A stretch of DNA of 64,000 nucleotides from contig OW568870.1 of NCBI GenBank assembly GCA_938743325.2, forward strand, positions 310,001-374,000, written 5' to 3'. The position numbers were made by a program, and so were the translations under genes. The stretch comes from Pycnococcus provasolii. Taxonomy: Eukaryota; Chlorophyta; Pseudoscourfieldiophyceae; Pseudoscourfieldiales; Pycnococcaceae. The notes beneath the pieces were generated by a model. That model had not been told where the DNA came from and did no database searches. It was given only the letters and a program-made list of their open reading frames with translations. The number at the start of each line of letters is the position of its first letter. Position 1 is the stretch's first letter. This document shows, one piece after another, positions 1-64,000 of the stretch.

Positions 1-2
1 CC

Positions 3-2306
3 AACCTTGGCGCGCGCATTCTTGCCGCAGCCATGCACGTCGCCGACGAGCGAGCCGAAGCGAACGAGGCGTCCAGCCTGCGTGACGACGACGACGAGCA
101 CAAGCTTCTGCCGTCAGGCGCGCGCGCAATTTGCCGAATCTTCGCCGCCTGCCCGTCGCGCGCATGCCGCGTGCTGGAAATGGGCGCTCTTTACCGGCTG
201 AACGACGCCGAGCATGCGCCCGGTCGGGCTATTGCGTGGGCTGCGGACCTGCTGCGCAAGCACGGCGACTCGGACACGCTGCGTCGGCTTGCCACAGCTT
301 GGCAGCCACGCGGGAACCAGTCGCCAACGGGAGGCGCCATTGGTGTGCCTGCTACAGCACGACTCGGCACGGATGCACGCGCGAGAGAAATACGCCTCTC
401 CCGTGTACTCGTGCGTATGATTGCCGAATCGGGTGACGAGACACAAAGCGTCGCGTCCGCGCTCCTGATGGGAGTTTCCCATCGCCTCGCATCCGTGGAC
501 CCGTGGGAGCGTCATGCCGCATTCCAGGTTGGGCGCGCTCTTGCCGCGAGGCTTGCACACGACGGCATTGGCGGCGACACGGCGGAACGTGGCGCCAACT
601 CGCTGTTTGCTGAGGAGCTCGCGGACCTCGTAGAAAGTTCTCCTGGCGTTGTGGAGGAGTGGAATGGGCGCCGCCCGACAGTGCGCGTTTCGATGGCACC
701 CGCTCCACTCGCGAAGGCGTCAACGACGGCGCAAGCGACTCCCTTAGCAACATCGAATGAGGATGCCGAGGAGGGCGACTCTGATGATGAGTCGGATTAC
801 GACGACGATCCTAGCGGTGAAGGTGGAGATGCATCCTCCTCACCACAGACTCCTTTCGCGGCGCTTTTGCGTCGACACTGGGAACACAATGGCAGCAGCG
901 ACGAGAGCGACGACGACGACGCCTTTGAGCGACGAGGCCACGAAATTGAGGGTGAGAGCGAAGCGGAGCGCGCACGTCGCGTGGCTCCTCGCGACATCGC
1001 TGCAATGGTCGCGGCCATCCGCAAGGGTTCCGACGCAAGCGGCGGCGCCGAGGCGCTGTCCGCGGCCGAGCGCGCGCTCGAGGAGGCGGATGCGATGATT
1101 CGCGGCCGTCCGCGAGGCTTGAAGAATCGCGCCGCGGACGTGGCAGCAGCGCTACTTCACTGCCGGTGTCCTGACGCGGAGGACGAGTCGGATGGTGGCT
1201 ACGAGGGCATGCGCCTTCGCGCACTGACGGGCATCATCGAGATGCACCCCGCGCGAGCTCTGCGTGAAACTTCGATGAAGCTATTCGGACCACATCTCGA
1301 CTCGCACCAGCGCTGCATTGTGCTCGAAGCTGTGGCACAGGCAGCGCTTGCGATGAGCGGCAAGCGCATCGAGGATTCGTCATCACCTGCGTCTTCGTCT
1401 GCGTCGTCGAAGGCGACGAGGGTCGCCGACAATGAGGCGACGGAGGCAACAACAGCAGCAAAGCATGGTGCTGGTCGTACACGTGTGTTTGCTCCCGCGT
1501 CCTTGCGCCGACTGCGCAATGGAGGCCGGGAACCCGTCATCACTCGAAATCGCTTCGCCGCTCACTGGGAGCAATTTGTGCTTCCGCTGCTGTACACGTA
1601 CGACGGGCGTGGGCTTCCACATGGCGATGGTATCAAGCTGCTCCGTCCACGATCGAGTACCCGCTCTGGCTCGTCGGCGTCCGACGCCCCACTCCTCGAG
1701 GATGTGGACAACACGCATATCGTTCTCTCAGCTCTGCTGCGCACGCTCGCGGTGTGCGCGCGTGCCTCTGGCGGCGATGCCGGACGCTCCGAGGCGGCTG
1801 GTCCCGTGAGTTCCGCTTTGCTCCGCTTCCTGCTCGCGGAATCTAGCGGCCTATTTGCACACCGCGAGCCGGGCATCCGCCTCGGGGCTCTCGTATGCCT
1901 TGGCGAGGTGCTTTCGGCGTTACCCGCGACGTCTCTCGCTGGGTGGATGCTGGAGGCTGAGCGCGATCCGATGCACCCTCCCGCCGAGGCGCGGGCTCTT
2001 GAGCACCTCCGCAGCGAGGCGCTTCGTTTGACAGAATCGTCCGAAGAGCGGGAGCCACGCGTTCGCGAGGTTGCTTCCATGTGCGTCAAGTTGCAAGCTC
2101 ACGTCGCGGCGGGCGCTCAGAAAGAGTTGTTGCTGACATCTTCGTCATCGGGATCGGGTGGGCGTAAGAGCGCCGTGGGCGACGTTCGCACACCGCACGA
2201 GGTTCTGTTTGGCGAGGGTCGCGACGTCGTGCTTACTGGAGCTCCTGACTTGCTTGCAAGCGGGTCGGGCTTGCTGCTTCCCGGGGGTCGACGCGTGCAG
2301 TCTTGA
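3..2306 (+). CDS. TELO2: TELO2/TEL2-like telomere-length-regulation protein, 5' end outside the window
   Basis: The frame is open from the window edge; the first ATG is at 33, so the N-terminus is probably missing. The visible 757 residues are alpha-helical and HEAT-like. An acidic Ser/Asp stretch (about residues 240-320) is followed by a block reading RPRGLKNRAADVAA, then EGMRLRALTGIIEMHPA and a helix ending QRCIVLEAVAQAAL. This order (acidic linker, 'two-residue-wise' helical arrays, C-terminal helical domain with VR-type repeats) matches the Tel2 family. Tel2 is the scaffold of the TTT complex, which with Hsp90/R2TP matures PIKK kinases such as TOR, ATM and ATR in the cytoplasm. Low sequence identity is normal for Tel2, so I rest on pattern resemblance. 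No intron is seen. Alternatives are another HEAT-repeat scaffold such as a condensin-type subunit. Confidence 0.62.
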   Translation, partial: NLGARILAAAMHVADERAEANEASSLRDDDDEHKLLPSGARAICRIFAACPSRACRVLEMGALYRLNDAEHAPGRAIAWAADLLRKHGDSDTLRRLATAWQPRGNQSPTGGAIGVPATARLGTDARAREIRLSRVLVRMIAESGDETQSVASALLMGVSHRLASVDPWERHAAFQVGRALAARLAHDGIGGDTAERGANSLFAEELADLVESSPGVVEEWNGRRPTVRVSMAPAPLAKASTTAQATPLATSNEDAEEGDSDDESDYDDDPSGEGGDASSSPQTPFAALLRRHWEHNGSSDESDDDDAFERRGHEIEGESEAERARRVAPRDIAAMVAAIRKGSDASGGAEALSAAERALEEADAMIRGRPRGLKNRAADVAAALLHCRCPDAEDESDGGYEGMRLRALTGIIEMHPARALRETSMKLFGPHLDSHQRCIVLEAVAQAALAMSGKRIEDSSSPASSSASSKATRVADNEATEATTAAKHGAGRTRVFAPASLRRLRNGGREPVITRNRFAAHWEQFVLPLLYTYDGRGLPHGDGIKLLRPRSSTRSGSSASDAPLLEDVDNTHIVLSALLRTLAVCARASGGDAGRSEAAGPVSSALLRFLLAESSGLFAHREPGIRLGALVCLGEVLSALPATSLAGWMLEAERDPMHPPAEARALEHLRSEALRLTESSEEREPRVREVASMCVKLQAHVAAGAQKELLLTSSSSGSGGRKSAVGDVRTPHEVLFGEGRDVVLTGAPDLLASGSGLLLPGGRRVQS

Positions 2307-2609
2307 ATAATGTATTATAGGATACATATGTAAAAAATAAACGACGATTCACGCAACTTTGGTAACTCTAACAACGTGGGTGTGGCTTCTCTCGTAATCG
2401 CCAAAGTGCATTTGATTTGCCTTCAGCATGCCATATTGGTTAAAAAAAAAAAGGATTTTGCAACTTGTTACACGCCCAAAGGTGGTCTTCACCACAAAAG
2501 AAAAAAAAAGGGTGGTGGTAAGGTAAAGAAAAAAATGGCTTCTCTTCTCCGGCTATGTTTTGTGAAGCTGCAACCTTTCCATGTAGGTAGTTAGTCGACA
2601 AGAACCAGC
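2307..2609. other. convergent 3' intergenic region
   Basis: AT-rich spacer holding the 3' ends of the TELO2-like gene and, on the other strand, CURT1. It contains A/T tracts and AATAAA-like strings near 2330-2340; no coding region is seen. Confidence 0.6.
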
Positions 2610-3213
2610 TTACTTGGTGATTCCGCTGATCTTCTCCTTGAGCTCGTCGAAGTCCGAGGCAGCCTGGATACGTCCCTCCTTGAAGAGGAGGTACTTGTAG
2701 ACAAACCACGCGCTGTATCCGAAGCCGACAAGCTCCATGAGCTTGGGCAGCAGCGGCACGCTGTTGATGGCTCCGACAACGGTGGACGCGAGCCAGAGCG
2801 CGAAGATGCCTCCGCCTCCGATGAGCAGGGCGTTGCCCTTGTTGTCCACCTTGTCCCACTGCTCGCTAAGCGTCTTCACGATCTCCTCAGGGTCGACCTT
2901 CGGCGCCTGAGCCATCACGGCCACCGAGCGCTTCGCCTCAGCCTGTAGCGCATGTCATGTTGTGTGCATGTTTATTGCTTACTGTGAGCTATTTCTGAAA
3001 ACAAATTATTAGGTTGACATGCAAAACAACAAAATGAAATCATCACAAAAAAAAAGTCAACAACCAACAACCACCACCCAAAGGCATCAAACATACCTTC
3101 TTTGACGAGGGAGCGGCACTCTTAGGGCTATTCACGGCAGCCGATGTGCGCATGGAGCGCACAGGACGGGCGGCGAGCGGGCGGAACGCGGAGACACGGG
3201 AGGCAGCGAGCAT
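2610..3213 (-). CDS. CURT1: CURT1/CAAD-domain thylakoid curvature protein (2 exons)
   Basis: Exon 1 is 3213-3097 and exon 2 is 2942-2610, giving 149 aa. The intron (3096-2943) has donor GTATGT and acceptor CTACAG in phase 0. Exon 1 is a basic, Ser/Ala-rich transit peptide (starts MLAASRVSAFRPLAARPVRS). Exon 2 carries the CAAD layout: an amphipathic helix (about 58-72), TM1 (77-98, GGGGIFALWLASTVVGAI), a short turn, TM2 (105-128, GFGYSAWFVYKYLLF) and a C-terminal amphipathic helix. CURT1 proteins oligomerise at grana margins and bend thylakoid membranes; cyanobacterial and plastid homologues share this fold. The ATG at 3213 is chosen because the longer upstream frame adds a Pro/Gly-rich stretch unlike a transit peptide. 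It supports a photosynthetic host. Confidence 0.85.
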
Positions 3214-4290
3214 GTTGGTACTTAGATCGGAGAAGAGGAGGGAATGACGGGCGCGAACGGTCAGAATCACAGGGGATCCCGGGGAGCCGGGGCACGGGGG
3301 CACATGCCGGGGGGGGGGCACTGGGGGACGGATTCCACAGGGGTTCCCTCCCATCATCCCGGGGGGAGAAAAAGGGCAGAAATCGTGGTTTCATCAACTC
3401 AACCAACTGACGCGTTGCTCCCGTAGTACTTAGTGATAAAACCTTTATGAGAGAATCGGTTAGAGAATCGGTTCGTTCAATCAATCGGCTTTCTTGATAT
3501 TTTTTTGGGTTTTTTGGGACCCGACTGCCCGAATTAAGTCATCTGAGAAGTCACTTTGGGAATTGATAGTGGAAGGATGCGTGAATGAATAATATGTGCG
3601 CACACACTTCAATACCCGTACAGGTAAATGCATCATACCAATGCTTGCCACCTCTTTCGCCATCACTTCACAGTGACATGCATTTTTTTTTCTCGTCGCT
3701 TTTTCTTGCGAATTTTCACAAATTATCGCAGCATGCTCGAGGAGCACTCCATCAGTGCTCCATCAGATCAAGCTGGCTGTGGCAAGGGGTCAACAACAAA
3801 TGACCCAAGTATGACACAAGTAAATGCTTGCAACCACACGACAACGAACCCCTACATAGGGGATACATAAAGTGGCATAGAGTACTCCCACACTGGCAAC
3901 TGGATACTGTTGGCACGTGTGAGTTGTGACTTGTGAAGTTTGTGACCACCTCGAAAGGTCGAAGGAGGTGGGCCGTGGTCGACTTTAGTCTTCAGGTCGC
4001 CTTGCACTGCACTGCGCGCCTGGTCAAGGTGCCTGGTCAGGCTACCCTAACCTTATTCATCAGGTGATCACGTAACCTGCGTGCAGATAAGTCGAAGGGC
4101 GTGTCGAAGCCAACTTACGTGCGTGCGTGGGCCGCGCGCAAGTGAAAAGTACATCGCCGACGAATACATAGTACGTAAGGTTGTAGTGTGTTGTGGTGCT
4201 CACCGCACAGTACGCACCGGTGAGGTACAGTATACAGCAAGTCTGTTCTTTCCAGTGTAGTTTGCAGCAGTTGCCGATATCTCTTGAGCC
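3214..4290. other. intergenic, divergent promoters of CURT1 and the two-exon gene
   Basis: About 1.1 kb with no convincing coding region. It contains the direct repeat GAGAATCGGTT twice near 3453-3475, several T-runs, and CA/TG-rich stretches. It should hold the promoters of both flanking genes. Confidence 0.5.
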
Positions 4291-4551
4291 ATGGCCGACT
4301 CGTCTGCAGCAGGGTCAACAGAGCAGGAGACCGCGCTGCTAGACGCCAAGTCCAAAAAGGCGCTCTTCGAGGCGAAAATCGCAGAACAGAGCAAAAAAGC
4401 AGACCCAGCAGGAGAGACGGAGGAGGAGAAGAAGAAGCGCGAGTTTGCAAAGAAGAAAAACCTCTTCCAGGTATGACGTTGACACACACACACACAAAAA
4501 ATACGTGTATGTACGTGCATACACGAAAACAGCTCAGAAGCTCACGTGACG

Positions 4552-4583
<32 letters not shown>

Positions 4584-4829
4584 TAGGTGATGGAGGGCAG
4601 CGCGAAACCTATAAAGGATAAGCCTGAGATGAGATTCCGTAGCAAGACGATGGAAAGACAACTCAACGGAGTTGACGTGGAAGAGCGACGCGATCCGTTT
4701 GACGACGCGAAGCCGGTGGCAGAATCACCTCACGGCCCGGCGGATGAAGCGCTCAAGGAAGTGTCGGTGAAGAAGCGAGCAAGCCTGTTCGGGGGAGGAA
4801 GTGCACCACCACCTCCTCCAAAGCACTAA
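4291..4829 (+). CDS. conserved-looking small charged protein of unknown function (2 exons)
   Basis: Exon 1 4291-4470 and exon 2 4587-4829 give 140 aa. The intron 4471-4586 begins GTATGA and ends ACATAG in phase 0; an (AAC)n microsatellite sits just before the acceptor. The product is highly charged: an N-terminal Lys/Glu helix (residues 20-56, TEEEKKKREFAKKKNLFQ) with coiled-coil potential, a central KPEMRFRSKTMERQLNGV segment, and a Pro-rich tail ending GGSAPPPPPKH. There is no signal peptide or membrane segment, so a soluble protein is likely. I do not recognise a family. The start has good context (GCCATGGCC). Confidence 0.6.
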
Positions 4830-5153
4830 CTATCCAGCACCGGTGTAGTTTCTACACACACATACATGAAGCATTTGCGTTTCTGTTCTGTTTTAACTAT
4901 CGTATATTACACCAACTCGCCAACCGCTGGCCGCGCGGCCTCAGTCGCTGCAAGGCAAGTCCGTCGGCATGCCGCTAGAAACGGACATTATCGCAGGTAT
5001 AGGTTGCACGCAATCCTGCACAGACACACCTCCATGTGCGAGGTAAAAGTCGCCGCACAGCTTGGTTGTGTACCTGTATTGTTTTTTGCGCGTGCTTGAG
5101 TGAGCGCTCCTCTGTGCACACATCGATACATCGAAAACTCGTTAAAAAACCAA
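4830..5153. other. intergenic, convergent
   Basis: 3' flanks of the two-exon gene and of the secreted-protein gene on the other strand. I see no further gene or structured RNA. Confidence 0.5.
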
Positions 5154-5645
5154 TCATGTGACGTACCGTAGCACAACCGTGGTTTCGCTGGGCGCAAACG
5201 TTATGCCGTGCTCACGTAGGCGCAAGTCTGAAGCCCGAACGCCGGCAACCGCGTCAACGCGCTCAAAGAAGCCTGGTTTGCCACCCGTGGGGCTGAGGCT
5301 TAGGGGCATGTCGGTGACCGTTGCGTCGCGGATCGTGTAGCACAGGTCTGTGCGACACTTTGTTAGCGTTACCGTGCAGTTTGTCTCGCCAGCGTGCATG
5401 AGAAGTCGGTTTCCGTCCGACGACGTCAAGCCGTACGGCGGTGCCGTTCCAAGTTTGCTCTGCACGTCGCATCCCCCCTCTCTGAATCCGCCCACGCCCT
5501 TACTTGCGGCCGCCTCGACGAGCGAGCACGGCCTTCTTTCGAACCGGCTTGGAAATGCGGAGGAGAGTCCCGAGACGCTCGAGAGGCTGAGCACCACCAC
5601 GAGCACAGCGACGAGCGCACAGAAGCTCGTATATTGCGAGTGCAT
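5154..5645 (-). CDS. secreted small Cys-containing protein, unknown family
   Basis: 163 aa. The N-terminus is a clear signal peptide: a short polar start, a hydrophobic core ALVAVLVVVLSL, and a likely cleavage after SSVSG near residue 26. The mature part is about 137 aa with five cysteines (near 41, 59, 90, 97 and 102), one NCT glycosylation sequon, and a Cys-rich middle (NCTVTLTKCRTDLCYTIRDA). No membrane anchor or retention signal is seen, so it is probably exported or vacuolar. The odd Cys number suggests one free or intermolecular thiol. I do not recognise the family. The ORF is intact and compact, and GC-rich like its neighbours. Confidence 0.55.
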   Translation of the reverse strand: MHSQYTSFCALVAVLVVVLSLSSVSGLSSAFPSRFERRPCSLVEAAASKGVGGFREGGCDVQSKLGTAPPYGLTSSDGNRLLMHAGETNCTVTLTKCRTDLCYTIRDATVTDMPLSLSPTGGKPGFFERVDAVAGVRASDLRLREHGITFAPSETTVVLRYVT

Positions 5646-7186
5646 CGCAGCCTATTGGAGCCGAGCACTTTTTGCTTGCTGATATGACGAAAGAAGATAG
5701 TTAAGCCTAAACGGCCGCAAACAACAACACTCCACTACACAAGTAGCTGCACGGCCGCCGCTACTCCAATGCGCAACTACTGGCAATGCGACACGGCAGC
5801 ACACGTCGGGTGGCCACGCCGAGAGCGAGAAAGGGCGCCAAAGGCCGAGGGTTTGAAAAGTCACCCCCCGGGCGGGAGGCCGGGAGCTGTTTGGGGGTTA
5901 GTAAAGGTCCATGGATGCATCCATGGGTACCCTAGCCTAAGGTTAACTTCCTTCCTTCTGACAGTGATTTTGTTGGCTCAAGACGTTTTCTCGAACGACT
6001 TGTCGTAGTACTTCATCCCTTGCCGGCAAGGCTGAGAGCAAGGGAACAACTTCGAGCCGGAGCCGGCCGCCGTACATAAGGTAAGAGAAGGAAGTCGGTA
6101 TGAATAGTGCCGTCTCGTGAGCGTGAGTGGGCTCAAGTTGTTCTGTTCTGTAATGCATTTGTGCCATCAGGCGTTCCGTTTTCTTGCGTCTACGACAAGT
6201 CTAGGCTTGCGCGATGAACGAGCACGAGCACGAGGATGTTTTGATGCGATGCGATGCGATATCGAGAAGGCATCAACCGACGACGCGCATGCACATGCAC
6301 ACATCACAAGCACGAGCACTACGATAGCACGAGCACGAAACCCTTGCCCTTGGCGTGCAAGCGTAGAGCGTGCAGAGTACAGTAGAGTGTGCGTGCAAGC
6401 GAGAGTGTGCGTGCAAGCGTGCAAGCGTGCGTGTGTGCGTGTTCGTTTCCCCTCTTTTGCTGCTCCGCCGGCAGGCAGCAGGCAGGCAAGCAGTGAAGCA
6501 GGCAACGCAACGTGCACAAGCAAGCCAAGCCCTTCCTCTGCCCCCCCCTCCCCCTCTTGTGTGTGCCAGTTCTCGTGCGCGTGCGTGCCTGCTTGCGTGC
6601 ACACCACCCTCGTGGAGCTCACCTCGCGTGATTACAGTCTGGTGACTTGTGGTGTCTCTCAGGACTGTGGTAGTCTTAAGTGGCACTCAGAGTGAGGTAG
6701 GTACGTGGCACTCATGTCGAGCATATCTCTATACATACGTGCGGCTTGTGGGGAGCTTGTGGTGGCGAGAATGCGTGCACGTGGACATGTGGTGGTGGAG
6801 ATGGGGTTGTTGGGCGGTACAAGTGGTGAAGAGGGTTGTTGGGCGGTGGCGCGACAAGGCACAAGCCAAACGTGGGAAAACTTGTACATCTCGTACACGA
6901 CTGCAAGGAACACACGGAGCAACAACTCCGTTGCACGAAATACGGTGTTGGTTGGCACGGCAATTTCACGTACGGAAAAAAGAGAGAAAAAAAGCCCTCG
7001 TGTTCAGCCATGTTATGCCTGGACGTGTCGCGTTAAGCTTGGACAAGTTGGTTGGTGTTGGTGTGGTTGGTGTGGGACGTGCGCGACACGCAGCTCTAGG
7101 CCCAAGAAAAAAACTTCCACTGACACGTCAACCCCACCAACAACACACTCTCACTCCACCTTACACTCTCCAGAGCATCAGCCAAG
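5646..7186. other. long intergenic region upstream of the Na+/K+-ATPase-type gene
   Basis: About 1.5 kb, rich in GTGCGT/GCAAGC-type simple sequence (6360-6440) and a GATGC run near 6243-6262. It includes one CTATCGTAG-family motif (6319-6327) and an 18-bp palindrome (5909-5926). Frames here are low-complexity and unconvincing. It is presumably the promoters and 5' UTR of the pump and of the secreted protein. Confidence 0.5.
5909..5926. repeat. 18-bp perfect palindrome
   Basis: CCATGGATGCATCCATGG equals its own reverse complement. It lies between the divergent secreted-protein and ATPase genes and may be a dimeric transcription-factor site. Confidence 0.6.
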
Positions 7187-10100
7187 ATGTCGGACGGAGA
7201 GATGAAGAAGACGGGCTCCTTCGGGGACATGATGAAGTCCAACAAGAAGAAGGAGGAGGAGCGCCAGGCGGCGCTGCGCAAGGACATTGACTTCGTCGAG
7301 CACACCTACACCTTAGATCAGATCGAGAAGGAGATGAACACCAGCCTTGAGAAGGGCATGACGTCCGCGGCCGTTCAGGCGTCGCGCGAGAAGCACGGCT
7401 GGAACCGCCTCACGCCGCCGCCGCAGACGCCGGAGTGGATCAAGTTCCTGCTGCAGTTCACCAACTTCTTCGCGATGCTGCTGCTTGGAGGCGGAATCCT
7501 GTGCTTCATCGGATACGGTATCGACTCGAGCGACTCGGTGAACTTGTACCTTGGCATCGTGCTCTGCACGGTCGTGTTCATCACGTCCACTTTCTCGTAC
7601 CTTCAGGAGCGCAAGTCCGCAAAGATCATGGAGGGATTCAAGTCGCTCATCCCGAAGAAGTGCAACGTCATCCGTGACGGAGGAATTGTCAAGATTGACG
7701 CCCTCGAGCTCGTTCCTGGCGACGTCGTCGAGTTCACGGATGGAGACCAGGTTCCCGCTGACATCCGCGTGGTGAAGTGCAACGACCTCAAGGTGGACAA
7801 CTCGTCGCTCACCGGCGAGTCTGAGCCGCAGGAGCGTGTCACGGGACTCGCGAAGGACTCGGACGGAAACGAGATCACGACCGTGCTCGAGGCTACGAAC
7901 CTGCTGTTCTACACCACGATCATCAACTCGGGCAACGGCAAGGGCGTCGTCATCGGCACGGGCGACCACACGGTCATGGGCCAGATTGCCGGACTCACGC
8001 TTGAGACGGGCGCGGAGGAGACGCCGATCGCCAAGGAGATCCACGCGTTCATCCTGCTCATCTCGGCCGTCGCGATGATTCTCGGCATCACCTTCTTCGC
8101 CGTCTCGCTGGCGCTCGGAACGGATCCAATCAAGTGTGTCGTGTTCGCCATCGGCATCATCGTCGCGAACGTGCCAGAGGGACTTCTGGCAACCGTAACG
8201 GTTTCGCTTGCGCTGACGGCGCAGCGCATGCACCTGAAGAACGTTCTCGTGAAGAACCTCGAGGCTGTCGAGACGCTCGGCTCCACGACGGTGATCGCGT
8301 CCGACAAGACCGGAACGTTGACGCAGAACCGCATGACTGTGCAGCACACGTGGTACAACGGCGAGGTGAAGCGCGTCCCCGCGGCGCGCAACAGCGCGGA
8401 GTACACCAACTTCATGTCGAACGGCGAGATCGACGGCGAGAAGCTGTGGGAGCCTACGGATGCGACATTCGAGAAGCTGCGCATGGTGGCGACGCTCTGC
8501 AACAACGCGGCTTTCCTCACGAATGTCGTGGACGAGGACGGCAACGAGAAGACGCTTGACATCAAGAAGGAGATGGGCAGCGCGACATTCAACATGCTCG
8601 GACTTGACTGCTCCGGCGATGCTTCGGAGTCTGGACTTATCAAGGCGATGCAGCCGATCGAGGACGTGCTCGACGTGCGCACGGCAAACCCCAAGGTTTT
8701 CGAGATCAAGTTCAACTCCACGAACAAGTGGCAGCTTTCGATCCACGAGACGGGAATGGGCAACACGCTCGTGCTGAAGGGAGCCCCGGAGCGCGTGCTT
8801 GGCATGTGCTCGAAGATTCTGATCAACGGCCGCGAGGAGCCGATGACCGAGGAGTGGCAGGAAAAGTACAACAAGGCGTACGAGGGACTCGGAGGCCTCG
8901 GCGAGCGCGTCCTTGGATTCGCGATGAAGAACATGGAGGAGGAGAAGGGATTCAAGTACCAGCAGAAGCCGGAACGCAACTTCAAGATGGACGACCTCAC
9001 GTTCGTTGGCCTCTTCTCGCTGATCGACCCCCCTCGCGACGGTGTGCCGGAGGCTGTGGCAAAGTGCAAGCGCGCCGGTGTTAAGGTTTTCATGGTGACG
9101 GGCGACCACCCGATTACCGCCGAGGCGATTGCTGAGGGTGTTGGCATCATCGACAAGGAGGTGCTTGAGGCTGGTAACGCGACCGTCATCAAGGGAGATG
9201 ACATCCGCGACGTGCTCGAGCTGCCGAAAGATGAGCAGATCAAGCAGTGGGACAAGTGGCTGAGCCACAAGCAGATCGTGTTCGCGCGTGTGTCGCCCGC
9301 GCACAAGCTGCTCATTGTCGAGAACAACCAGCGACGTGGCGAGGTTGTGGCCGTGACGGGAGATGGCGTGAACGATGCGCCGGCGCTCAAGAAGGGAGAC
9401 ATCGGCTGTGCTATGGGCATCGCTGGCAAGGATGTTTCGAAGGAGGCTGCGGACATGATTCTCATGGACGACAACTTCGCGTCGATCGTCAACGGAATTG
9501 AGGAGGGCCGCATCATTTTCGACAACCTGAAGAAGTCGATCTCGTACACGCTGACGTCGAACATCCCGGAGATTGGTCCTTTCCTGGCCTTCATCATCAT
9601 CCAGATCCCGCTGCCGCTGTCGACAATCCTCATCCTCTGTGTTGACCTTGGCACTGACATGGTTCCCGCCATCTCGCTCGCGTACGAGCTCAAGGAGGCT
9701 GACATCATGAATCGCCCGCCGCGCACGACGGCGGACCGCCTGGTGAACCGCAAGCTCATCACGTTTGCGTACCTGCAGATTGGCATCATTCAGGTGCTAG
9801 CGGGCTTCTACACATACTTGGTGGTGCTGAATGACTTCGGATACCCGCCGTGGGTTCTTCCGTGGGTTGGCCTCGACTGGGACGACTACAGCCTCATGTG
9901 CAAGCCCCGCGGCGACGGCGCGCCTTCGACGTGCGGCTACGGATGCGATAATCCGAAGGGTGCTTCGTATGACGCGCAGATTGGCAAGGATCGCACGAGC
10001 GAAATGGAGTACTGCAAGGGTGGATGCAAGATCCCGGATTTCGGAGCCGTGGATCCGTTCGTTGAATTTGGCACGGAAGGATTCCGCGGATTCACTTTTG

Positions 10101-10678
10101 GCACGGAGGCTGCCTGCGGACGTAGCTGCAAATGGTTTGAGGCCCTTACACCTGATATTAAGAAGTTGACGGTGTCCGCCAAGGAGGATGCCATGTTCAC
10201 GAAGTACTGCGCCGTTAATAAGGACTACGGATTCGAGGGACGTAGCAAGATTGCGGATGCAAAACGCGCGGATGCTCCCCACGGTTCGTACTACTGGTGG
10301 AACGGCGAGGCGCAGCTCTACCCGAACGTGCGCTTCCAGGAGAGCGCTCTCAAGTACGCGCAGACGTCGTACTTTATTGGTATCATCGTTGTGCAGTGGG
10401 CTGATCTTATCATCAGCAAGACGCGCAAGCTCTCGGTGTTCGACCAGGGCATGTCGAACAAGTTCATGAACTTCGGCCTTGCTTTTGAGACGATTCTCGG
10501 CGCCCTTCTCATCTACGTGCCGTTCCTCAACGACGCGTTCTTCACGCGCCCACTTCACATCTTGCACTGCTTCACGTGCGTTCCATTCTCCATTCTCATC
10601 TTCACGTACGACGAGGTGCGTAAGAGCATTATCCGCCAGTACCCGGGTGGATGGCTCGAGGCGCACACCTACTGGTGA
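7187..10678 (+). CDS. P-type ATPase, Na+/K+-ATPase alpha-subunit type (P2C)
   Basis: 1163 aa, intronless. The phosphorylation motif DKTGTLTQ has Asp373; the TM4 motif NVPEGLLATVTVSL, TM5 YTLTSNIPEI, TM6 VDLGTDMVPAISLAYE, TM8 QWADLI and the C-terminal GGWLEAHTYW closely match animal Na+/K+-ATPase alpha, including the ion-binding Glu (TM4), Ser/Asn/Glu (TM5) and two Asp (TM6). TGES (actuator) and GDGVND (P domain) are present. The expected role is ATP-driven Na+ export at the plasma membrane, probably exchanging K+ or H+. Odd feature: the loop between TM7 and TM8 is about 175 residues (about 881-1055) with eight Cys between 905 and 1008, in the place where animal alpha contacts the beta subunit. 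Length exceeds the usual ~1020 aa because of this insert. Several long antisense frames are shadows. Confidence 0.95.
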   Translation: MSDGEMKKTGSFGDMMKSNKKKEEERQAALRKDIDFVEHTYTLDQIEKEMNTSLEKGMTSAAVQASREKHGWNRLTPPPQTPEWIKFLLQFTNFFAMLLLGGGILCFIGYGIDSSDSVNLYLGIVLCTVVFITSTFSYLQERKSAKIMEGFKSLIPKKCNVIRDGGIVKIDALELVPGDVVEFTDGDQVPADIRVVKCNDLKVDNSSLTGESEPQERVTGLAKDSDGNEITTVLEATNLLFYTTIINSGNGKGVVIGTGDHTVMGQIAGLTLETGAEETPIAKEIHAFILLISAVAMILGITFFAVSLALGTDPIKCVVFAIGIIVANVPEGLLATVTVSLALTAQRMHLKNVLVKNLEAVETLGSTTVIASDKTGTLTQNRMTVQHTWYNGEVKRVPAARNSAEYTNFMSNGEIDGEKLWEPTDATFEKLRMVATLCNNAAFLTNVVDEDGNEKTLDIKKEMGSATFNMLGLDCSGDASESGLIKAMQPIEDVLDVRTANPKVFEIKFNSTNKWQLSIHETGMGNTLVLKGAPERVLGMCSKILINGREEPMTEEWQEKYNKAYEGLGGLGERVLGFAMKNMEEEKGFKYQQKPERNFKMDDLTFVGLFSLIDPPRDGVPEAVAKCKRAGVKVFMVTGDHPITAEAIAEGVGIIDKEVLEAGNATVIKGDDIRDVLELPKDEQIKQWDKWLSHKQIVFARVSPAHKLLIVENNQRRGEVVAVTGDGVNDAPALKKGDIGCAMGIAGKDVSKEAADMILMDDNFASIVNGIEEGRIIFDNLKKSISYTLTSNIPEIGPFLAFIIIQIPLPLSTILILCVDLGTDMVPAISLAYELKEADIMNRPPRTTADRLVNRKLITFAYLQIGIIQVLAGFYTYLVVLNDFGYPPWVLPWVGLDWDDYSLMCKPRGDGAPSTCGYGCDNPKGASYDAQIGKDRTSEMEYCKGGCKIPDFGAVDPFVEFGTEGFRGFTFGTEAACGRSCKWFEALTPDIKKLTVSAKEDAMFTKYCAVNKDYGFEGRSKIADAKRADAPHGSYYWWNGEAQLYPNVRFQESALKYAQTSYFIGIIVVQWADLIISKTRKLSVFDQGMSNKFMNFGLAFETILGALLIYVPFLNDAFFTRPLHILHCFTCVPFSILIFTYDEVRKSIIRQYPGGWLEAHTYW

Positions 10679-11401
10679 AGAAAAGAAGCAGAGAGATCGA
10701 GAGCTGCAGCATCCGCAGCCGCAGATAGAGTGAAGAATGAGTTGTTTGTTGCTGCACTCATCATCTTCATCATAGGGGAGGAGGTTATCAAGAAGGAAAG
10801 AACGGCTTTCCACAAAAAACCAAAAAAGATTGGAACTACAGAATATTGTTTGAAATAAGAGGTTGATTTTTCTCAAAGAAACTCCCACATACCAAGGGTT
10901 GCCCACTCTTCCCAGCCCGCCGCCCGCCTTCAGTCACTCCTGTTGCCTCAAGCATCTATCTGGTCACGTCTTGTCACCCACCGCCAAGCCGCGCACAAGT
11001 CCTCCTAACTATTATTGCCATAAAGCTGGTCGTGCTGCCAATCCTACCTCCTAAGTTTAGTCTATGGATTTTCCAGCAAGTCGAGGACGAGGCGGAAGAT
11101 CCTCCCCTATAAATCGTTTGCGTTTGGGGATCCCCCGCTGACCGCTGGTTGGGGGTGCTGGGTTCGTTCGGGAAAAAAAAATCCAAATTTCGGCGTCTTC
11201 CGCCCAATAATAAGTAGCTTCGGATCGTCCCAATGCCGTGACGCCCGGAGCTCCAAGCATGCCACCACGCACGTCTCCGGGCATGCCTCCTCCTGCCCCG
11301 CCTCCTGCCCAGCTCCTCTCTCGCCGGTTCGCGCGTTCCTTTCTCTCGGTGACGACTTGTGTCCTCGGTGACTCTTTTGAGTGATTGATCCTCGTTTTCT
11401 C
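10679..11401. other. intergenic
   Basis: About 0.7 kb between the pump and the secreted somatomedin-B-like gene. A TATA-like CTATAAAT lies near 11107-11114. No coding region is supported. Confidence 0.45.
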
Positions 11402-11938
11402 ATGATGCTCGCTCGGAGGCGCGTCGTCGTCTTCTTCGTGGCGTCACTCGTGTTGTTTTGTGACGTTGACTTGTGTCGCGATAGGGCAGGCTTCGCTTCG
11501 CTTGGCTTCGTACGCGCGCAGGTGCCCGGCTTTCAGTGCGGACGTGACGCCGACTGCGGACTCTGCGTCGTGGGAGAGCTGTGCTGCTGCGACCCGACGT
11601 GTGTTGACAACGGCGACTGCTGTGGCTCGGTGGAAGAGTACAGGCAAATCTGTGAAGCGGCACCAGGTGGTGGTGGTAGTGGTGGTGGTGGTGGTGGTGG
11701 TGGTGGTGGTGGTGGTGCTAGTCCTGACGTTGGTCTGGAGTTGACACCAGAGGACATTACGCAGCTCGCCAACTTGGATACGGCAACGCTGCTTCTCGCT
11801 CTTTGTCCACCTGCAGGTAATTGCGAGGAATTGCCAGCAAATGAGCTGCTCGGAGTCATCGAAACGGTTGAGGCGATTCTCGCATTGCGTGGTGTTGAAG
11901 GCGGCATTGGATCCATTCTTCCAGGCCTTGGTGGTGGT

Positions 11939-11970
<32 letters not shown>

Positions 11971-12289
11971 TGGTGATATTGGACTTGGCGCGCCCATTGA
12001 CATCGTGCCTCCATCACCGCCACCCGTACCGGCGGGCCCGGAGCTCTGCCGTGGAGGCTCAGCTCCCGTGGGATCGACGTTCGTGCCAGGCCTTCGTCAG
12101 TGCGGCGGCTGTCCACCTCCGTTCAATTGGTTTCGAGAGTGTCCTGCAACAACGGACGCTGCACCGTCGTCGGGCGGGCCATTTCCGTCAACGTACGACC
12201 CGGCGACAGGAGCATACCAGCCAGCGGCGAACAATTACTTCACTGGCCCATATGCTGGAGATGCGTTTTACACACTTCCGCTATTCTAG
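11402..12289 (+). CDS. secreted protein with somatomedin-B-like Cys domain and two poly-Gly tracts
   Basis: 295 aa from the first ATG. A basic/hydrophobic signal peptide (RRRVVVFFVASLVLF) is followed, at residues 46-84, by a Cys cluster CGRDADCGLCVVGELCCCD...NGDCCGSVEEY...C. Its spacing (CxCxxxC, then GDCC, then C) resembles the somatomedin B fold, a small disulfide knot of extracellular proteins. Two poly-Gly runs (about 89-105 and 177-192) are coded by (GGT)n/(GGC)n and flank a helical segment. The C-terminal third is Pro/Tyr/Gly-rich with two further Cys pairs. It is probably a cell-surface or wall protein. The SMB assignment is by spacing only. It converges on the next gene with 35 bp between stops. 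Confidence 0.6.
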
Positions 12290-12324
12290 TACTAAAGAAA
12301 GAAAACATATAAAGATTACAGTGG

Positions 12325-12441
12325 TCACTTGGTTGGCGGAGGTTGTGGAGGACGTCGTCGTTCGCGACGCCGCCTGCGTGCCTCCTCCATGGCGCTCGTA
12401 ACTCCCTCGCGAACACGACCGTCCTCGTCCACGCCACCAAC

Positions 12442-12482
<41 letters not shown>

Positions 12483-13062
12483 CGTTGCGCCGTGCTGCCG
12501 TTCTATTCTCCAACTCAGCTGGCTGCATGTCGGCTGGCGAACGACGTGTTGTCCTTGACTCTGGCACCAAGTCTTCCACGCGCACGTGCGCAGCAAACTC
12601 GCGTATACTGGCAAGCTCGTCGTCGTCGTCGTCAAGGTCGTCAAGGTCGTCAAGGTGGTCTGCACGAGCACGACGTGGCGCGTCATGTGTGCTCTTCGTC
12701 GCAGGTTGAGGGACGTCGGCGGCTGCTTGCGCAAGCAGCGGTTCGTGCAAGTCCTTCTCGAAGAGTGCATCTTCGGTCACTTGGCTTCCCGACGCGCCTG
12801 TGGTCTCGAGGTACCGCGCCCGCGAACCGCCAGAAGCAAAAGCGGGAAGGGTGTCGGCATTCTCCGCGTGGACTAGTGAGGCGACTAGCGCGTCTACGGC
12901 GTGTACTCCCACTCCTCCCTGTGAGCAAGCCGCAATACGTTCGTCGGCGTTGACGAAGAAGTCGTCTGATTCGAACAGCGCGGACGCCTCCTCCTTGAGC
13001 ACGTCGCGCTTGCGACCTCCTTGGAGGCGCACGCCACCTCCACCTCCACCAGGGGCGGACAT
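12325..13062 (-). CDS. acidic low-complexity protein, unknown function
   Basis: 245 aa. The N-terminus is Gly-rich, then a folded-looking helical part (about 18-95, with ALFESDDFFVNADERIAAC) and an acidic tail with DDLDDLDDDDDELASIREFA and a run of 12 Asp coded by (GTC)n on the plus strand. It ends in an Arg-rich helix RRRRERRRPPQPP. There is no signal peptide or TM segment. The Asp run followed by basic tail is typical of nuclear or chaperone-like proteins, but I do not recognise a family. A four-unit telomere-type array lies 107 bp upstream of its ATG. Confidence 0.5.
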
Positions 13063-14087
13063 CGAGTAGACGTCGATCGAACGTTCGATTTGTCACAATT
13101 CACAAGAGACACAACCCCGAAAGGAACATTTTGGGGGAAGAGGTTTCCCTTAAAACCCCTAAACGTAACCCTAACCCTAACCCTAACCCTAATGCCCCTC
13201 CTCCCTCGTTGTCTCCCTCCCCTCGCCTACCCGGTCAGCCGTGCGCAAGTCGCAACGCTATTATCGTAGTGGGAACTGGGAAGTACTACGGTAGAACCTG
13301 TTCACGATCGCGCGCTTCTCTTTGCTCGCTATCGTAGCGTCGCTTCGTTGGGACGTAGTGAAGTGGGACGAACAACCTCGGGACCACCAGTCGGGACCAG
13401 AATGTCGGGACCCATAAAGTCGCTCGGTTTCGTCGCTCGGGATCCATGTCGCTCGGGCCATCCATCACGAGACCACACTGGTTGCGGCCTTGCCTTGCCC
13501 CACCTGGAGGGGGTACTCGAGACAAACTCACAAACTCGTTGTTGGTTTTTCTTTTCTTCGAACTTCCAAAGGAACTTCCATGGAAGGCCACAGGGGATGG
13601 TTGAATGGTATCGTAGTACTAATTCTTACGCATTAGCCGACCGAACGCCACTCACCCCCTCAGGTTGTCGAGTTCGATCGTCGGCCAACAATCTCGGTGG
13701 TTTCCTGACAAGCGAGCTCGAGACACACTCGAGGAATTATTAGGGTGCGGGTCTCAATAGTCCAGTTGCGCCCGCCCGCCCGGGGGTGTCTCGTCTCGGA
13801 CACTCAATATAACAACACCCGACGTTGGGACCCGACGTCTGGGACCCGACCATCGTACTGTACTGTATTGTCGCTCGCCCGAGTTCTCATCCGTCGCTCG
13901 TAAAAACAGTTCCTACACAGTACCTATACAGTTTGACGGAGTTGTCGGACGACGTTATTATTTGTCCACCCTCTGTGTGTGTGTGCGTGTGTGTGTGTGT
14001 GTGTTCGAGCACATACCTATAGTTAAGCTCAAAGGTTAAACACGTTGGTGACGTCTCAATAGGGTAAGAAGTCCTCGCCAGCCATAT
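13063..14087. other. intergenic, divergent promoters, with telomere-type array
   Basis: 1 kb with a CCCTAA array (13169-13192), CTATCGTAG at 13329-13337, TATCGTAG at about 13260 and 13608, several GTCGCTCGG and GGGACCCGAC direct repeats (13420-13460, 13820-13850) and a (GT)n run at 13974-14001. No gene is supported. Confidence 0.5.
13169..13192. repeat. interstitial telomere-type array (CCCTAA)4
   Basis: Four perfect CCCTAA units on the plus strand, preceded by a degenerate copy. It lies 107 bp upstream of the minus-strand start codon at 13062. Confidence 0.9.
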
Positions 14088-17000
14088 ATGCCCCAAATCT
14101 ACCCGCCGAGGCCGCCACCTCCGAGCGAGTCGCGCTTTCACACGCCAGCGGCGACGGGAGCGGCGACCACCTCGGAGGAGGACGGACCGACCATCACGAT
14201 GAAGTTTGCGAGCCCCGCGCGAGCCGTGAACGCCGCGTGGAACCAGGTGAGAGAGCTCGACAGAGAGGCACGCGCGGAGTACGCGGACCTGCTGGGGCGC
14301 GTTAACCAGGCGGAGGAACGGCTCATGGCTGCGGAGGATGAGCGAGACTCGCTGCGAACGCAGCTGAGGGTGTCTGAGTCGAAGGTGGTCAGGAACTCGC
14401 CGAGGCCGGCGCTCCACACGCCGCGCTCTCCGCGTGCAACCGCCGCAACCTTCGAAACGCTGCGCGTCGACGAGCTCGCAGCCAAGCTGTCGGCGCTGGA
14501 GACGTCACTCAGGGGACCTGCGCCTCTACCACCGCCACCGCCCATGGCGGGAGGCTTGCGAGAGGACGTGCGTCTGCTGCGCGACCGGCTCGCGAGCCTC
14601 GAGCGCGAGGTGGACAGTGCGGCGACGCCCAGCCGACACGGTGGAGACTTTTCGCAGCTCGCTGCAATGAAAGAACGGCTCGAGTCCATTGAGCTGGGAT
14701 TCGCGCTTGGCGCGTCCGCGCCGCAAACGACGACAGCCGTCGCTCCGCGCCCCGAGGATGTTGCGGCACTTCGATCACGCCTCGCGGCGGTGGAGTCATC
14801 TGCGGCGAGCGACACGCTGAGGGAGGAGACTGTACGGCTGCGTGCCCGACTGGAGTCGCTCGAGGCGGTGGGAGCCGGCATGACGGTGACGATGCCCAAG
14901 AGCCCCGCCGCCGCCCCTAGAACGCCCGGAGGCACGCGCCGTGCGATGCGCGACATCGAGACGGGCGAGGTGATCGTCGTCGACCAGCCGAAGGTTGTGA
15001 GCCAAGAGGAGGTGGCGCTGAAGGAGCGGCTTGCGATGCTCGAGGGGCTCATGCTTGCGGACGGAAAGCTGCCAGAAGTCGCTGCCGCCACCTCGACGTC
15101 GTCGTCATCTGGCGCGGTTGTCAGCGAGGGCGAGGCATCGCTGAAAGAGCGCCTTGCGATGATCGAGGGCATCAAGAAGGCGCAGGACAAGAAGAAGGCG
15201 GAGGAGGAGGAGGAGGAGAGGAAGAAAAAGGAGAAGGAGGCGGACGAGAGAGAAAAGGCGCTCAAGGCGGAGCTTGCGATGCGCGAGAAACTTGCGCTGC
15301 TTGAGGGCATGGAGCTTCAGCGCCGGATAGACAACGGCGAGGAGGTGCACATGCCCATGCTTAGCCCAGCACGACCAGCGGCAGCTGACACTTCCGCCGC
15401 GACGGCTGAGGACGACGCAATGCTGCAGCGCATTGCTATCCTCGAAGGCATCGCAATTGAGCGAGGCAATCTGCCCAAAGAAATCGTGGCAAGCATGCCC
15501 ATAAAGGAGCGAATTGCGATGCTGGAGGGTTCACAGATCGAGCGAGGGCGCAACCTGCTTCGCGCAGAGGCGCAGGTGTCAGATGAAGAGCTTGCGCTTC
15601 GAGAGCGCCTAGCGATTCTTGAGGGCCGCGAGGCTGCGCGCGAGGCTGGCGCTGCGACGACAACCGCCACGCACGCGGCGCCGCGCAGTCCGGCGTCGTA
15701 CGCGCGCTCGGAGGAGGTTGCAATCTTGCACACACGCGTGAAGCTTCTGCGAGGCATGCGCGGCGAGAATGGCATGACCCCGAAGAAGGTGCAGCTCATC
15801 TCGGAGGAGGAAGCAAAGCTAGTTGAACGCCTCGGTTTCCTCGAGGGTGCGGAGATTGAAAAGGCGGCGAAGCGCGAGCGCGATGCTGAGCGCGAAAAGG
15901 AGGAGATGATGATGCAAGAGCTGCAGGCGAAGGCGGCGGAGGAGCTCCGTCTTCGCGAACGCATAGCCTACCTTGAGGGCCAGGCAGCGGAGCGGGAGGC
16001 GAGCACAGTGCAGGCGAGCGAGCTTGCGCTCCGCGAACGCCTTGCATCGCTCGAGGGAGCGGTGGCTGAGAAGGGCCTTGACCTTCCGTTCGAGCCTTTG
16101 CCACCGTTGGCGTCATCCGCAGCACCATCAACGCCGGGCACGGTGAGCGACACGGAGGCGGCGCTGCGCGAGCGCATTGCCATGCTTGAGGGTGCCATCA
16201 ACAGCGCAATGCCAGTGCAGTACTTACGTGAAGGTGGTAGCCCGCTTCGGTCCGCTCTGAAGAGCCCTCGCAGGACGCCGGGCAGATCGCAACGTCGTGG
16301 CGTGACATCGGAGGAGCTTCGCCTCAAAGAGCGCATTGCGATGCTGGAGGGCATGGAGCTTGCCAACAGCGCGAGCAAGGTGCATGTTGCCCAGGACGAC
16401 GACGAGGTGAGTGAGGTAGAGGCGGTGCTGAAGGAGCGCGTGGCTCTCCTCGAGGGCATGCAAATGGCGCGGCAGCAAGCTGAGGTGGTGGCTGAGGAGA
16501 AGGCTGCGAAGAAGGAAGAGGATGCACACATCTCAAAGGTTTCGAAGCGCCTGGCGGATCTCGAGAACATCATCAATCCGCCACCGCCGCCTCCTGTATC
16601 CGCAGAGGTTAGCGTAATCCACGAAAGGATCGATCTGCTGACGCGCGCGGTGGAGGAAAAGTTGGGAAAAAGCCCAGGCATGCGAACGAAGGATCCTGAC
16701 AAGGACAGCATCGTGGACGATGTTGTCGCGCACGTGCGAGAGCGCACAGCAAACGCGGTGGAGCAGACGCTTCGTCGAGAACGTGAGGAAGCGCTACAGG
16801 CGGTGGAAGACGCTCTGGACGACTCGGACCACTCGAGGATGCGGCGGCGTGCTGCAGCGCGTGCGGTGCAGAAGGAACATGACGCAATTGCCTCCGGCGC
16901 TCCGCCTATGCACTACTCAAGCGCTGTGCCTGCGAGCGCCTACGCACTGCACTCGCCACACCACCCTGTCTCCTACCTGTCGCGTCCAACGCCTGTGCCG

Positions 17001-17093
17001 TACACGCTCATTCCCACGCCCGCCGCGCCAGTTATTCTGACAAGCCCGCCACGGGCTCGCTATCCTGGAGTTGACGAGGTGCCTAAATACTAG
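14088..17093 (+). CDS. large coiled-coil protein built of ~20 LxERLAMLEG repeats
   Basis: 1001 aa, intronless. From about residue 140, and best between 307 and 790, it contains about 20 copies of a unit with core L-[RK]-E-R-[LI]-A-x-L-E-G, e.g. ALKERLAMLEG, LRERIAYLEG, LKERVALLEG. Copies are spaced irregularly by Ala/Glu/Ser linkers of 15-45 residues; earlier and later copies (e.g. LRDRLASLERE, VSKRLADLEN) are degenerate. The heptad-like spacing predicts coiled coil. The N- and C-termini are Pro-rich, with a KSPRRTPGRSQRR basic patch near 720. There is no TM or signal peptide. A structural, cytoskeletal or flagellar role is plausible but inferred. I do not recognise the family. The ATG at 14088 is the first in frame; MKFASPARAV at 14200 is an alternative start. 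Confidence 0.75.
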   Translation: MPQIYPPRPPPPSESRFHTPAATGAATTSEEDGPTITMKFASPARAVNAAWNQVRELDREARAEYADLLGRVNQAEERLMAAEDERDSLRTQLRVSESKVVRNSPRPALHTPRSPRATAATFETLRVDELAAKLSALETSLRGPAPLPPPPPMAGGLREDVRLLRDRLASLEREVDSAATPSRHGGDFSQLAAMKERLESIELGFALGASAPQTTTAVAPRPEDVAALRSRLAAVESSAASDTLREETVRLRARLESLEAVGAGMTVTMPKSPAAAPRTPGGTRRAMRDIETGEVIVVDQPKVVSQEEVALKERLAMLEGLMLADGKLPEVAAATSTSSSSGAVVSEGEASLKERLAMIEGIKKAQDKKKAEEEEEERKKKEKEADEREKALKAELAMREKLALLEGMELQRRIDNGEEVHMPMLSPARPAAADTSAATAEDDAMLQRIAILEGIAIERGNLPKEIVASMPIKERIAMLEGSQIERGRNLLRAEAQVSDEELALRERLAILEGREAAREAGAATTTATHAAPRSPASYARSEEVAILHTRVKLLRGMRGENGMTPKKVQLISEEEAKLVERLGFLEGAEIEKAAKRERDAEREKEEMMMQELQAKAAEELRLRERIAYLEGQAAEREASTVQASELALRERLASLEGAVAEKGLDLPFEPLPPLASSAAPSTPGTVSDTEAALRERIAMLEGAINSAMPVQYLREGGSPLRSALKSPRRTPGRSQRRGVTSEELRLKERIAMLEGMELANSASKVHVAQDDDEVSEVEAVLKERVALLEGMQMARQQAEVVAEEKAAKKEEDAHISKVSKRLADLENIINPPPPPPVSAEVSVIHERIDLLTRAVEEKLGKSPGMRTKDPDKDSIVDDVVAHVRERTANAVEQTLRREREEALQAVEDALDDSDHSRMRRRAAARAVQKEHDAIASGAPPMHYSSAVPASAYALHSPHHPVSYLSRPTPVPYTLIPTPAAPVILTSPPRARYPGVDEVPKY

Positions 17094-17259
17094 AGATGTG
17101 GTGTTTGGATTATCGGGAAATGTTTTTGGTTGCATTGATTGTTTCATGCATGCTTTGTTGGTGAACTGGGGCAGTGACATTGCGTGTCGCAGAACAGATT
17201 CACTCATCCGCCATGCCCCACCCCACCGGCACACACTTCACACAATTTCCCCCGCGTAG

Positions 17260-18012
17260 GCCTATCTTGTTGGACAGCCGGATGCAACCAAGGTCCGTAG
17301 CAGGGATGAATCGCTCTCGCGAGTGCCAACATTGCTGTTGTTTTCGAAGCGCCCAGGAGCTAACGCAATCCGCCGCACACAACCATATAATACACTACAA
17401 ACAAACAAACAAAACCAGCCTCATCATCGGGGGGCTGAGGCAAGGTATATTGACCTGCTGTACGGTCATGGGGTGGCGCTAGATCGACCGATTGATGCAG
17501 AGCCAAACGCGATCGCCGCCTCGGCGACGATCGATGCTTTATCAACGACACTGCGGGAGGAGCGCGAAAATGCGTTAATGCGGCAGGAGCGTCGACGTCA
17601 GCTGTGGGAGACACAGGGAGATCCAATCGCCGTTGCCAGTGTCGGGCACATGGAGCGGAGTACGCCACTGGTTTCTGAAACATCCCGTGTGGTTCCAGAG
17701 ACGCCTTCTGGCGCTAGCATGCGTGCTCCAGAGTGGGCCGCCCTTGGTGAAATGAATCGTCCTGGGCACGGCGTCATTTCTGCAACGGCTCCAGCTCCAG
17801 CTCCGGGGCGGGAACCGGCCCAGGCGTCGGCGCCGGCTCCGACCGAAGCATCTGCTCGTGGCGGCGGTGGATCCGCTCCTAGTCCAATTCCCTTGGCAGA
17901 GCCGTTTGACCGCGTCAATGGCGATGCAGCCGGAAGTCAAGTCGACGATGCTCGTCGCCTGCGATCCTCGTCAAGTGGAAGCGCCACGGCAGGACCCGAG
18001 ACAAGTGCGTGA
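17260..18012 (+). CDS. possible exon of an unrecognised Ala/Pro-rich protein
   Basis: An open frame without a suitable ATG at its start. It opens just after a TAG that ends a pyrimidine-rich tract (TTTCCCCCGCGTAG), which could be a splice acceptor; an upstream exon was not identified. Residues read as protein-like: a charged helix (STTLREERENALMRQERRR), then a Pro/Ala-rich stretch and a Ser-rich end. There is no recognisable domain. It may be the second exon of a small gene or a non-coding open frame; the first internal ATG in frame is near 17578. Confidence 0.3.
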   Translation, partial: AYLVGQPDATKVRSRDESLSRVPTLLLFSKRPGANAIRRTQPYNTLQTNKQNQPHHRGAEARYIDLLYGHGVALDRPIDAEPNAIAASATIDALSTTLREERENALMRQERRRQLWETQGDPIAVASVGHMERSTPLVSETSRVVPETPSGASMRAPEWAALGEMNRPGHGVISATAPAPAPGREPAQASAPAPTEASARGGGGSAPSPIPLAEPFDRVNGDAAGSQVDDARRLRSSSSGSATAGPETSA

Positions 18013-18153
18013 CTTAGTGGACAAACGCTTTCCTACCACGCCGCACGTATCCCAGGATACTACTACTTCGTAGTGTGTTACAAGTTTGGATTGTCAAAGA
18101 CTACAGTCGACTCGCCAGGAAGTACCAGTATTCCTTATGGTAGACACTACTTA

Positions 18154-18172
18154 CTACGATAGTCTACGATAG
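18154..18172. promoter_or_regulatory. tandem CTACGATAG motifs
   Basis: Two copies of CTACGATAG (18154-18162 and 18164-18172) separated by one base; a third, in the other orientation, is at 18280-18288. They belong to an intergenic motif family described in the findings. Confidence 0.5.
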
Positions 18173-18378
18173 ACAGTACATAGTTGTATGTTTCACCAAG
18201 ATCACAGCCAAGGTGACAGCCCCCACGGGCACGGGGCGAGGGCACGAGGACGGCGAGGTCACACAGGGGTAAAACATAACTATCGTAGACTAAGGGAAGA
18301 CTATCCATAGTGGTACAGTAGTGTATCAGATGATCACTTAGTCTAAGGTTAGTCTATGAAGGGGGGGGAGAACAAGGT

Positions 18379-18493
18379 GGGAGAACACCTGTCCAGGAAC
18401 CATGCAGGCCAGTTGGCTGTTGTGTTCCTGCCCCTGCAGCCCTGGAACCTCAGGCCTCAGGGTTTCGTGTGGTGCCTGGACAGGTGTTCTCCC
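18379..18493. repeat. 115-bp inverted-repeat element, 19-bp arms
   Basis: Left arm GGGAGAACACCTGTCCAGG (18379-18397) is repeated exactly in inverted form at 18475-18493. The 77-bp interior is GC-rich. It could be a small non-autonomous DNA element or a hairpin RNA. No target-site duplication is obvious. Confidence 0.7.
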
Positions 18494-18931
18494 CCTTAAG
18501 GTTATGATTAACAAAGTTGACCGTTGCAACTTGCGTGCCAGTAAATGCTCGACCTTTCCCACCTCGTAGGAATCCGGTAAAATTGAAAGAATAAGCTTTG
18601 GCTTACACTGTAAACCCTACTTAGCGTTAATTTTAACACGGTGAAATCGCGTGAGTGAGTGTAAAGTTTTAACCGGCCGGCCCTTTGCAGCACACTCGCC
18701 TGCAACACTCGCCTCCTCCTCCCTGCTGCCCGGGCGCGGCGTGCCAAGTCACTAGGGTAGTCAGCGCCCTCGCAGCGTGTGCGTGTGCGTGTGCGTGTGC
18801 GTGTGTGAGGAGCTCGCGTTGGCGCTCATTAAAAATATATATATACAAGTATAGTTAGTTAGTTGGCACTGGTTGCCTCGTGCCCTCTGAAATAAGACTC
18901 TTCCATATTGCCACAGCTCACAAGGGCGAGG

Positions 18932-19996
18932 ATGAGCTCACAAGCGCGAGCTGGCCAACTCGCGGCGCGAGTGCTCGCAGGCGCTCAAGCAGCTCATTTC
19001 GCGAGCTTGCCGCGCTTAACAACAGCCGCAGGAACCGTTGGCGCTTCTGCGACAACCACCACCACGAGTGCCTGCGGCGGTGCAAGCCTTCTTCGGGAAA
19101 CCGGGTTCACGAATGCGTTCCTTGCACGCGGATTTGCGGCGAAAGCGGGTCGGGCCGTGGCGTTTCGCGCAGGAGCGAACGCAACCTTCCTCACGACGAC
19201 GAGCCTTGCAAGCAACAGCGCGAATGCATACGCAAACGCGGGGCGCGGTTTTGCAAGCTCGAGTGCGAAAAAAGAAAAAGAAAACGGCGGAGGCAAGAAC
19301 GAGAACGTGGATCGCACCAAGGAGCTCATGCGAGGCGCCGAGCTCACGGAACTGCACTACACCATCGCCAACGAAGAAAGGGAGGTCATGCCATACAAAG
19401 AATTCATAAAAATTGTCCAGCCGTATGTTAAGCACAGCGAAGATGTGGATGCGGATGGGCTTGCGAAGACGCTGCACCGAGCCAGCGTCGTTATCATCTA
19501 CAACGACGAGGTATTCACGAAGCCCAAGGACGTCGCCCTGACTATCGCGGCGGCACTGCCTCCACCAAACGCAGACTCCGATGGCGACGGCGTTAGCGAC
19601 TACGACGAGATCATCAAGACGAAGGAGGAGGCTGAAACGTCGGCAAAGCGCGTCAGCAATTTAGTTCTGTGGACTGGCTTTGGCTTGCTCACCTTGCAGC
19701 TAACTTGCTTCTTCCGTGCCACCTTCTGGGAACTCAGCTGGGACGTGATGGAGCCGCTCACGTACTTCGTTGGCGGAGCGCAGGTGATGGCGGCGTATCT
19801 GTACTACCTCTTCACTCGCGAGGACTTCACCTTCAGCGGCACGTCGTCCTTGCTGGAGCGCTACATTCGTGACAAAAAGTTCAAATCCCGAGGCATTGAC
19901 GCGAAGAAGATTGAGGCGTTTAACGCCGCCGTCGCGCTCGAGGAGAAGCGGCGCGTCGCGCGCGCGGCGGCCAAGGCTGTTCGCCTCGTGCGTTGA
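18932..19996 (+). CDS. MCU: mitochondrial calcium uniporter pore subunit (MCU) with EF-hand-like loop
   Basis: 354 aa from the first ATG. The first ~110 residues are Arg/Ser/Ala-rich, typical of a mitochondrial presequence. The N-terminal domain is followed by TM1 (about 247-268, LVLWTGFGLLTLQLTCFF), the selectivity motif WDVMEPLTYF (Trp270, Asp271, Glu274), TM2 (AQVMAAYLYYLFTRE) and a C-terminal coiled helix. MCU tetramers carry Ca2+ into the matrix; the Asp/Glu ring of the WDxxEP motif binds Ca2+. Unusual: residues 215-226 read DSDGDGVSDYDE, matching an EF-hand or thrombospondin-3-type Ca2+ loop (D1, D3, D5, G6, D9, E12), placed just before the coiled linker into TM1. No intron is present, and no MICU or EMRE gene is seen nearby. 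Confidence 0.92.
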   Translation: MSSQARAGQLAARVLAGAQAAHFASLPRLTTAAGTVGASATTTTTSACGGASLLRETGFTNAFLARGFAAKAGRAVAFRAGANATFLTTTSLASNSANAYANAGRGFASSSAKKEKENGGGKNENVDRTKELMRGAELTELHYTIANEEREVMPYKEFIKIVQPYVKHSEDVDADGLAKTLHRASVVIIYNDEVFTKPKDVALTIAAALPPPNADSDGDGVSDYDEIIKTKEEAETSAKRVSNLVLWTGFGLLTLQLTCFFRATFWELSWDVMEPLTYFVGGAQVMAAYLYYLFTREDFTFSGTSSLLERYIRDKKFKSRGIDAKKIEAFNAAVALEEKRRVARAAAKAVRLVR

Positions 19997-20077
19997 CGTT
20001 GAGGTGCAAAATTCATTTTACCCTCGTCAACGCAGTATACTTTAAAGAAAAAAAAACTTCAAAAAAGATTCAAATAG

Positions 20078-21403
20078 TTACAAGAGGCCGCCCTTGAGCA
20101 CGAGACCCATGACGACGGCAATCAGCGCCATAATCACCGCGATTAGCACGCCAAGAGGCGGCATTGCCTTGGTCGGTGTTGATGGCGGCACCGTCTCTGT
20201 GCGCTTCAATGCAGATGGACGAGAAGGCGCTTCCTCTAGCCACAACAGCGAAGTTAGCAGTGAATCACTCGTGGCGCCTTGAGGAACGACGCCAGCCTCC
20301 ATCCACCGTGCGACTACGTCTTCGCCACCTTCTGCGGCAGTTGCGTAGTCGACGAGTGGCAATGCCGTGTCGGCGCGCACGAGAAGAGCGCGGCGTGCTG
20401 CCTGCAACACTTTGGCGCTTTTTTTCACGTCACCTTCCTCTTCCTCCTCCAAAACCTGAATGCGATGCCGTATTGTTCGTCGCGCGTCGTCGATCAGCGC
20501 CATGCGCACGGCGCACGGTGGCTCAAGCCCTCCGAGCACCACGCCGACTAGTCCCAGCGTGCCCATAGCGCGCACACGAGATCCTGAGCTTGGCATGCTA
20601 AGCGGAGAAAGTGCCGTGATTCGATGAACGTGCGGAAGAGCGTCGGGGTACGCGTCGAGCGCAGTGCCGCCACTGCCGCCGCCGCCGCCGCCGCCACCCT
20701 TCTTCTTACCACTTGCCTTGCCGCCAGCGCCCCCCGTGGGCGCAGGCGGAGCTGCAACTCCCACAACACCGCCTCGCGCATCGACAAACGTGTGTGCGGC
20801 GGCAGCACGCTGTGCAGCGTCCGCGAGAACGTGCAGCGCCTCGATGCCGTCCTTTCCTTCAGCCTGCGCGGCGACGGTGAGAGGCAACGCGCACGAGAAG
20901 GCACGCACGTCGGCGCACAGGGCCTTTTGTTCTCGCATGTCCCGACTTCGCGGCGCGTCGGCGGCGGAGGCGGCGCTCCAAGCCATGGCACGCGCCGCCG
21001 CCTTTTTTGCGGCATCGAAGTGCACGACGACGCGTTCCTGATCAGGCTCCTCTCCCGCGTCGACGAGTGCTTCGTCGAGCTCGGTAAGGCATGTGCGCAT
21101 TGCGGGGCTTGACACGACCGCTGCCGGCGCGCACACGTACATGCCAATGACGGAAACTCCGCCAGGCAGCATCTTGGAGAGCTGCAGTGCGTGCGACGCA
21201 AGCAGGGAGCAACTTTCTTCGTCGAGTGATGCGCCAGCATCTGTGTCCAACGGCGTCGGTGCGAAGGATTGGATAACATCGCGTGTTCCGCCCAAAGCGG
21301 ACCGACCGACGAGCAGTCCCAATTCGTTTGGTGCAGACGCGGACGAGGCTGCGCGCAGGGCGTCGGCGTCGACGAGCACGACGCGGCGAGTTGCGGCGGC
21401 CAT
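20078..21403 (-). CDS. ODR4-like membrane protein
   Basis: 441 aa, starting MAAATRRVVLVDADAL. N-terminal blocks include ELGLLVGR, DVIQSF and LLPGGVSVIGMYV, a layout typical of Odr-4 family proteins. A Gly/Lys-rich insert (about 225-245), a second folded region (LVGVVLGG, then a charged helix LIDDARRTIRHRIQVLE) and one C-terminal TM segment (VLIAVIMALIAVVMGLVL) follow; the short KGGLL end makes it tail-anchored. Odr-4 proteins act at the ER in membrane-protein maturation and, in animals, with UFSP2. The start at 21403 is preferred over the longer frame because the extra upstream 47 residues are not conserved-looking. The assignment rests on motif order and the tail anchor. Confidence 0.6.
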   Translation of the reverse strand: MAAATRRVVLVDADALRAASSASAPNELGLLVGRSALGGTRDVIQSFAPTPLDTDAGASLDEESCSLLASHALQLSKMLPGGVSVIGMYVCAPAAVVSSPAMRTCLTELDEALVDAGEEPDQERVVVHFDAAKKAAARAMAWSAASAADAPRSRDMREQKALCADVRAFSCALPLTVAAQAEGKDGIEALHVLADAAQRAAAAHTFVDARGGVVGVAAPPAPTGGAGGKASGKKKGGGGGGGGSGGTALDAYPDALPHVHRITALSPLSMPSSGSRVRAMGTLGLVGVVLGGLEPPCAVRMALIDDARRTIRHRIQVLEEEEEGDVKKSAKVLQAARRALLVRADTALPLVDYATAAEGGEDVVARWMEAGVVPQGATSDSLLTSLLWLEEAPSRPSALKRTETVPPSTPTKAMPPLGVLIAVIMALIAVVMGLVLKGGLL

Positions 21404-21525
21404 GCCCGGACAGATCGGGAAATAAGGAGTGGGGGTTGGCAAGCCGGGAAAGGACTGGGGGTCCAGGGTAGACTGAAAAATCAGGTATTGATGAGTAATC
21501 ACACGATATCGATCTAAGGTCAAAG

Positions 21526-24500
21526 CTAGAACGCCGCGTCCCACTCGCTCGTGTCCATGCTCACAATACCCGAGTTCTTCAAGTGCGCCGTGCTCACGTC
21601 AGCAACCTCGAACATGCTCATGTCGTCCTCCACGTCCAGACGCGGACGGAACGGAGGATCCAGCTCGCGCGCCTTGAGTTTTTCCCAGCTGAACGTATTC
21701 TCCTCGCTGCGGAACCACGCATGCTCCGATAAATTAGACACGCCACGAGCGAGGTTGCCCAGTCGCTTTGCGCTCTTCGGCTGCAGCAGTTGTTTGATGA
21801 CATCCTTCGCATTGGAGTCAAAGTGCTTGGGAAACGTGTACTCGCATTTTGTGATGCGCTCGTAGATGGCCAAGTCGCCGCCGCCACCCTCCTCGAACGG
21901 GCTGTATCCTGCCATCATCTCGAAGATCAGAACGCCCAGTGCCCAGTAGTCAACAGCCTTGTCATGACCCTCGCTGAGAACAACCTCCGGCGCGATGTAC
22001 GCCGGCGTGCCACAGAGCGTGTACGTGCGACTGTTGACAACTTTCGCAAAGCCAAAGTCAATCAGCTTCAGATAGCCGCTCGCCTCGATGAGCAGATTTT
22101 CAGGCTTCAAGTCTCGGAAGACGATGTTCTGCTTGTGCAGATAGGCAAAGGCAAGGATCACGTTGCCTGTATAGAAGCGCGCAGCCATGTGCTCGAGACG
22201 GCCGAATGTTCTGATGAGGCCCATCAGCTCGCCACCCTGCAGCATTTCGAAGATCATGTAGTAATGTCTGGAGTCGCGGTCAACGCTGATGAGCTTGATG
22301 ATGTTCGGGTGATTGCACTTGGCGAGAAGTTTACGCTCATTCACGACGTTGTGCATTTGACCAGTTTCTATCAGCCTCTCCTTACCGAGAATCTTGACCG
22401 CATATCTCTGCTCGGTACCCTTGTGTTTCGCCATCCTCACCATCCCGTACGCGCCCGCGCCTATCGTCTTGATCATAAACAGATCGCGAAGGCAAATGTG
22501 CTTTTCAAAGCTGTCGCCGTAGTAGTCGCGCATCTTCTGCGCCGTGAGCACGGCGCGCTCCTTCTGAACCTTGTAGATTGCGTCGTGCAGTCGCCCGAGT
22601 CCCATCTCCATGTCCCTCTTCATGAGCACGTAGCACACCAGGTCCTCCTTAGAGCCCACGTAAACCGACGCATTGCGTGGCTCGTCACGCAGCAGTGCGC
22701 TCTCGCCAAAGAACTGGCCTGGGCCCAGCTCCGCGATGTTTAGTTGCGAGGCACGGCCTCCCGGGCCTTCGATCTTGCTGCTGGTTGCCAGCTGCACGGT
22801 CACCTTTCCCGACAAGATATAGTACATAGCATCGCTCTCCTCGCCCTGCTTGATGACTTTGCACTTGATTGGGTACACCTTCTCTTCAAGCTTGCCTGCA
22901 ATGCTCCTCTTCTGATGCTCGCGAAGGCTTGCAAAAAGCGGGACGTTTCGAATGCAGCGCAGCTTGCGTATGTCCTCGGTGTCAGCCATGATCTCCTCAA
23001 GTGACCCAAGAACCTTCTCGAATTCTTCCTTTGAGATGGTCAGTGCGGCCATGTATGTTTTGCTCACCATCTTGTGCTCAGCGTTTTTTACCTCTCGAAT
23101 GCAATCCGCGTTGCAGCATTCCCAAGCCTCGGTGACGTTGACCTCGTCGTCGTTATCATCCAACGCTGCAATGGCGCCATCCTCAACGAGGAAGAAGGTG
23201 TCCATTTCCGCACCCTTCTCATGGATGACCTCGCCGGGGAAGTAGTAAACGATTGACAGCGCGCTCGCCAGCACATTTATTTCCGTTTCCGACAGTTTGT
23301 TAAACTCGGGCACATCCTTGAGCGCATTTTCGACATTCTCGTTGTTGACCGAGGAGGCACGCAGCACTGGCGCGATCGAGTCGATGTAGTCGTTGAATGA
23401 CTCGAGTGGAAGGAAGAGCGCCTCTGACGGGATCGCCGCCTTAATTGTGTACTCTACCGCCTTATTTGTATCAGGCAGCATGAGCGCCGATTGGCCGAAG
23501 CATGTGCCACGCTTGATGACGCGCGGCTCGGGATGGTATCGCATGTTATACAGCATGCTGCGAGATCGCTTCACAGCCTCGTCGTCCGCCATCCCATGGC
23601 TGTGCAGGCGTCCTCCAGAGCAGATGAAAAGACCCTTGGGCGTCTCGCCCTTCTCAAGCACAACGTCGCCTTTCATGAATTTGCGCACCTCCACGAGCTT
23701 CGTGATCTCGGACATTGTCGTGGGATGCAGCGTGCAGAATCCAGGCGTCTTGCTGAGCACGCGCGTGACATACGGCTCGCGCTTTCTGCCCAGGCTGCCG
23801 ATGGTCAGGTCAAAGTCTTGGCGGAGCATGCGCAGGCACTCCGTCTTCTCCGTGGCAATGACGCTCGCGCTCGCCGGCGCGTTGCTGACGAGGCTGAGTT
23901 CGCCAAAGTGCGATCCCGCCGTGAGCGTGTTGACAACCTTGTCATTCTTGACGACATTCACCGTCCCTGTCTTGATGACGAAGAACTTCTTTCCCTCCTC
24001 GCCTTGCTTCATAATCTCCTCATCCGCCTCGAACGTCACCTCGTCCATCGCCTGCGCCGCGTGCTCTCGCTCCGTCTCAGTGAGCATCTTCAGGTTCTCG
24101 ATACCCGCGAGGATCGCCGTGCGCTCCTCCACCTTGCGCTCCGCAATCTCCTTGATGCACTTGCGAAATGACGGCCTATCGAGCGCCCAGATGGCGCAGC
24201 GCAGCTCGGTGTAGTACTTGTGCTGCAGCGTGGTTCGGTTCACGAGCGCTTTCGTGTTGATGACGTCTCCGTTGCGCAATACGTTCTGCGTCGCGCCGCT
24301 CTCTCCGTCCATTTCGAGTATCTTGCCATCCTCGACCGCGAGTAGCATGTCGGACGCGTCACCAGCTTCGAAGATGAGCGTCTGGTCCTCGAGTATGAAC
24401 CTCGTCATCTTTGGCAGAACGATATCAACGAACTCCTCGTACGACACCTGCGCCATGGCCGCGACGCCTTTCATTCCGCCATACATCGACTTGACCACTT

Positions 24501-24834
24501 CCTCTGGCACCGGGTCGACCTTTTCGGCCGCCGCGTCATCCATCCACGGTTCCTTGATGTCGTCGTCGCCGAACGCGATGCTTCCCGCCTCGTGCCTCGC
24601 TTTTCTGTTTTCCTTCTTCCCCGACGCTTCGTAGAGTTCGAGCACGGAACCTCGCCGACTGTCCGCGACTTTGCCGTAGTACGTCTGGTTGATGATCCAT
24701 TTTTCCTGCTGCTCCTTGCGTTTCTCGAGGTCACTTCCGGCAACGGTGTCCGTGACTTCTAATGAGAAAGACTTGCCCGACTTTGATGAACCACTTGTCC
24801 CATCCGAGGAGGAGGACGAGCAGCACGCTCCCAT
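21526..24834 (-). CDS. PKG-like cyclic-nucleotide-regulated Ser/Thr kinase
   Basis: 1102 aa. The ATG at 24834 gives MGACCSSSSS, a good N-myristoylation plus palmitoylation signal, so membrane anchoring is likely. Residues about 130-745 contain up to five cNMP-binding-like folds; the second (FGELSLVSNAPASAS) lacks the phosphate-binding Arg, the third and fourth are degenerate, and the last (FGESALLRDEPRNASV, about 705-720) is intact. The AGC-type kinase (about 785-1045) has GAGAYGMV, AVKILGK, FRDLKPENLL, DFGFAKVV and activation-loop TLCGTPAYIAPE; an AGC tail follows (FRPRLDVEDDMSMFE). Multi-domain PKGs of this size are known in alveolates and some algae, where cGMP relieves autoinhibition. Whether cGMP or cAMP is the ligand cannot be told from sequence alone. 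Confidence 0.9.
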   Translation of the reverse strand: MGACCSSSSSDGTSGSSKSGKSFSLEVTDTVAGSDLEKRKEQQEKWIINQTYYGKVADSRRGSVLELYEASGKKENRKARHEAGSIAFGDDDIKEPWMDDAAAEKVDPVPEEVVKSMYGGMKGVAAMAQVSYEEFVDIVLPKMTRFILEDQTLIFEAGDASDMLLAVEDGKILEMDGESGATQNVLRNGDVINTKALVNRTTLQHKYYTELRCAIWALDRPSFRKCIKEIAERKVEERTAILAGIENLKMLTETEREHAAQAMDEVTFEADEEIMKQGEEGKKFFVIKTGTVNVVKNDKVVNTLTAGSHFGELSLVSNAPASASVIATEKTECLRMLRQDFDLTIGSLGRKREPYVTRVLSKTPGFCTLHPTTMSEITKLVEVRKFMKGDVVLEKGETPKGLFICSGGRLHSHGMADDEAVKRSRSMLYNMRYHPEPRVIKRGTCFGQSALMLPDTNKAVEYTIKAAIPSEALFLPLESFNDYIDSIAPVLRASSVNNENVENALKDVPEFNKLSETEINVLASALSIVYYFPGEVIHEKGAEMDTFFLVEDGAIAALDDNDDEVNVTEAWECCNADCIREVKNAEHKMVSKTYMAALTISKEEFEKVLGSLEEIMADTEDIRKLRCIRNVPLFASLREHQKRSIAGKLEEKVYPIKCKVIKQGEESDAMYYILSGKVTVQLATSSKIEGPGGRASQLNIAELGPGQFFGESALLRDEPRNASVYVGSKEDLVCYVLMKRDMEMGLGRLHDAIYKVQKERAVLTAQKMRDYYGDSFEKHICLRDLFMIKTIGAGAYGMVRMAKHKGTEQRYAVKILGKERLIETGQMHNVVNERKLLAKCNHPNIIKLISVDRDSRHYYMIFEMLQGGELMGLIRTFGRLEHMAARFYTGNVILAFAYLHKQNIVFRDLKPENLLIEASGYLKLIDFGFAKVVNSRTYTLCGTPAYIAPEVVLSEGHDKAVDYWALGVLIFEMMAGYSPFEEGGGGDLAIYERITKCEYTFPKHFDSNAKDVIKQLLQPKSAKRLGNLARGVSNLSEHAWFRSEENTFSWEKLKARELDPPFRPRLDVEDDMSMFEVADVSTAHLKNSGIVSMDTSEWDAAF

Positions 24835-25358
24835 CACTCACCTTTAAAGGCAAAGGGCAAGCAAGCGAACGAACACACACGAGGGCACTAAGATAGACTA
24901 TCGTAGTGAGTGGATTCGCACTCCAGACAACTGACAAGAGGGACCTTAAACCCTAACCGTAACTTCTATCGTAGACAAAGAAATAAGTGGTACCCGGTAC
25001 GATATCCCCATACTTAGGGGATACTGTAATAATAACGCCCAAGCGGCCCAGCTCAAATGGCCAACTCCCAGGCTGCCAGGGGCGAATAAGGGTAGCCCTA
25101 ACCCTAACCCTAACCCTAACCCTAACCCTAACCCTAACCCAAAACCCTATCGTAAATAACAACCCGGTTCAATAGACTATCGTAGGACTACTGTAAAATT
25201 TTAACTTACGAAGAACCTTCCATTTTGACCCATTCCTAACATTTCTTCTCAATCCCGATTCTGTTCGATATTATTTGCGTCACACACACACAGAGAGTGA
25301 GTGAGTGCACTAGGGTACCTATAGTGTCACTCTCGGACTCTTGTCATCCGTAATCATA
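24835..25358. promoter_or_regulatory. divergent promoter region with telomere-type array and three CTATCGTAG motifs
   Basis: Between the PKG-like kinase (minus) and the TPR-DnaJ gene (plus). CTATCGTAG occurs at 24898-24906, 24966-24974 and 25177-25185, flanking the CCCTAA array at 25096. A small inverted repeat TATCCCC/GGGGATA lies near 25003-25023. No other gene is present. Confidence 0.55.
25096..25140. repeat. interstitial telomere-type array (CCCTAA)7
   Basis: Seven perfect CCCTAA units plus a partial one on the plus strand. It lies 219 bp from the start codon at 25359 and 262 bp from that at 24834. Confidence 0.92.
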
Positions 25359-27311
25359 ATGTCCCACCCTGGATCATTATCATTCCACTCGTTCGAGCCT
25401 GTTCAAAGCGAGTTTGAAAGTGCACGAATATGGAGACAAAATAAACTCAAACAGTTCCGGTTCCGAATGAGAGTATTGCGAGTTCAAGACGAACCCACGT
25501 TCGTTGAAGCGTACAACGAGATGGTCAACGAACATAACCTCGTCGAGGGACTCGCCGTGCTGGAACTCGTCGATGACGGACTCGGTGGTGCGAAAGTACA
25601 AAAGGGTAACACTCAAGCTCACCACAAACAAACAAGGGGCGGCAACGCAGCGCCACCGACAAAAATTGTCGCACGACCGTCAGTCTGCTCAGGTGCGCCG
25701 GAACGATGTGGACCGGCGTGGTGGGTCGGATCCACGTACGACGACGAAAAGGCTGAAAAGGCGAACGACGAGGCGAACAGCGCATTCGCGGCGAAGCAGT
25801 ACGAACTCGCGTTCGACAAGTACACGGAGGCTATACGCAAAAATCCAAAGAGTCACGCCTTCCACGCCAACCGGGCGGCGGCTGCGCTCAAACTCGCACG
25901 CTACGAGTGCGCGGTGGAGGATGCGAGCAATGCCATCGCACGGTGCCAAGAACACACCGGTGCGCGGGTGAGACTTGCGAGGGCACTGCTTGGCTTGGGA
26001 CGTGTCAAGGCGAGCGTAGACTGCGCTCAGGAACTTCTGCAGATGAGCGAAGCTGGCGACCTGCCCGCTCTCACGGAGGCACAGCGCAAGAGCACGGACG
26101 CAGTCCTGCGCGACGCGGAGAGGGAGAGCACGCGACTTGCACGCGACGCGGAGGCGGCTCGACTACGCGCGGAGCGTGGTGAGCGTGCGCCGCTCCCCCC
26201 GTTGCCGCTTCCCCCCGACGACGCCGCTTCCCTGCTCCTTTCCGCGCGAGATGTGCTCGCGGCGCTGTGCAAAGGAGGTGCCGCGACCGCGGATGGCGGA
26301 GGCGGTACGTCACTGGAGGGTGCGCGATGCGCGGAGGTGGAAGCGCTCGTTCACTGCAGGCGTTACGACGACGCGCGACGCGCGCTGCCGTCGCTTCGAG
26401 AGGGACTTGACAAAGCCTACCTCACTGCCGAGGTTATGTGGAGGAGTGGCGACCTGCGCGAGTCTGCTCGGTTTCTCGCACGCCAGATCGCGCCACGCTG
26501 CGACGTGGCGACGATGTCGTCGTCAACCTCTTCGGCGTCGGCGTTTCCGTCGCCGTCGGACGACGAGGCGGAGGCTGAAGCGCTCCTCGACGACACCCTG
26601 CCGATCGAGCTGCCGGATACGCACAAGTGCGTGGCGCTGATGCGCAAGGTTTGCGAGCTGCGTCGCCTTGTCAGCCGTGGCGATCGCCAGCGCGAGCGCG
26701 AGCAGTTCCGCGACGCACTTGAGTCGTACGCGGACGCGCTCGCGTATGACTCTTCGGTCGCGGCGACACGCCTTGCCGCCGACTTGCACCACAAGCGCGC
26801 AACATGCCTGCACGTGGGTTTGCTTCGCACGGACGACGCGCTCGCGGAGCTCGAGAAGTGTACGGCACTCGAGCCGAGCCACCTGGGAGGTGGGATGCTG
26901 CGTGCGTCCATCTATCAGGACCAGGGCAAGCACCAGGCTTGTTTGCTTGAGCTGTACCGCGTTCGCAATTCGGCGCCGGATGCGACGGACGGGTCGGGAA
27001 ATCTGAGCGCGCTGTGGGAGGAGCTGTGCGCGGCGGCACGCCGATGCCTGAACGAGGAAGCTGGCGCGAAAGACTACCACGAGCAGGTGAAAGACGCGAG
27101 TCGCGCGCGCGGCGAGCTCAGCCTGTACGCGCTTCTTGAGGTGGATGCGGGCGTGAGCGTCAAGGAGCTGAAGAAGGCTTACCGCCGCCTCGCGGCGAAG
27201 TGGCACCCCGACAAATGGGTGAAAGGCACGGAGACTGAGAAGAGCGAAGCGGAGGCCAAGTTCAAGGCTATCAAGGATGCCTACGAAATGCTTCTTGGTA
27301 CTAAGAAGTGA
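25359..27311 (+). CDS. TPR-DnaJ co-chaperone (DNAJC7-like)
   Basis: 650 aa from the first ATG. A TPR block begins near residue 138 (EKANDEANSAFAAKQYELAFDKY...NRAAAALKL), further TPRs follow around 430-560, and a C-terminal J domain covers about 585-648 with the HPD motif (WHPDKW). A Ser/acidic linker lies at about 400-425. DNAJC7/TPR2-type proteins link Hsp90 (through TPRs) and Hsp70 (through the J domain) in the cytosol. An 87-nt stretch (25606-25692) begins GTAACA and ends CTCAG without an in-frame stop; it might be an intron removing 29 poorly conserved residues upstream of the first TPR. The gene shares its promoter region with the PKG-like kinase and converges on PSMB2. Confidence 0.85.
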   Translation: MSHPGSLSFHSFEPVQSEFESARIWRQNKLKQFRFRMRVLRVQDEPTFVEAYNEMVNEHNLVEGLAVLELVDDGLGGAKVQKGNTQAHHKQTRGGNAAPPTKIVARPSVCSGAPERCGPAWWVGSTYDDEKAEKANDEANSAFAAKQYELAFDKYTEAIRKNPKSHAFHANRAAAALKLARYECAVEDASNAIARCQEHTGARVRLARALLGLGRVKASVDCAQELLQMSEAGDLPALTEAQRKSTDAVLRDAERESTRLARDAEAARLRAERGERAPLPPLPLPPDDAASLLLSARDVLAALCKGGAATADGGGGTSLEGARCAEVEALVHCRRYDDARRALPSLREGLDKAYLTAEVMWRSGDLRESARFLARQIAPRCDVATMSSSTSSASAFPSPSDDEAEAEALLDDTLPIELPDTHKCVALMRKVCELRRLVSRGDRQREREQFRDALESYADALAYDSSVAATRLAADLHHKRATCLHVGLLRTDDALAELEKCTALEPSHLGGGMLRASIYQDQGKHQACLLELYRVRNSAPDATDGSGNLSALWEELCAAARRCLNEEAGAKDYHEQVKDASRARGELSLYALLEVDAGVSVKELKKAYRRLAAKWHPDKWVKGTETEKSEAEAKFKAIKDAYEMLLGTKK

Positions 27312-27413
27312 AAGTGTTGTATGTTGTAAGTTAAAATGTAATGTTGTGTAGAGTAAATGATCCCCAGCGGCCATGCACAAACGCGCTGCTGAATGTGCGC
27401 CAATTGGGTGGAC

Positions 27414-27488
27414 TGGGATGGTGTGAACGTGGTACGAACGGACGACACATATGTTGGACGAAGTAAAGTACATTCAATTACTGAATGA
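27414..27488. repeat. dispersed 3'-flank repeat, copy C
   Basis: Shares the blocks GGATGGTGTGAA, GGACGA, AAGTAAAGTAC and ATTACTGAATGAG with copies at 42477 and 44066. It lies 26 bp past the stop codon of the proteasome gene, in the same orientation relative to the gene as the other copies. Confidence 0.7.
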
Positions 27489-27513
27489 GCAATCCCGGGT
27501 TCCGAACCTGGTT

Positions 27514-28146
27514 TTATGCCGACGGCACAACGCCTGCTCCGGGGAAGGCGCTCGCTGCTGGCTGTCCCTTCTTCGCAAGGAGCCTGACGCCGTCCTTGTC
27601 AACGATTTTGACGATGTACTGGCTTGGCGCGACGGTGAGACGCGTTGCCACCTCCGCCAGACACCGCTCGACGATGAGCATCGCCTCGTCAAGCGTAAGG
27701 TCCGGCTTCCACCACTTGTCCATGAGACTGGATGTGAACATGCCTCCATATCCGAACGATGCGGTGTTCTGCTTGTGAAGCGTCGCGAGGTAGTCGAGGT
27801 AATACAAGGAGGGCTTACCTTTGTCGAAACCTGCGAGCAGCAGGTTGGTTTGGTACGGTCCCTTGCGCAGCGCCGTCGCGAGTTCACCGCGGAGGAAGTT
27901 GGCGACCGCCTTGGTGGACAGGACTGCGCCGTTGTTTCGAAACCTGTAGAGTTCGATGTTGGCGATCGCAAACTCGCAGAAGTTGGTGGAGTCGCCTGGT
28001 TCGCCCGTGACGGCGAGCATCTTCGAGTCGTCGACTTTCATGATTTTGTCCTCCTCCTCTTTCATGATGACGACACTGCGTCCTGCGTTCGTGTCTGAGA
28101 CCAGCAGCGCGAAGTCGATACCGACTAGCCCGAAGCACACGTCCAT
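27514..28146 (-). CDS. PSMB2: 20S proteasome subunit beta type-2 (beta4)
   Basis: 210 aa, starting MDVCFGLVGIDFALLVSDT. The Ntn-hydrolase core is present (SVVIMKEEEDKIMKVDD, FCEFAIANIELYRFRNN, TAVANFLRGELATALRK, LLLAGFDKG, SLYYLDYLATLHKQN, FGYGGMF). There is no catalytic N-terminal Thr or propeptide, as expected for this non-proteolytic beta subunit; length is close to the human 201 aa. It forms part of the inner beta rings of the 20S core in cytosol and nucleus. The longer upstream frame is not used because the Met at 28146 gives the canonical beta4 start. The gene converges with the TPR-DnaJ gene. Confidence 0.95.
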   Translation of the reverse strand: MDVCFGLVGIDFALLVSDTNAGRSVVIMKEEEDKIMKVDDSKMLAVTGEPGDSTNFCEFAIANIELYRFRNNGAVLSTKAVANFLRGELATALRKGPYQTNLLLAGFDKGKPSLYYLDYLATLHKQNTASFGYGGMFTSSLMDKWWKPDLTLDEAMLIVERCLAEVATRLTVAPSQYIVKIVDKDGVRLLAKKGQPAASAFPGAGVVPSA

Positions 28147-29060
28147 GGCGAAGACTTTTCTGACTTCTCTCTCTTTGTGTTTGTGGGGGGAGGAGGAGGG
28201 AGGGCGCGCAGAGAACAAGGCTCCGGGGCGGCAAAAACCTAATATCCAAACCCGAACAGAACATTCTCCCTGTAGTCTAGAGTAGTCTAGGGGTTGGCAA
28301 TTCCCCCTTGTGCCAGCTGCTTGGCTTGGAGGCAGGGGCTTGGAGGCAGGACGGACCTCTAAACTTAGTCCTAGCTGCGTAGGCAGGAGATTAGGTCCTG
28401 TTGGTACGATAGATAGGCCAGCACCAAAGAAAGAAAGAGCGGCACAGCATGAAGAAACCACGAAGAAAGCACTTGAAGGCGCGCGCAAAATGGCCTTGCT
28501 AGTCTATTGTAGTGCCGAACGACACAGGTGACAGGACAGCGCGAAAAAGACACCTACATAGCTAAGGTAACCTTACGATAGTGCACAAGAGAGAGGTGCA
28601 CAGTGCACACGAGCACGTGCACGATAACACGCACAGCTGCACAAGCTGACAAGCTGACAAGCGCACAAGGCCACAAGGGCTCTTGCAAAGAGCACAAGGC
28701 ACAAGGTTCGTCCGGACTGGAGGAGGCGTCGCCGACGTGAGACGAAAAGAACAAGAAAAGGGCGGAAAAAGTTTCAGCGAGTGCGCGAAACCTGCCTCGA
28801 GAAGAAAAGTCTACCCTAGTTAAGGAATGCCCATTATTTTTGCGATGCGGCCCCGCAAGTATGCAGTGCTTGTTAGGTCGGGCCCGGCTTGCGCTAACAA
28901 GCCTCTCCTCTCCTCTCCCAAACAACCCTAAGCGGTGTTTTGGTGTTTTTACCCTTTTTCCGCTCGTCGTCGCGCGAGGCTCACTTGTCATCAACCCGGT
29001 TCTTGCTGTGGTGTGCATATCAGTTTGCCTCTCACCTGTGGCGTGTCGTGTGTGGCCAGA
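28147..29060. other. divergent promoter region
   Basis: About 0.9 kb between PSMB2 and the RRM gene. It has short direct repeats (GGCTTGGAGGCAGG twice at about 28320-28347; ACAAGCTGACAAGC near 28637-28660) and partial ACGATAG motifs near 28406 and 28568. A minus-strand 154-aa frame here looks non-coding. Confidence 0.5.
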
Positions 29061-29655
29061 ATGGGTGACGAGGGCATGATGCGCATCGGACGCCGGTGCT
29101 TCGTCGGCAACCTCGCGTGGAGCACGTCATGGCAGGACCTCAAGGACGTCTTCAAGGAGGCGGGGACGGTCGTGTACGCGAACGTCGTGCGTGACGGGAA
29201 CGGACAAGGTAAGGGTGTGGTTTTTTTTGTTGTGCTTGCATTAGAAGGTGACAAGGGTGGCTACGAACGCCGGGAGAACTGCTTACACAGCACCTTCGAG
29301 GTGATTTACACGTACCTTGGATGCAGGTGATGCAAAATGCAACACACACACACAAATGAATAAAAAAAAGCACGCTATCCATAAAAACCACCGAAACGGC
29401 TGCGGCTCCGTGTTTTTTTTTTACACAACCTCTTGTACTCACAACGACACTACACTCACATAGGTCGGTCAAAGGGATGGGGCATTGTCGAGTTTGAGAC
29501 GCCAGAGCAGGCGCTGAACGCCGTGGGCAAATTCAACGGTACGGAGCTCGCCGGACGCAACATCATCGTTCGCGAGGACCGCGAGGACCGAGACCTGAAA
29601 GACTACAACCGCCAGAACGGCGTCGAGTCAACGAAGCGCCCTCCTAAAAAGGAGC

Positions 29656-29691
<36 letters not shown>

Positions 29692-30038
29692 AAGCAGGTG
29701 GCGGTGGTGGAAGCGACGGGAACGCCGCACCGCGCGAGCGCAAGCCTCGCCCGGAGCAGCCGCCTGCCGTGCCTGGTGAAGAGCAGTGCTCAGGCCTGCA
29801 GGTGGTTGTGCACAACCTGCCGTGGTCCGTTACGTGGCAGCAGCTCAAGGACCACTTCGCGTCGTGCGGCTCCGTTGACCGTGCTGACATCCAACAAGAC
29901 AACCGCACTGGCAAGTCGAAGGGGTATGGAACGATTCGCTTCACCGAAACGTCTGCGGCATCGTCGGCGATTTCGAAGTTCAACGAAACGGAGTTTGAGG
30001 GACGCACCATCAAGGTTGCGTACGACCGCTACGCGTGA
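29061..30038 (+). CDS. two-RRM RNA-binding protein with Gly-rich linker (2 exons)
   Basis: Exons 29061-29208 and 29464-30038 give 240 aa. The intron (29209-29463) begins GTAAGG, ends ACATAG and interrupts a Gly codon in RRM1. RRM1 (about 9-80) has RNP2 CFVGNLAW and, after splicing, RNP1 KGWGIVEF; RRM2 (about 160-238) has LQVVVHNLPW and KGYGTIRF. They are separated by a charged linker with a run of about 13 Gly coded by (GGC)n. The arrangement resembles hnRNP/SR-type splicing factors or GBP2-like proteins of algae. It probably works on nuclear or cytoplasmic mRNA. Both RRMs keep the aromatic RNP positions, so both may bind RNA. Confidence 0.88.
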
Positions 30039-30623
30039 GCTTGGCGACAGAGCTAACGTCGCGGCGGTAAGTCACGGTTAGAGAGCTTGAGAAGACGTTT
30101 AGCTTGGCTGGTGGGTTACGTAACAGGAACAGGGTGTGTGTCTGCAGAGAAGTGGCAGAAGTGTCGGTTAACGAAGATGATTGTGATTGAGTGGAGAGGG
30201 TGGGTTGACGACACAGTGGACAATGACGATTGAATTTGAATGGATGTCTTTTTTTTAAATGGAACGGAACAACGTGATATCAGCTGTGAATTCACGGGTG
30301 TTGTAACTCAGAAGAAGAAGACAAGGTGGAACATTTTATTCACTCGAACAAGAAGTCATGCAGTCATGAGGCTGAGGTTGATCAGGTCGGATGTGGGATA
30401 CACAGAGAGCCATAGACTATTGGCTTGGCGTGGCAAACTCTGGGTGACATACATTATTCTTTCCCATTATTATTTTCTCAACCTCGGATCCCGTCCCCCG
30501 GCATTTCGGATGCCCCCAGAGGATTGATTCTTCCCGCCAAGAATTAGAATTATTCGTCATCGGCGCCTGTGGTGGTTTAGGTCACTTCACTTCGTTGCCC
30601 TCCTATCTTTCGATAACTGGTAT
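30039..30623. other. intergenic
   Basis: 3' flank of the RRM gene and promoter of RNase HII. Nothing recognisable beyond an A/T-rich stretch near 30240-30300. Confidence 0.45.
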
Positions 30624-31544
30624 ATGATGGTGAACTTGCGACGAACCTCCGCGCGACTCGCACGCGCGTCGCTATCTGGCTCGGAAGTCGGCGGCGTTTC
30701 GAAGTCACCCGCTGGTCGTCGAGCGGGTTCGAAAGCGACGTCTCCCGCATCGACGGCGGCACCACACGCGAGGCGGAATAAGGCTGCCGCGTCGCCGCCT
30801 GCGCGAGAGCAAAAGCTGACCACACATGCTGGCGCCGCAACTCCTTCGCCGAGTGGACTATGCGCGTACGAACGGAGGGCCTTTGCGAAGGGTGATCGCG
30901 TCGTCGTAGGCGTTGACGAGGCGGGACGAGGGCCCCTGTGTGGGCCGGTGGTCGCCGCCGCCGTCGCGGTGGATGCCAAGCAGCTGCCGGCGGCCCTCGC
31001 GTATCTTGGCGACGACGCTGTGCGAATTGACGACAGCAAAAAGCTGAATGAGCAGAACCGGGAGGAGCTTTACGAACGCATCGTTTCAGCGCCGGGACTG
31101 TACGTAGCACGGTCGTTCGTCGACGCAAAAACCATCGACGAAATCAACATTTTGCAGGCGACGCTAAGAGGCATGCGCGACGCAGTCAAGGAGTTGAGCA
31201 AGGCACGCGCTGAAGTGCAAGGCAAAGTGGACCACGTCTTCATCGACGGCAACAAAATTCCGTCAGACATGCCGGAAGTTGTCGGGCCGAAGGCTGTCGT
31301 CGAGAGCGTCGTTGGCGGCGACGGCAAGGTGTGGTGTATCGCCGCGGCAAGCATAGTCGCTAAAGTTGAGCGCGACCGCTACATGAGGGTGCTTCACGAC
31401 AAGCATCCCGTTTACAACCTGGGCACGCACAAGGGCTATGGCACCGCGCAGCACATGCGAGCCATACACGAGCACGGTCCCATCGACGAGCACCGCCGCA
31501 GCTTCGCGCCCATCAAGGGTGTCGAAAAGTGGGCACGTAAGTGA
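30624..31544 (+). CDS. RNase HII, organelle-targeted
   Basis: 306 aa. About 90 N-terminal residues are Arg/Ser/Ala-rich (MMVNLRRTSARLARASLSGS), fitting a plastid or mitochondrial presequence. The catalytic domain starts at about 93 with VVVGVDEAGRGPLCGPVVA (Asp98, Glu99), then RIDDSKKLNEQNREELYE, VFIDGNKIP (third Asp), VWCIAAASIVAKVERDRYM (fourth metal ligand region) and the C-terminal HKGYGTAQHMRAIHEHGP. This is bacterial-type RNase HII, which nicks RNA-DNA hybrids and removes misinserted ribonucleotides. It differs from eukaryotic nuclear RNase H2A, which lacks this motif set, so organelle origin is likely. All key acidic residues are visible. Confidence 0.9.
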   Translation: MMVNLRRTSARLARASLSGSEVGGVSKSPAGRRAGSKATSPASTAAPHARRNKAAASPPAREQKLTTHAGAATPSPSGLCAYERRAFAKGDRVVVGVDEAGRGPLCGPVVAAAVAVDAKQLPAALAYLGDDAVRIDDSKKLNEQNREELYERIVSAPGLYVARSFVDAKTIDEINILQATLRGMRDAVKELSKARAEVQGKVDHVFIDGNKIPSDMPEVVGPKAVVESVVGGDGKVWCIAAASIVAKVERDRYMRVLHDKHPVYNLGTHKGYGTAQHMRAIHEHGPIDEHRRSFAPIKGVEKWARK

Positions 31545-31651
31545 AATGCCGCCGCCAAAGCTAACTTGCTTCTGCTACAGTACTTGTCTTCAAGTACAGT
31601 GGCTTTGTTATAAATAATCTACGATAGGATGTAAGAATTGGATTTTCCCAG

Positions 31652-32467
31652 TTACAATGCGAGCATAGGTGGAGCCGGCCACACCTGCTCGCTCTCGAGC
31701 TCGATGTCCGTCGGCGTGTCGTAGATTTCGAGAAACTCGTTGAGCGTTGGTGGAGCTGTCGTCACCGCGGCGCTCACGACGGCGTCCGCGGTTGGCAAGT
31801 CGGGGAACGCGGTGTTGAGGCTGTCCACAGCCTTGGCGAGCTCGTCGCCGGAAAGTGTGCTCAAGTGCGCGCCGAGCTCAAGCATCTTTAAGTTGATGTT
31901 GCTCAGGCTCTTGACCATAACCTCCTCGTCGATAGGCTCGGGTTTTGCGTTTTCCTGCGCGACGAACGCCGTGACGAGGGAGCTGAACGCGTTGAACGGA
32001 ACATCCTCCGTGCTGCTGACAATTCGCACAGTTTCGAACGTTTCGGACGCCCTGACGGCGTTTGCGATTTTCCGCAAGCAGTCCAACTGCACGCCCGCTT
32101 CGAGCTCGAGCACGAGCAGCACTGCGCCAGGGTAGACGACGAGGCAACCTGTGTGCGACACGTCTTGCACGCAGTCTAGGAAGAAGGCTTTTGCGTCTTC
32201 TGCTGAGTGCGCCTTGGCTGAGCTTGCCACAGTGCCAACGAGCGTGATACGGTTCACCATGGCCTCCTTTGTTTTTCGCTTAGACGCGAGCTCGTTTTGT
32301 CGTTCGAGCATGACGTCGAGGAGCGAGCGCATGGGTCCCCCTGATGCGAGCGCGGATGTGTCAATCCCATTTGAGGTGTCACCGTTCACTTCTTGAGGAA
32401 GAGAGTGCGTGGCCATATCTGCACCACCACCAGGTGGAGGAGCGGTGTTTAAGGCGTCTTCCGTCAT
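31652..32467 (-). CDS. TEX47/BLUF-fold-like protein
   Basis: 271 aa from the ATG at 32467. Residues about 70-185 contain NRITLVGTVA, then FFLDCVQDVSHTGCLVVYPG, AVLLVLELEAGVQLDCLRKI, and RIVSSTEDVPFNAFSSL. This alternation of beta strands and helices, with a 'TG-LLVYPG-hvlElE' core, resembles the BLUF-like domain of TEX47, a sperm/flagellum-associated family. No flavin-binding Tyr-Gln pair typical of photoactive BLUF is evident. The C-terminal part (about 190-270) is helical and acidic. There is no signal or TM segment. The assignment is by resemblance and could be another ferredoxin-like fold. It converges with RNase HII and has CTACGATAG (31619) just downstream. Confidence 0.45.
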   Translation of the reverse strand: MTEDALNTAPPPGGGADMATHSLPQEVNGDTSNGIDTSALASGGPMRSLLDVMLERQNELASKRKTKEAMVNRITLVGTVASSAKAHSAEDAKAFFLDCVQDVSHTGCLVVYPGAVLLVLELEAGVQLDCLRKIANAVRASETFETVRIVSSTEDVPFNAFSSLVTAFVAQENAKPEPIDEEVMVKSLSNINLKMLELGAHLSTLSGDELAKAVDSLNTAFPDLPTADAVVSAAVTTAPPTLNEFLEIYDTPTDIELESEQVWPAPPMLAL

Positions 32468-33191
32468 AAGGCCAAAGACAAACCTTAAGAGACGAAGACG
32501 AAGAATGAAACCAAACCAAACCAAACCAACGAAGGAGGCGTACCTGAACTACCCTGAACTAACGGTGGGTCTCCCCCCCCCCCAGTGCGCGGGTCCCAGC
32601 ATCCAAACCGACCAGGATGGCGGACGGACGGAGTTGCTTTGCTCGAGCTCTCCTCTCGAAGTCTCGAGCACGTTCCAACGCTTCTTGCAACACCTCGCAA
32701 GAGTCAAGAGTCACCTGATGAGTGATGAGGGGCAACGCAGTCGCCAGCCGAGAGAGTAATAATAGTACCGTGTAGTACTACTTCGTACTACGGTGGAGAG
32801 AGGACGATAACAGGGGCCCTCCCTGGTAGTACCTACCTGGACACTGGAGTCGTGGAGTCGTGGAGTCGTGGAGTCGTGAATCGTGATGCTCCGCTTTCAG
32901 AACAGACCCCTGGGTGCAAGCAAGAAAGCAAGCAAGAAGAGCAACTGAGCAAGGAGAACGAGGAATCGAGGTCTTGAGATTGAGGGGTTTGGGCCTTGGG
33001 GTGCGCGATTAGGGTTTAGGGTTAGGGTTAGGGTTAGGGTTACGGTTCCCTCGCGCCAAGTTGTTTTTCTGTCCTCATCAGGTTTTGCCTGTCGCCTTGA
33101 TCTGCCTTGACAGATTTGACAGCGCGTGATAGACTTGTCATCGCCTGGATCTGCGGATAGATACAGACACAGCGCACTCTACATATCAAAA
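32468..33191. other. divergent promoter region with telomere-type array and minisatellite
   Basis: Between the TEX47-like gene and pseudouridine glycosidase. It contains a five-fold GGAGTCGT tandem (about 32849-32880), GTAGTACTACTTCGTACTAC near 32770-32790, a C-run at 32573 and the TTAGGG array at 33009. No gene is seen. Confidence 0.5.
33009..33039. repeat. interstitial telomere-type array, 5 units
   Basis: Four TTAGGG and one TTTAGGG unit on the plus strand, 153 bp upstream of the start codon at 33192. Confidence 0.9.
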
Positions 33192-34160
33192 ATGTCCTTG
33201 TCGTCGTGCGTTGTCGTCTCAGAACACGTCAAAGATGCCATTAAACGCAATAAGCCCATCGTCGCACTCGAGTCAACCATATTCACGCACGGCATGCCGC
33301 ACCCAGACGGAGCCAAAACCCAACTGGAAGTCGAACAGGTCGTCAGAGCGGCTGGCGCAACGCCGGCAACCATCGCCATACTCAACGGTTCGCTTGTCGT
33401 CGGCTTGTCGAAGGACGAAATCACATCCCTCGCAATCCTATCCACGCAGCATAAGGTGGACAAAGTCTCCCGCAGGGACATCTACCAGTGCATCGCGCAG
33501 GCGAAGAACGGGGCGACGACCGTCGCAGCCACGGCGTTCATCGCAAGCCTTGCGGGCATCGACGTCTTCGCGACGGGCGGAATAGGAGGCGTGCACAGAG
33601 GAGCAGAAACCACCATGGACGTGTCCAATGATCTCGTCGAACTTGCGCACACGCCCGTGTGCGTCTGCTGCGCGGGTGCCAAGTCCATACTCGACATTCC
33701 GCGGACGCTCGAGGTGCTGGAGACGAACGGGGTTGCCGTTGCAAGCGTCGGGCAGAGCAATTTTCCCGCATTTTTCACGCGAGACTCCGGCGTGAGGGCA
33801 CCAACCTCCCTAGCCTCCGCGGACGACGTCGCAAGGCTAGTGGCCGCCATGCGGCTTGTGAGCCGCGCGGCGCCGCACGCTGCTCATCCTGGCGCCGTAA
33901 TTGGGATTCCCATTCCTGCGCAAGCTGAGGCGGACGCCGCGGAGGTGGAGGCGGCAACAGAGGAGGCGCTGCGTGAGGCAAATAGAAGAGGCATCGAAGG
34001 GAACGCCGTCACGCCGTTCATCCTCGCTGAGGTGAACACGCGCTCTAAGGGAAACAGCCTTCGTGCGAATGTGGCGCTCATCAAGAACAACGCGCATTTC
34101 GCCGCGCAGGTTGCTGTGCGTGCGTCGACGATGACAACGACGCCGTCGTCGCGGCTGTAA
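33192..34160 (+). CDS. pseudouridine-5'-phosphate glycosidase
   Basis: 322 aa from the ATG at 33192. Signature blocks are VALESTIFTHGMPHPDG, PATIAILNGSLVVGLSK, DKVSRRDIYQCIA, GATTVAATAFIASLAGIDVFATGGIGGVH, RGAETTMDVSNDL, VCAGAKSILDIPRTLE and the C-terminal GNAVTPFILAEVN. These match PsuG, the Mn2+-dependent lyase/glycosidase that splits pseudouridine-5'-phosphate into uracil and ribose-5-phosphate. In plants the partner kinase acts first, and both proteins are peroxisomal; here no C-terminal SKL is present, so location is uncertain. No kinase domain is fused. Length is typical. Confidence 0.95.
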   Translation: MSLSSCVVVSEHVKDAIKRNKPIVALESTIFTHGMPHPDGAKTQLEVEQVVRAAGATPATIAILNGSLVVGLSKDEITSLAILSTQHKVDKVSRRDIYQCIAQAKNGATTVAATAFIASLAGIDVFATGGIGGVHRGAETTMDVSNDLVELAHTPVCVCCAGAKSILDIPRTLEVLETNGVAVASVGQSNFPAFFTRDSGVRAPTSLASADDVARLVAAMRLVSRAAPHAAHPGAVIGIPIPAQAEADAAEVEAATEEALREANRRGIEGNAVTPFILAEVNTRSKGNSLRANVALIKNNAHFAAQVAVRASTMTTTPSSRL

Positions 34161-34444
34161 CATCATAGTTTCGGAGAAGGATTGTATGTAATTGAAAAGG
34201 AGTCTGTGTCTCCAGATTTACACGGATAAGAAGTTGCAACTGGCGGAGAGAAGGGAGAGGAACAAAAAAAGATCGATAGCAAGCGAAGAGAAGGAAGTGC
34301 CAGGTCGACTGGTAGAACTTCGAAACACACCGAGCCGAGCCTGGCGCTTTGATTCTTCCCACGGCGCGCGCGCGCTCTCTCTCTCTTCTCCTTCTTCCTG
34401 TCTCTCTTTGTGCGTGTGTCTGTCGATAGTTTGTTTTTCTCCCT

Positions 34445-35053
34445 TTAGAAGGCGTACAGAGCCTTCTTGCGGTCGAATTCGTGGTACACCTCGACGAAGT
34501 GCTTCTTCGCCGTCGCCGCGTCCATGCCCTTCATGCGCTCCCACTGCGCCCAGCGCTCACGGCCCTCGAAGTCGAGTCCACCGCGTTCTGCCCACATCGG
34601 GCGTTCGGTGTTGTTATCTCCGTTCTTCGCCTGCTGCTCGAGTCCGTAGAGGTAGTAGAACTCCTCCCTCTTCATGGACGCACCTCCCGGCATCTGCTTC
34701 ATGCGCCACTTGAGGTTGTAGAAGTACTCCTTTTTGTTGTTTTCGTCGGTAAACTTGGCGAAGTCCGCGTCGACGCTGTACGTCTTTCCAGACGCTCCGT
34801 GCTCGAACTGGAATCCGTCGGATTTCTCTTCGACCGCTTCCTCTGCCTCCGCGTTCCCGGCACCGACGCGTACGATCTTCGACGGCGTTTTCGCGCGTTG
34901 CACCTTTCCTCGTGCGAGTCGCCACTTCTGGCGGTGCGGTCCCGGGTGGTCTTCGAGCCACGTGTATTTGCTGACAGCCGCCTCCAGCTGCGCGATGTCC
35001 TCGCCGCACGCCGCGAGCGCGGAGACGGCGGACTGCTTATCGGAGTCCGACAT
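34445..35053 (-). CDS. acyl-CoA-binding domain protein
   Basis: 202 aa. The C-terminal half (about 88-197) fits the ACBP fold: EEFYYLYGLEQQAKNGDNN, TERPMW, then GRERWAQWERMKGMDAATA and a last helix HFVEVYHEF. The canonical YGLYKQATxGD and KWDAWxxLKG motifs are recognisable, with the acyl-CoA-contacting Tyr and Lys region conserved. The N-terminal 85 residues are helical and charged, without a signal peptide, so it is probably cytosolic. ACBPs buffer and carry acyl-CoA esters for lipid synthesis. The insert MKQMPGGASMKR between helices is longer than in short 10-kDa ACBPs. Confidence 0.8.
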   Translation of the reverse strand: MSDSDKQSAVSALAACGEDIAQLEAAVSKYTWLEDHPGPHRQKWRLARGKVQRAKTPSKIVRVGAGNAEAEEAVEEKSDGFQFEHGASGKTYSVDADFAKFTDENNKKEYFYNLKWRMKQMPGGASMKREEFYYLYGLEQQAKNGDNNTERPMWAERGGLDFEGRERWAQWERMKGMDAATAKKHFVEVYHEFDRKKALYAF

Positions 35054-35256
35054 CTTGGGAAAAGTCTAAGAATTATGTATGGGAGGAGGCGTTATGGAAT
35101 TATCGGCGTTACTGGCAAACGGGGGAGGGAAAAGAAGGAAGGAAAGAAGGTCTGGGACGGAAAAAACATCATCTCCCGAGTCCCGACCGAACCGCGGGAG
35201 GAGGTCCGGGGGGTACCACCCTTGAACCCTTAAGCGTAATATGTTTTTCATACCCC

Positions 35257-35423
35257 TTACCAGGGGGTTGAGTTCGGGTTTACCAGGATGTTGAGTTAGG
35301 GGTTACCGGGGGGAGTTGAGTTAGGGTTTCCCGGGGGTTGAGTTAGGGGTTACCGGGGAGTTGAGTTAGGGGTTACCGGGGGGATTTGAGTTCGGGTTTC
35401 CCGGGATGTTGAGTTAGGGTTAC
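35257..35423. repeat. minisatellite with GAGTTAGGG core, about 7 units
   Basis: Units of about 23-27 bp run GTTGAGTTAGGGGTTACCGGGGG with variants (TTCGGG for TTAGGG; CCCGGG or CCAGGA for CCGGGG). The internal TTAGGG(G) links it to the telomere-type arrays. It lies 200-370 bp upstream of the ACBP gene's start. Confidence 0.75.
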
Positions 35424-35521
35424 TGTCGTCCTTACCTTACCTGTTCGGGGGGTTGCTTGGGGCCCACCCACTCCGCCGCCGCCCTCGTTGAGACTCTTCG
35501 TGCGTGCACACGTCCGTCCCT

Positions 35522-35595
35522 TAAAGCCCCCCGACAGTAGAATCCGGGCCACCCCGGGCCCGGGGTGGCCCGGATTCTACTGTCGGGGGGCTTTA
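35522..35595. repeat. perfect 74-bp palindrome with no spacer
   Basis: Left arm 35522-35558 begins TAAAGCCCCCCGACAGTAGA and ends GGCCACCCCGGG; the right arm 35559-35595 is its exact reverse complement, ending TCGGGGGGCTTTA. The arms are 37 bp with no mismatch and no spacer; the centre is CCCGGGCCCGGG. Confidence 0.95.
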
Positions 35596-36287
35596 TTCTT
35601 CCCAAAAGCAGTAATAAGCCAAGATGATTGGCAACGTTTCTTGATTTGGTTCGTGTACCCGTACAGTTCTCTCCTATTATTATTACTGTATTGTATTTAA
35701 CAATACGTACAGTACGTAGTATCGTCTCTTACTGTACTGTACAGTGTACTCTGTATGTATGTAGATTTCTAGAGATTTCTAAGTTCAAAGAAGGTTTTTG
35801 TTTTTTTAAGGTACGTATTTTAATAAGGTATCATAGGAGGAGGAGGATCGCGGTGATTGGTGATTACGGTACATCTTGATGGATGCTTTTTAAAAAGGGG
35901 AGGTACCTGTACAGGAGACTTAAGGGTAGGGGACGACGGTGTGTGGAAGTGTGTGTGTGTGTGTATGTACCCTACGGCCTACATGTAGTATATGTGAGTG
36001 AATGTGTGCTGATGAACCAAAGAAATACATTGCCTCAAACATGGTGAGGGCTCTTCAAACAAGCTCGCTGAGCATACGTATTTTTTATATTATTCCAATT
36101 GATCCAACTGAACACAGACACTATTGCCGTGGGGGAGAGAGGGACGGGATACGATGGGCTTTCTCTGCTTGATGATGAAAACAAATCGAAAGTCTCACAA
36201 ATTTACTACACACATCTTCTTCCCACCCTTTATTAAAAAAACAAAACACAGGGTTTTGAGGAAGAAGCCGATGATGTCAAATGTTAG

Positions 36288-37694
36288 TTAGTTCGTTCCA
36301 ACGTCGGCGCCGGAAGATATGAGAGACTTCTCACGCCACCGAACCACCTGCGCGAGCCTCAACTCGAGCTCCTCCGCGGTCAACTCGCGGTTGTGCGGGT
36401 CCGAGTCGCCCTTCGCGCCAATCGTTAGCTCGATGAAGTTGCCAGTAAACGACGCGTGAGGAACGTCGTCAAGCTGGTAAGGTTTCGAGCACACGTTGTC
36501 CCTTGGGTGATACTCCACCCAAGCGTGTGTGAGCCTCGATGAAGCGCGAGCTAGGTCGCGACGAGGAGACAAGTCCCAGCCACCGAGCGCGCCGACGAGC
36601 GCGAGCGCGAGAGGACGAGAGACGCTGTCGGGTAAGCCAGCCATCGCGTTTATCCAGTTGCCCGCAATGCCCGTCAGCTGGTCGAACGAGCGCGAGACGC
36701 AGACTGCCGTTACCGCGGGCACGGTGGCGCGCGTGAGCCATGGTGCACCGTCGTCACCAGCGCGCGCGCATGCCGCAGCCGCGGCACTCGCAACCGCACC
36801 GCCCAGGCTGTGCCCGCAGAGAATCACCGAGCGAGACGGGGGCGTTTCACCGCCAACACCATCGAACCCAAGCCATGCGGGGGCACTCTCGGCGCTAGCT
36901 TCTGTCGCTAGCGAGCACGGCAGCGACGTCGCCGCCGCGTTCGCGGCGACGAGGCAGTCCGCCACGAGATTGTCGCGCGTCGCGAACGGCCGATGACTGC
37001 CCGGCGTGTCGTCCGGACCACCCACCGCTCGAGGATTGTACAGCAGCACCGCGCAGCCGCATCGAAGGAATGGCACGAGCGAGTTGGCGCCAAACGCGAG
37101 CTCGTGCTCCCAGCAGCCTGCGTTGCCCTGCAGCATGACAGCGACTGGCGCGCTTGGTGACAGTTCGCCGGGGGGCAGCAGGACCGCGCCGTGCAGGCAC
37201 GACGCGTCGTCGCCGGGCACACGTATGCGTACCTCTCGGCTCCTCACGCCGAGCACGCTGTTGAACTGAACCAGCCGTTTCCTCGCGTGCGGCCTGAGCG
37301 CGTCCGGGCTAACAATCGCGACGGATCTAATCGCCTGCGGCAGCGCTCGCCACAGCACACCCCCTCTGTCCAGCCTTCCCACGCACGCCCATACCTGCGC
37401 GGGGAATACAATCACGCCGAGTGCCTTATGCCAACACGCCATTGCCGCGGCGGCGAGTCCGCTCGTTGCTGCGCACGACGCGAGCACAGACGCGCGTTCG
37501 GACGCGGTGAGTCCGCCTTCGTCGCCGTCCATGTCGCGCAGTCCGAGTGCGGATGCGAGGTAAGTTGCGTGTACGGCGCTCGATACGACCCACCCTCGCC
37601 TGAGGAAGCGCGGCGCGACGAGCCGGTGGAGGACGAGCGCCAGCGACGCGTACGTCGCGGCGGACATCCACCCCGAGCCTGACGCGAGGCCCAT
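36288..37694 (-). CDS. membrane-associated alpha/beta hydrolase
   Basis: 468 aa. The N-terminal ~110 residues hold hydrophobic helices (TYASLALVLHRLVAP, SCAATSGLAAAAMACW, LGVIVFPAQVWACV). The hydrolase core follows: a strand-oxyanion block VAVMLQGNAGCWEHE (about 178-192), LLYNPRAVGG, and the nucleophile elbow ILCGHSLGGAVAS (Ser about 291). A late Asp/His pair is plausible (YHPRDNV and DVPHAS near 410-425). Substrate cannot be told; the family includes lipases, esterases and BEM46/ABHD-like enzymes. Its N-terminal hydrophobic part suggests a membrane-bound enzyme. It shares a 150-bp promoter region with the Frag1/DRAM-like gene, with a telomere-type array in between. Confidence 0.8.
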   Translation of the reverse strand: MGLASGSGWMSAATYASLALVLHRLVAPRFLRRGWVVSSAVHATYLASALGLRDMDGDEGGLTASERASVLASCAATSGLAAAAMACWHKALGVIVFPAQVWACVGRLDRGGVLWRALPQAIRSVAIVSPDALRPHARKRLVQFNSVLGVRSREVRIRVPGDDASCLHGAVLLPPGELSPSAPVAVMLQGNAGCWEHELAFGANSLVPFLRCGCAVLLYNPRAVGGPDDTPGSHRPFATRDNLVADCLVAANAAATSLPCSLATEASAESAPAWLGFDGVGGETPPSRSVILCGHSLGGAVASAAAAACARAGDDGAPWLTRATVPAVTAVCVSRSFDQLTGIAGNWINAMAGLPDSVSRPLALALVGALGGWDLSPRRDLARASSRLTHAWVEYHPRDNVCSKPYQLDDVPHASFTGNFIELTIGAKGDSDPHNRELTAEELELRLAQVVRWREKSLISSGADVGTN

Positions 37695-37761
37695 GCTGAT
37701 GGCGATGGTTGGCGCGAGAACTCGAGAGCCAGAAGGGACGGGGCAGGGACCGCAGGGGGAG

Positions 37762-37794
37762 CCCTAACCCTAACCCTAACCAGCTCTACCCTAA
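37762..37794. repeat. interstitial telomere-type array, 3+1 CCCTAA units
   Basis: Three perfect CCCTAA units plus a fourth 9 bp further on. It lies 68 bp and 52 bp from two divergent start codons (37694 and 37846). Confidence 0.88.
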
Positions 37795-37845
37795 CCCGCC
37801 GGTTCTTGCAGGCACGTTTTGCGGCCGGAAAAGCGATTGTTCCGC

Positions 37846-38706
37846 ATGTCGTCGCCATGGCCGACGCCTCCCGTATTCGTCCTCGCTATCGCCTTGGCTG
37901 CCATCACCGTCACCGCGTCCTTCAGCACGTTCTATGGAAAATCGCATACGTGCGTGGACGTGTGCATACGTGCTCAGTGGACGGGAGACAACAACAACAA
38001 CAGAAGAGAAGATGCTAATGCCTTAAGCAAGGAGCAACTCGTACACAAACACTGCACAGAGACGTGGGCCGACGCCTGGCCAACCATCTCGTTCACAGGC
38101 GCGCTCGCGCCTGAATACTACATCTTCGCTGTAGGTTTGTCGCTCACCGCCATCGTCGGGTTCGTCGCTCTCATTCACTTGCACCGCAACGTGCACGCCG
38201 CTGCTCTTAAGACGAAGCCGTGCTGCGGCTGCTGCGTAAGCCCATGCGAGCACGTGCACGCTGGCCTTGCTTGCTTGGGGCTCGCTGCGGTTGGAATCTT
38301 CTCTGTCGCGGACTTCACTTCTGCGCATACGTTAGCGGCATTCTGCTTCTTTTTATTCACGTCAACGCACACTCTACAAGTGTGGCAAGCAGTGATACGG
38401 TACGAGGTGCAAGGTTGCACCACATCTGTGGTAGAAGCGTGGAATCGTCTCGCCCTCAGGCACCGTGCAAAACTTGCCATCGTGTTATCCGGTTGCTGTG
38501 TTGCTGTCGCGAGCGCGGTCACCTTCGCGCTCACCAGTGAAACATACTACACGCGACGAGCAGGACCTCTAATTCAGTGGACGTATGTGCTTCTTATCGG
38601 AAGCGCATTTGGCGTGCACACGTGGGATTCACGCGAGGCGGCGGCCGACGTGTGCTCCACAACATTGTCGCCAACGAACGAGGATGTTGAAGACGCGCGC
38701 TTGTAG
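37846..38706 (+). CDS. Frag1/DRAM/Sfk1-family six-TM protein
   Basis: 286 aa with about six TM helices: VFVLAIALAAITVTASF (8-24), then a luminal loop with Cys, PTISFTGALAPEYYIFAVGLSLTAIVG, CLGLAAVGIFSVADF, HTLAAFCFFLFTSTHTLQ, LAIVLSGCCVAVASAVTFAL and LIQWTYVLLIGSAFGV. The segment ISFTGALAPE followed by a TM helix is the family hallmark (ISxTGxxPE), as in DRAM, PGAP2 and Sfk1. Family members act in GPI-lipid remodelling, lysosomal autophagy control or PM lipid asymmetry; which applies here is unclear. A Cys-rich cytosolic loop (KPCCGCCVSPCEH) could be palmitoylated. Confidence 0.75.
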   Translation: MSSPWPTPPVFVLAIALAAITVTASFSTFYGKSHTCVDVCIRAQWTGDNNNNRREDANALSKEQLVHKHCTETWADAWPTISFTGALAPEYYIFAVGLSLTAIVGFVALIHLHRNVHAAALKTKPCCGCCVSPCEHVHAGLACLGLAAVGIFSVADFTSAHTLAAFCFFLFTSTHTLQVWQAVIRYEVQGCTTSVVEAWNRLALRHRAKLAIVLSGCCVAVASAVTFALTSETYYTRRAGPLIQWTYVLLIGSAFGVHTWDSREAAADVCSTTLSPTNEDVEDARL

Positions 38707-38767
38707 ATGAATACCATGTAATGTACACTCCTCTTGTAACACGTTATCTTCTGTATATTATTATTAC

Positions 38768-39931
38768 TTATTTTAAATACTCGTATACCAAATAAAACTC
38801 CCACGCACGTCGCCAACCACCCGTCGGTGTCTCGTCAAGCAGCAGTGGGTGATGGTCGTCGCGCACCACGTAGCCCTTTTCGACGAGCGTCTCGATAGTC
38901 TCCCACGTCTTCTGCTCCGTCCACTCCCAGAGCGAGTGGAGCAGCATCGCGAGCTTCTCGATGAGAAAGGGCTTGCAGATGACCGCAAACGCGTTCTCCT
39001 TATCCGGAATCGCGTTGTGCTCCACGAATCGTTCGCGCAGAAAGCTAAGCAACTGCATGTGTGCCGGAGGAGGGGGCGGCGGCACATAGTCTTCGGCAGA
39101 CTCCGGCTCCTGCTTCACAAACCCGCTCACTTCAATCTTGCGCCTCCTTGAAGCTCGTTCGCGCCGTGGGTTCATCTGCACGGGCTTGAGGTGCTCGTTA
39201 TCTGGCAGGTCAAGCCTAAGACGCGCCGCTAAGTCGCCGGCATTGACGGCGAATCCCGTGTCGCGCACACGGTAGCACTGTTCTAGCGTTGACGCAAGAA
39301 TGTACTTGTCATCAGCCGGTGCCGTTAGCCTGTGGCCGTTGCAGAATCCTCCCCACACTTCGTCGGCATGTTTTCTCTGCAAGTTTGCGAGCACGGCGCG
39401 GAACATGAGCGCGACGAACCTTGGCAGGCACGGCTCTCTGATTCCAGACGCCGCTCGAAATCGCAAGCACGCCGCCTCGTCGAGGAAGTCTCCATCGGCG
39501 GCCTGTTTCCCGACGTCCGTGCGCACTTTTTCTCTCTCTTCGTCGTCGTCGGTGAACCTGATGACATCTTCGTGCGGCACAGCGACGAGTCGAAACAGCG
39601 TCGGCGCGGTTCCTGTTCTCGTCGGCATTTCCGGCGCGACTTGAACGGCGGGCACTTCTCCGAACTGCTTGGTGAGAGTGACAGTTGCTCTTGCACCCGC
39701 CCCAACTTCGCAGGTTGCATGAATATCGAACTTCCACCCGTCAGGCGTCGCGGTGTCCACGACTGCTTGAACCTCACTGCTTATGAGTTTGACGTGTCCT
39801 TCGAAGTCAACGGCACTCAAACCGAAAGAAGACTTAAAAGAATTAACGTGAACGGCCCCCTGAGACGAGGAGGAAGACTTATGATGATGACGACTTCTTT
39901 GTGGTGAATGAGCAGAAGCAGGAGGAGGCAT
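38768..39931 (-). CDS. unknown protein of 387 aa
   Basis: Starts MPPPASAHSPQRSRHHHKSS with a basic, Ser-rich leader. Two folded-looking parts follow: residues about 35-240 (strands FEGHVKLISSEVQAVVD, ATVTLTKQFGEVPAVQVAP; helices around CLRFRAASGIREPCL) and 290-387, which is helix-rich and ends WRRAWEFYLVYEYLK. A Pro-run (YVPPPPPPAH) separates them. The C-terminal part (KPFLIEKLAMLLHSLWEWTEQKTWETIETLVEKGYVVRDD) has a winged-helix-like pattern, which may imply nucleic-acid or protein binding. I do not recognise a family. Confidence 0.6.
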   Translation of the reverse strand: MPPPASAHSPQRSRHHHKSSSSSQGAVHVNSFKSSFGLSAVDFEGHVKLISSEVQAVVDTATPDGWKFDIHATCEVGAGARATVTLTKQFGEVPAVQVAPEMPTRTGTAPTLFRLVAVPHEDVIRFTDDDEEREKVRTDVGKQAADGDFLDEAACLRFRAASGIREPCLPRFVALMFRAVLANLQRKHADEVWGGFCNGHRLTAPADDKYILASTLEQCYRVRDTGFAVNAGDLAARLRLDLPDNEHLKPVQMNPRRERASRRRKIEVSGFVKQEPESAEDYVPPPPPPAHMQLLSFLRERFVEHNAIPDKENAFAVICKPFLIEKLAMLLHSLWEWTEQKTWETIETLVEKGYVVRDDHHPLLLDETPTGGWRRAWEFYLVYEYLK

Positions 39932-40408
39932 GACAAAGCAGGGACTCCTAATATTCTTTGGGGAGAAGAATGATGATGGAGACGACACGTGAACTATTGA
40001 AATGAAGGGGGAACGAACGAACTCTGCCTGGAAGAAAAGACGGGTTTAAGGGACCTCGACGATGCAAGGCCGAGGGTGAGCTTCGACAGCGAGCCTCGTT
40101 GCCAAATGGAGGGTGCCAAATGGAAATGGAGGGGGACAGACTTCGACAGCCTTGATTGAGCTCGGGGGAGGAAAGAAAGGGACTACGATAGTGGTACCCT
40201 ACGCGGGTTCGGGTTTACATTACTTTTCCAAGGTGACGTTAGGGTTTTAAAGTTAGGGTTAGGGTTAGGGTTACCCTTAGGGTTAGGTGGTTCTCAGGGG
40301 GCCTATCTCCGCACCCTACCCGGCTACCAGGTGCCAGGTATTAAGGTTATCTCTTGTTGGCCTTGTTCATTTTCCAGTTCTGTTTCATTTTCCACGTCGT
40401 GAGGAATC
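39932..40408. promoter_or_regulatory. divergent promoter region with telomere-type array
   Basis: Contains CTACGATAG at 40183-40191 and TTAGGG units at 40239-40287. Two direct GACTTCGACAGC/GAGCTTCGACAGC copies lie near 40078 and 40139. It is shared by the unknown 387-aa gene and the bL32m-like gene. Confidence 0.5.
40239..40287. repeat. interstitial telomere-type array, degenerate
   Basis: One TTAGGG, a short break, then three tandem TTAGGG units, a TTACCC variant and further TTAGG units on the plus strand. It ends 121 bp upstream of the start codon at 40409. Confidence 0.88.
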
Positions 40409-41191
40409 ATGGCGGCGATGACGTCCTGGGTGTCGTTCCTGCGGTCGTCCATGTCCATGTCCATGTCCATGTCCATGTCCGGTTCGTTAGGTCGGGGTAG
40501 TAGGGCTTACAGCCTTGTTCCTTCTGATTCTTCTCCTGCTTTGAACTTCGCCTTTGCCGCTCGTGCTTCGGGTGTTTCTGGTTGGTTTGGGGTTGGTGTT
40601 TCTAATGGTCCAAGGGCCTTGCTCCCACATCCTCCTCTTCGTGGTCTTGGCGCAGCGGAGTGGTGGCAGTCGTACCCCTCGTCGGGATCGGTGTCGGGGA
40701 TGATGACGCCATGGTCGTTGCCTAATAAGACACAAACCAATCGAAACTCGCGACACCAGCATCAACATCTTCAGCAGCCAAACACGGCGTTGGATTTGCT
40801 CAAAGACAGACTCGCGGCGCACCGAAGGACGACTGATTCCCTGCTTTCAGACCTGATTCCGTCGATCGTCTTCGCCGTGCCGAAGAAAAAAATCAGCAAG
40901 AGGCGTGGTCGCGTACGCAGGAACCCGTGGCAAAAAGGACCTGGTTTGCCGACAACCATTTACAAGGATCCCGTGTCAGGTGCCGTGTACCAGCCGGGAA
41001 CCATCGGGGACATACGCAAGCAGCTCAAGCAGAGAAATCGCGACGGGCAGGTGGGACCTATCGACTACGGTCTCGACAAGTGGAGGCCAGCCACGCGTCG
41101 ACCTGGACGCATTCCCGCCAGGTGGGGCAAAGGGTGGAAGCGGCACCCAGAATACGACCCGTGGATTGAGAGAGACCGTTTGGATCTGTAA
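40409..41191 (+). CDS. mitochondrial ribosomal protein bL32m-like
   Basis: 260 aa. A long N-terminal extension (about 150 aa) begins MAAMTSWVSFLRSSMSMSMS and is Ser/Arg-rich, as a mitochondrial presequence would be. At about 151 the sequence VFAVPKKKISKRRGRVRRNPW matches the conserved AVPK(R/K)KxSxxRRxxRR start of bL32, followed by a C-terminal tail (TIYKDPVSGAVYQPGTIGDI..., DKWRPATRRPGRIPARWGKGWKRHPEYDPW) rich in basic and aromatic residues. bL32 sits near the tunnel exit of bacterial-type ribosomes; the zinc-binding Cys residues of many bL32s are absent here. The MS-MS-MS run is coded by tandem ATGTCC. Mitochondrial rather than plastid targeting is inferred. Confidence 0.6.
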   Translation: MAAMTSWVSFLRSSMSMSMSMSMSGSLGRGSRAYSLVPSDSSPALNFAFAARASGVSGWFGVGVSNGPRALLPHPPLRGLGAAEWWQSYPSSGSVSGMMTPWSLPNKTQTNRNSRHQHQHLQQPNTALDLLKDRLAAHRRTTDSLLSDLIPSIVFAVPKKKISKRRGRVRRNPWQKGPGLPTTIYKDPVSGAVYQPGTIGDIRKQLKQRNRDGQVGPIDYGLDKWRPATRRPGRIPARWGKGWKRHPEYDPWIERDRLDL

Positions 41192-41269
41192 TCTCGTTAT
41201 AAAAACTCATTAGACAACCGAGCAGAGCAATCACGGCTAAAAATTGAGCGTGTTTTACATTTTTAGATG

Positions 41270-41370
41270 ATAAGGAGGAGCGTGAGAATCAGCTCGACCG
41301 CAACGTGTTCTCGATAGAACAACTTGATTTTCGTCGCGGCGTGCGTCACGTGGAACACCACTCTCTCGAC
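41270..41370 (-). promoter_or_regulatory. candidate type-2 SECIS element
   Basis: In the 3' flank of the FrnE-like gene, about 127 nt past its stop. On the minus strand the 5' quartet GTGAC (TGAC at 41348-41345) faces TGAT (41291-41288), giving the U.U, G.A, A.G, C.U pattern of a SECIS kink-turn. Between them is a 13-bp helix with one A.A mismatch and one bulge (GCACGCCGCGACG with CGTTGCGGTCGAGC), then AAAA (41331-41328) in the apical internal loop and a 6-bp ministem TGTTCT-ATCG-AGAACA. Weak flanking pairing GAGTG/CGCTC could form stem I. I folded it by hand; GTGA in place of ATGA and the mismatch are weaknesses. Confidence 0.5.
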
Positions 41371-41379
41371 TATTTTTTT

Positions 41380-41409
41380 CATAAAATATCAGGAGAAGGA
41401 TATTTTATG
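41380..41409. terminator. AT-rich hairpin between convergent genes
   Basis: CATAAAATATC and GATATTTTATG form 11-bp perfect arms around an 8-nt loop AGGAGAAG. It lies between the stops of the bL32m-like gene and the FrnE-like gene, so could act in 3'-end formation. T-runs flank it. Confidence 0.45.
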
Positions 41410-41474
41410 AGCACCTGGGTGCAGTTTCCTTCTCCGCCTTTACCGTCAGCCACCGGACGGAACGACGGGCGTGA

Positions 41475-42176
41475 TTATGCGACGCCAATAGCCTCCTCAA
41501 TCGCCTCGGCAAGAATGTCGGGAGGCTGTGCGCCGCTAAGGTGGTACTTGCCGTCGATAATAAAATAAGGAACGCCGCGAATCTGGTGACGACCGGCGAA
41601 GGCGCGCTTTTGGTCCTCCACCGTATCAGCGAACGCGGTGGGGTCGTCAAGCACCTTGGCGGCGTCTTGCAAACCCACCGCCTGTGCCGCCGCTAGCAAC
41701 ACGTCGCGGTCAGATACACACTTCTCGCGCGTGAAGTAGTCCTTGAACAGTTCTTCGACGAGCGCGTTTTGCGTGGCATAGTCGTCGTCAAGGCTTTCGG
41801 CGTATGCGAGCAGCCGGTGCGAGTCGAATGTGTCGCCGACATTTCCCCCGATGGAGTACGTCTCCCCCATTTCCGCGAACGTCGCCGTCATTGCCTCGAC
41901 GATGGCAGGCGCACGAGCGCCAAACTTACGCTCGTACAGTTCCCTTTTGTTCATGCCTGACCCAGGCGGGAGCGTGGGGTCGAGCGTGAACGGCCTCCAT
42001 CGCACTTGGACTCCTCCCCCTGACTGAGACTCCCTCTCAGGGTGGCGGGTCGCGACCAAGGCGAGCGCCGACGCGAGGCGGCGCTTGCCCACGAAGCACC
42101 ACGGTCAGATCGTGTCCGACACCACGTCCACGACGACTCGTCTTCCATGCGAGAGACCACGAGATGCGGCCGCCAT
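41475..42176 (-). CDS. FrnE/DsbA-like thiol oxidoreductase, likely selenoprotein (U-P-W-C)
   Basis: Reading from ATG 42176 gives MAAASRGLSHGRR, then VVVDVVSDTI, an in-frame TGA (42107-42105, residue 24), PWCFVGKRRLASALALVA and on to TAA at 41475: 233 aa counting the TGA as selenocysteine. The family (DSBA-like, FrnE/2-hydroxychromene-2-carboxylate isomerase-like) has D-x-V-C-P-W-C-x-x-G-K at this place, so TGA replaces the first redox Cys. Downstream, VQVRWRPFTLDPTLP, GDTFDSHRLLAYAE, ALVEELFKDYFTRE, RGVPYFIIDGKYHLSGAQPPD (cis-Pro loop) and a last helix complete the family. Without reading through TGA the protein would lose its redox site. There is no clear targeting signal. A SECIS-like fold follows in the 3' UTR. 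Alternatively the TGA is a nonsense change or sequencing error. Confidence 0.75.
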
Positions 42177-42476
42177 TCGTTCGAAATGCGAATGTATGAG
42201 AGCGAGGAATCAGGAGATGAGTGGGACAGGCGTCAGGTGACTGGGTGAGTTTGGTCGACCCAAGCTTTATTCGGTCGTTCGGGGTTTGGAGTTCCCCTTT
42301 TGCGTGCGTGCCCTTCTGTCGCGGGGTGAGCCATTCTGCAAATGCGGGCGTTACAAGACGCAGCACGCGCAGCACGCATGGCGCCAATGGCGTCGCTCCG
42401 CCTCCGGGTGAGGGCTATGCGCTCTCCTTCTTTTTCTCACAATAGGAGGCAGACGGCTCAGACGCCATCCAGTACT
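42177..42476. other. intergenic between FrnE-like and HDAC genes
   Basis: Promoter and 5' UTR of the FrnE-like gene. No telomere-type array or CTATCGTAG motif, and no gene seen. Confidence 0.4.
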
Positions 42477-42528
42477 AGTGAATGGACAACCGCTGGACAG
42501 AGTAAAGTACACTTCATTACTGAATGAG
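42477..42528. repeat. dispersed 3'-flank repeat, copy A
   Basis: The core GTGAATGGACAACCGCTGGA then CAGAGTAAAGTACACTTCAT and TACTGAATG differs from copy B at only two positions over about 45 bp. It lies 10 bp past the HDAC stop, in the same gene-relative orientation as copies B and C. Confidence 0.8.
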
Positions 42529-42537
42529 GGATCTCAG

Positions 42538-43950
42538 CTAGATGCCGTGAATCTGCCGCGCACGGTGCAATATGTCCATGCCCAACTCCATAGGCTCGTC
42601 AGGACGCGGCGCTCTCCCGTAAAGCGCGAAACGCGACGCCTCCACCGGGTCGACCTTCGCGCCGCCGCCACCACCACCGAACATATTGCCAAACAGGCCA
42701 GCCTTCTTCTCCGGCGCACTTGCCTCCACCTGGTTGCCACGCGCCGCGAGAGTCTCCTCGAGCGAAGCAAGGCCGAGCGTGGAGCGCGTCAGCTCTGCAA
42801 TGCTCACGCCAAGCGCGCCGCCGACGCCACGGGATGCTTCATTGCCATTGTCCACGTGATATCCACCTTCCATAATGTAAAGAAGGCGTCCGCCGGCGCA
42901 CTCGCCAGCCAGTTCTCTCGCCCGCCGCGCGAGGTGATAGTAGTCGGAGGCATCCCACATGAACTGCGCAGTCGGGTCGAGGAAGTGCGCGTCAAAGCCT
43001 GCGCTGATGACGACGAAGCCTTTTTTCGCATCGCGCAGAAACTCTCTCGCCTTTGGAGCTATGACCGTATCCCAGCTTTCGAACGCAAGTGTTCGGCCCG
43101 TGCCAGCTGGTAGCGGCAGCGCTAGATTGCATCCTTCTCCTTCTCCTTGTCCCACTTCATCGATATTCCCCTCGAACGGGAAAATGCGCTCCTGATGCAT
43201 GGAAGCGTATAGAACTGAGGAGTCGTCTCTAAATGCGTCAGCCGTCCCGTTTCCGTAGTGAACGTCAAAGTCTATCACCACAACCTTGTCACAGTTGTGC
43301 TTTTGCTGAACGTGGCGCGCCACGACAGCTGCGCCGTTGTAAAGGCAGAATCCCTTTGGTCCGCCTGGCACGGCGTGGTGGCCTGGTGGACGCGTGAGCA
43401 CAAGCCCCGCGGGCGTGGAAACCGCCGCGTTGTTGAAGGCTACGATTTCGTCGGCCACCGCGCACGCGGCACCGACTGCGGAAACTGCAGCCATGACGCT
43501 GTACGGAGTGAAATACGTTGGCCCACCCGTTTCTATCGTCATGCATCCCGCTTCTCTCGCTCGAGGTAGAAGTTCTCTGAGCCCCTCAACGTACGCCGGA
43601 ACGTGAACGAGCTGGAGCAGTTCATCCGTCGCTTCGTCGTAGTCGACGCCGTTCGCCAGCGCGTTCTTTAATTGTTCAAGGTCTCGCGGCGTCGAAGCGT
43701 CGTTGACCGTTGCTTGGTTGGCTTCTTCGAGTGCTGTGTTGAGTCCGTTTAGGGCGGCGTTTGATCGCGCGAAGCACTCGGGGTGGCCCGGCATCGTGTG
43801 TCCGTCCCCCGACGAAGCGGCGTACAAAAGCTTGAGGCTATCAAGCTCCTGAGCGGCACGGCAACGGCATCTCTCAGACGTCCTCCAGCGACCTGAACGA
43901 CGACCCGTACTGTTCAGCTTCTTCTGGGCGGACACCATCGCTTGCATCAT
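42538..43950 (-). CDS. class II histone deacetylase-like enzyme (HDA14/HDA5-type)
   Basis: 470 aa from the first ATG in frame. The N-terminus is basic and Ser/Thr-rich and may be a targeting peptide. Catalytic blocks: SSGDGHTMPGHPEC (entry), GPTYFTPYSVMAA, TRPPGHHAVPGGPKGFCLYNG (tandem His), KVVVIDFDVHYGNGTADAF (Zn Asp/His), SMHQERIFPFEGNIDE, VISAGFDAHFLDP (Zn Asp) and YIMEGGYHVDN (EGGY Tyr). This set is diagnostic of the arginase-deacetylase fold and resembles plant HDA14/HDA5 more than class I. It removes acetyl groups from histone or organellar Lys residues. A Gly-rich C-terminal stretch (FGGGGGGA) follows. It sits between two genes, all on the minus strand. Confidence 0.93.
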   Translation of the reverse strand: MMQAMVSAQKKLNSTGRRSGRWRTSERCRCRAAQELDSLKLLYAASSGDGHTMPGHPECFARSNAALNGLNTALEEANQATVNDASTPRDLEQLKNALANGVDYDEATDELLQLVHVPAYVEGLRELLPRAREAGCMTIETGGPTYFTPYSVMAAVSAVGAACAVADEIVAFNNAAVSTPAGLVLTRPPGHHAVPGGPKGFCLYNGAAVVARHVQQKHNCDKVVVIDFDVHYGNGTADAFRDDSSVLYASMHQERIFPFEGNIDEVGQGEGEGCNLALPLPAGTGRTLAFESWDTVIAPKAREFLRDAKKGFVVISAGFDAHFLDPTAQFMWDASDYYHLARRARELAGECAGGRLLYIMEGGYHVDNGNEASRGVGGALGVSIAELTRSTLGLASLEETLAARGNQVEASAPEKKAGLFGNMFGGGGGGAKVDPVEASRFALYGRAPRPDEPMELGMDILHRARQIHGI

Positions 43951-44019
43951 CAACCAAAGTGGGAGCAGGAAATAATATTTTCCCACGGAGAAAGGATCAG
44001 GAAAAGGAAAAACGTATGG

Positions 44020-44044
44020 TTAGGGTTTAGGGTTAGGGTTAGGG
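44020..44044. repeat. interstitial telomere-type array, 4 units
   Basis: Three TTAGGG and one TTTAGGG unit on the plus strand, 70 bp upstream of the HDAC start codon (43950). Confidence 0.88.
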
Positions 44045-44065
44045 CTATAATGGTGAAAGTGGATG

Positions 44066-44119
44066 GTGTGAATGGACGACCGCTGGACAGAGTCAAGTAC
44101 ACTTCATTACTGAACTTCT
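44066..44119. repeat. dispersed 3'-flank repeat, copy B
   Basis: Near-identical to copy A (GAATGGACGACCGCTGGACA, then GAGTCAAGTACACTTCATTA). Here the repeat overlaps the end of the RPAP2-like gene: the stop codon TAA (44109-44107) lies within it. Confidence 0.8.
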
Positions 44120-46062
44120 TCCCTCGAAAGAAGGAGTTCAACGAGCGCGTCGCGCTCGTATGCACCAACACCCACCGCAACGCTCAAATCGTCGGTCAGG
44201 TGCACGGCTAACCCGGGCTCGAATGTCAATGCGGAAGCATGCAGCAACGCAAGGAGAACCATGCGCCAGCCGGCGGGCGGCAGAGAGGGGCAGGCGCCAC
44301 GCATCGAAAGGTGCGGCACGAGAGCGTCAAGCACGTCCGCGCAGAGGTGCGCGGGGAACGCGCGGTCGCCGATTTTTCGCGTGGCGGCATGCGACCAAAC
44401 CTCGCTGCCAGCCTTGTGTAAGTGATCCGCCACCATTCGCTTCGTCGCTGCGGATCGTGGTGACAGCGGTGGCGGCGGGTTGGATGCATCGTCGATGCTC
44501 TTGGAATTGAGAGTGCTGCGCACGTGATCCGTCGTCCACGAGCTGATTGCACTCCAGCATGCGGCAAACATTCCTCTCGGCATTGGCGCGCTGCCGCTCG
44601 TGCTCGGCGCTTGACCGCTACTGCCGCCGTTGCCGTTGCCGTCGTCTTGCGCCAGGCTCGCATCCGCTTCAAGGAACGTTCCCATCGTCGCGGTAGTATC
44701 GCCACAAGGGACGCAAGTCGCCGCATGCCGTGGAAGCAGTGACATCGCAGCGTTCACTGCTCTGTTTGCCGTCCCTCCAGAGTTGGACTGCGATTCTAGC
44801 TCTGCGCGCATGCGTGCGCTCTGCTCGAACATCTCCGCAAGATCCTCCTCGTCAAATTCGTCGTCGCTGACAGCGTCGATAACCGCGTCAGACACGGCGC
44901 GGCGTGTTTCTCTTGCTGGAGGCTCTGGGGCGGGCGCGGCAACGTTCATGACGCCCGCGGCGGCGGCGAAGCCCTCCACGGTCTGCACGGTGAGAGTCGC
45001 GCCCGATGGCACGGTGGACCGTTCCCGGCCATTTGCACCACCGTCATCTTCGTTGCCATCTACGTCGTAGTCGTGTGCCGTTGCCACGTCGTCGACGTTG
45101 AGCATCAGCACTGCCGCAGTACCTGGCGCTCTCACCTCGGCAACCGCGCGCTCTGCAGCCTCCTTCATCGCCTCCGCCGCCTGCCTGCGTCCGTCTCCAT
45201 GTGGTAGGCTCTCGAAGTGTTCCGACGCATTCTGTGCTGCAAGGATCAATGCAGCGGCAGCGGCGCCTGTTGCCGTTGGATTTGGGCTGGGCTGCTGCTG
45301 CTGCTGCTGCTTCTGCTGGCTGTTGGATGACGAAGCCGCAGCTGCTTTTGGAACGTATCCCTCTACAGCCATCGCGCCGCCGTTGCTTGTGCTTGCTTGC
45401 TCGCGTCGTCCTCGACTGTCTGCGTCTTCTTCGGCATCCGATTCTGAGTCTGAGTCTCGCGCAAAGACGGTCGCGGCAACGAGCGGGCTAACTTCTCTTT
45501 CCCACGAGTGCACGACGTGTCTTTGCGTGCTTTTGTCGTACGTCGTGAGCATTTCGTCCTTTGACTTGTACGCCTTTGGAATGTTCTGCGCGACGCTGAC
45601 TGTGTTTTCCGTCTCATCCATGGACAAGGTTGTGGGCGCTGTTGCGCACTTGAGGCACGCGAGTGGCGGCGGCGCCTCCGGCGTTCCTTTTCTCCTCCAC
45701 GCTCCCTGGCTGTTTTCGTACCACGCGAGTAGCGCCTGCATAGCGTTTGCACACGTGTTTGAGCAGAACGCCTCGTTGCAGTTTCCGTCTTCGTCCACCT
45801 TGAGTTGTTCGACATCAGGCGCGGGAACGGAGCACGCGCACATTGGGTACGCGCACGTATTTTTGAGTGGTCTTTCTGCGATACACATGTCTCTGAAAGC
45901 TAGTGACGTCATGCGCGGTTCGAACGCCCACGACCGTTCTTCGCGCATATGTTTGATTAAAAGTCCAAGACACGAGGCATCCGGACACCGGATCCCTCGC
46001 TGACTGAGGACCGCCTCTGACTCCGACGAGCAGAAACGGACTTGGCTGGACGAACGGTTCAT
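44107..46062 (-). CDS. RPAP2: RPAP2/RTR1-like RNA polymerase II CTD phosphatase
   Basis: 651 aa. Residues about 55-125 hold the RTR1-type zinc finger: ERPLKNTCAYPMCACSVP and then NEAFCSNTCANAMQALLAWY, where four Cys/His ligands bind Zn2+. This domain in Rtr1/RPAP2 acts on Ser5-phosphorylated CTD of RNA polymerase II and helps nuclear import of the polymerase. The middle (about 190-480) is Ser/Ala/Gln-rich and acidic (GNEDDGG, SDDEFDEEDLAEMFEQ); the end is helical (DHLHKAGSEVWSH..., MVLLALLHASALTFEP). The C-terminus is encoded in the dispersed repeat (LSREEVQ, then TAA), so the last residues may be repeat-derived. The intact frame and Zn motif make this a confident assignment. Confidence 0.88.
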   Translation of the reverse strand: MNRSSSQVRFCSSESEAVLSQRGIRCPDASCLGLLIKHMREERSWAFEPRMTSLAFRDMCIAERPLKNTCAYPMCACSVPAPDVEQLKVDEDGNCNEAFCSNTCANAMQALLAWYENSQGAWRRKGTPEAPPPLACLKCATAPTTLSMDETENTVSVAQNIPKAYKSKDEMLTTYDKSTQRHVVHSWEREVSPLVAATVFARDSDSESDAEEDADSRGRREQASTSNGGAMAVEGYVPKAAAASSSNSQQKQQQQQQPSPNPTATGAAAAALILAAQNASEHFESLPHGDGRRQAAEAMKEAAERAVAEVRAPGTAAVLMLNVDDVATAHDYDVDGNEDDGGANGRERSTVPSGATLTVQTVEGFAAAAGVMNVAAPAPEPPARETRRAVSDAVIDAVSDDEFDEEDLAEMFEQSARMRAELESQSNSGGTANRAVNAAMSLLPRHAATCVPCGDTTATMGTFLEADASLAQDDGNGNGGSSGQAPSTSGSAPMPRGMFAACWSAISSWTTDHVRSTLNSKSIDDASNPPPPLSPRSAATKRMVADHLHKAGSEVWSHAATRKIGDRAFPAHLCADVLDALVPHLSMRGACPSLPPAGWRMVLLALLHASALTFEPGLAVHLTDDLSVAVGVGAYERDALVELLLSREEVQ

Positions 46063-46341
46063 AAGGTTCGGAGAATGAAAATGATGAAACTGATTTATTT
46101 AGTTCTGATGCCGAGTCATCACCAACCGGGGTTTTCCCCCCCGCCCCGGGGGGAGGGAGAGGAAGGGCGACGTGGACGTGGACTTGGGTTTTCGAGTCAC
46201 GGCGGCGGCGGGTTGTACCAACGGTACAGTATTTTCTTTTTTGCAACCGAATATCTTCCCCTGCCCGGAGGGAGATTTCCCGCTGATTTCCCGGGCCCGG
46301 GGGGGAGTTTCGGGGAGTTGGCTCGGGGGTTCGTGTAATGT

Positions 46342-46545
46342 TTACTCGAGAATGATCGTTACAGGGGCGCGTGCACCACATGCGTCGCCGAACTCTTGCG
46401 CAATCAGTGGCGTTCCGGCTTCCGTGGCTACATTGTACTCGATGGGCTTGGGCAGTTTCCATCGCGTGACGAAGAGCTCAGGGCGTCCGTAAGTGTTAAA
46501 GAAGTATGGCGCCGTGGGAAATAAAATAAAAGAGAAGAGTGAAGG
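46342..46545 (-). pseudogene. orphan C-terminal coding stretch of an unrecognised protein
   Basis: A minus-strand open frame of about 67 codons, no ATG, ending in TAA at 46342. The last ~58 residues look like a real protein end: TAPYFFNTYGRPELFVTRW, KLPKPIEYNVATEAGTPLI, AQEFGDACGARAPVTIILE. No good splice acceptor precedes it. The copia remnant begins ~150 bp further upstream on the same strand, so the exon may have been cut off from its 5' part, perhaps the frame that opens at 47522. I do not recognise the family; it may also be the last exon of a live gene. Confidence 0.4.
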
Positions 46546-46699
46546 TTACTATGGGGTAAAAAGTGAAGGGCCTGCCCGAGTGCGTCTCGGCGCGCCAGAT
46601 TCTTCCAAGGGGAGAATAGGTCGAGAGAAAACTCCGACCTATATCCTGGTTAAAAGTCCAATGTCAAGGAGGCACCTCGACCTATTCCATATGACAATC

Positions 46700-47106
46700 T
46701 GTCATATGGGATTCCAAACTACCCACAGCCCTCCATCTATGTTCCAACTAACACCAGAGCCAGTGTGGAACGAGAGTCGTCCATCTTCCAATACATTATT
46801 CCTACCATCTGGGACCCATTGTTGAATGAGTCCCCATCCAACCATAAACCCTAAACTCCATCTGAACATCTCACAACCGTCACTCCCCCATGGCACAAAT
46901 ACGCCAAAGAAGTAATGTTGAAGTGACATCCCAAAAAAATTTAGACGTTCAGATCTCCTCCAGAAATCAACACTTCCCTTAATCGATTGTGGTCAACGAG
47001 ACTGAGCTGTTTTGTGAAATGATCAGCCAACTGATTGCGAGTTCCAACTAGTTTGAGTATGAGATACCTATCTCGTTCGCGTTCCCTGACAGCCCTGCTC
47101 CACTTT
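46700..47106 (-). mobile_element. Ty1/copia LTR-retrotransposon remnant (fossil)
   Basis: On the minus strand, residues such as REREDRY-like and RNQLADHFTKQLSLVDHNRL are the end of the copia RNase H domain (the QLADxFTK motif is typical). A putative 3' LTR of about 229 bp (46928-46700) follows, with TGTCA...TGACA ends. The rest of gag-pol and the 5' LTR are absent, so this is a truncated, broken copy. Its lower GC content and different codon use stand out. The age is likely moderate, since only a fragment remains but the motif is still easily read. Confidence 0.7.
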
Positions 47107-47966
47107 TACATTTCCTCGTAGGTTATCCAATCTCTGTTGTAGTAGATTTGCTACATCTCCGTCGCTGTCCGATGATTTCGCCGCGCGTTGTAACAAGTCA
47201 ACCACTGCAGTGTTTGGTATGGAAGCTTGGGCACATGCACCCGGAAGGGAGGCATACGAACGGAGGCTGCTCGATCCACAAGCAAGTCCATGCCATGAAC
47301 AACGCGGGACGGCGCGGCAGCGGAGGGACTCGGGTGGCGACGGCCGTGGAGACCGACGTTGTTGCGGTGGGTGCAGGCAACGCTAGAACTGGAACTGCGT
47401 GATGTGCGTCTTGAGCACTCGCATTCTTTGCTCGCGCCATCTCAAACAACTTCCTTTGCTCTTCCTCCCACGTTTTGCGTCTGAAGTAGGAACGAGGAGG
47501 ACAAACCGTGTTTTGTTCCATGGCGCTCTCGGAGTGAGTCGAGTGAGTCGGCCGAGCAGACACTGTCGTATCGAACCGCCCGGTTCGATACAAAATCGAG
47601 CGACGTAGGGGATACAAAACCGCTCGAGCAAGATCAAAGCAAGGCACGATCAACAACACACGCGGCCACACACAAACATACACACACAGTACTTGAACTA
47701 TGTTGCTCGCGTGGCCGGCGTGGGCGCCATTGATTTCGTTGCTCAAACACAAACCTTCCGTAATGAATGCCCCACTCAAATCTTGTTTTCGTTTTGGTCG
47801 GGATCCCCCAGTATTGTGTCCGACCGGGATCCCGGAGGGGTTCCTGCCCCATCTTCCTCTTTTGGGCCGCTCGAGGGGGCCGCTCGTGTTTGCTCCGAGA
47901 CATCCCCTTTCATTCCGTACCACGGTACTGTATTCATTCTCACGCGCTTGTAACGGCTTGTCGGTC
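47107..47966. other. intergenic region with possible minus-strand frame
   Basis: A minus-strand frame from ATG 47522 (MEQNTVCPPRSYFRRKTW, then EEEQRKLFEMARAKNAS) runs about 108 codons to 47198 and looks partly protein-like, but has no recognisable domain. It might be the 5' part of the gene whose end lies at 46342, separated by the copia remnant. The rest is the promoter of the aminotransferase gene. Confidence 0.35.
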
Positions 47967-49631
47967 ATGTCCTCGTCGTCTTTCTCTTTAAGAAGTAACC
48001 TGAGAGGTTTCCTTGGACTTCGCGTGCTTTCATCTTTCGGCAGGCTTTCCCATCCTTGTGGTGGTGGTTTCCACTTTGTGCGATCCTCATCGGCGTCAGC
48101 GTCGTCATCCTCATCAGCGTCGTCGTCATCGGGACTTCCGGTGGAAGACGCGTCGTCCAAGTCCAATGCTGACGTCTTCTGGGCGCCGTTCACGGCGCGA
48201 GACCACCACGCACACGGCGCGTCGGAGACGTACAGCTTCGCGAGCGCCGCGGGGAACTACTACACAACAGCCACGAAGCCGCACAGGCAAATCTTAGACG
48301 GTGTCGCAGGGCTGTGGTGCTGCAACGCTGGACACGGCCGCGAGCGTATCACAAAGGCGGTCACGGAGCAGATGCGAACGTTGGACTACGCGCCGTCGTT
48401 CAACATGTCGCACCCAATCGCGTACGAGTGGGCGCGCCGACTCGTCGACCTCGCTCCTGACAACTACAAACACGCATTCTTCGCAGGCTCAGGTTCCGAG
48501 GCGGTGGAGAGCGCACTCAAAATAGCACTCGCTTACCACCGTGCGAACGGCCAGTCGCAGAGGAGAATACTCGTGGGACGCGATCGCGCGTACCACGGAA
48601 CGAACTTCGGAGGCATGAGCGTTGGAGGCATGACAAACAACCGCAAGCAGTTCGAAGGAAGCCTTCTGCCAAATGTGGCGCACATGAGATTTCCGTACAA
48701 GCCGAGCATGCGGTTTAGCCGAGGCATGCCCGACGGCTTCGACGATGACGCCGACGACTTTGTCAACGACCTGCGCCACATCGCGTCCGTGCACGGTGCT
48801 GAGAATATCGCAGCGGTGATCGTCGAGCCAATCATGGGAAGCGGTGGCTTGTTCGTGCCTCCGAAGGGATATCTGGGAAAGCTAAAGTCGGCGTGCGAGG
48901 AGGTGGGATGCCTGCTCATCTTTGATGAGGTGATCACGGCATTCGGGCGCACGGGACGCGCGTTCGCGAGCGATAGCCCGGACTTCGTGCGCCCGGGTGT
49001 GGAATCGGACAAGGGAGGCATGGCTGACCTCGTCTGCCTTGCAAAGGGCCTGACGAACGCCGTCATTCCCGCAGGTGCCGTTCTCGCGCAGGCGCACGTT
49101 CACGACGCCCTTCAGACGGGTTATGAGAAGATGGCTAGCGACGAGAACTTGGTTGCCAATGCACCGCGAGCGTTCCATTACTCGGGCATGATGCCCGGCC
49201 TGTTCCATGGATACACGTACAGCGGTCATCCCGTCGCCGCGGCGGCTGGACTTGCAACGCTGGACGAGTACGAAGCCGAGAACCTGTTCAGTCACGCGGC
49301 GCAGATGGCTCCGCTGCTGGAGGATGCCGTGCACACGCTTGTTGACGTGCCGGGAGGCAAGGAGTGCCTCGCGGACGTGCGAAACTATGGGTGCGCCGTG
49401 GCACTTGAGCTTGCGCCTTTGCGCAACAAGTCAACGGGTGCGCCGATGTTTGGCGCAGCTGGTCGCGCATTCTTCCAATTTGCCTTCGAAGAGGGTCTAT
49501 TCGTGCGCAACGGCGGCCAAGGTGGAGATCACATCGTGATGTCGCCGCCGCTGAGCATCACGCCGGAGGACATTTCCTTTTTGCACGACGCGCTCGCGCG
49601 AAGCTTGAGCCGCATGTCGCAACTGCACTAG
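47967..49631 (+). CDS. class III omega-amino acid (beta-alanine)-pyruvate aminotransferase, mitochondrial
   Basis: 554 aa from the ATG at 47967, which starts a Ser/Arg-rich presequence (MSSSSFSLRSNLRGFLGLRV) preferred over the much longer upstream frame. The PLP fold is clear: WAPFTA (substrate), GVAGLWCCNAGHG, FAGSGSEAVESALKIA, RDRAYHGTNFGGMS, VIVEPIMGSGGLFVPP, CLLIFDEVITAFGRTG (Asp binding PLP) and LAKGLTNAVIPAGAV with the PLP Lys360. It resembles bacterial omega-amino acid:pyruvate transaminases, which convert beta-alanine plus pyruvate to malonate semialdehyde plus alanine. It converges on ALDH10 (113 bp between stops), suggesting joint action in polyamine or beta-alanine catabolism. Confidence 0.9.
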   Translation: MSSSSFSLRSNLRGFLGLRVLSSFGRLSHPCGGGFHFVRSSSASASSSSSASSSSGLPVEDASSKSNADVFWAPFTARDHHAHGASETYSFASAAGNYYTTATKPHRQILDGVAGLWCCNAGHGRERITKAVTEQMRTLDYAPSFNMSHPIAYEWARRLVDLAPDNYKHAFFAGSGSEAVESALKIALAYHRANGQSQRRILVGRDRAYHGTNFGGMSVGGMTNNRKQFEGSLLPNVAHMRFPYKPSMRFSRGMPDGFDDDADDFVNDLRHIASVHGAENIAAVIVEPIMGSGGLFVPPKGYLGKLKSACEEVGCLLIFDEVITAFGRTGRAFASDSPDFVRPGVESDKGGMADLVCLAKGLTNAVIPAGAVLAQAHVHDALQTGYEKMASDENLVANAPRAFHYSGMMPGLFHGYTYSGHPVAAAAGLATLDEYEAENLFSHAAQMAPLLEDAVHTLVDVPGGKECLADVRNYGCAVALELAPLRNKSTGAPMFGAAGRAFFQFAFEEGLFVRNGGQGGDHIVMSPPLSITPEDISFLHDALARSLSRMSQLH

Positions 49632-49744
49632 TGCCTCGAAATGGAGTAGTGAGTCACTATTTCTAGTGACCCTTGTAGTAACTTTGGGCTATATCAAAAA
49701 ACACAAAACATAAGAAAAAACATACTACACCATCCCTACTCCCC

Positions 49745-51433
49745 CTACAGTTTGCTCTGCGGCGCAGGGTACCAGTCTAGAGGCTTGTGCGCCGCTGCGT
49801 AGCGCACAACGCTCTTCTGGCCGAGGTAATTGTCAAGTCCCTGTGCGCCAAGGTCTCTTCCGTACCCGGAGCTGCGGTACCCACCCCACGGCATCTGGCA
49901 GAAGCACGGCTGAGAGCACTGCTTCCAGACAATGCCCGCTCGAATGCCCTTCTCGAAGCGATCCGCGCGCCCCTCGTCACTTGTGAATACGGCACTCGCG
50001 AGGCCGTACACGTTGTCGTTGGCAAGTGCGAGCGCCTCTGCCTCCGTGTCAAACGCACGAACGCAGACAACAGGCCCAAAAATCTCCTCCCTCCACGCCG
50101 CGGACGTCGTCTCCACATTCGTCAGCATGATTGGTGGAACGAAGAATCCGCTTGTTGGGTACGACGGCGGTCGCCTTCTGTTGCCGCCGAGCGTGCCGTG
50201 CTCTCCTCCAGGGTTTGCAATTTTCGCACCATCCGCAAGAGCTCTGTCGACGTGCGCTAGCACCTTTTCGTACTGAGCGCGCGTGACGACAGGGCCGATG
50301 CGGCATCCGGTCTCCATCGGATCGCACGCGCGGATGGCCGCGATGCGCGCGCGCAGCGCGTCAAGCAGTGCGTCGTACAGCGGGCGCTGCACGAGCAGTC
50401 TACTCGTGGCGGAGCAGATCTGCCCGTTGGTCCACGCGAATCCAAAGAGAACCCACTCCGCGATGTCGTCGATTCGCATCGTCGTAATGGCGTCCGCGAA
50501 GACGACGGAAGGGCTCTTTCCTCCCAGCTCGAGGTTCGCCGGCTTGGGTCCTGCGGCAGACGCCGCGGCGGCGTGCGCGACAGCACGTCCCGTTGGCACG
50601 GATCCGGTGAACGACACCTTGTCCACGTCAGGGTGGCTGGCGAGCGCGGCTCCGGAGATGCTTCCCACGCCGGTGATGACGTTCAGAACGCCAGCAGGGC
50701 AGTGCTTGCGAACAATTTCGCCCAGCAGCAGGCACGTCAGGCTCGCGTGCTCTGATGGCTTGAGCACGACTGTGCATCCCGCGGCGAGCGCAGGTGCCAC
50801 CTTCCAGACAGCCATGAGCATGGGATAGTTCCACGGCGTGATTGCGGCGACGACACCCAGAGGTTCCTTTCTGATGTGGCACTTGTAGTCTTCGTCGCCG
50901 ACGTCAACTCGCTGAATGTCGTCTCTCTGCGCCGCTTCGTCGGCATAGTATCGGAAGGCGGTGACGACATCCTCGACGTCCCACACCGACTCCTCGAATG
51001 GCTTTCCACAGTCCATGGTTTCAACCGCTGCAAGCCCGTCCTTTTGCCTTTCGATATCGTCAGCCACGGCGTGCAAGGCTTTCTGTCTCATTTGCTTGGT
51101 TGTGGATGCCCATAGCGGCAGTGCAGCTTTCGCGCACTGCACTGCGAGGTTCACATCCTCAGTGGACGCGTTCGCGATGTGCGCGATGACTTTTTCGGAA
51201 AACGGATCGACACAAGGCACCACGGATGACGACGAAGCGGAGGAGAACGAACCAATCACATGCCCCAAAGAAAACGCCTCTTCAGGAGAACCAACCGCAC
51301 CAACCGCACTAACCGCACCAACCGCACCAACCAATGACGAGGAAGATGACGAAGTTGAAAGAGAGGCCAACAAGGAAGAAGCCAAGGACCGACGCGAGAA
51401 TGAGGTTGATGATTGCATTGATGCTGCTGACAT
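49745..51433 (-). CDS. ALDH10-type aminoaldehyde/betaine aldehyde dehydrogenase with C-terminal SKL
   Basis: 562 aa from the first ATG. The N-terminal ~75 residues are Ser/Ala-rich. The ALDH core shows ITPWNYPMLMAVWKVAPALA, GVGSISGAALASHPDVDKV, FTGSVPTGR (Rossmann), NLELGGKSPSVVF (catalytic Glu), WTNGQICSATSRLLV (catalytic Cys340), AWREEIFGPVV, and GIVWKQCSQPCFCQMPWGGYRSSG, the last being an ALDH10 hallmark. The protein ends PAPQSKL, a perfect peroxisomal PTS1, as in plant ALDH10. ALDH10 oxidises 3-aminopropanal, 4-aminobutanal and betaine aldehyde with NAD+. The N-terminal extension plus SKL hints at dual location. The neighbour aminotransferase could use its product beta-alanine. Confidence 0.93.
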   Translation of the reverse strand: MSAASMQSSTSFSRRSLASSLLASLSTSSSSSSLVGAVGAVSAVGAVGSPEEAFSLGHVIGSFSSASSSSVVPCVDPFSEKVIAHIANASTEDVNLAVQCAKAALPLWASTTKQMRQKALHAVADDIERQKDGLAAVETMDCGKPFEESVWDVEDVVTAFRYYADEAAQRDDIQRVDVGDEDYKCHIRKEPLGVVAAITPWNYPMLMAVWKVAPALAAGCTVVLKPSEHASLTCLLLGEIVRKHCPAGVLNVITGVGSISGAALASHPDVDKVSFTGSVPTGRAVAHAAAASAAGPKPANLELGGKSPSVVFADAITTMRIDDIAEWVLFGFAWTNGQICSATSRLLVQRPLYDALLDALRARIAAIRACDPMETGCRIGPVVTRAQYEKVLAHVDRALADGAKIANPGGEHGTLGGNRRRPPSYPTSGFFVPPIMLTNVETTSAAWREEIFGPVVCVRAFDTEAEALALANDNVYGLASAVFTSDEGRADRFEKGIRAGIVWKQCSQPCFCQMPWGGYRSSGYGRDLGAQGLDNYLGQKSVVRYAAAHKPLDWYPAPQSKL

Positions 51434-51792
51434 ACTTCCCAATAGTTGGGATCAAAGAAAAGTGGAAACGTGATTGGGGACGAGTTCAGTTGGAGTTCAT
51501 GACAAGCGAAGGCCGGAGAAACTGGCTGGGGAAAACGGTACCAGGTCCAGGGGGGACACAGAGCGATCGGAGTAACCCCTGGGGGGCCGGAGACTTCGGA
51601 GGGAGGGAGAGGGATGCAGATTCCGTCACCGGCAGAAAGAAACGCGGCTTCGGGAGACAACTTCACTTCACCACATGGACAGGCTCAGAGAGTGGCCTCA
51701 AAGGCGTTCCTAGCGTGTCCCTGGATCCACTACTGTACATGGATAAACTGGTATGTACACTTACAGATACACGGTGCACGGTGCGTTGTCAG
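51434..51792. other. intergenic between ALDH10 and the beta-propeller-like gene
   Basis: Upstream region of ALDH10 and 3' flank of the following minus-strand gene. Nothing recognisable. Confidence 0.4.
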
Positions 51793-54777
51793 TCACGACG
51801 ACAAGAGCGTGCTGCACGCGTGCGCGAGCTCCGCACTTCGAGACGCTAACACAAACGGATTCGATGCCAGCGCGGCGACGGCGTCCGCGCTCACCGCATC
51901 GTGCGAGGCGCCGACAAGCGTGCGACCTTCTGCTGCCGCACCGAGCGCCGTGCCAAGCACGCGCCGGGCCTCGTCGCGCTCGCCAGCTTCGATATTCGAT
52001 GAACGCGCATCCAGAGATGCGGCATGCACGACGAGTGACAACGGCGCGTCGGTCGCCTGCGCAATCGTTTTGCCCAGCGTGCCCGAGCCACCACACGCCG
52101 CCGCGAATGACAGCGACGCGGCGGCACCACCTGCGGGGCAGGCTAGACGCATCGTGCCGCCTTCTGTCGAGTCCAGAAGCATGGGTGAAACCAGTGGCGC
52201 GGGTGCAAGGCCCTGCGCAGTTGCGCAGCGAAGCAGAACATCCGCGCGTACGGCGTGTGACACCGCGCTCGGATGTACGTTCATTGCACCACCCGAGGGT
52301 ACGGAGATGCCGAACAGTAAGCCGCCGCGCACTCCCGCGAGCATGTAGTGCGCCGTGGCGGACATGTGTGCGAATTTCGTAGGCTCTTCGGGCACGTCGT
52401 CGGGACAATTCACGGGCTGGGGAATCCGCGAGTAGAGCGTAAGGTCCGCACGAACGGCAGGAGCGCCTCTTTCGTCGATGCCTCCAAGGAGCACGCACAG
52501 AACCCCTCCAGGGTGGCCAAGCAGGAGCTGGTTGCTGTGCCAAATGGCGCTGAACGCGTGTGGCACCACGACATCGGCGTATCCGACGAGCGCACCAGCT
52601 GCCGTGCGGCGTAGCACCACCGTCTTGGCACGATAAAGAAGTGCAAGCATGCTCCCGGTAGCATCCCACAGTGCACGTTCCGCGAGCGGCCCAGCCGGGC
52701 AGGAAACGGATGCCGCCCCCAAGTTCGTATCGCCGTTCCACGACACGAAGTGAAGGCCGGCGTCCGTTGCCAATCCGAGAACGGGGCCAGAGGCAAGCTC
52801 CAGGCGGGCGGAATGCGCGCTCCCTACCACAAGTGGGCCGACGAGATTCGTCTCATTCGAGTTGCCTGCTCCGCATCGCCATGACTCGACGACAAATCCC
52901 GCTTGCATGCCAACTTCTTTGGGGCCACCGCCACCGCCGAAAATGCCACGGCGCTTTTCGGGCGATTTCGTGCTGGCAGCCTGCTTAGCGACGGCTAGCA
53001 ACGGAGCAGGCCCGTTCCTTGAAAAAACCGCGGCGCAGCCTGGCACCTCGAGAATCACCTGCCATGTAGTACCGAGCCCTCCCGCGGCGTAAACTCTCAC
53101 CACGCCGCACCGTGGCCAAGCCAACACAACGAAGCGGCCACCCGGCGATGCTGATAATGTGAGCGGCTCGTCGCATGTAGCATCGGGAGGTACAGTAACG
53201 TCGGCAACACGCGCGCGTCTAGCCGTGCAGTCCTTTCCAATCGCAGACATGGTGTTCAGCCCACCGTTGGCATGGTATACGACGTGGAGCTCTTGCCTAG
53301 ATCCGGGTGCACCGCAGACGGCAATAGGCGCCGCACGCTCCTTAACCGCGAAGGCGGTTACTATGCCGGCCGTGGCAACGAAGAATTTCGACCCACCGGC
53401 GCGACGCCATGCGCCAACGGGATGTGCCACGGCAGCCGTCACCTGCATTCGCTTCGCCTTGCCTGGTGATATGCGGCTGTGAGTGGCCGCAAGGGCAGGC
53501 GCGCAGTCCGCTACGAGAAGCCATCGTTCTTTGCCCTTGTCGGCACCACCACCCGCGTGCGTGGCAGCTTCAAGGGGATGCGGGCACGCGTATAGTGCAC
53601 CGGACGTGTCCCATGCGACGAGCGTACCAGGTATTGCCATCGTGTCGTCCACCGCAACGAGCGTGGCGATGCTTACCGCCTTGGGCAACACCTTCCCCAT
53701 TCGGCGCAACTCCTGCAGATCCTGCGCCATACTGCCTGCGCGTGCTGCCATACGTACCCAAATTGCCACAGTCCTGTCGTGCGAGCCGGCAGTGGCGACG
53801 AGGCGCCCTCCCTGAGCCGCGACGACAGTTAGCACACCTCCGTCATGCGCCTTTGCTATGAACGCGCCGACGCCACGGTTCGGCATCTCCGCATCCCATG
53901 CTGCAAGGCTTCCGTCCGCGGCACCCGAGACGACCGCTGGTGATATTGCACCTCCACTGCCATGCGCGTTGGCAAGCGCAGGCACGCTCACGCATGCTAC
54001 GACGGCGCCCCTGTGCGGTGTTGCTGTAGCTGGTGTGACCTGTATAGCGGCGACGGCACCGTTGACCCTTTCGAAGCTTGCGACTCTCACGTGCCCGTTA
54101 GTGGTTCCGACGAAAATTCGGTCACCCGCGACGGCGATGGCGGCAGTTGGGTTTTTAATGTCATGCTTATCATGCGACACGACAGCGTGTGCACAGTCGA
54201 CCTGCATGACTGCCACCTTCTGGTCTGTGACAAGGGCAAGTTGTTCCGACGTGTGTCCGACAAACGCGGCTGCCGCGACTTTTCCCATGGGCCCTGCTGC
54301 CGCCACGGTGCCGCACTTGACTCCTCTCGTGCTATCGTACGTGAGTACGACTCGTCCTGCGTCGTAGTCCCAGACTTCGAGCACTTCTTCCCGGCTGGAC
54401 TCGCTTGCTAAGACAGCGAGCCACTTTCCGTTGACTGACGCTGTTAGGTGAAGAACTTGCACGTTGGCTTTGCTTGGTCCCATGTGGTGGTTGCTTTTTA
54501 TCTGGCGCGCAGCCTGAAGTTCAAGCAACGCCTTGAGAGCGAGCGCGGGTGAGCTGCCAGCGCCACCCGCAGCGGTGGGAGCACCGCTTGGCGCGGGCGA
54601 CAAATCGCGTGTCGCCATGCGCGCAACGAGCGCAACGTTTGGGCAGGTTTGTTGGCAAGAGGGTGGGCCGCAAACAAGGCCGCAACATGCGAGGCAACGA
54701 AGGGATCCCCAACGCATCGTTGGACGGACCAAATGGCGATGCGTTCTAGTAGCCTTACAATCCCGGGAGTTTCCCAT
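51793..54777 (-). CDS. WD40/beta-propeller-like protein, unknown function
   Basis: 994 aa from ATG 54777; MATRDLSPAPSG at 54618 is an alternative start, since the first 53 residues are Cys-rich and unusual. Strand-rich blocks with G-x-x-x-V/W patterns occur throughout: LVALVTDQKVAVMQVD-like, AAIAVAGDRIFVGTTNGHVRV, PAVVSGAADGSLAAWD, LVATAGSHDRTVAIWV and LLVADCAPALAATHSRI. These repeat every 40-60 residues, suggesting one or two beta-propellers. The C-terminal 150 residues become helical (ADVLLRCATAQGLAPAPLV; RDEARRVLGTAL). No TM or signal peptide. I do not recognise the family; large WD subunits of trafficking complexes such as TSET/TPLATE TWD40 proteins are a possibility only. Confidence 0.55.
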   Translation of the reverse strand: MGNSRDCKATRTHRHLVRPTMRWGSLRCLACCGLVCGPPSCQQTCPNVALVARMATRDLSPAPSGAPTAAGGAGSSPALALKALLELQAARQIKSNHHMGPSKANVQVLHLTASVNGKWLAVLASESSREEVLEVWDYDAGRVVLTYDSTRGVKCGTVAAAGPMGKVAAAAFVGHTSEQLALVTDQKVAVMQVDCAHAVVSHDKHDIKNPTAAIAVAGDRIFVGTTNGHVRVASFERVNGAVAAIQVTPATATPHRGAVVACVSVPALANAHGSGGAISPAVVSGAADGSLAAWDAEMPNRGVGAFIAKAHDGGVLTVVAAQGGRLVATAGSHDRTVAIWVRMAARAGSMAQDLQELRRMGKVLPKAVSIATLVAVDDTMAIPGTLVAWDTSGALYACPHPLEAATHAGGGADKGKERWLLVADCAPALAATHSRISPGKAKRMQVTAAVAHPVGAWRRAGGSKFFVATAGIVTAFAVKERAAPIAVCGAPGSRQELHVVYHANGGLNTMSAIGKDCTARRARVADVTVPPDATCDEPLTLSASPGGRFVVLAWPRCGVVRVYAAGGLGTTWQVILEVPGCAAVFSRNGPAPLLAVAKQAASTKSPEKRRGIFGGGGGPKEVGMQAGFVVESWRCGAGNSNETNLVGPLVVGSAHSARLELASGPVLGLATDAGLHFVSWNGDTNLGAASVSCPAGPLAERALWDATGSMLALLYRAKTVVLRRTAAGALVGYADVVVPHAFSAIWHSNQLLLGHPGGVLCVLLGGIDERGAPAVRADLTLYSRIPQPVNCPDDVPEEPTKFAHMSATAHYMLAGVRGGLLFGISVPSGGAMNVHPSAVSHAVRADVLLRCATAQGLAPAPLVSPMLLDSTEGGTMRLACPAGGAAASLSFAAACGGSGTLGKTIAQATDAPLSLVVHAASLDARSSNIEAGERDEARRVLGTALGAAAEGRTLVGASHDAVSADAVAALASNPFVLASRSAELAHACSTLLSS

Positions 54778-54878
54778 CCGATCCCGGGCAACGAACGGGT
54801 CCCATTATTGAATATTGATTGCCGGTGTGGTGTGGTGTGGTGTGGTGTTATCCATACACTTGTACCTGTGCTCTTGTG

Positions 54879-56303
54879 ATGTTGAAAAGTAGTGATGTCA
54901 TTGGTGTTGCTGTGGTCCCTCGCAGTCCCTCAGAGCTCGCCTGCCTTGGAGGACTCGACTCAAGCCACTCCATGCAGATGCAGACCGCGGCGTTGGCATC
55001 CATCAGACCGCGATGGCGATCCAACCACAACGTTGACACTATGGAGCAGAAACTCCTTGCGCTCAAATCGCGATTCGCGAGCGATGAACTTACCGAAATC
55101 GCAACGAACGGCATGACGCAGCGAACAGGAAATGTATACAGAACCTTTCAGAGGTACGTCACCGCGTGCAACGGAGACGTCAACAAGGCGGAGCAACAGC
55201 TGAGAGGGACCATGGCGTTCAGGAGCAGCGACGACTTCTCAAGAAAGGCGCTGCTGAGAGATGCACCGACGTATGACAGATTCGAGCACATCTTCAAGAA
55301 CATGCCGCACGGATTCCACGGGTTCGACGCCACTCACGGAACCACGGTGTACGTTGACAACGTCGGCATGCTCGACAGCGACGCGCTGCTGAACGGGTTC
55401 GTTACCGAGAGAGACCTCGTTGTGTGCCACCTGCTCATGCTCGAGTACCAGCTCAGCGTGCTCACCGACGAGGCGACGAGGAGAAAAAGGCTGGAACCTG
55501 GTGCTGACCCACTGCTCGTCGTCGACGACGTCACCAACGTCATCGACATGACTGGCCTACGGCCTATGAAGCTTCTTAGCGGGAAGGGCATGTCGTTCTT
55601 TAAAACGATTGCGGTGCACGACCAGGCACAGTACCCCGAGACGCTGCGCGCAGCTTACGTCGTGAATGCGCCTCGCGTGTTTGCCTACGTCTGGGGTGTG
55701 ATCAAGTATTTGCTTGACGCGCAAGTGCGCAAGAAGGTTTTCGTCACGCCCCCAGGCGCGGCTTCGCACAAGGTGCTCCTGGAAAAGGTGTTTGGCACGC
55801 TGGAAAACATGCCTCGGCGATTCGGCGGGACGTACGACGGCGTCGTGCTCTGCGCGCAAAAAGACGAGCCGATGCTTGGCCCGGAGCACAAAAAGTTTGT
55901 CGACTGGATCTACTCGGAGAAGAGAAGGCTGCTGAATGTTGCCGAGGCACCCGCGCACGAGGAGGAGTTGCCATCGCTCAGCCTCGAGGAGCGCGTTCAA
56001 ATTCTCGAGAAGAAGGTGCGTGAGCTGGAGCTTGCGTCGCAGCAGGGTCGCCTCAGCCGCCCGCCGACATTTAAGTCGTCTCAGTACAAGGCGAATGACG
56101 AGCCCAATACCTGCACCGCCAATGGCTTTGTGCCTAATACCACCACCACCTTCGCCAAGAAGGCCAGCCTTCAGCCTCCTCGCGTCATCTCTTCGTCTCT
56201 CACGCGTTCTCTTGAGCTGCTCGTGGTGCTCGCGCTTACGATATTATCCTTTGCTTTCATCACCACATACAACCGCTACTTGACGCGATGCGCTTCGAGG
56301 TGA
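54879..56303 (+). CDS. CRAL-TRIO (Sec14-like) lipid-transfer protein with C-terminal membrane anchor
   Basis: 474 aa from ATG 54879. A helical CRAL-TRIO-N region (about 55-135; RYVTACNGDVNKAEQQLRGTMAFR) precedes the lipid-binding Sec14 domain (about 145-340): GFDATHGTTVYVDNVGMLD, LVVDDVTNVIDMTGL, YPETLRAAYVVNAPRVFAYVW, KVFVTPPGAASHKVLLEKVF and LPRRFGG. These are characteristic Sec14 blocks. The tail has a coiled coil (LEERVQILEKKVRELELASQQ) and one TM helix (LELLVVLALTILSFAFITTY), so it is likely ER- or plasma-membrane-tethered, moving phosphatidylinositol or related lipids. The ATG at 54819 would add a Cys-rich stretch of doubtful value. Confidence 0.88.
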   Translation: MLKSSDVIGVAVVPRSPSELACLGGLDSSHSMQMQTAALASIRPRWRSNHNVDTMEQKLLALKSRFASDELTEIATNGMTQRTGNVYRTFQRYVTACNGDVNKAEQQLRGTMAFRSSDDFSRKALLRDAPTYDRFEHIFKNMPHGFHGFDATHGTTVYVDNVGMLDSDALLNGFVTERDLVVCHLLMLEYQLSVLTDEATRRKRLEPGADPLLVVDDVTNVIDMTGLRPMKLLSGKGMSFFKTIAVHDQAQYPETLRAAYVVNAPRVFAYVWGVIKYLLDAQVRKKVFVTPPGAASHKVLLEKVFGTLENMPRRFGGTYDGVVLCAQKDEPMLGPEHKKFVDWIYSEKRRLLNVAEAPAHEEELPSLSLEERVQILEKKVRELELASQQGRLSRPPTFKSSQYKANDEPNTCTANGFVPNTTTTFAKKASLQPPRVISSSLTRSLELLVVLALTILSFAFITTYNRYLTRCASR

Positions 56304-56694
56304 AGATGCGCCAACTACCATAGATTACCATACCTACCCAAATGATTTTTTTCCCATCATGATTAAAAATATTACTCTTTTTTATCCGATTCATAGTACA
56401 TCCTAAGTAGTGCAGTGCATCCAGTCAGTTACCATAGTCAGTCAATGGCGGCAAGCGTGCAAGCAGACACCTTTAGACTCGCGCGCACGTGCGTGCCGTT
56501 CCTGACGTGACCTACGTGTGGACGCTTGTTGGCGTGAACACCATGGATGTATAACCCCGAACTACGCGCAGGAAACTTGAAGAGAGTAACGCCACCAGGT
56601 CCACCCCCGAAGAAAAAGAAGGGAAAACCTCCCCGGCCTTGGTCCAATTCGCCCGGTCCGTTCGGTGGTCAATTCGTTTCCCAGCCCACTAACA
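56304..56694. other. intergenic
   Basis: AT-rich 3' flank of the Sec14-like gene and promoter of the zinc-ribbon-like gene. No further gene is seen. Confidence 0.4.
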
Positions 56695-57153
56695 ATGGCG
56701 TCTCCGTCCGAGCCCACGGTTCCCGCATCGTACTGCTCGTCGCTGCAGACAGACCTCACCACGCACGTCGGCGCCGCCCCGCGCGCGGTCGTGCACGCGT
56801 CCGAGTGGGCGAAGGTCATCGCAGGTGAACCCGTCGAAATCAATCCCAGCATCGGACACGGATTCAAAGTGATGACCGTCGACGAGTACACGGCGCTGTG
56901 GAAGCGCAACGACGACTTCCCTGACTGCCTCGCATGCGGAGGCATGAACACGAAGGAACACCACTTCGTGCAGACGTGGTGTCGTGGTCTCAGGCGTTGG
57001 GAAAGTGAGACGTTGTGCTTGGACTGCCACATGTTCTCGTGGCGCAGCTATGCAGACCCGGACTTCGCCACGCCGGAGGAGCACGAAAAGGCGCTGTGGG
57101 AAAGCATGCTCATCGAGCAGGCGGAGAAGAATCGCGTCGAGGGTCGTGCTTAG
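56695..57153 (+). CDS. small CxxC-CxxC protein, conserved-looking, unknown function
   Basis: 152 aa from the ATG at 56695. Two Cys pairs, CLACGG (about 78-83) and ETLCLDCHMFSW (about 107-118), with intervening EHHFVQTWCRG and downstream WRSYADPDFATPEEHEKALWE, would bind one Zn2+. The pattern C-x2-C...C-x2-C-H-x-F-S-W-R-S-Y is distinctive but I do not recognise it. N-terminal ~60 residues include an aromatic patch (HASEWAKVIAGEPVEINPS). No targeting signal. A compact zinc-ribbon protein of nucleus or cytosol is likely. Confidence 0.65.
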   Translation: MASPSEPTVPASYCSSLQTDLTTHVGAAPRAVVHASEWAKVIAGEPVEINPSIGHGFKVMTVDEYTALWKRNDDFPDCLACGGMNTKEHHFVQTWCRGLRRWESETLCLDCHMFSWRSYADPDFATPEEHEKALWESMLIEQAEKNRVEGRA

Positions 57154-57370
57154 ATTTTGCAATTGTTGTTGTTGATTGCTGATTGCAATTTTGGTTTACC
57201 ATGTCGTTTACTACTACTTTGCTTTGTTTTCTGTAACTCGATGATCGACGCACCCACCACGATGCTGCAGCAACACTCGTTCACTCTTTTCCTCCCAATT
57301 CATTTCTCAGCTGGCCACCATGATGATGGTTAGGCTCCTCCATCGTCGTGCAAATTTCTCACCATTCACG

Positions 57371-59578
57371 CTAGATCGAGTCGATTGTTCCGGACGAATC
57401 GAGTGTTGTTGTGTTGAGACCTTCTGCCCAAATCTCGTCCTCTTTCGACTTCTTCTTGCGAAGCAGCTTCTTCCGTCGGTGCTCATCCGCATCGCTTATC
57501 GGTGCAGGCTCATCTTCATCCGCCTCGTCGCTGTGCGTGACTGCGATGCTATCGTGAATGTGTTGAGTGCCGTCAGCGCGCCGGTCAGACACCACACGAC
57601 GGCCAGCCGAAGAAAAACTAGTCGTCGTATGGCGGTGGGGTGTGACCGTTCGATTGCCCATCACAAGAGGGTGCCGAAGAGAGTTGTTGGCATCACTAGA
57701 AGTACCGCCGCCGAGGCCGTGGGCTTGTCGTTCATGGTCGTCGCCCCAGAAAGCCGGCTGGTTGTTGGACTCAATCAGACGGCTGTACGTGCGCATCTGC
57801 GGATCCACAACGCCAAGGTGCTCAATCGCACGAGGGATGCTTAGCAGGCAGTGGCGTTCGTTCACCCGCCCACTAGTAAATCCTGAAAACCCGTACATCG
57901 CGCCGTGAACAGCGCCGTGCGCCAACAGCGTGCAGTACACGCTATCGGAAGCGTTCGGTGGTATGGCGCGGATCGAGTACGTGGGATCGAGGTACTTCAT
58001 GTTCACGTCAAGGCCGATTCTGTTCAACTCCTTGCGAAGCTCATGTTTCAGCCAAAGTCCAACATCTCTGAAGACGATATTCCCGCTAGCATCGCGCCCA
58101 AGTTCGTCATTTGACTTGCCACTGTGATCCACGTCCATAAGGTCCTGACCAGCTCCCTCCGCGACGACGACGAGTGCGTGGTCGTTCTGCATCAGCCGCT
58201 GCGCAACGAACGCCGCAACACCGTTGGGTCCGCTCACGACAAACGGCACCTCGGGGATCAGTGTTGCGTCGACGTCGCGGCTTGCCAGGCTGCTGTGCAC
58301 CGCAATGAATCCGCTGTGTCGCCCCATGAGCTTGACAAGTCCAACACCCATAGGTGCTGACTCAGCTTCGACATGCGCTGCGCGGATCGAGCGTTGCGCC
58401 TCCTCCACAGCCGTGTCGAAGCCGAAGCTTTTGTCGATGGCTGCAATGTCATTGTCAATCGTCTTCGGCACGCACGCGATTGCAACCTTGAGTTTTCGGC
58501 GGCGCACCTCTTCGAACATCGCCTGAGCACCCTTGTGCGTTCCATCGCCGCCGATGACGAACACTGTATTCAGACGGCGATGCTCAATGGCGTCGACAAC
58601 CTTGTTGACGTCAAACCCACCTCGGCTCGTTCCGAGGAAGGTGCCCCCATTGCGGTGCATGGTTGCGACGCTACCAGCCGCATTTGGCTGCATGTTGAGT
58701 GGGACGAGGTTTTCTGAGTAGAAGCCACGGAACCCATTCTTAACGCCAAAAATGTCTCGCACGCCGTACTGGTTCCAGAGACACGCTACTAACTCTCGTA
58801 TCACGGTGTTCATTCCAGGGCACAAACCGCCACAGCTGACGATCGCGGCGCGCACCTCGCCGCGCACGCTGTCGAAGGCGATATTCGCGCGCGGTCCAGC
58901 GCGCGGGAAGCATACAATCTTCTGTGATTTCTGTTCAGTATTGCTGTCTCCCGCCTTGAATGACATCGCCGACATGTTCTCCAACTCCGTGCATTCCTCG
59001 CTGTTTGGCGCGCAGCCGTGAAAGTTCACGACGGTAGTCGCGACGACATAATCGCCTTCGTCGACGATGTGCGCTGGATTCTTGATGGACGGGTGTGGCA
59101 GGCTCTCGAGATTGTCATGCCAATCACGAAGGTGTGGCACATCGTCAAGCAAGTACTCCACAGACGCGCTTCTGGAAGTGGTGTTGGTGCCGCTGTCCTC
59201 CTCGCTCACCCCCTCTTCCTGCCGTGTCGTCAGCACCGCCATGTCAGCCGATTCGTATTCGCTTTCTGACGAATGTTCCGCGCGAACCCGTCGACTCTGC
59301 GACCACAATGGAGAAGATTCTCCATCATTTGCATATTCCTCCTCCATGGACGCGTGCACACGTGCGTTTGATGATCTGCGATTGCGATGACGACATGGAT
59401 GTTGACGATGGCCATGAATTGCACTGTTGCGAGGGGAGACGGAGGTGGTGTGGTAGCGGGAATGCGACGACGCCGTCGCGAGGATCGCCATGATCGAATC
59501 AATCTCTCGGGGCGAGCGAGGTATCAATGTAAAGTTTATCATCTCACGATAGGAGGCGACAGTCAAGCGAAGCTCCAT
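57371..59578 (-). CDS. plant-type ATP-dependent phosphofructokinase
   Basis: 735 aa. The PFK core runs from about 230: AAIVSCGGLCPGMNTVIREL, GVKNGFRGFYSENLVPL, TFLGTSRGGFD, FVIGGDGTHKGAQAMFEE (GGDGT about 341-345, ATP-type Gly rather than PPi-type Asp), ACVPKTIDNDI (catalytic Asp region about 371-377), SGFIAVHSSLASRDVDATLIPEVPF, GAGQDLMD and YLDPTYSIRAIPPNASDSVYC. This layout matches plant ATP-PFKs, which phosphorylate fructose-6-phosphate in glycolysis. A long Ser-rich, acidic N-terminal extension (about 1-200) and a C-terminal tail with a basic patch (RRKKLLRKKKSKEDE) are unusual and may carry regulation or targeting. The start is uncertain; MEEEYANDGESSPLW is a later candidate. Confidence 0.9.
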   Translation of the reverse strand: MELRLTVASYREMINFTLIPRSPREIDSIMAILATASSHSRYHTTSVSPRNSAIHGHRQHPCRHRNRRSSNARVHASMEEEYANDGESSPLWSQSRRVRAEHSSESEYESADMAVLTTRQEEGVSEEDSGTNTTSRSASVEYLLDDVPHLRDWHDNLESLPHPSIKNPAHIVDEGDYVVATTVVNFHGCAPNSEECTELENMSAMSFKAGDSNTEQKSQKIVCFPRAGPRANIAFDSVRGEVRAAIVSCGGLCPGMNTVIRELVACLWNQYGVRDIFGVKNGFRGFYSENLVPLNMQPNAAGSVATMHRNGGTFLGTSRGGFDVNKVVDAIEHRRLNTVFVIGGDGTHKGAQAMFEEVRRRKLKVAIACVPKTIDNDIAAIDKSFGFDTAVEEAQRSIRAAHVEAESAPMGVGLVKLMGRHSGFIAVHSSLASRDVDATLIPEVPFVVSGPNGVAAFVAQRLMQNDHALVVVAEGAGQDLMDVDHSGKSNDELGRDASGNIVFRDVGLWLKHELRKELNRIGLDVNMKYLDPTYSIRAIPPNASDSVYCTLLAHGAVHGAMYGFSGFTSGRVNERHCLLSIPRAIEHLGVVDPQMRTYSRLIESNNQPAFWGDDHERQAHGLGGGTSSDANNSLRHPLVMGNRTVTPHRHTTTSFSSAGRRVVSDRRADGTQHIHDSIAVTHSDEADEDEPAPISDADEHRRKKLLRKKKSKEDEIWAEGLNTTTLDSSGTIDSI

Positions 59579-59773
59579 CCTACTTTCGGGTTTGGTTTGG
59601 TAATGAACCCCGAACCCATCCCGCCCCGTGTGTGTCGTTCACTGTCTGTCTGCGATTTATCCGCCATTGCTCAAGTTGCCATCACTGACTCTAGTAACGC
59701 TACTAGCGCGCAACCCGTCTTCTATTCGTAACGACCCCTAGCTAGTCACCACTATCCATAGTAGTCATCAGTG

Positions 59774-60358
59774 ATGTCGTCGCCGCCGCCATCGCGTGAT
59801 GATGCTGCTCGGAGAACCAAGCCGTCGTTCTTCGAAGTGATGGACGCCGCTCGCGCTGATGACCTTTCCGCGTTTCGCCAGCTCCTACACGAATACTTCC
59901 CTGACATCGATGACGACAAAAAGCTCATGCGCGCGTGCGTCGAAGAAGATCGTGGCGCCGGATGTGCGCTTCACTTCGCATGTGACACGGCGGCGCGGAG
60001 AGTGGTTACCTATATTCTCGATTATGCGCCGCAGTCCGCCGTCAATCAGAAGGCGCGACGAGGTGGGGAAACGCCACTGCATCGAGTCGCGCGTATGTGC
60101 CACGTCGGCAGGAAGTGTGGCGAGTTGGCGACGAGGATGACGTCGTCACTCGTCAGGACGGAACACCCATATTTGTCTCTGTACCAAGAGCTTCTTCGTC
60201 GCGGTGCAGATCCAGACGCATTGGATGATCAGAAACGTCGACCTGTGGACGTTGTCGTGAACAAAGGATTTGGCTGGTCCATGGGCGACGTGCGCCGTCG
60301 CGTCGGACAGCTGCAGGAAGAAAGTGAAGTACCCATACAGTTGTCGTCGAGTTCATAA
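59774..60358 (+). CDS. small ankyrin-repeat protein
   Basis: 194 aa from ATG 59774. Residues about 20-150 hold three to four ankyrin-like units: DLSAFRQLLHEYFP, ALHFACDTAARRVVTYILDYAPQSAV, GETPLHRVARMCHV and ADPDALDDQKRRPVDVVVNKG, with the characteristic TPLHxA and G(A)DPxxxD blocks. The N-terminus is Ser/Pro-rich and the C-terminus Ser-rich. Ankyrin repeats mediate protein contacts; no enzyme domain is present. It shares a ~195-bp divergent promoter with phosphofructokinase. Confidence 0.75.
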   Translation: MSSPPPSRDDAARRTKPSFFEVMDAARADDLSAFRQLLHEYFPDIDDDKKLMRACVEEDRGAGCALHFACDTAARRVVTYILDYAPQSAVNQKARRGGETPLHRVARMCHVGRKCGELATRMTSSLVRTEHPYLSLYQELLRRGADPDALDDQKRRPVDVVVNKGFGWSMGDVRRRVGQLQEESEVPIQLSSSS

Positions 60359-60427
60359 AAACATATTGGGAGGGGGATGATGATGATCACCACATTGTTA
60401 CAACAACAACAATCAATCAATCAATCA

Positions 60428-60931
60428 TCAATCACTTCGGGCCAACAAAGCCTTGAATGCTCCACGAATACGCACGATGCGCACCTCGTCACTTAGACGA
60501 CCGCTTACATTCCAGCTACCAATTGCTATTGGTAGCACCGACGATGTCGTCGAATCAAGTCTCGAATCGAGTTTATCGTACAAGCTCAAGCCTTCAGAAC
60601 GACATCCATCGCTCATGAATGCATCAACAAATGCCACAGCGCCCTCCCAATCGTCTTTTTCGTACGTAATCGTTCGCCATCCAGTGCGATACCTTCGTGT
60701 ACCTTCGAAGTCGTAAGTGCGGTCGTGATTGTTCAAGTAGCTGAGCTTGAAAACGAGTTTACCGTCTTTCACGGGCGCCGTCACCTTTAAGACATCGCAA
60801 TTTTGAGGACGACCACCACGGGACGTGTATGCTGGATGAGCGTAGTCTCTCCCCAGCGCTCGCAACTCGAATGGCGATGCGCGGTCGTCGAGTCGTAGGC
60901 GTGATATGATCGTTGAAGCGATGTCTTCCAT
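60428..60931 (-). CDS. unknown 167-aa protein
   Basis: Starts MEDIASTIISRLRLDDRASP. Alternating strands and helices (VLKVTAPVKDGKLVFKLSYLNN; WRTITYEKDDWEGAVAFVDAFMS; VLPIAIGSWNVSG) suggest a compact alpha/beta fold with no TM or signal. I do not recognise a family. Intact and GC-matched to its neighbours, so probably a real gene. Confidence 0.5.
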   Translation of the reverse strand: MEDIASTIISRLRLDDRASPFELRALGRDYAHPAYTSRGGRPQNCDVLKVTAPVKDGKLVFKLSYLNNHDRTYDFEGTRRYRTGWRTITYEKDDWEGAVAFVDAFMSDGCRSEGLSLYDKLDSRLDSTTSSVLPIAIGSWNVSGRLSDEVRIVRIRGAFKALLARSD

Positions 60932-61197
60932 GAATGTTTCTGTCAATAAGGTCTTTGACGTAATTGATGATAACGATAATGTAATAACGTAATTGATGAA
61001 AACGTCTTCTGTCTGTCGGCAGACGGCAGGTGCTGTGTAGTCGGTCCCCAGACCAGGTCAAACACACATGCGAATTCTTCTTTATTTGGGGGATCCGTCG
61101 TAGAATCAATCGTCCAAACACGGGATGATGCGCGGCCGCGCGGGACCCCGGTCGTGCAAACTCAGGCAAGTGTATCAAGAAGTAGGATAGTAGGATA

Positions 61198-61572
61198 GTG
61201 CCGATTGGCCCGACCCACGAGCAGCGTGGCCATGCGATCGACGCCGTATCAGCCGAGAACTATGCACTTGAATCCGTACTTTCGCGCGCATGGATGGGGG
61301 ACGTCTTGGCGCCTGTCCTCAAGGCCCACCGCGGAGAAGACGTCACAGATGAGCTTGTGGCTGCATGCAAAAGCGCGTTCAAAGATGTCTACACTGACTC
61401 TTTGCACTTAGTCACGGACAGCCGTGTGCAGAACCAGCTGCGTATGGAGAGGGAGCGCCCTACGACACTTCGTAGTGGCCAGACACTTCCGGCGCGAGAC
61501 AAAGCCATCAAGGACGCACCGCCCACACAACCCGCCGTCGCAATGCAGGCTCGGTGCTCCTCGTCATCGTGA
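61198..61572 (+). CDS. short protein, start uncertain
   Basis: An open frame of 124 codons from a GTG, with the first ATG only at 61294. The frame is open back to 61186, just after a TAG that could be a splice acceptor, so a 5' exon may exist upstream though none was found. The sequence (ALESVLSRAWMGDVLAPVLKA, then CKSAFKDVYTDSLHLVTDS) looks helical and coding-like; the end is Ala/Pro-rich. No family is recognised. Confidence 0.4.
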   Translation: MPIGPTHEQRGHAIDAVSAENYALESVLSRAWMGDVLAPVLKAHRGEDVTDELVAACKSAFKDVYTDSLHLVTDSRVQNQLRMERERPTTLRSGQTLPARDKAIKDAPPTQPAVAMQARCSSSS

Positions 61573-61677
61573 AGGAAAAAGGTCCGACGTTTCCGAACAT
61601 ACGAAGTAAAAGAAATAAAACTTTACAATGTACACTATGATACAGTAAGCCAGCGGTACACACAAACTTTAGATCAA

Positions 61678-63930
61678 TCAGCTTTGCGCATCTTGCCGCT
61701 GCCGCTGCTGGTTGATCTGCTTGATGGTCATCGCGTGACGAAGCTCTTGATTCATCTGCTTGCGTAGCGGAAGAGTGCGTTTCAAGGGCGTCGTTCGAAA
61801 CGCGGGCATAGCCACACCAGCGACGTGGTGCGAGTGTGCCATCAACGGAATGCCGCCCCCGCCCCCGACGTGCTCAGCCCTCGCCGCCTTCGCGCCATTG
61901 GGCATACCAAGCCCGCCGTCGCCAGCCTTGCGAAGCATGACACCATCCAATGTGCCAGCCACGTGCACACGGCGAACCGAAGAATCGTCGCGCATGTGCA
62001 GGGCTTTGTGCTTAGCGTGCGCATGCTCGAGACTAGCACGGAGACCTTGCCTAGCCACAACACCTTTGCGATTCACGTTAATTGCATCGATGCGTTCGGC
62101 CTCCTTCATGCCTTTAAACGACTCGCGAAGCGCAATGTCTTTCTCAAACTTGGCATCACCGCGAATCGGCGACGTGCGATTACGCTCCGCCTCATCTAGC
62201 TCGGATAGGCGATCGACAGCATTCGGCATGCGTGCAACCACATCTGCAGCCTCCTCGACAGATTCCTCGTCGCCGCTGATTGGTGCTGATGACCAGTGCC
62301 TCTGCAACATGGCACCAAGGGCGTACAGCGGAGCTCTACGAGACCAATTCATCGTACGAGCATACTCCGTCGCCGCTGTTCTCATCGCGTCGACACGTCT
62401 TTCCTTCACCACCGTCGACAATGTCTTAAGTATCGTTTGCACGGAATCTGTGGCATTGTCGTCGCTGAGCAGCGCGTCAGGCAGGGTTACGACGGCTCCC
62501 GCCCTTCGCAGATACCCATGCGACCGATGATTTCGTGCGAAGTGCAAGTTATCCACACCTTCTGATGCCTGCCTCTCGAACACCACAGGAATGCAACCGT
62601 AGCTCATGGCAGTGAAGAAGTACGCGCGAAGAGAACGGTGCACCTCTTTGCCATGATCACCGTCGAGCGGCGGGTGCAGGCAAAACATTGACGTCGAAGC
62701 AAGACGTGCCGCGCATGCTGACGGCATCGACTCGCCCTGAAGCGTCCTCTCCGCACGCTCGTCAATCACAACCGCGTGGTCGCCGTACCCGCCATTGTTG
62801 CGCGGGTACCGTGCGAGAGCGCTGACGATGCGATGCATGTTTGAGCCTAATTTCGAGAAAGCGCCACGCGTCACGCTGAAGGACGAGTCTCCAAATCCAC
62901 CCCAGAAAGAGAGTAGAAATGGCCGGTTGATCATCATCGGCGTCGGCGGTGTTGTTTTCTCGTCATCAGGAATATTGCCACGTATGTATGCCGGTCCCAG
63001 AGGTGCTGGCCATGGAACTACCACACAGCGGTTGCCGCATTCACACTCATCTTCGCCCTGGTCGGTGGCAGGCACGTCGCGCTCCATCCGCGCATCGTAC
63101 GGCGCATTGTTACGCCCACTGGCGTCGTGCGTGAGGAGAAAGAGGTAAGGGCGCGTGGCAAGTGCCGTGCGAAGCACGCGCGACGTGGCGACGCAGCACT
63201 CCGGAACGACGGCGAAGTGAGGGATATCGGTGCGAAGCGGCTCCCAGTCTTCGAGGCGTGCGCTGGGAACGAGCGCGAGGTGGGCCACTTCGATAGACTC
63301 CGTTATGAGGTGGTTGTTGTGGTGCAGGTATGATTTCAGCAGTGCCGCGGCGGATGCGAGAGCCGGTGCGCCACCCACCTGCACAGACTCTGTGTCACGC
63401 GTGAACTTTGAGTGTGCGATCTTCTCATCAGTATCCGCCGTGCGCGCCGTTCCCTTGGCGTCGTCGTCTCTTGCAAGCCCGTCGGTTCTGATTGCGCCGT
63501 CGTCGGACGTGGCAAAGTCGCACTGGTTTTGCGGTTCGAGTCCGGCAGCCTCAAAGGGCGTCGTTGACGGCGTCTGCGACGTTTTGTCTGGATATCTCAC
63601 TTCGAACGACGGGTAGAGGAAGATTTGTATATTTTTGTGCGGCGATTTTGGGTCGTCGGCCCATTTGGCGAGCGCGCCGATATCCGCGTTGAAGACAACG
63701 TCGCCGACTTTTTTGTGCGCCTGGTTGATTTTCGACGTGCTTCTCGGTTGGAATCGCTCTTTCGACGAAGTTTTATGCTTCTTGGCTGATGCGAAGGTGA
63801 CTCCAGAACATACTCCAGAAGGGGAAGGGGGGGCGCAGAGCAAGAGACATATTAACGGTAGGTAGCAGAGCCACCCTCCCCCCCAGGTCGATGTCCATGG
63901 CCAGGGGAGGAAACGCGCCATCGCCGCCAT
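61678..63930 (-). CDS. exostosin-family (GT47) glycosyltransferase
   Basis: 750 aa from the ATG at 63930. An N-terminal signal anchor (LPWPWTSTWGGGWLCYLPLI, followed by CLLLCAP) gives the type II topology usual for Golgi enzymes. A charged stem precedes the GT47 domain (about 90-560): IQIFLYPSFEVRYP, a long Ser-rich insert (about 130-260), FAVVPECCVATSRVLRTALA, LLSFWGGFGDSSFSVTRGA, RSLRAYFFTAMSYGCIPVVFERQ (acceptor/nucleotide-sugar motif) and GYLRRAGAVVTLPDAL. The C-terminal 150 residues are low-complexity and Lys/Arg-rich. GT47 members add glucuronic acid, arabinose or GlcNAc to cell-wall or surface glycans; the donor cannot be told. The frame is open to near the window end, but no stop is lost. 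Confidence 0.88.
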   Translation of the reverse strand: MAAMARFLPWPWTSTWGGGWLCYLPLICLLLCAPPSPSGVCSGVTFASAKKHKTSSKERFQPRSTSKINQAHKKVGDVVFNADIGALAKWADDPKSPHKNIQIFLYPSFEVRYPDKTSQTPSTTPFEAAGLEPQNQCDFATSDDGAIRTDGLARDDDAKGTARTADTDEKIAHSKFTRDTESVQVGGAPALASAAALLKSYLHHNNHLITESIEVAHLALVPSARLEDWEPLRTDIPHFAVVPECCVATSRVLRTALATRPYLFLLTHDASGRNNAPYDARMERDVPATDQGEDECECGNRCVVVPWPAPLGPAYIRGNIPDDEKTTPPTPMMINRPFLLSFWGGFGDSSFSVTRGAFSKLGSNMHRIVSALARYPRNNGGYGDHAVVIDERAERTLQGESMPSACAARLASTSMFCLHPPLDGDHGKEVHRSLRAYFFTAMSYGCIPVVFERQASEGVDNLHFARNHRSHGYLRRAGAVVTLPDALLSDDNATDSVQTILKTLSTVVKERRVDAMRTAATEYARTMNWSRRAPLYALGAMLQRHWSSAPISGDEESVEEAADVVARMPNAVDRLSELDEAERNRTSPIRGDAKFEKDIALRESFKGMKEAERIDAINVNRKGVVARQGLRASLEHAHAKHKALHMRDDSSVRRVHVAGTLDGVMLRKAGDGGLGMPNGAKAARAEHVGGGGGIPLMAHSHHVAGVAMPAFRTTPLKRTLPLRKQMNQELRHAMTIKQINQQRQRQDAQS

Positions 63931-64000
63931 CGCCGTGAGCGAGCGCTCGTCTACCACGGTAAGGTTAGGAACGAGTGCAGATCAAGATCAGCCAACCCTT

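Follow-up and report, generated by a model that had tools for sequence, protein, structure and literature searches.

On chromosome 10 of the green alga Pycnococcus provasolii, a minus-strand reading frame related to the FrnE/DsbA oxidoreductases contains a TGA codon, which raises the question of whether this codon ends translation or encodes selenocysteine (Sec). The first-pass annotation had read the gene as a probable selenoprotein. The stretch of DNA analyzed here, called the window, is 64,000 nucleotides long and corresponds to positions 310001-374000 of chromosome 10 (C10) in the assembly ucPycProv1.2. This assembly of P. provasolii CCAP190/2 is reported to have 44 chromosomal scaffolds that span 32.2 Mb, of which chromosome 10 accounts for 0.97 Mb, and an N50 of 757,545 bp, together with a 24.3-kb mitochondrial genome and a plastid genome (PMC11130579). 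The window gene starts at ATG 42176, the sole in-frame ATG 3′ of the preceding in-frame stop (TGA, 42212-42210), and its 233 codons, which extend to position 41475, include a single in-frame TGA (codon 24, 42107-42105). The TGA is followed by CCG TGG TGC (P W C), and 209 codons separate it from a normal TAA at 41477-41475, exactly as first annotated. The features of the locus are:

41475-42176, minus strand: FrnE/DsbA-like (PF01323) gene, predicted to encode a selenoprotein; 233 codons from ATG to TAA, with the TGA read as Sec
42105-42107, minus strand: in-frame TGA, codon 24, predicted selenocysteine replacing the first Cys of CPWC (UPWC here); from the sequence and the alignment
42096-42098, minus strand: TGC, Cys27, the second and presumably resolving residue of UxxC; from the sequence and the homologues
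41562-41576, minus strand: codons of residues 201-205 (GVPYF), which presumably form the cis-Pro loop; from the sequence and alignment A3
41475-41477, minus strand: TAA, the terminating stop; from the sequence
41288-41349, minus strand: predicted form-II SECIS; from the descriptor search and folding

For the profile and homology programs, the TGA was entered as C, and it is written as U in our reading. The protein matches the Pfam family DSBA (PF01323) with 105.9 bits, over the curated cut-off of 25.6, and the match covers the whole domain, from residue 15 to 226 of the protein and from position 1 to 190 of the 191 in the profile. The frame is thus collinear with the FrnE/DsbA proteins when the TGA is decoded, as the first-pass annotation had claimed, and the motif is aligned without gaps. 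The sequence contains the UPWC (UxxC) motif as well as the GVP loop that the family requires. Both landmarks that had been noted further downstream, GVPYF (41576-41562) and GAQPPD, are present in the protein, and the proline of GVPYF is taken by us to be in the cis configuration. The matches to solved proteins include the FrnE structures 5cp1 (E 6.5e-26) and 5cnw (E 6.6e-26), and SCO1869 (3gl5, E 1e-22). In all three, the first Cys of CPWC aligns with residue 24 of the window protein, and residues 16-39 of the query are gapless. These proteins are similar to the window protein over nearly the full length and have the motif at the same place, but they represent Cys forms (CPWC), whereas the window protein has UPWC.

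A database search identified 220 homologues, of which the best 120 were listed and aligned. In the region around residue 24, where the first-pass annotation had placed the first redox Cys of the family, the TGA column contains a Cys in 108 of the 120 listed homologues, which confirms this placement. Another two have a Trp, and ten have no residue at the site, eight of which begin after it and two of which are gapped there. The column of Cys27 is occupied by Cys in all 110 listed homologues (of 120) that have a residue at this position. The G, V and P of the cis-Pro loop are invariant in alignment A3, in which 45 of the 120 listed homologues are aligned with the window protein. The in-frame TGA is thus aligned with a Cys in the homologues and is surrounded by conserved sequence on both sides, as in selenoprotein genes. 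The two Trp residues belong to the database proteins P0025 and P0034, which read DTIWPWC at the Sec/Cys site, and may represent a TGA that was rendered as Trp by the gene caller.

The region downstream of the gene was searched with our own descriptor script (TGA, 9-15 nt, AA, helix II, 3′ GA). Two MAFFT alignments of SECIS-like elements from other loci (A1, with eight, and A2, with seven sequences, neither of which included the window element) brought the 5′ core into register but not the 3′ arm, and a covariance model was therefore dropped in favor of this script. The descriptor identified one SECIS-like element 3′ of the window gene, with the core xTGA..AA..GA and a distance of 126 nt from the TAA to the core TGA. 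The element has a form-II layout, with a GUGA core (41349-41346), a helix II of 12 pairs, an unpaired AAAA (41331-41328), a minihelix in the apical loop and a 3′ UGAU (41291-41288). Most SECIS elements of Chlamydomonas and Ostreococcus are reported to have GUGA instead of AUGA (PMC3473315). Between the stop codon of the window gene and the element, at 41379-41410, there is also a perfect 12-bp inverted repeat (TCATAAAATATC / GATATTTTATGA) with a loop of 8 nt.

To assess how often such an element arises by chance, we required a GTGA core and set the other thresholds to the weakest values observed among seven further SECIS-like elements of the genome; these settings were chosen after the window candidate had been seen. 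With these thresholds, the element of the window gene is the only hit on the two strands of the window. A total of 78 hits were obtained in 40 shuffled windows, one strand each (2,560 kb), or 0.030 per kb, which corresponds to about 0.009 expected hits per 300 nt and about 4 per 128 kb, and the lone hit in the window is therefore not significant by itself. When the 300-nt downstream stretch that contains the element was itself shuffled, there was a hit in 3 of 3,000 shuffles. The shuffles thus indicate that about 0.1-1% of 300-nt stretches would contain an element of this type by chance, and the weight of the candidate comes from its position behind the stop of the window gene, not from its uniqueness in the window.

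The folding energy of the element is unremarkable (z -1.84), with 7 of 200 shuffles folding equally well, and it is the fourth of 14 window positions by energy if any TGA core is allowed. When a longer piece around the element is folded, the lower part of the element is paired differently in the minimum-free-energy structure. The Rfam model SECIS_1 gave no match to the window element, either at the gathering cut-off or at E<=10. Since the model also found nothing in the entire P. provasolii genome, nor in 14 prokaryote control genomes, its sensitivity here is low and its silence is uninformative. We also ran the descriptor on 14 loci in this genome, 11 of which are TGA-bearing and three of which are without TGA. 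There was a hit at eight of the 11 TGA-bearing loci (L003, the window gene, and L004, L009, L010, L013, L015, L016 and L018), and the best hit has a GTGA core in all eight; a weaker second hit at L015 has TTGA. The descriptor gave no hit at the TGA-bearing loci L011, L014 and L020, although inspection of L014 by eye revealed an element like that of the MsrA gene L018 with a longer apical loop. The SECIS-like stretches of L018 and the GPx gene L014 open with 24 identical bases (GTGACGTGCGAATGCCAGCAAAAC), which suggests a common origin or exchange between the genes. As for the loci without TGA, the descriptor found nothing at L012 and L019, and one hit 663 nt downstream of L017, with a CTGA core and seven pairs. 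The energy of this hit is as low as -23.9, which means that energy alone cannot tell true from false SECIS elements.

To learn whether the alga could decode UGA as Sec, we searched the genome (32,333,900 bases in 46 contigs) for the Sec machinery, with the 14 prokaryote genomes as controls. Only matches above the cut-off were counted, since the models for tRNA-Sec and selD match all 14 controls at E<=0.001. A tRNA-Sec was identified on C2 (69.5 bits, above the cut-off), which ARAGORN classified as tRNA-SeC with the anticodon tca, and a second, weaker match on C45 was classified by ARAGORN as tRNA-Ser. SepSecS was found in two pieces on C27 (249.2 and 75.2 bits), together with a third match on C10 (41.9 bits). 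Domain III of eEFSec (euk_SelB_III) was located on C5 (119.7 bits) and selD on C14 (265.2 bits). In the controls, matches above the cut-off were obtained for tRNA-Sec in five, SepSecS in three, eEFSec in none and selD in two of the 14 genomes. The search for a eukaryotic PSTK gave one weak match of 21.9 bits versus a cut-off of 382.35. Thus, tRNA-Sec, SepSecS, eEFSec and SPS are all represented in the P. provasolii genome, including the tRNA-Sec and eEFSec to which the first-pass annotation had tied its reading.

The genome also contains several other genes with an internal TGA. A TGA was present in both Rdx matches, a SelW with CGAU and a SelT-type gene, in four of five GPx matches, in the single Sep15/SelM match, in two of five MsrA matches, and in both DsbA/FrnE matches, which represent the window gene and a second locus, L004. 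Judging from the motifs, we take the TGA in the SelW, SelT, GPx, SelM/Sep15-type and MsrA genes to be the known Sec site of each family. One of the two MsrA-like loci, L020 (C31:113913-114335), has its TGA in GCQUFW and two later TAA codons within the match; the descriptor found no SECIS there, and the locus is possibly an intron-containing gene or a decaying copy.

Could the TGA of the window gene nevertheless be something other than a Sec codon? The gene might be a decaying or truncated copy, in which translation really ends at the TGA and the 209 later codons are dead or are translated from a downstream start that leaves out the active site. In line with this, P0001, the database cluster of the window gene itself and one of the eight listed homologues that begin after the site, starts at the GTG of residues VRWRPF, after the Sec site. 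Late protein starts are the usual product of gene callers where a TGA interrupts a frame, and this may apply to the eight homologues. Although P0001 represents 21 sequences from 10 contigs, its label assigns it to the window itself, and the cluster is therefore of little use as a guide to other strains. We consider a decaying copy very improbable: the remaining frame is intact, the protein as a whole shares 35-50% identity with the 45 homologues of A3 (of the 120 listed), a protein without UPWC would be one without the redox site of its family, and there would be no explanation for either the SECIS-like element or the other selenoprotein genes with a TGA. It is still less probable that the gene encodes an ordinary Cys-type FrnE, with a Cys codon that appears as TGA through an error in sequencing or assembly. 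The TGA and the Cys codons differ by a single base, but with the reported QV of 58.2 at 444-fold HiFi coverage (PMC11130579), a miscalled base at this particular position is very unlikely. Also against such an error are the SECIS-like element downstream and the presence of TGA in the second DsbA-family gene, in the SelT, SelW and SelM/Sep15-type genes, in the MsrA gene L018 and in four GPx genes. An intron that removes the TGA is just as far-fetched, because even though the removal of any of 59 GT-AG stretches (40-400 nt, covering the TGA) leaves an open frame, the first AG past the TGA is in codon 31, so that every such intron takes at least codons 24-30 (UPWCFVG), positions that are nearly invariant in the 120 listed homologues and gapless in the alignment around the TGA. 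We set all three readings aside.

We conclude that the window gene is, with high probability, a nuclear FrnE/DsbA-type selenoprotein gene of P. provasolii, in which UGA codon 24 is read as Sec by means of a form-II SECIS. The grounds for this lie at the sequence level, namely the collinearity with the family, the TGA in place of Cys in the redox column, the SECIS-like element, and the tRNA-Sec and Sec enzymes. With the other TGA-bearing genes, the lack of an intron that spares the motif and the low expected rate of base errors, they support the probable selenoprotein that was first annotated. From these data we infer read-through of the UGA, selenium in the protein, and the activity and mechanism of the enzyme. 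UGA codon 24 would be decoded by tRNA-Sec(UCA), delivered by eEFSec and directed by the form-II SECIS with its core 126 nt past the UAA. In the protein, Sec24 would act as the attacking selenolate and Cys27 as the resolving thiol, and the UPWC site, which is predicted to face the cis-Pro loop, may be used in thiol-disulfide exchange with a client.

The first-pass annotation had further suggested that a FrnE-type selenoprotein in a eukaryote could be new. This suggestion does not hold, as such proteins are already in print, under the name of either FrnE or DsbA, from green algae and marine animals. A Sec-FrnE is reported for Mamiellophyceae and Mesostigma viride, and the 2019 paper describes it as absent from all other sequenced genomes of Archaeplastida (PMC6627142). 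A DsbA selenoprotein in which Sec replaces the upstream Cys is reported for Micromonas, Ciona and Branchiostoma (PMC2874816), as well as for further marine invertebrates (PMC3473315), and FrnE (DsbA) is entered in SelenoDB 2.0 (PMC3965025). A survey of algal selenoproteomes, whose main text does not include Pycnococcaceae, counts DSBA among the Sec proteins with the widest distribution (PMC7539508), and marine metagenomes are reported to contain DsbA families with a UxxC motif as well as one family with UxxV (PMC2398784). The main text of the paper on the Ostreococcus selenoproteome does not mention DsbA/FrnE (PMC2375036). The protein of Pycnococcus is thus not new in kind, as Sec forms of FrnE/DsbA are known from Mamiellophyceae and Mesostigma as well as from Ciona, amphioxus and further marine invertebrates.

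As in Mamiellophyceae and Mesostigma, the Pycnococcus protein is a FrnE-type oxidoreductase with Sec in a green alga, but Pycnococcus belongs to another class, the Pseudoscourfieldiophyceae. It shares with the reported animal DsbA selenoproteins the replacement of the upstream Cys of CxxC by Sec, along with the fact that the Sec part was missed by annotation, and the DsbA genes of two Ciona species are reported to have a form-II SECIS, as predicted here. By contrast, the genes in Ciona, Branchiostoma and other invertebrates are animal genes described with several exons, whereas the window gene is one open frame. Our literature search, which covered publications outside the supplement of the 137-species algal survey, found no report of a Pycnococcus selenoprotein, and in the main text of PMC8629427, Pycnococcus is unnamed and the lone "selenoprotein" concerns a filter. 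Pycnococcus thus adds a further green-algal class to the carriers of Sec-FrnE, which within Archaeplastida were reported to be only Mamiellophyceae and Mesostigma in the 2019 survey (PMC6627142), and bears on the question of whether Sec-FrnE is ancestral in green plants. For a marine picoalga, the selenoprotein mechanism as such is nothing unusual, and the published reference assembly contains genes that are likely truncated by standard gene callers.

The second locus, L004 (chromosome 2, C2:1235045-1235698, plus strand), is a divergent DsbA-family gene that reads SDTMUPNGYIGKR, with Gly replacing the second, resolving Cys. Counted from the T of the TAG of L004, the core TGA of its SECIS-like element is 58 nt downstream. 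A tree of 20 proteins separates the groups of the window gene and L004 with 100/100 support; the rows were picked from the two homologue searches, and the tree therefore shows only that the groups are distinct. The literature search found no paper in which UPNG and selenocysteine occur together, a negative result that is weak evidence because motifs often appear only in figures. We tentatively propose, as a reading that falls somewhat short of probable, that Pycnococcus has two Sec-containing DsbA-family proteins and that the one with UPNG belongs to a separate, undescribed one-selenol subfamily, which would be widespread in plankton protists, with Sec as the rule and almost all database proteins cut just after the Sec codon. 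The search for relatives of L004 found at least 195 among 8,000 candidates scored, and the best 120 of 195 were listed. As many as 118 of the 120 listed relatives start after the Sec site, with 87 beginning 14 residues past this position. P0327 covers the site and has CPNG, and P0270 extends past it but consists of gaps there. The record among these 120 that is named P. provasolii, P0241, is a late-starting protein too.
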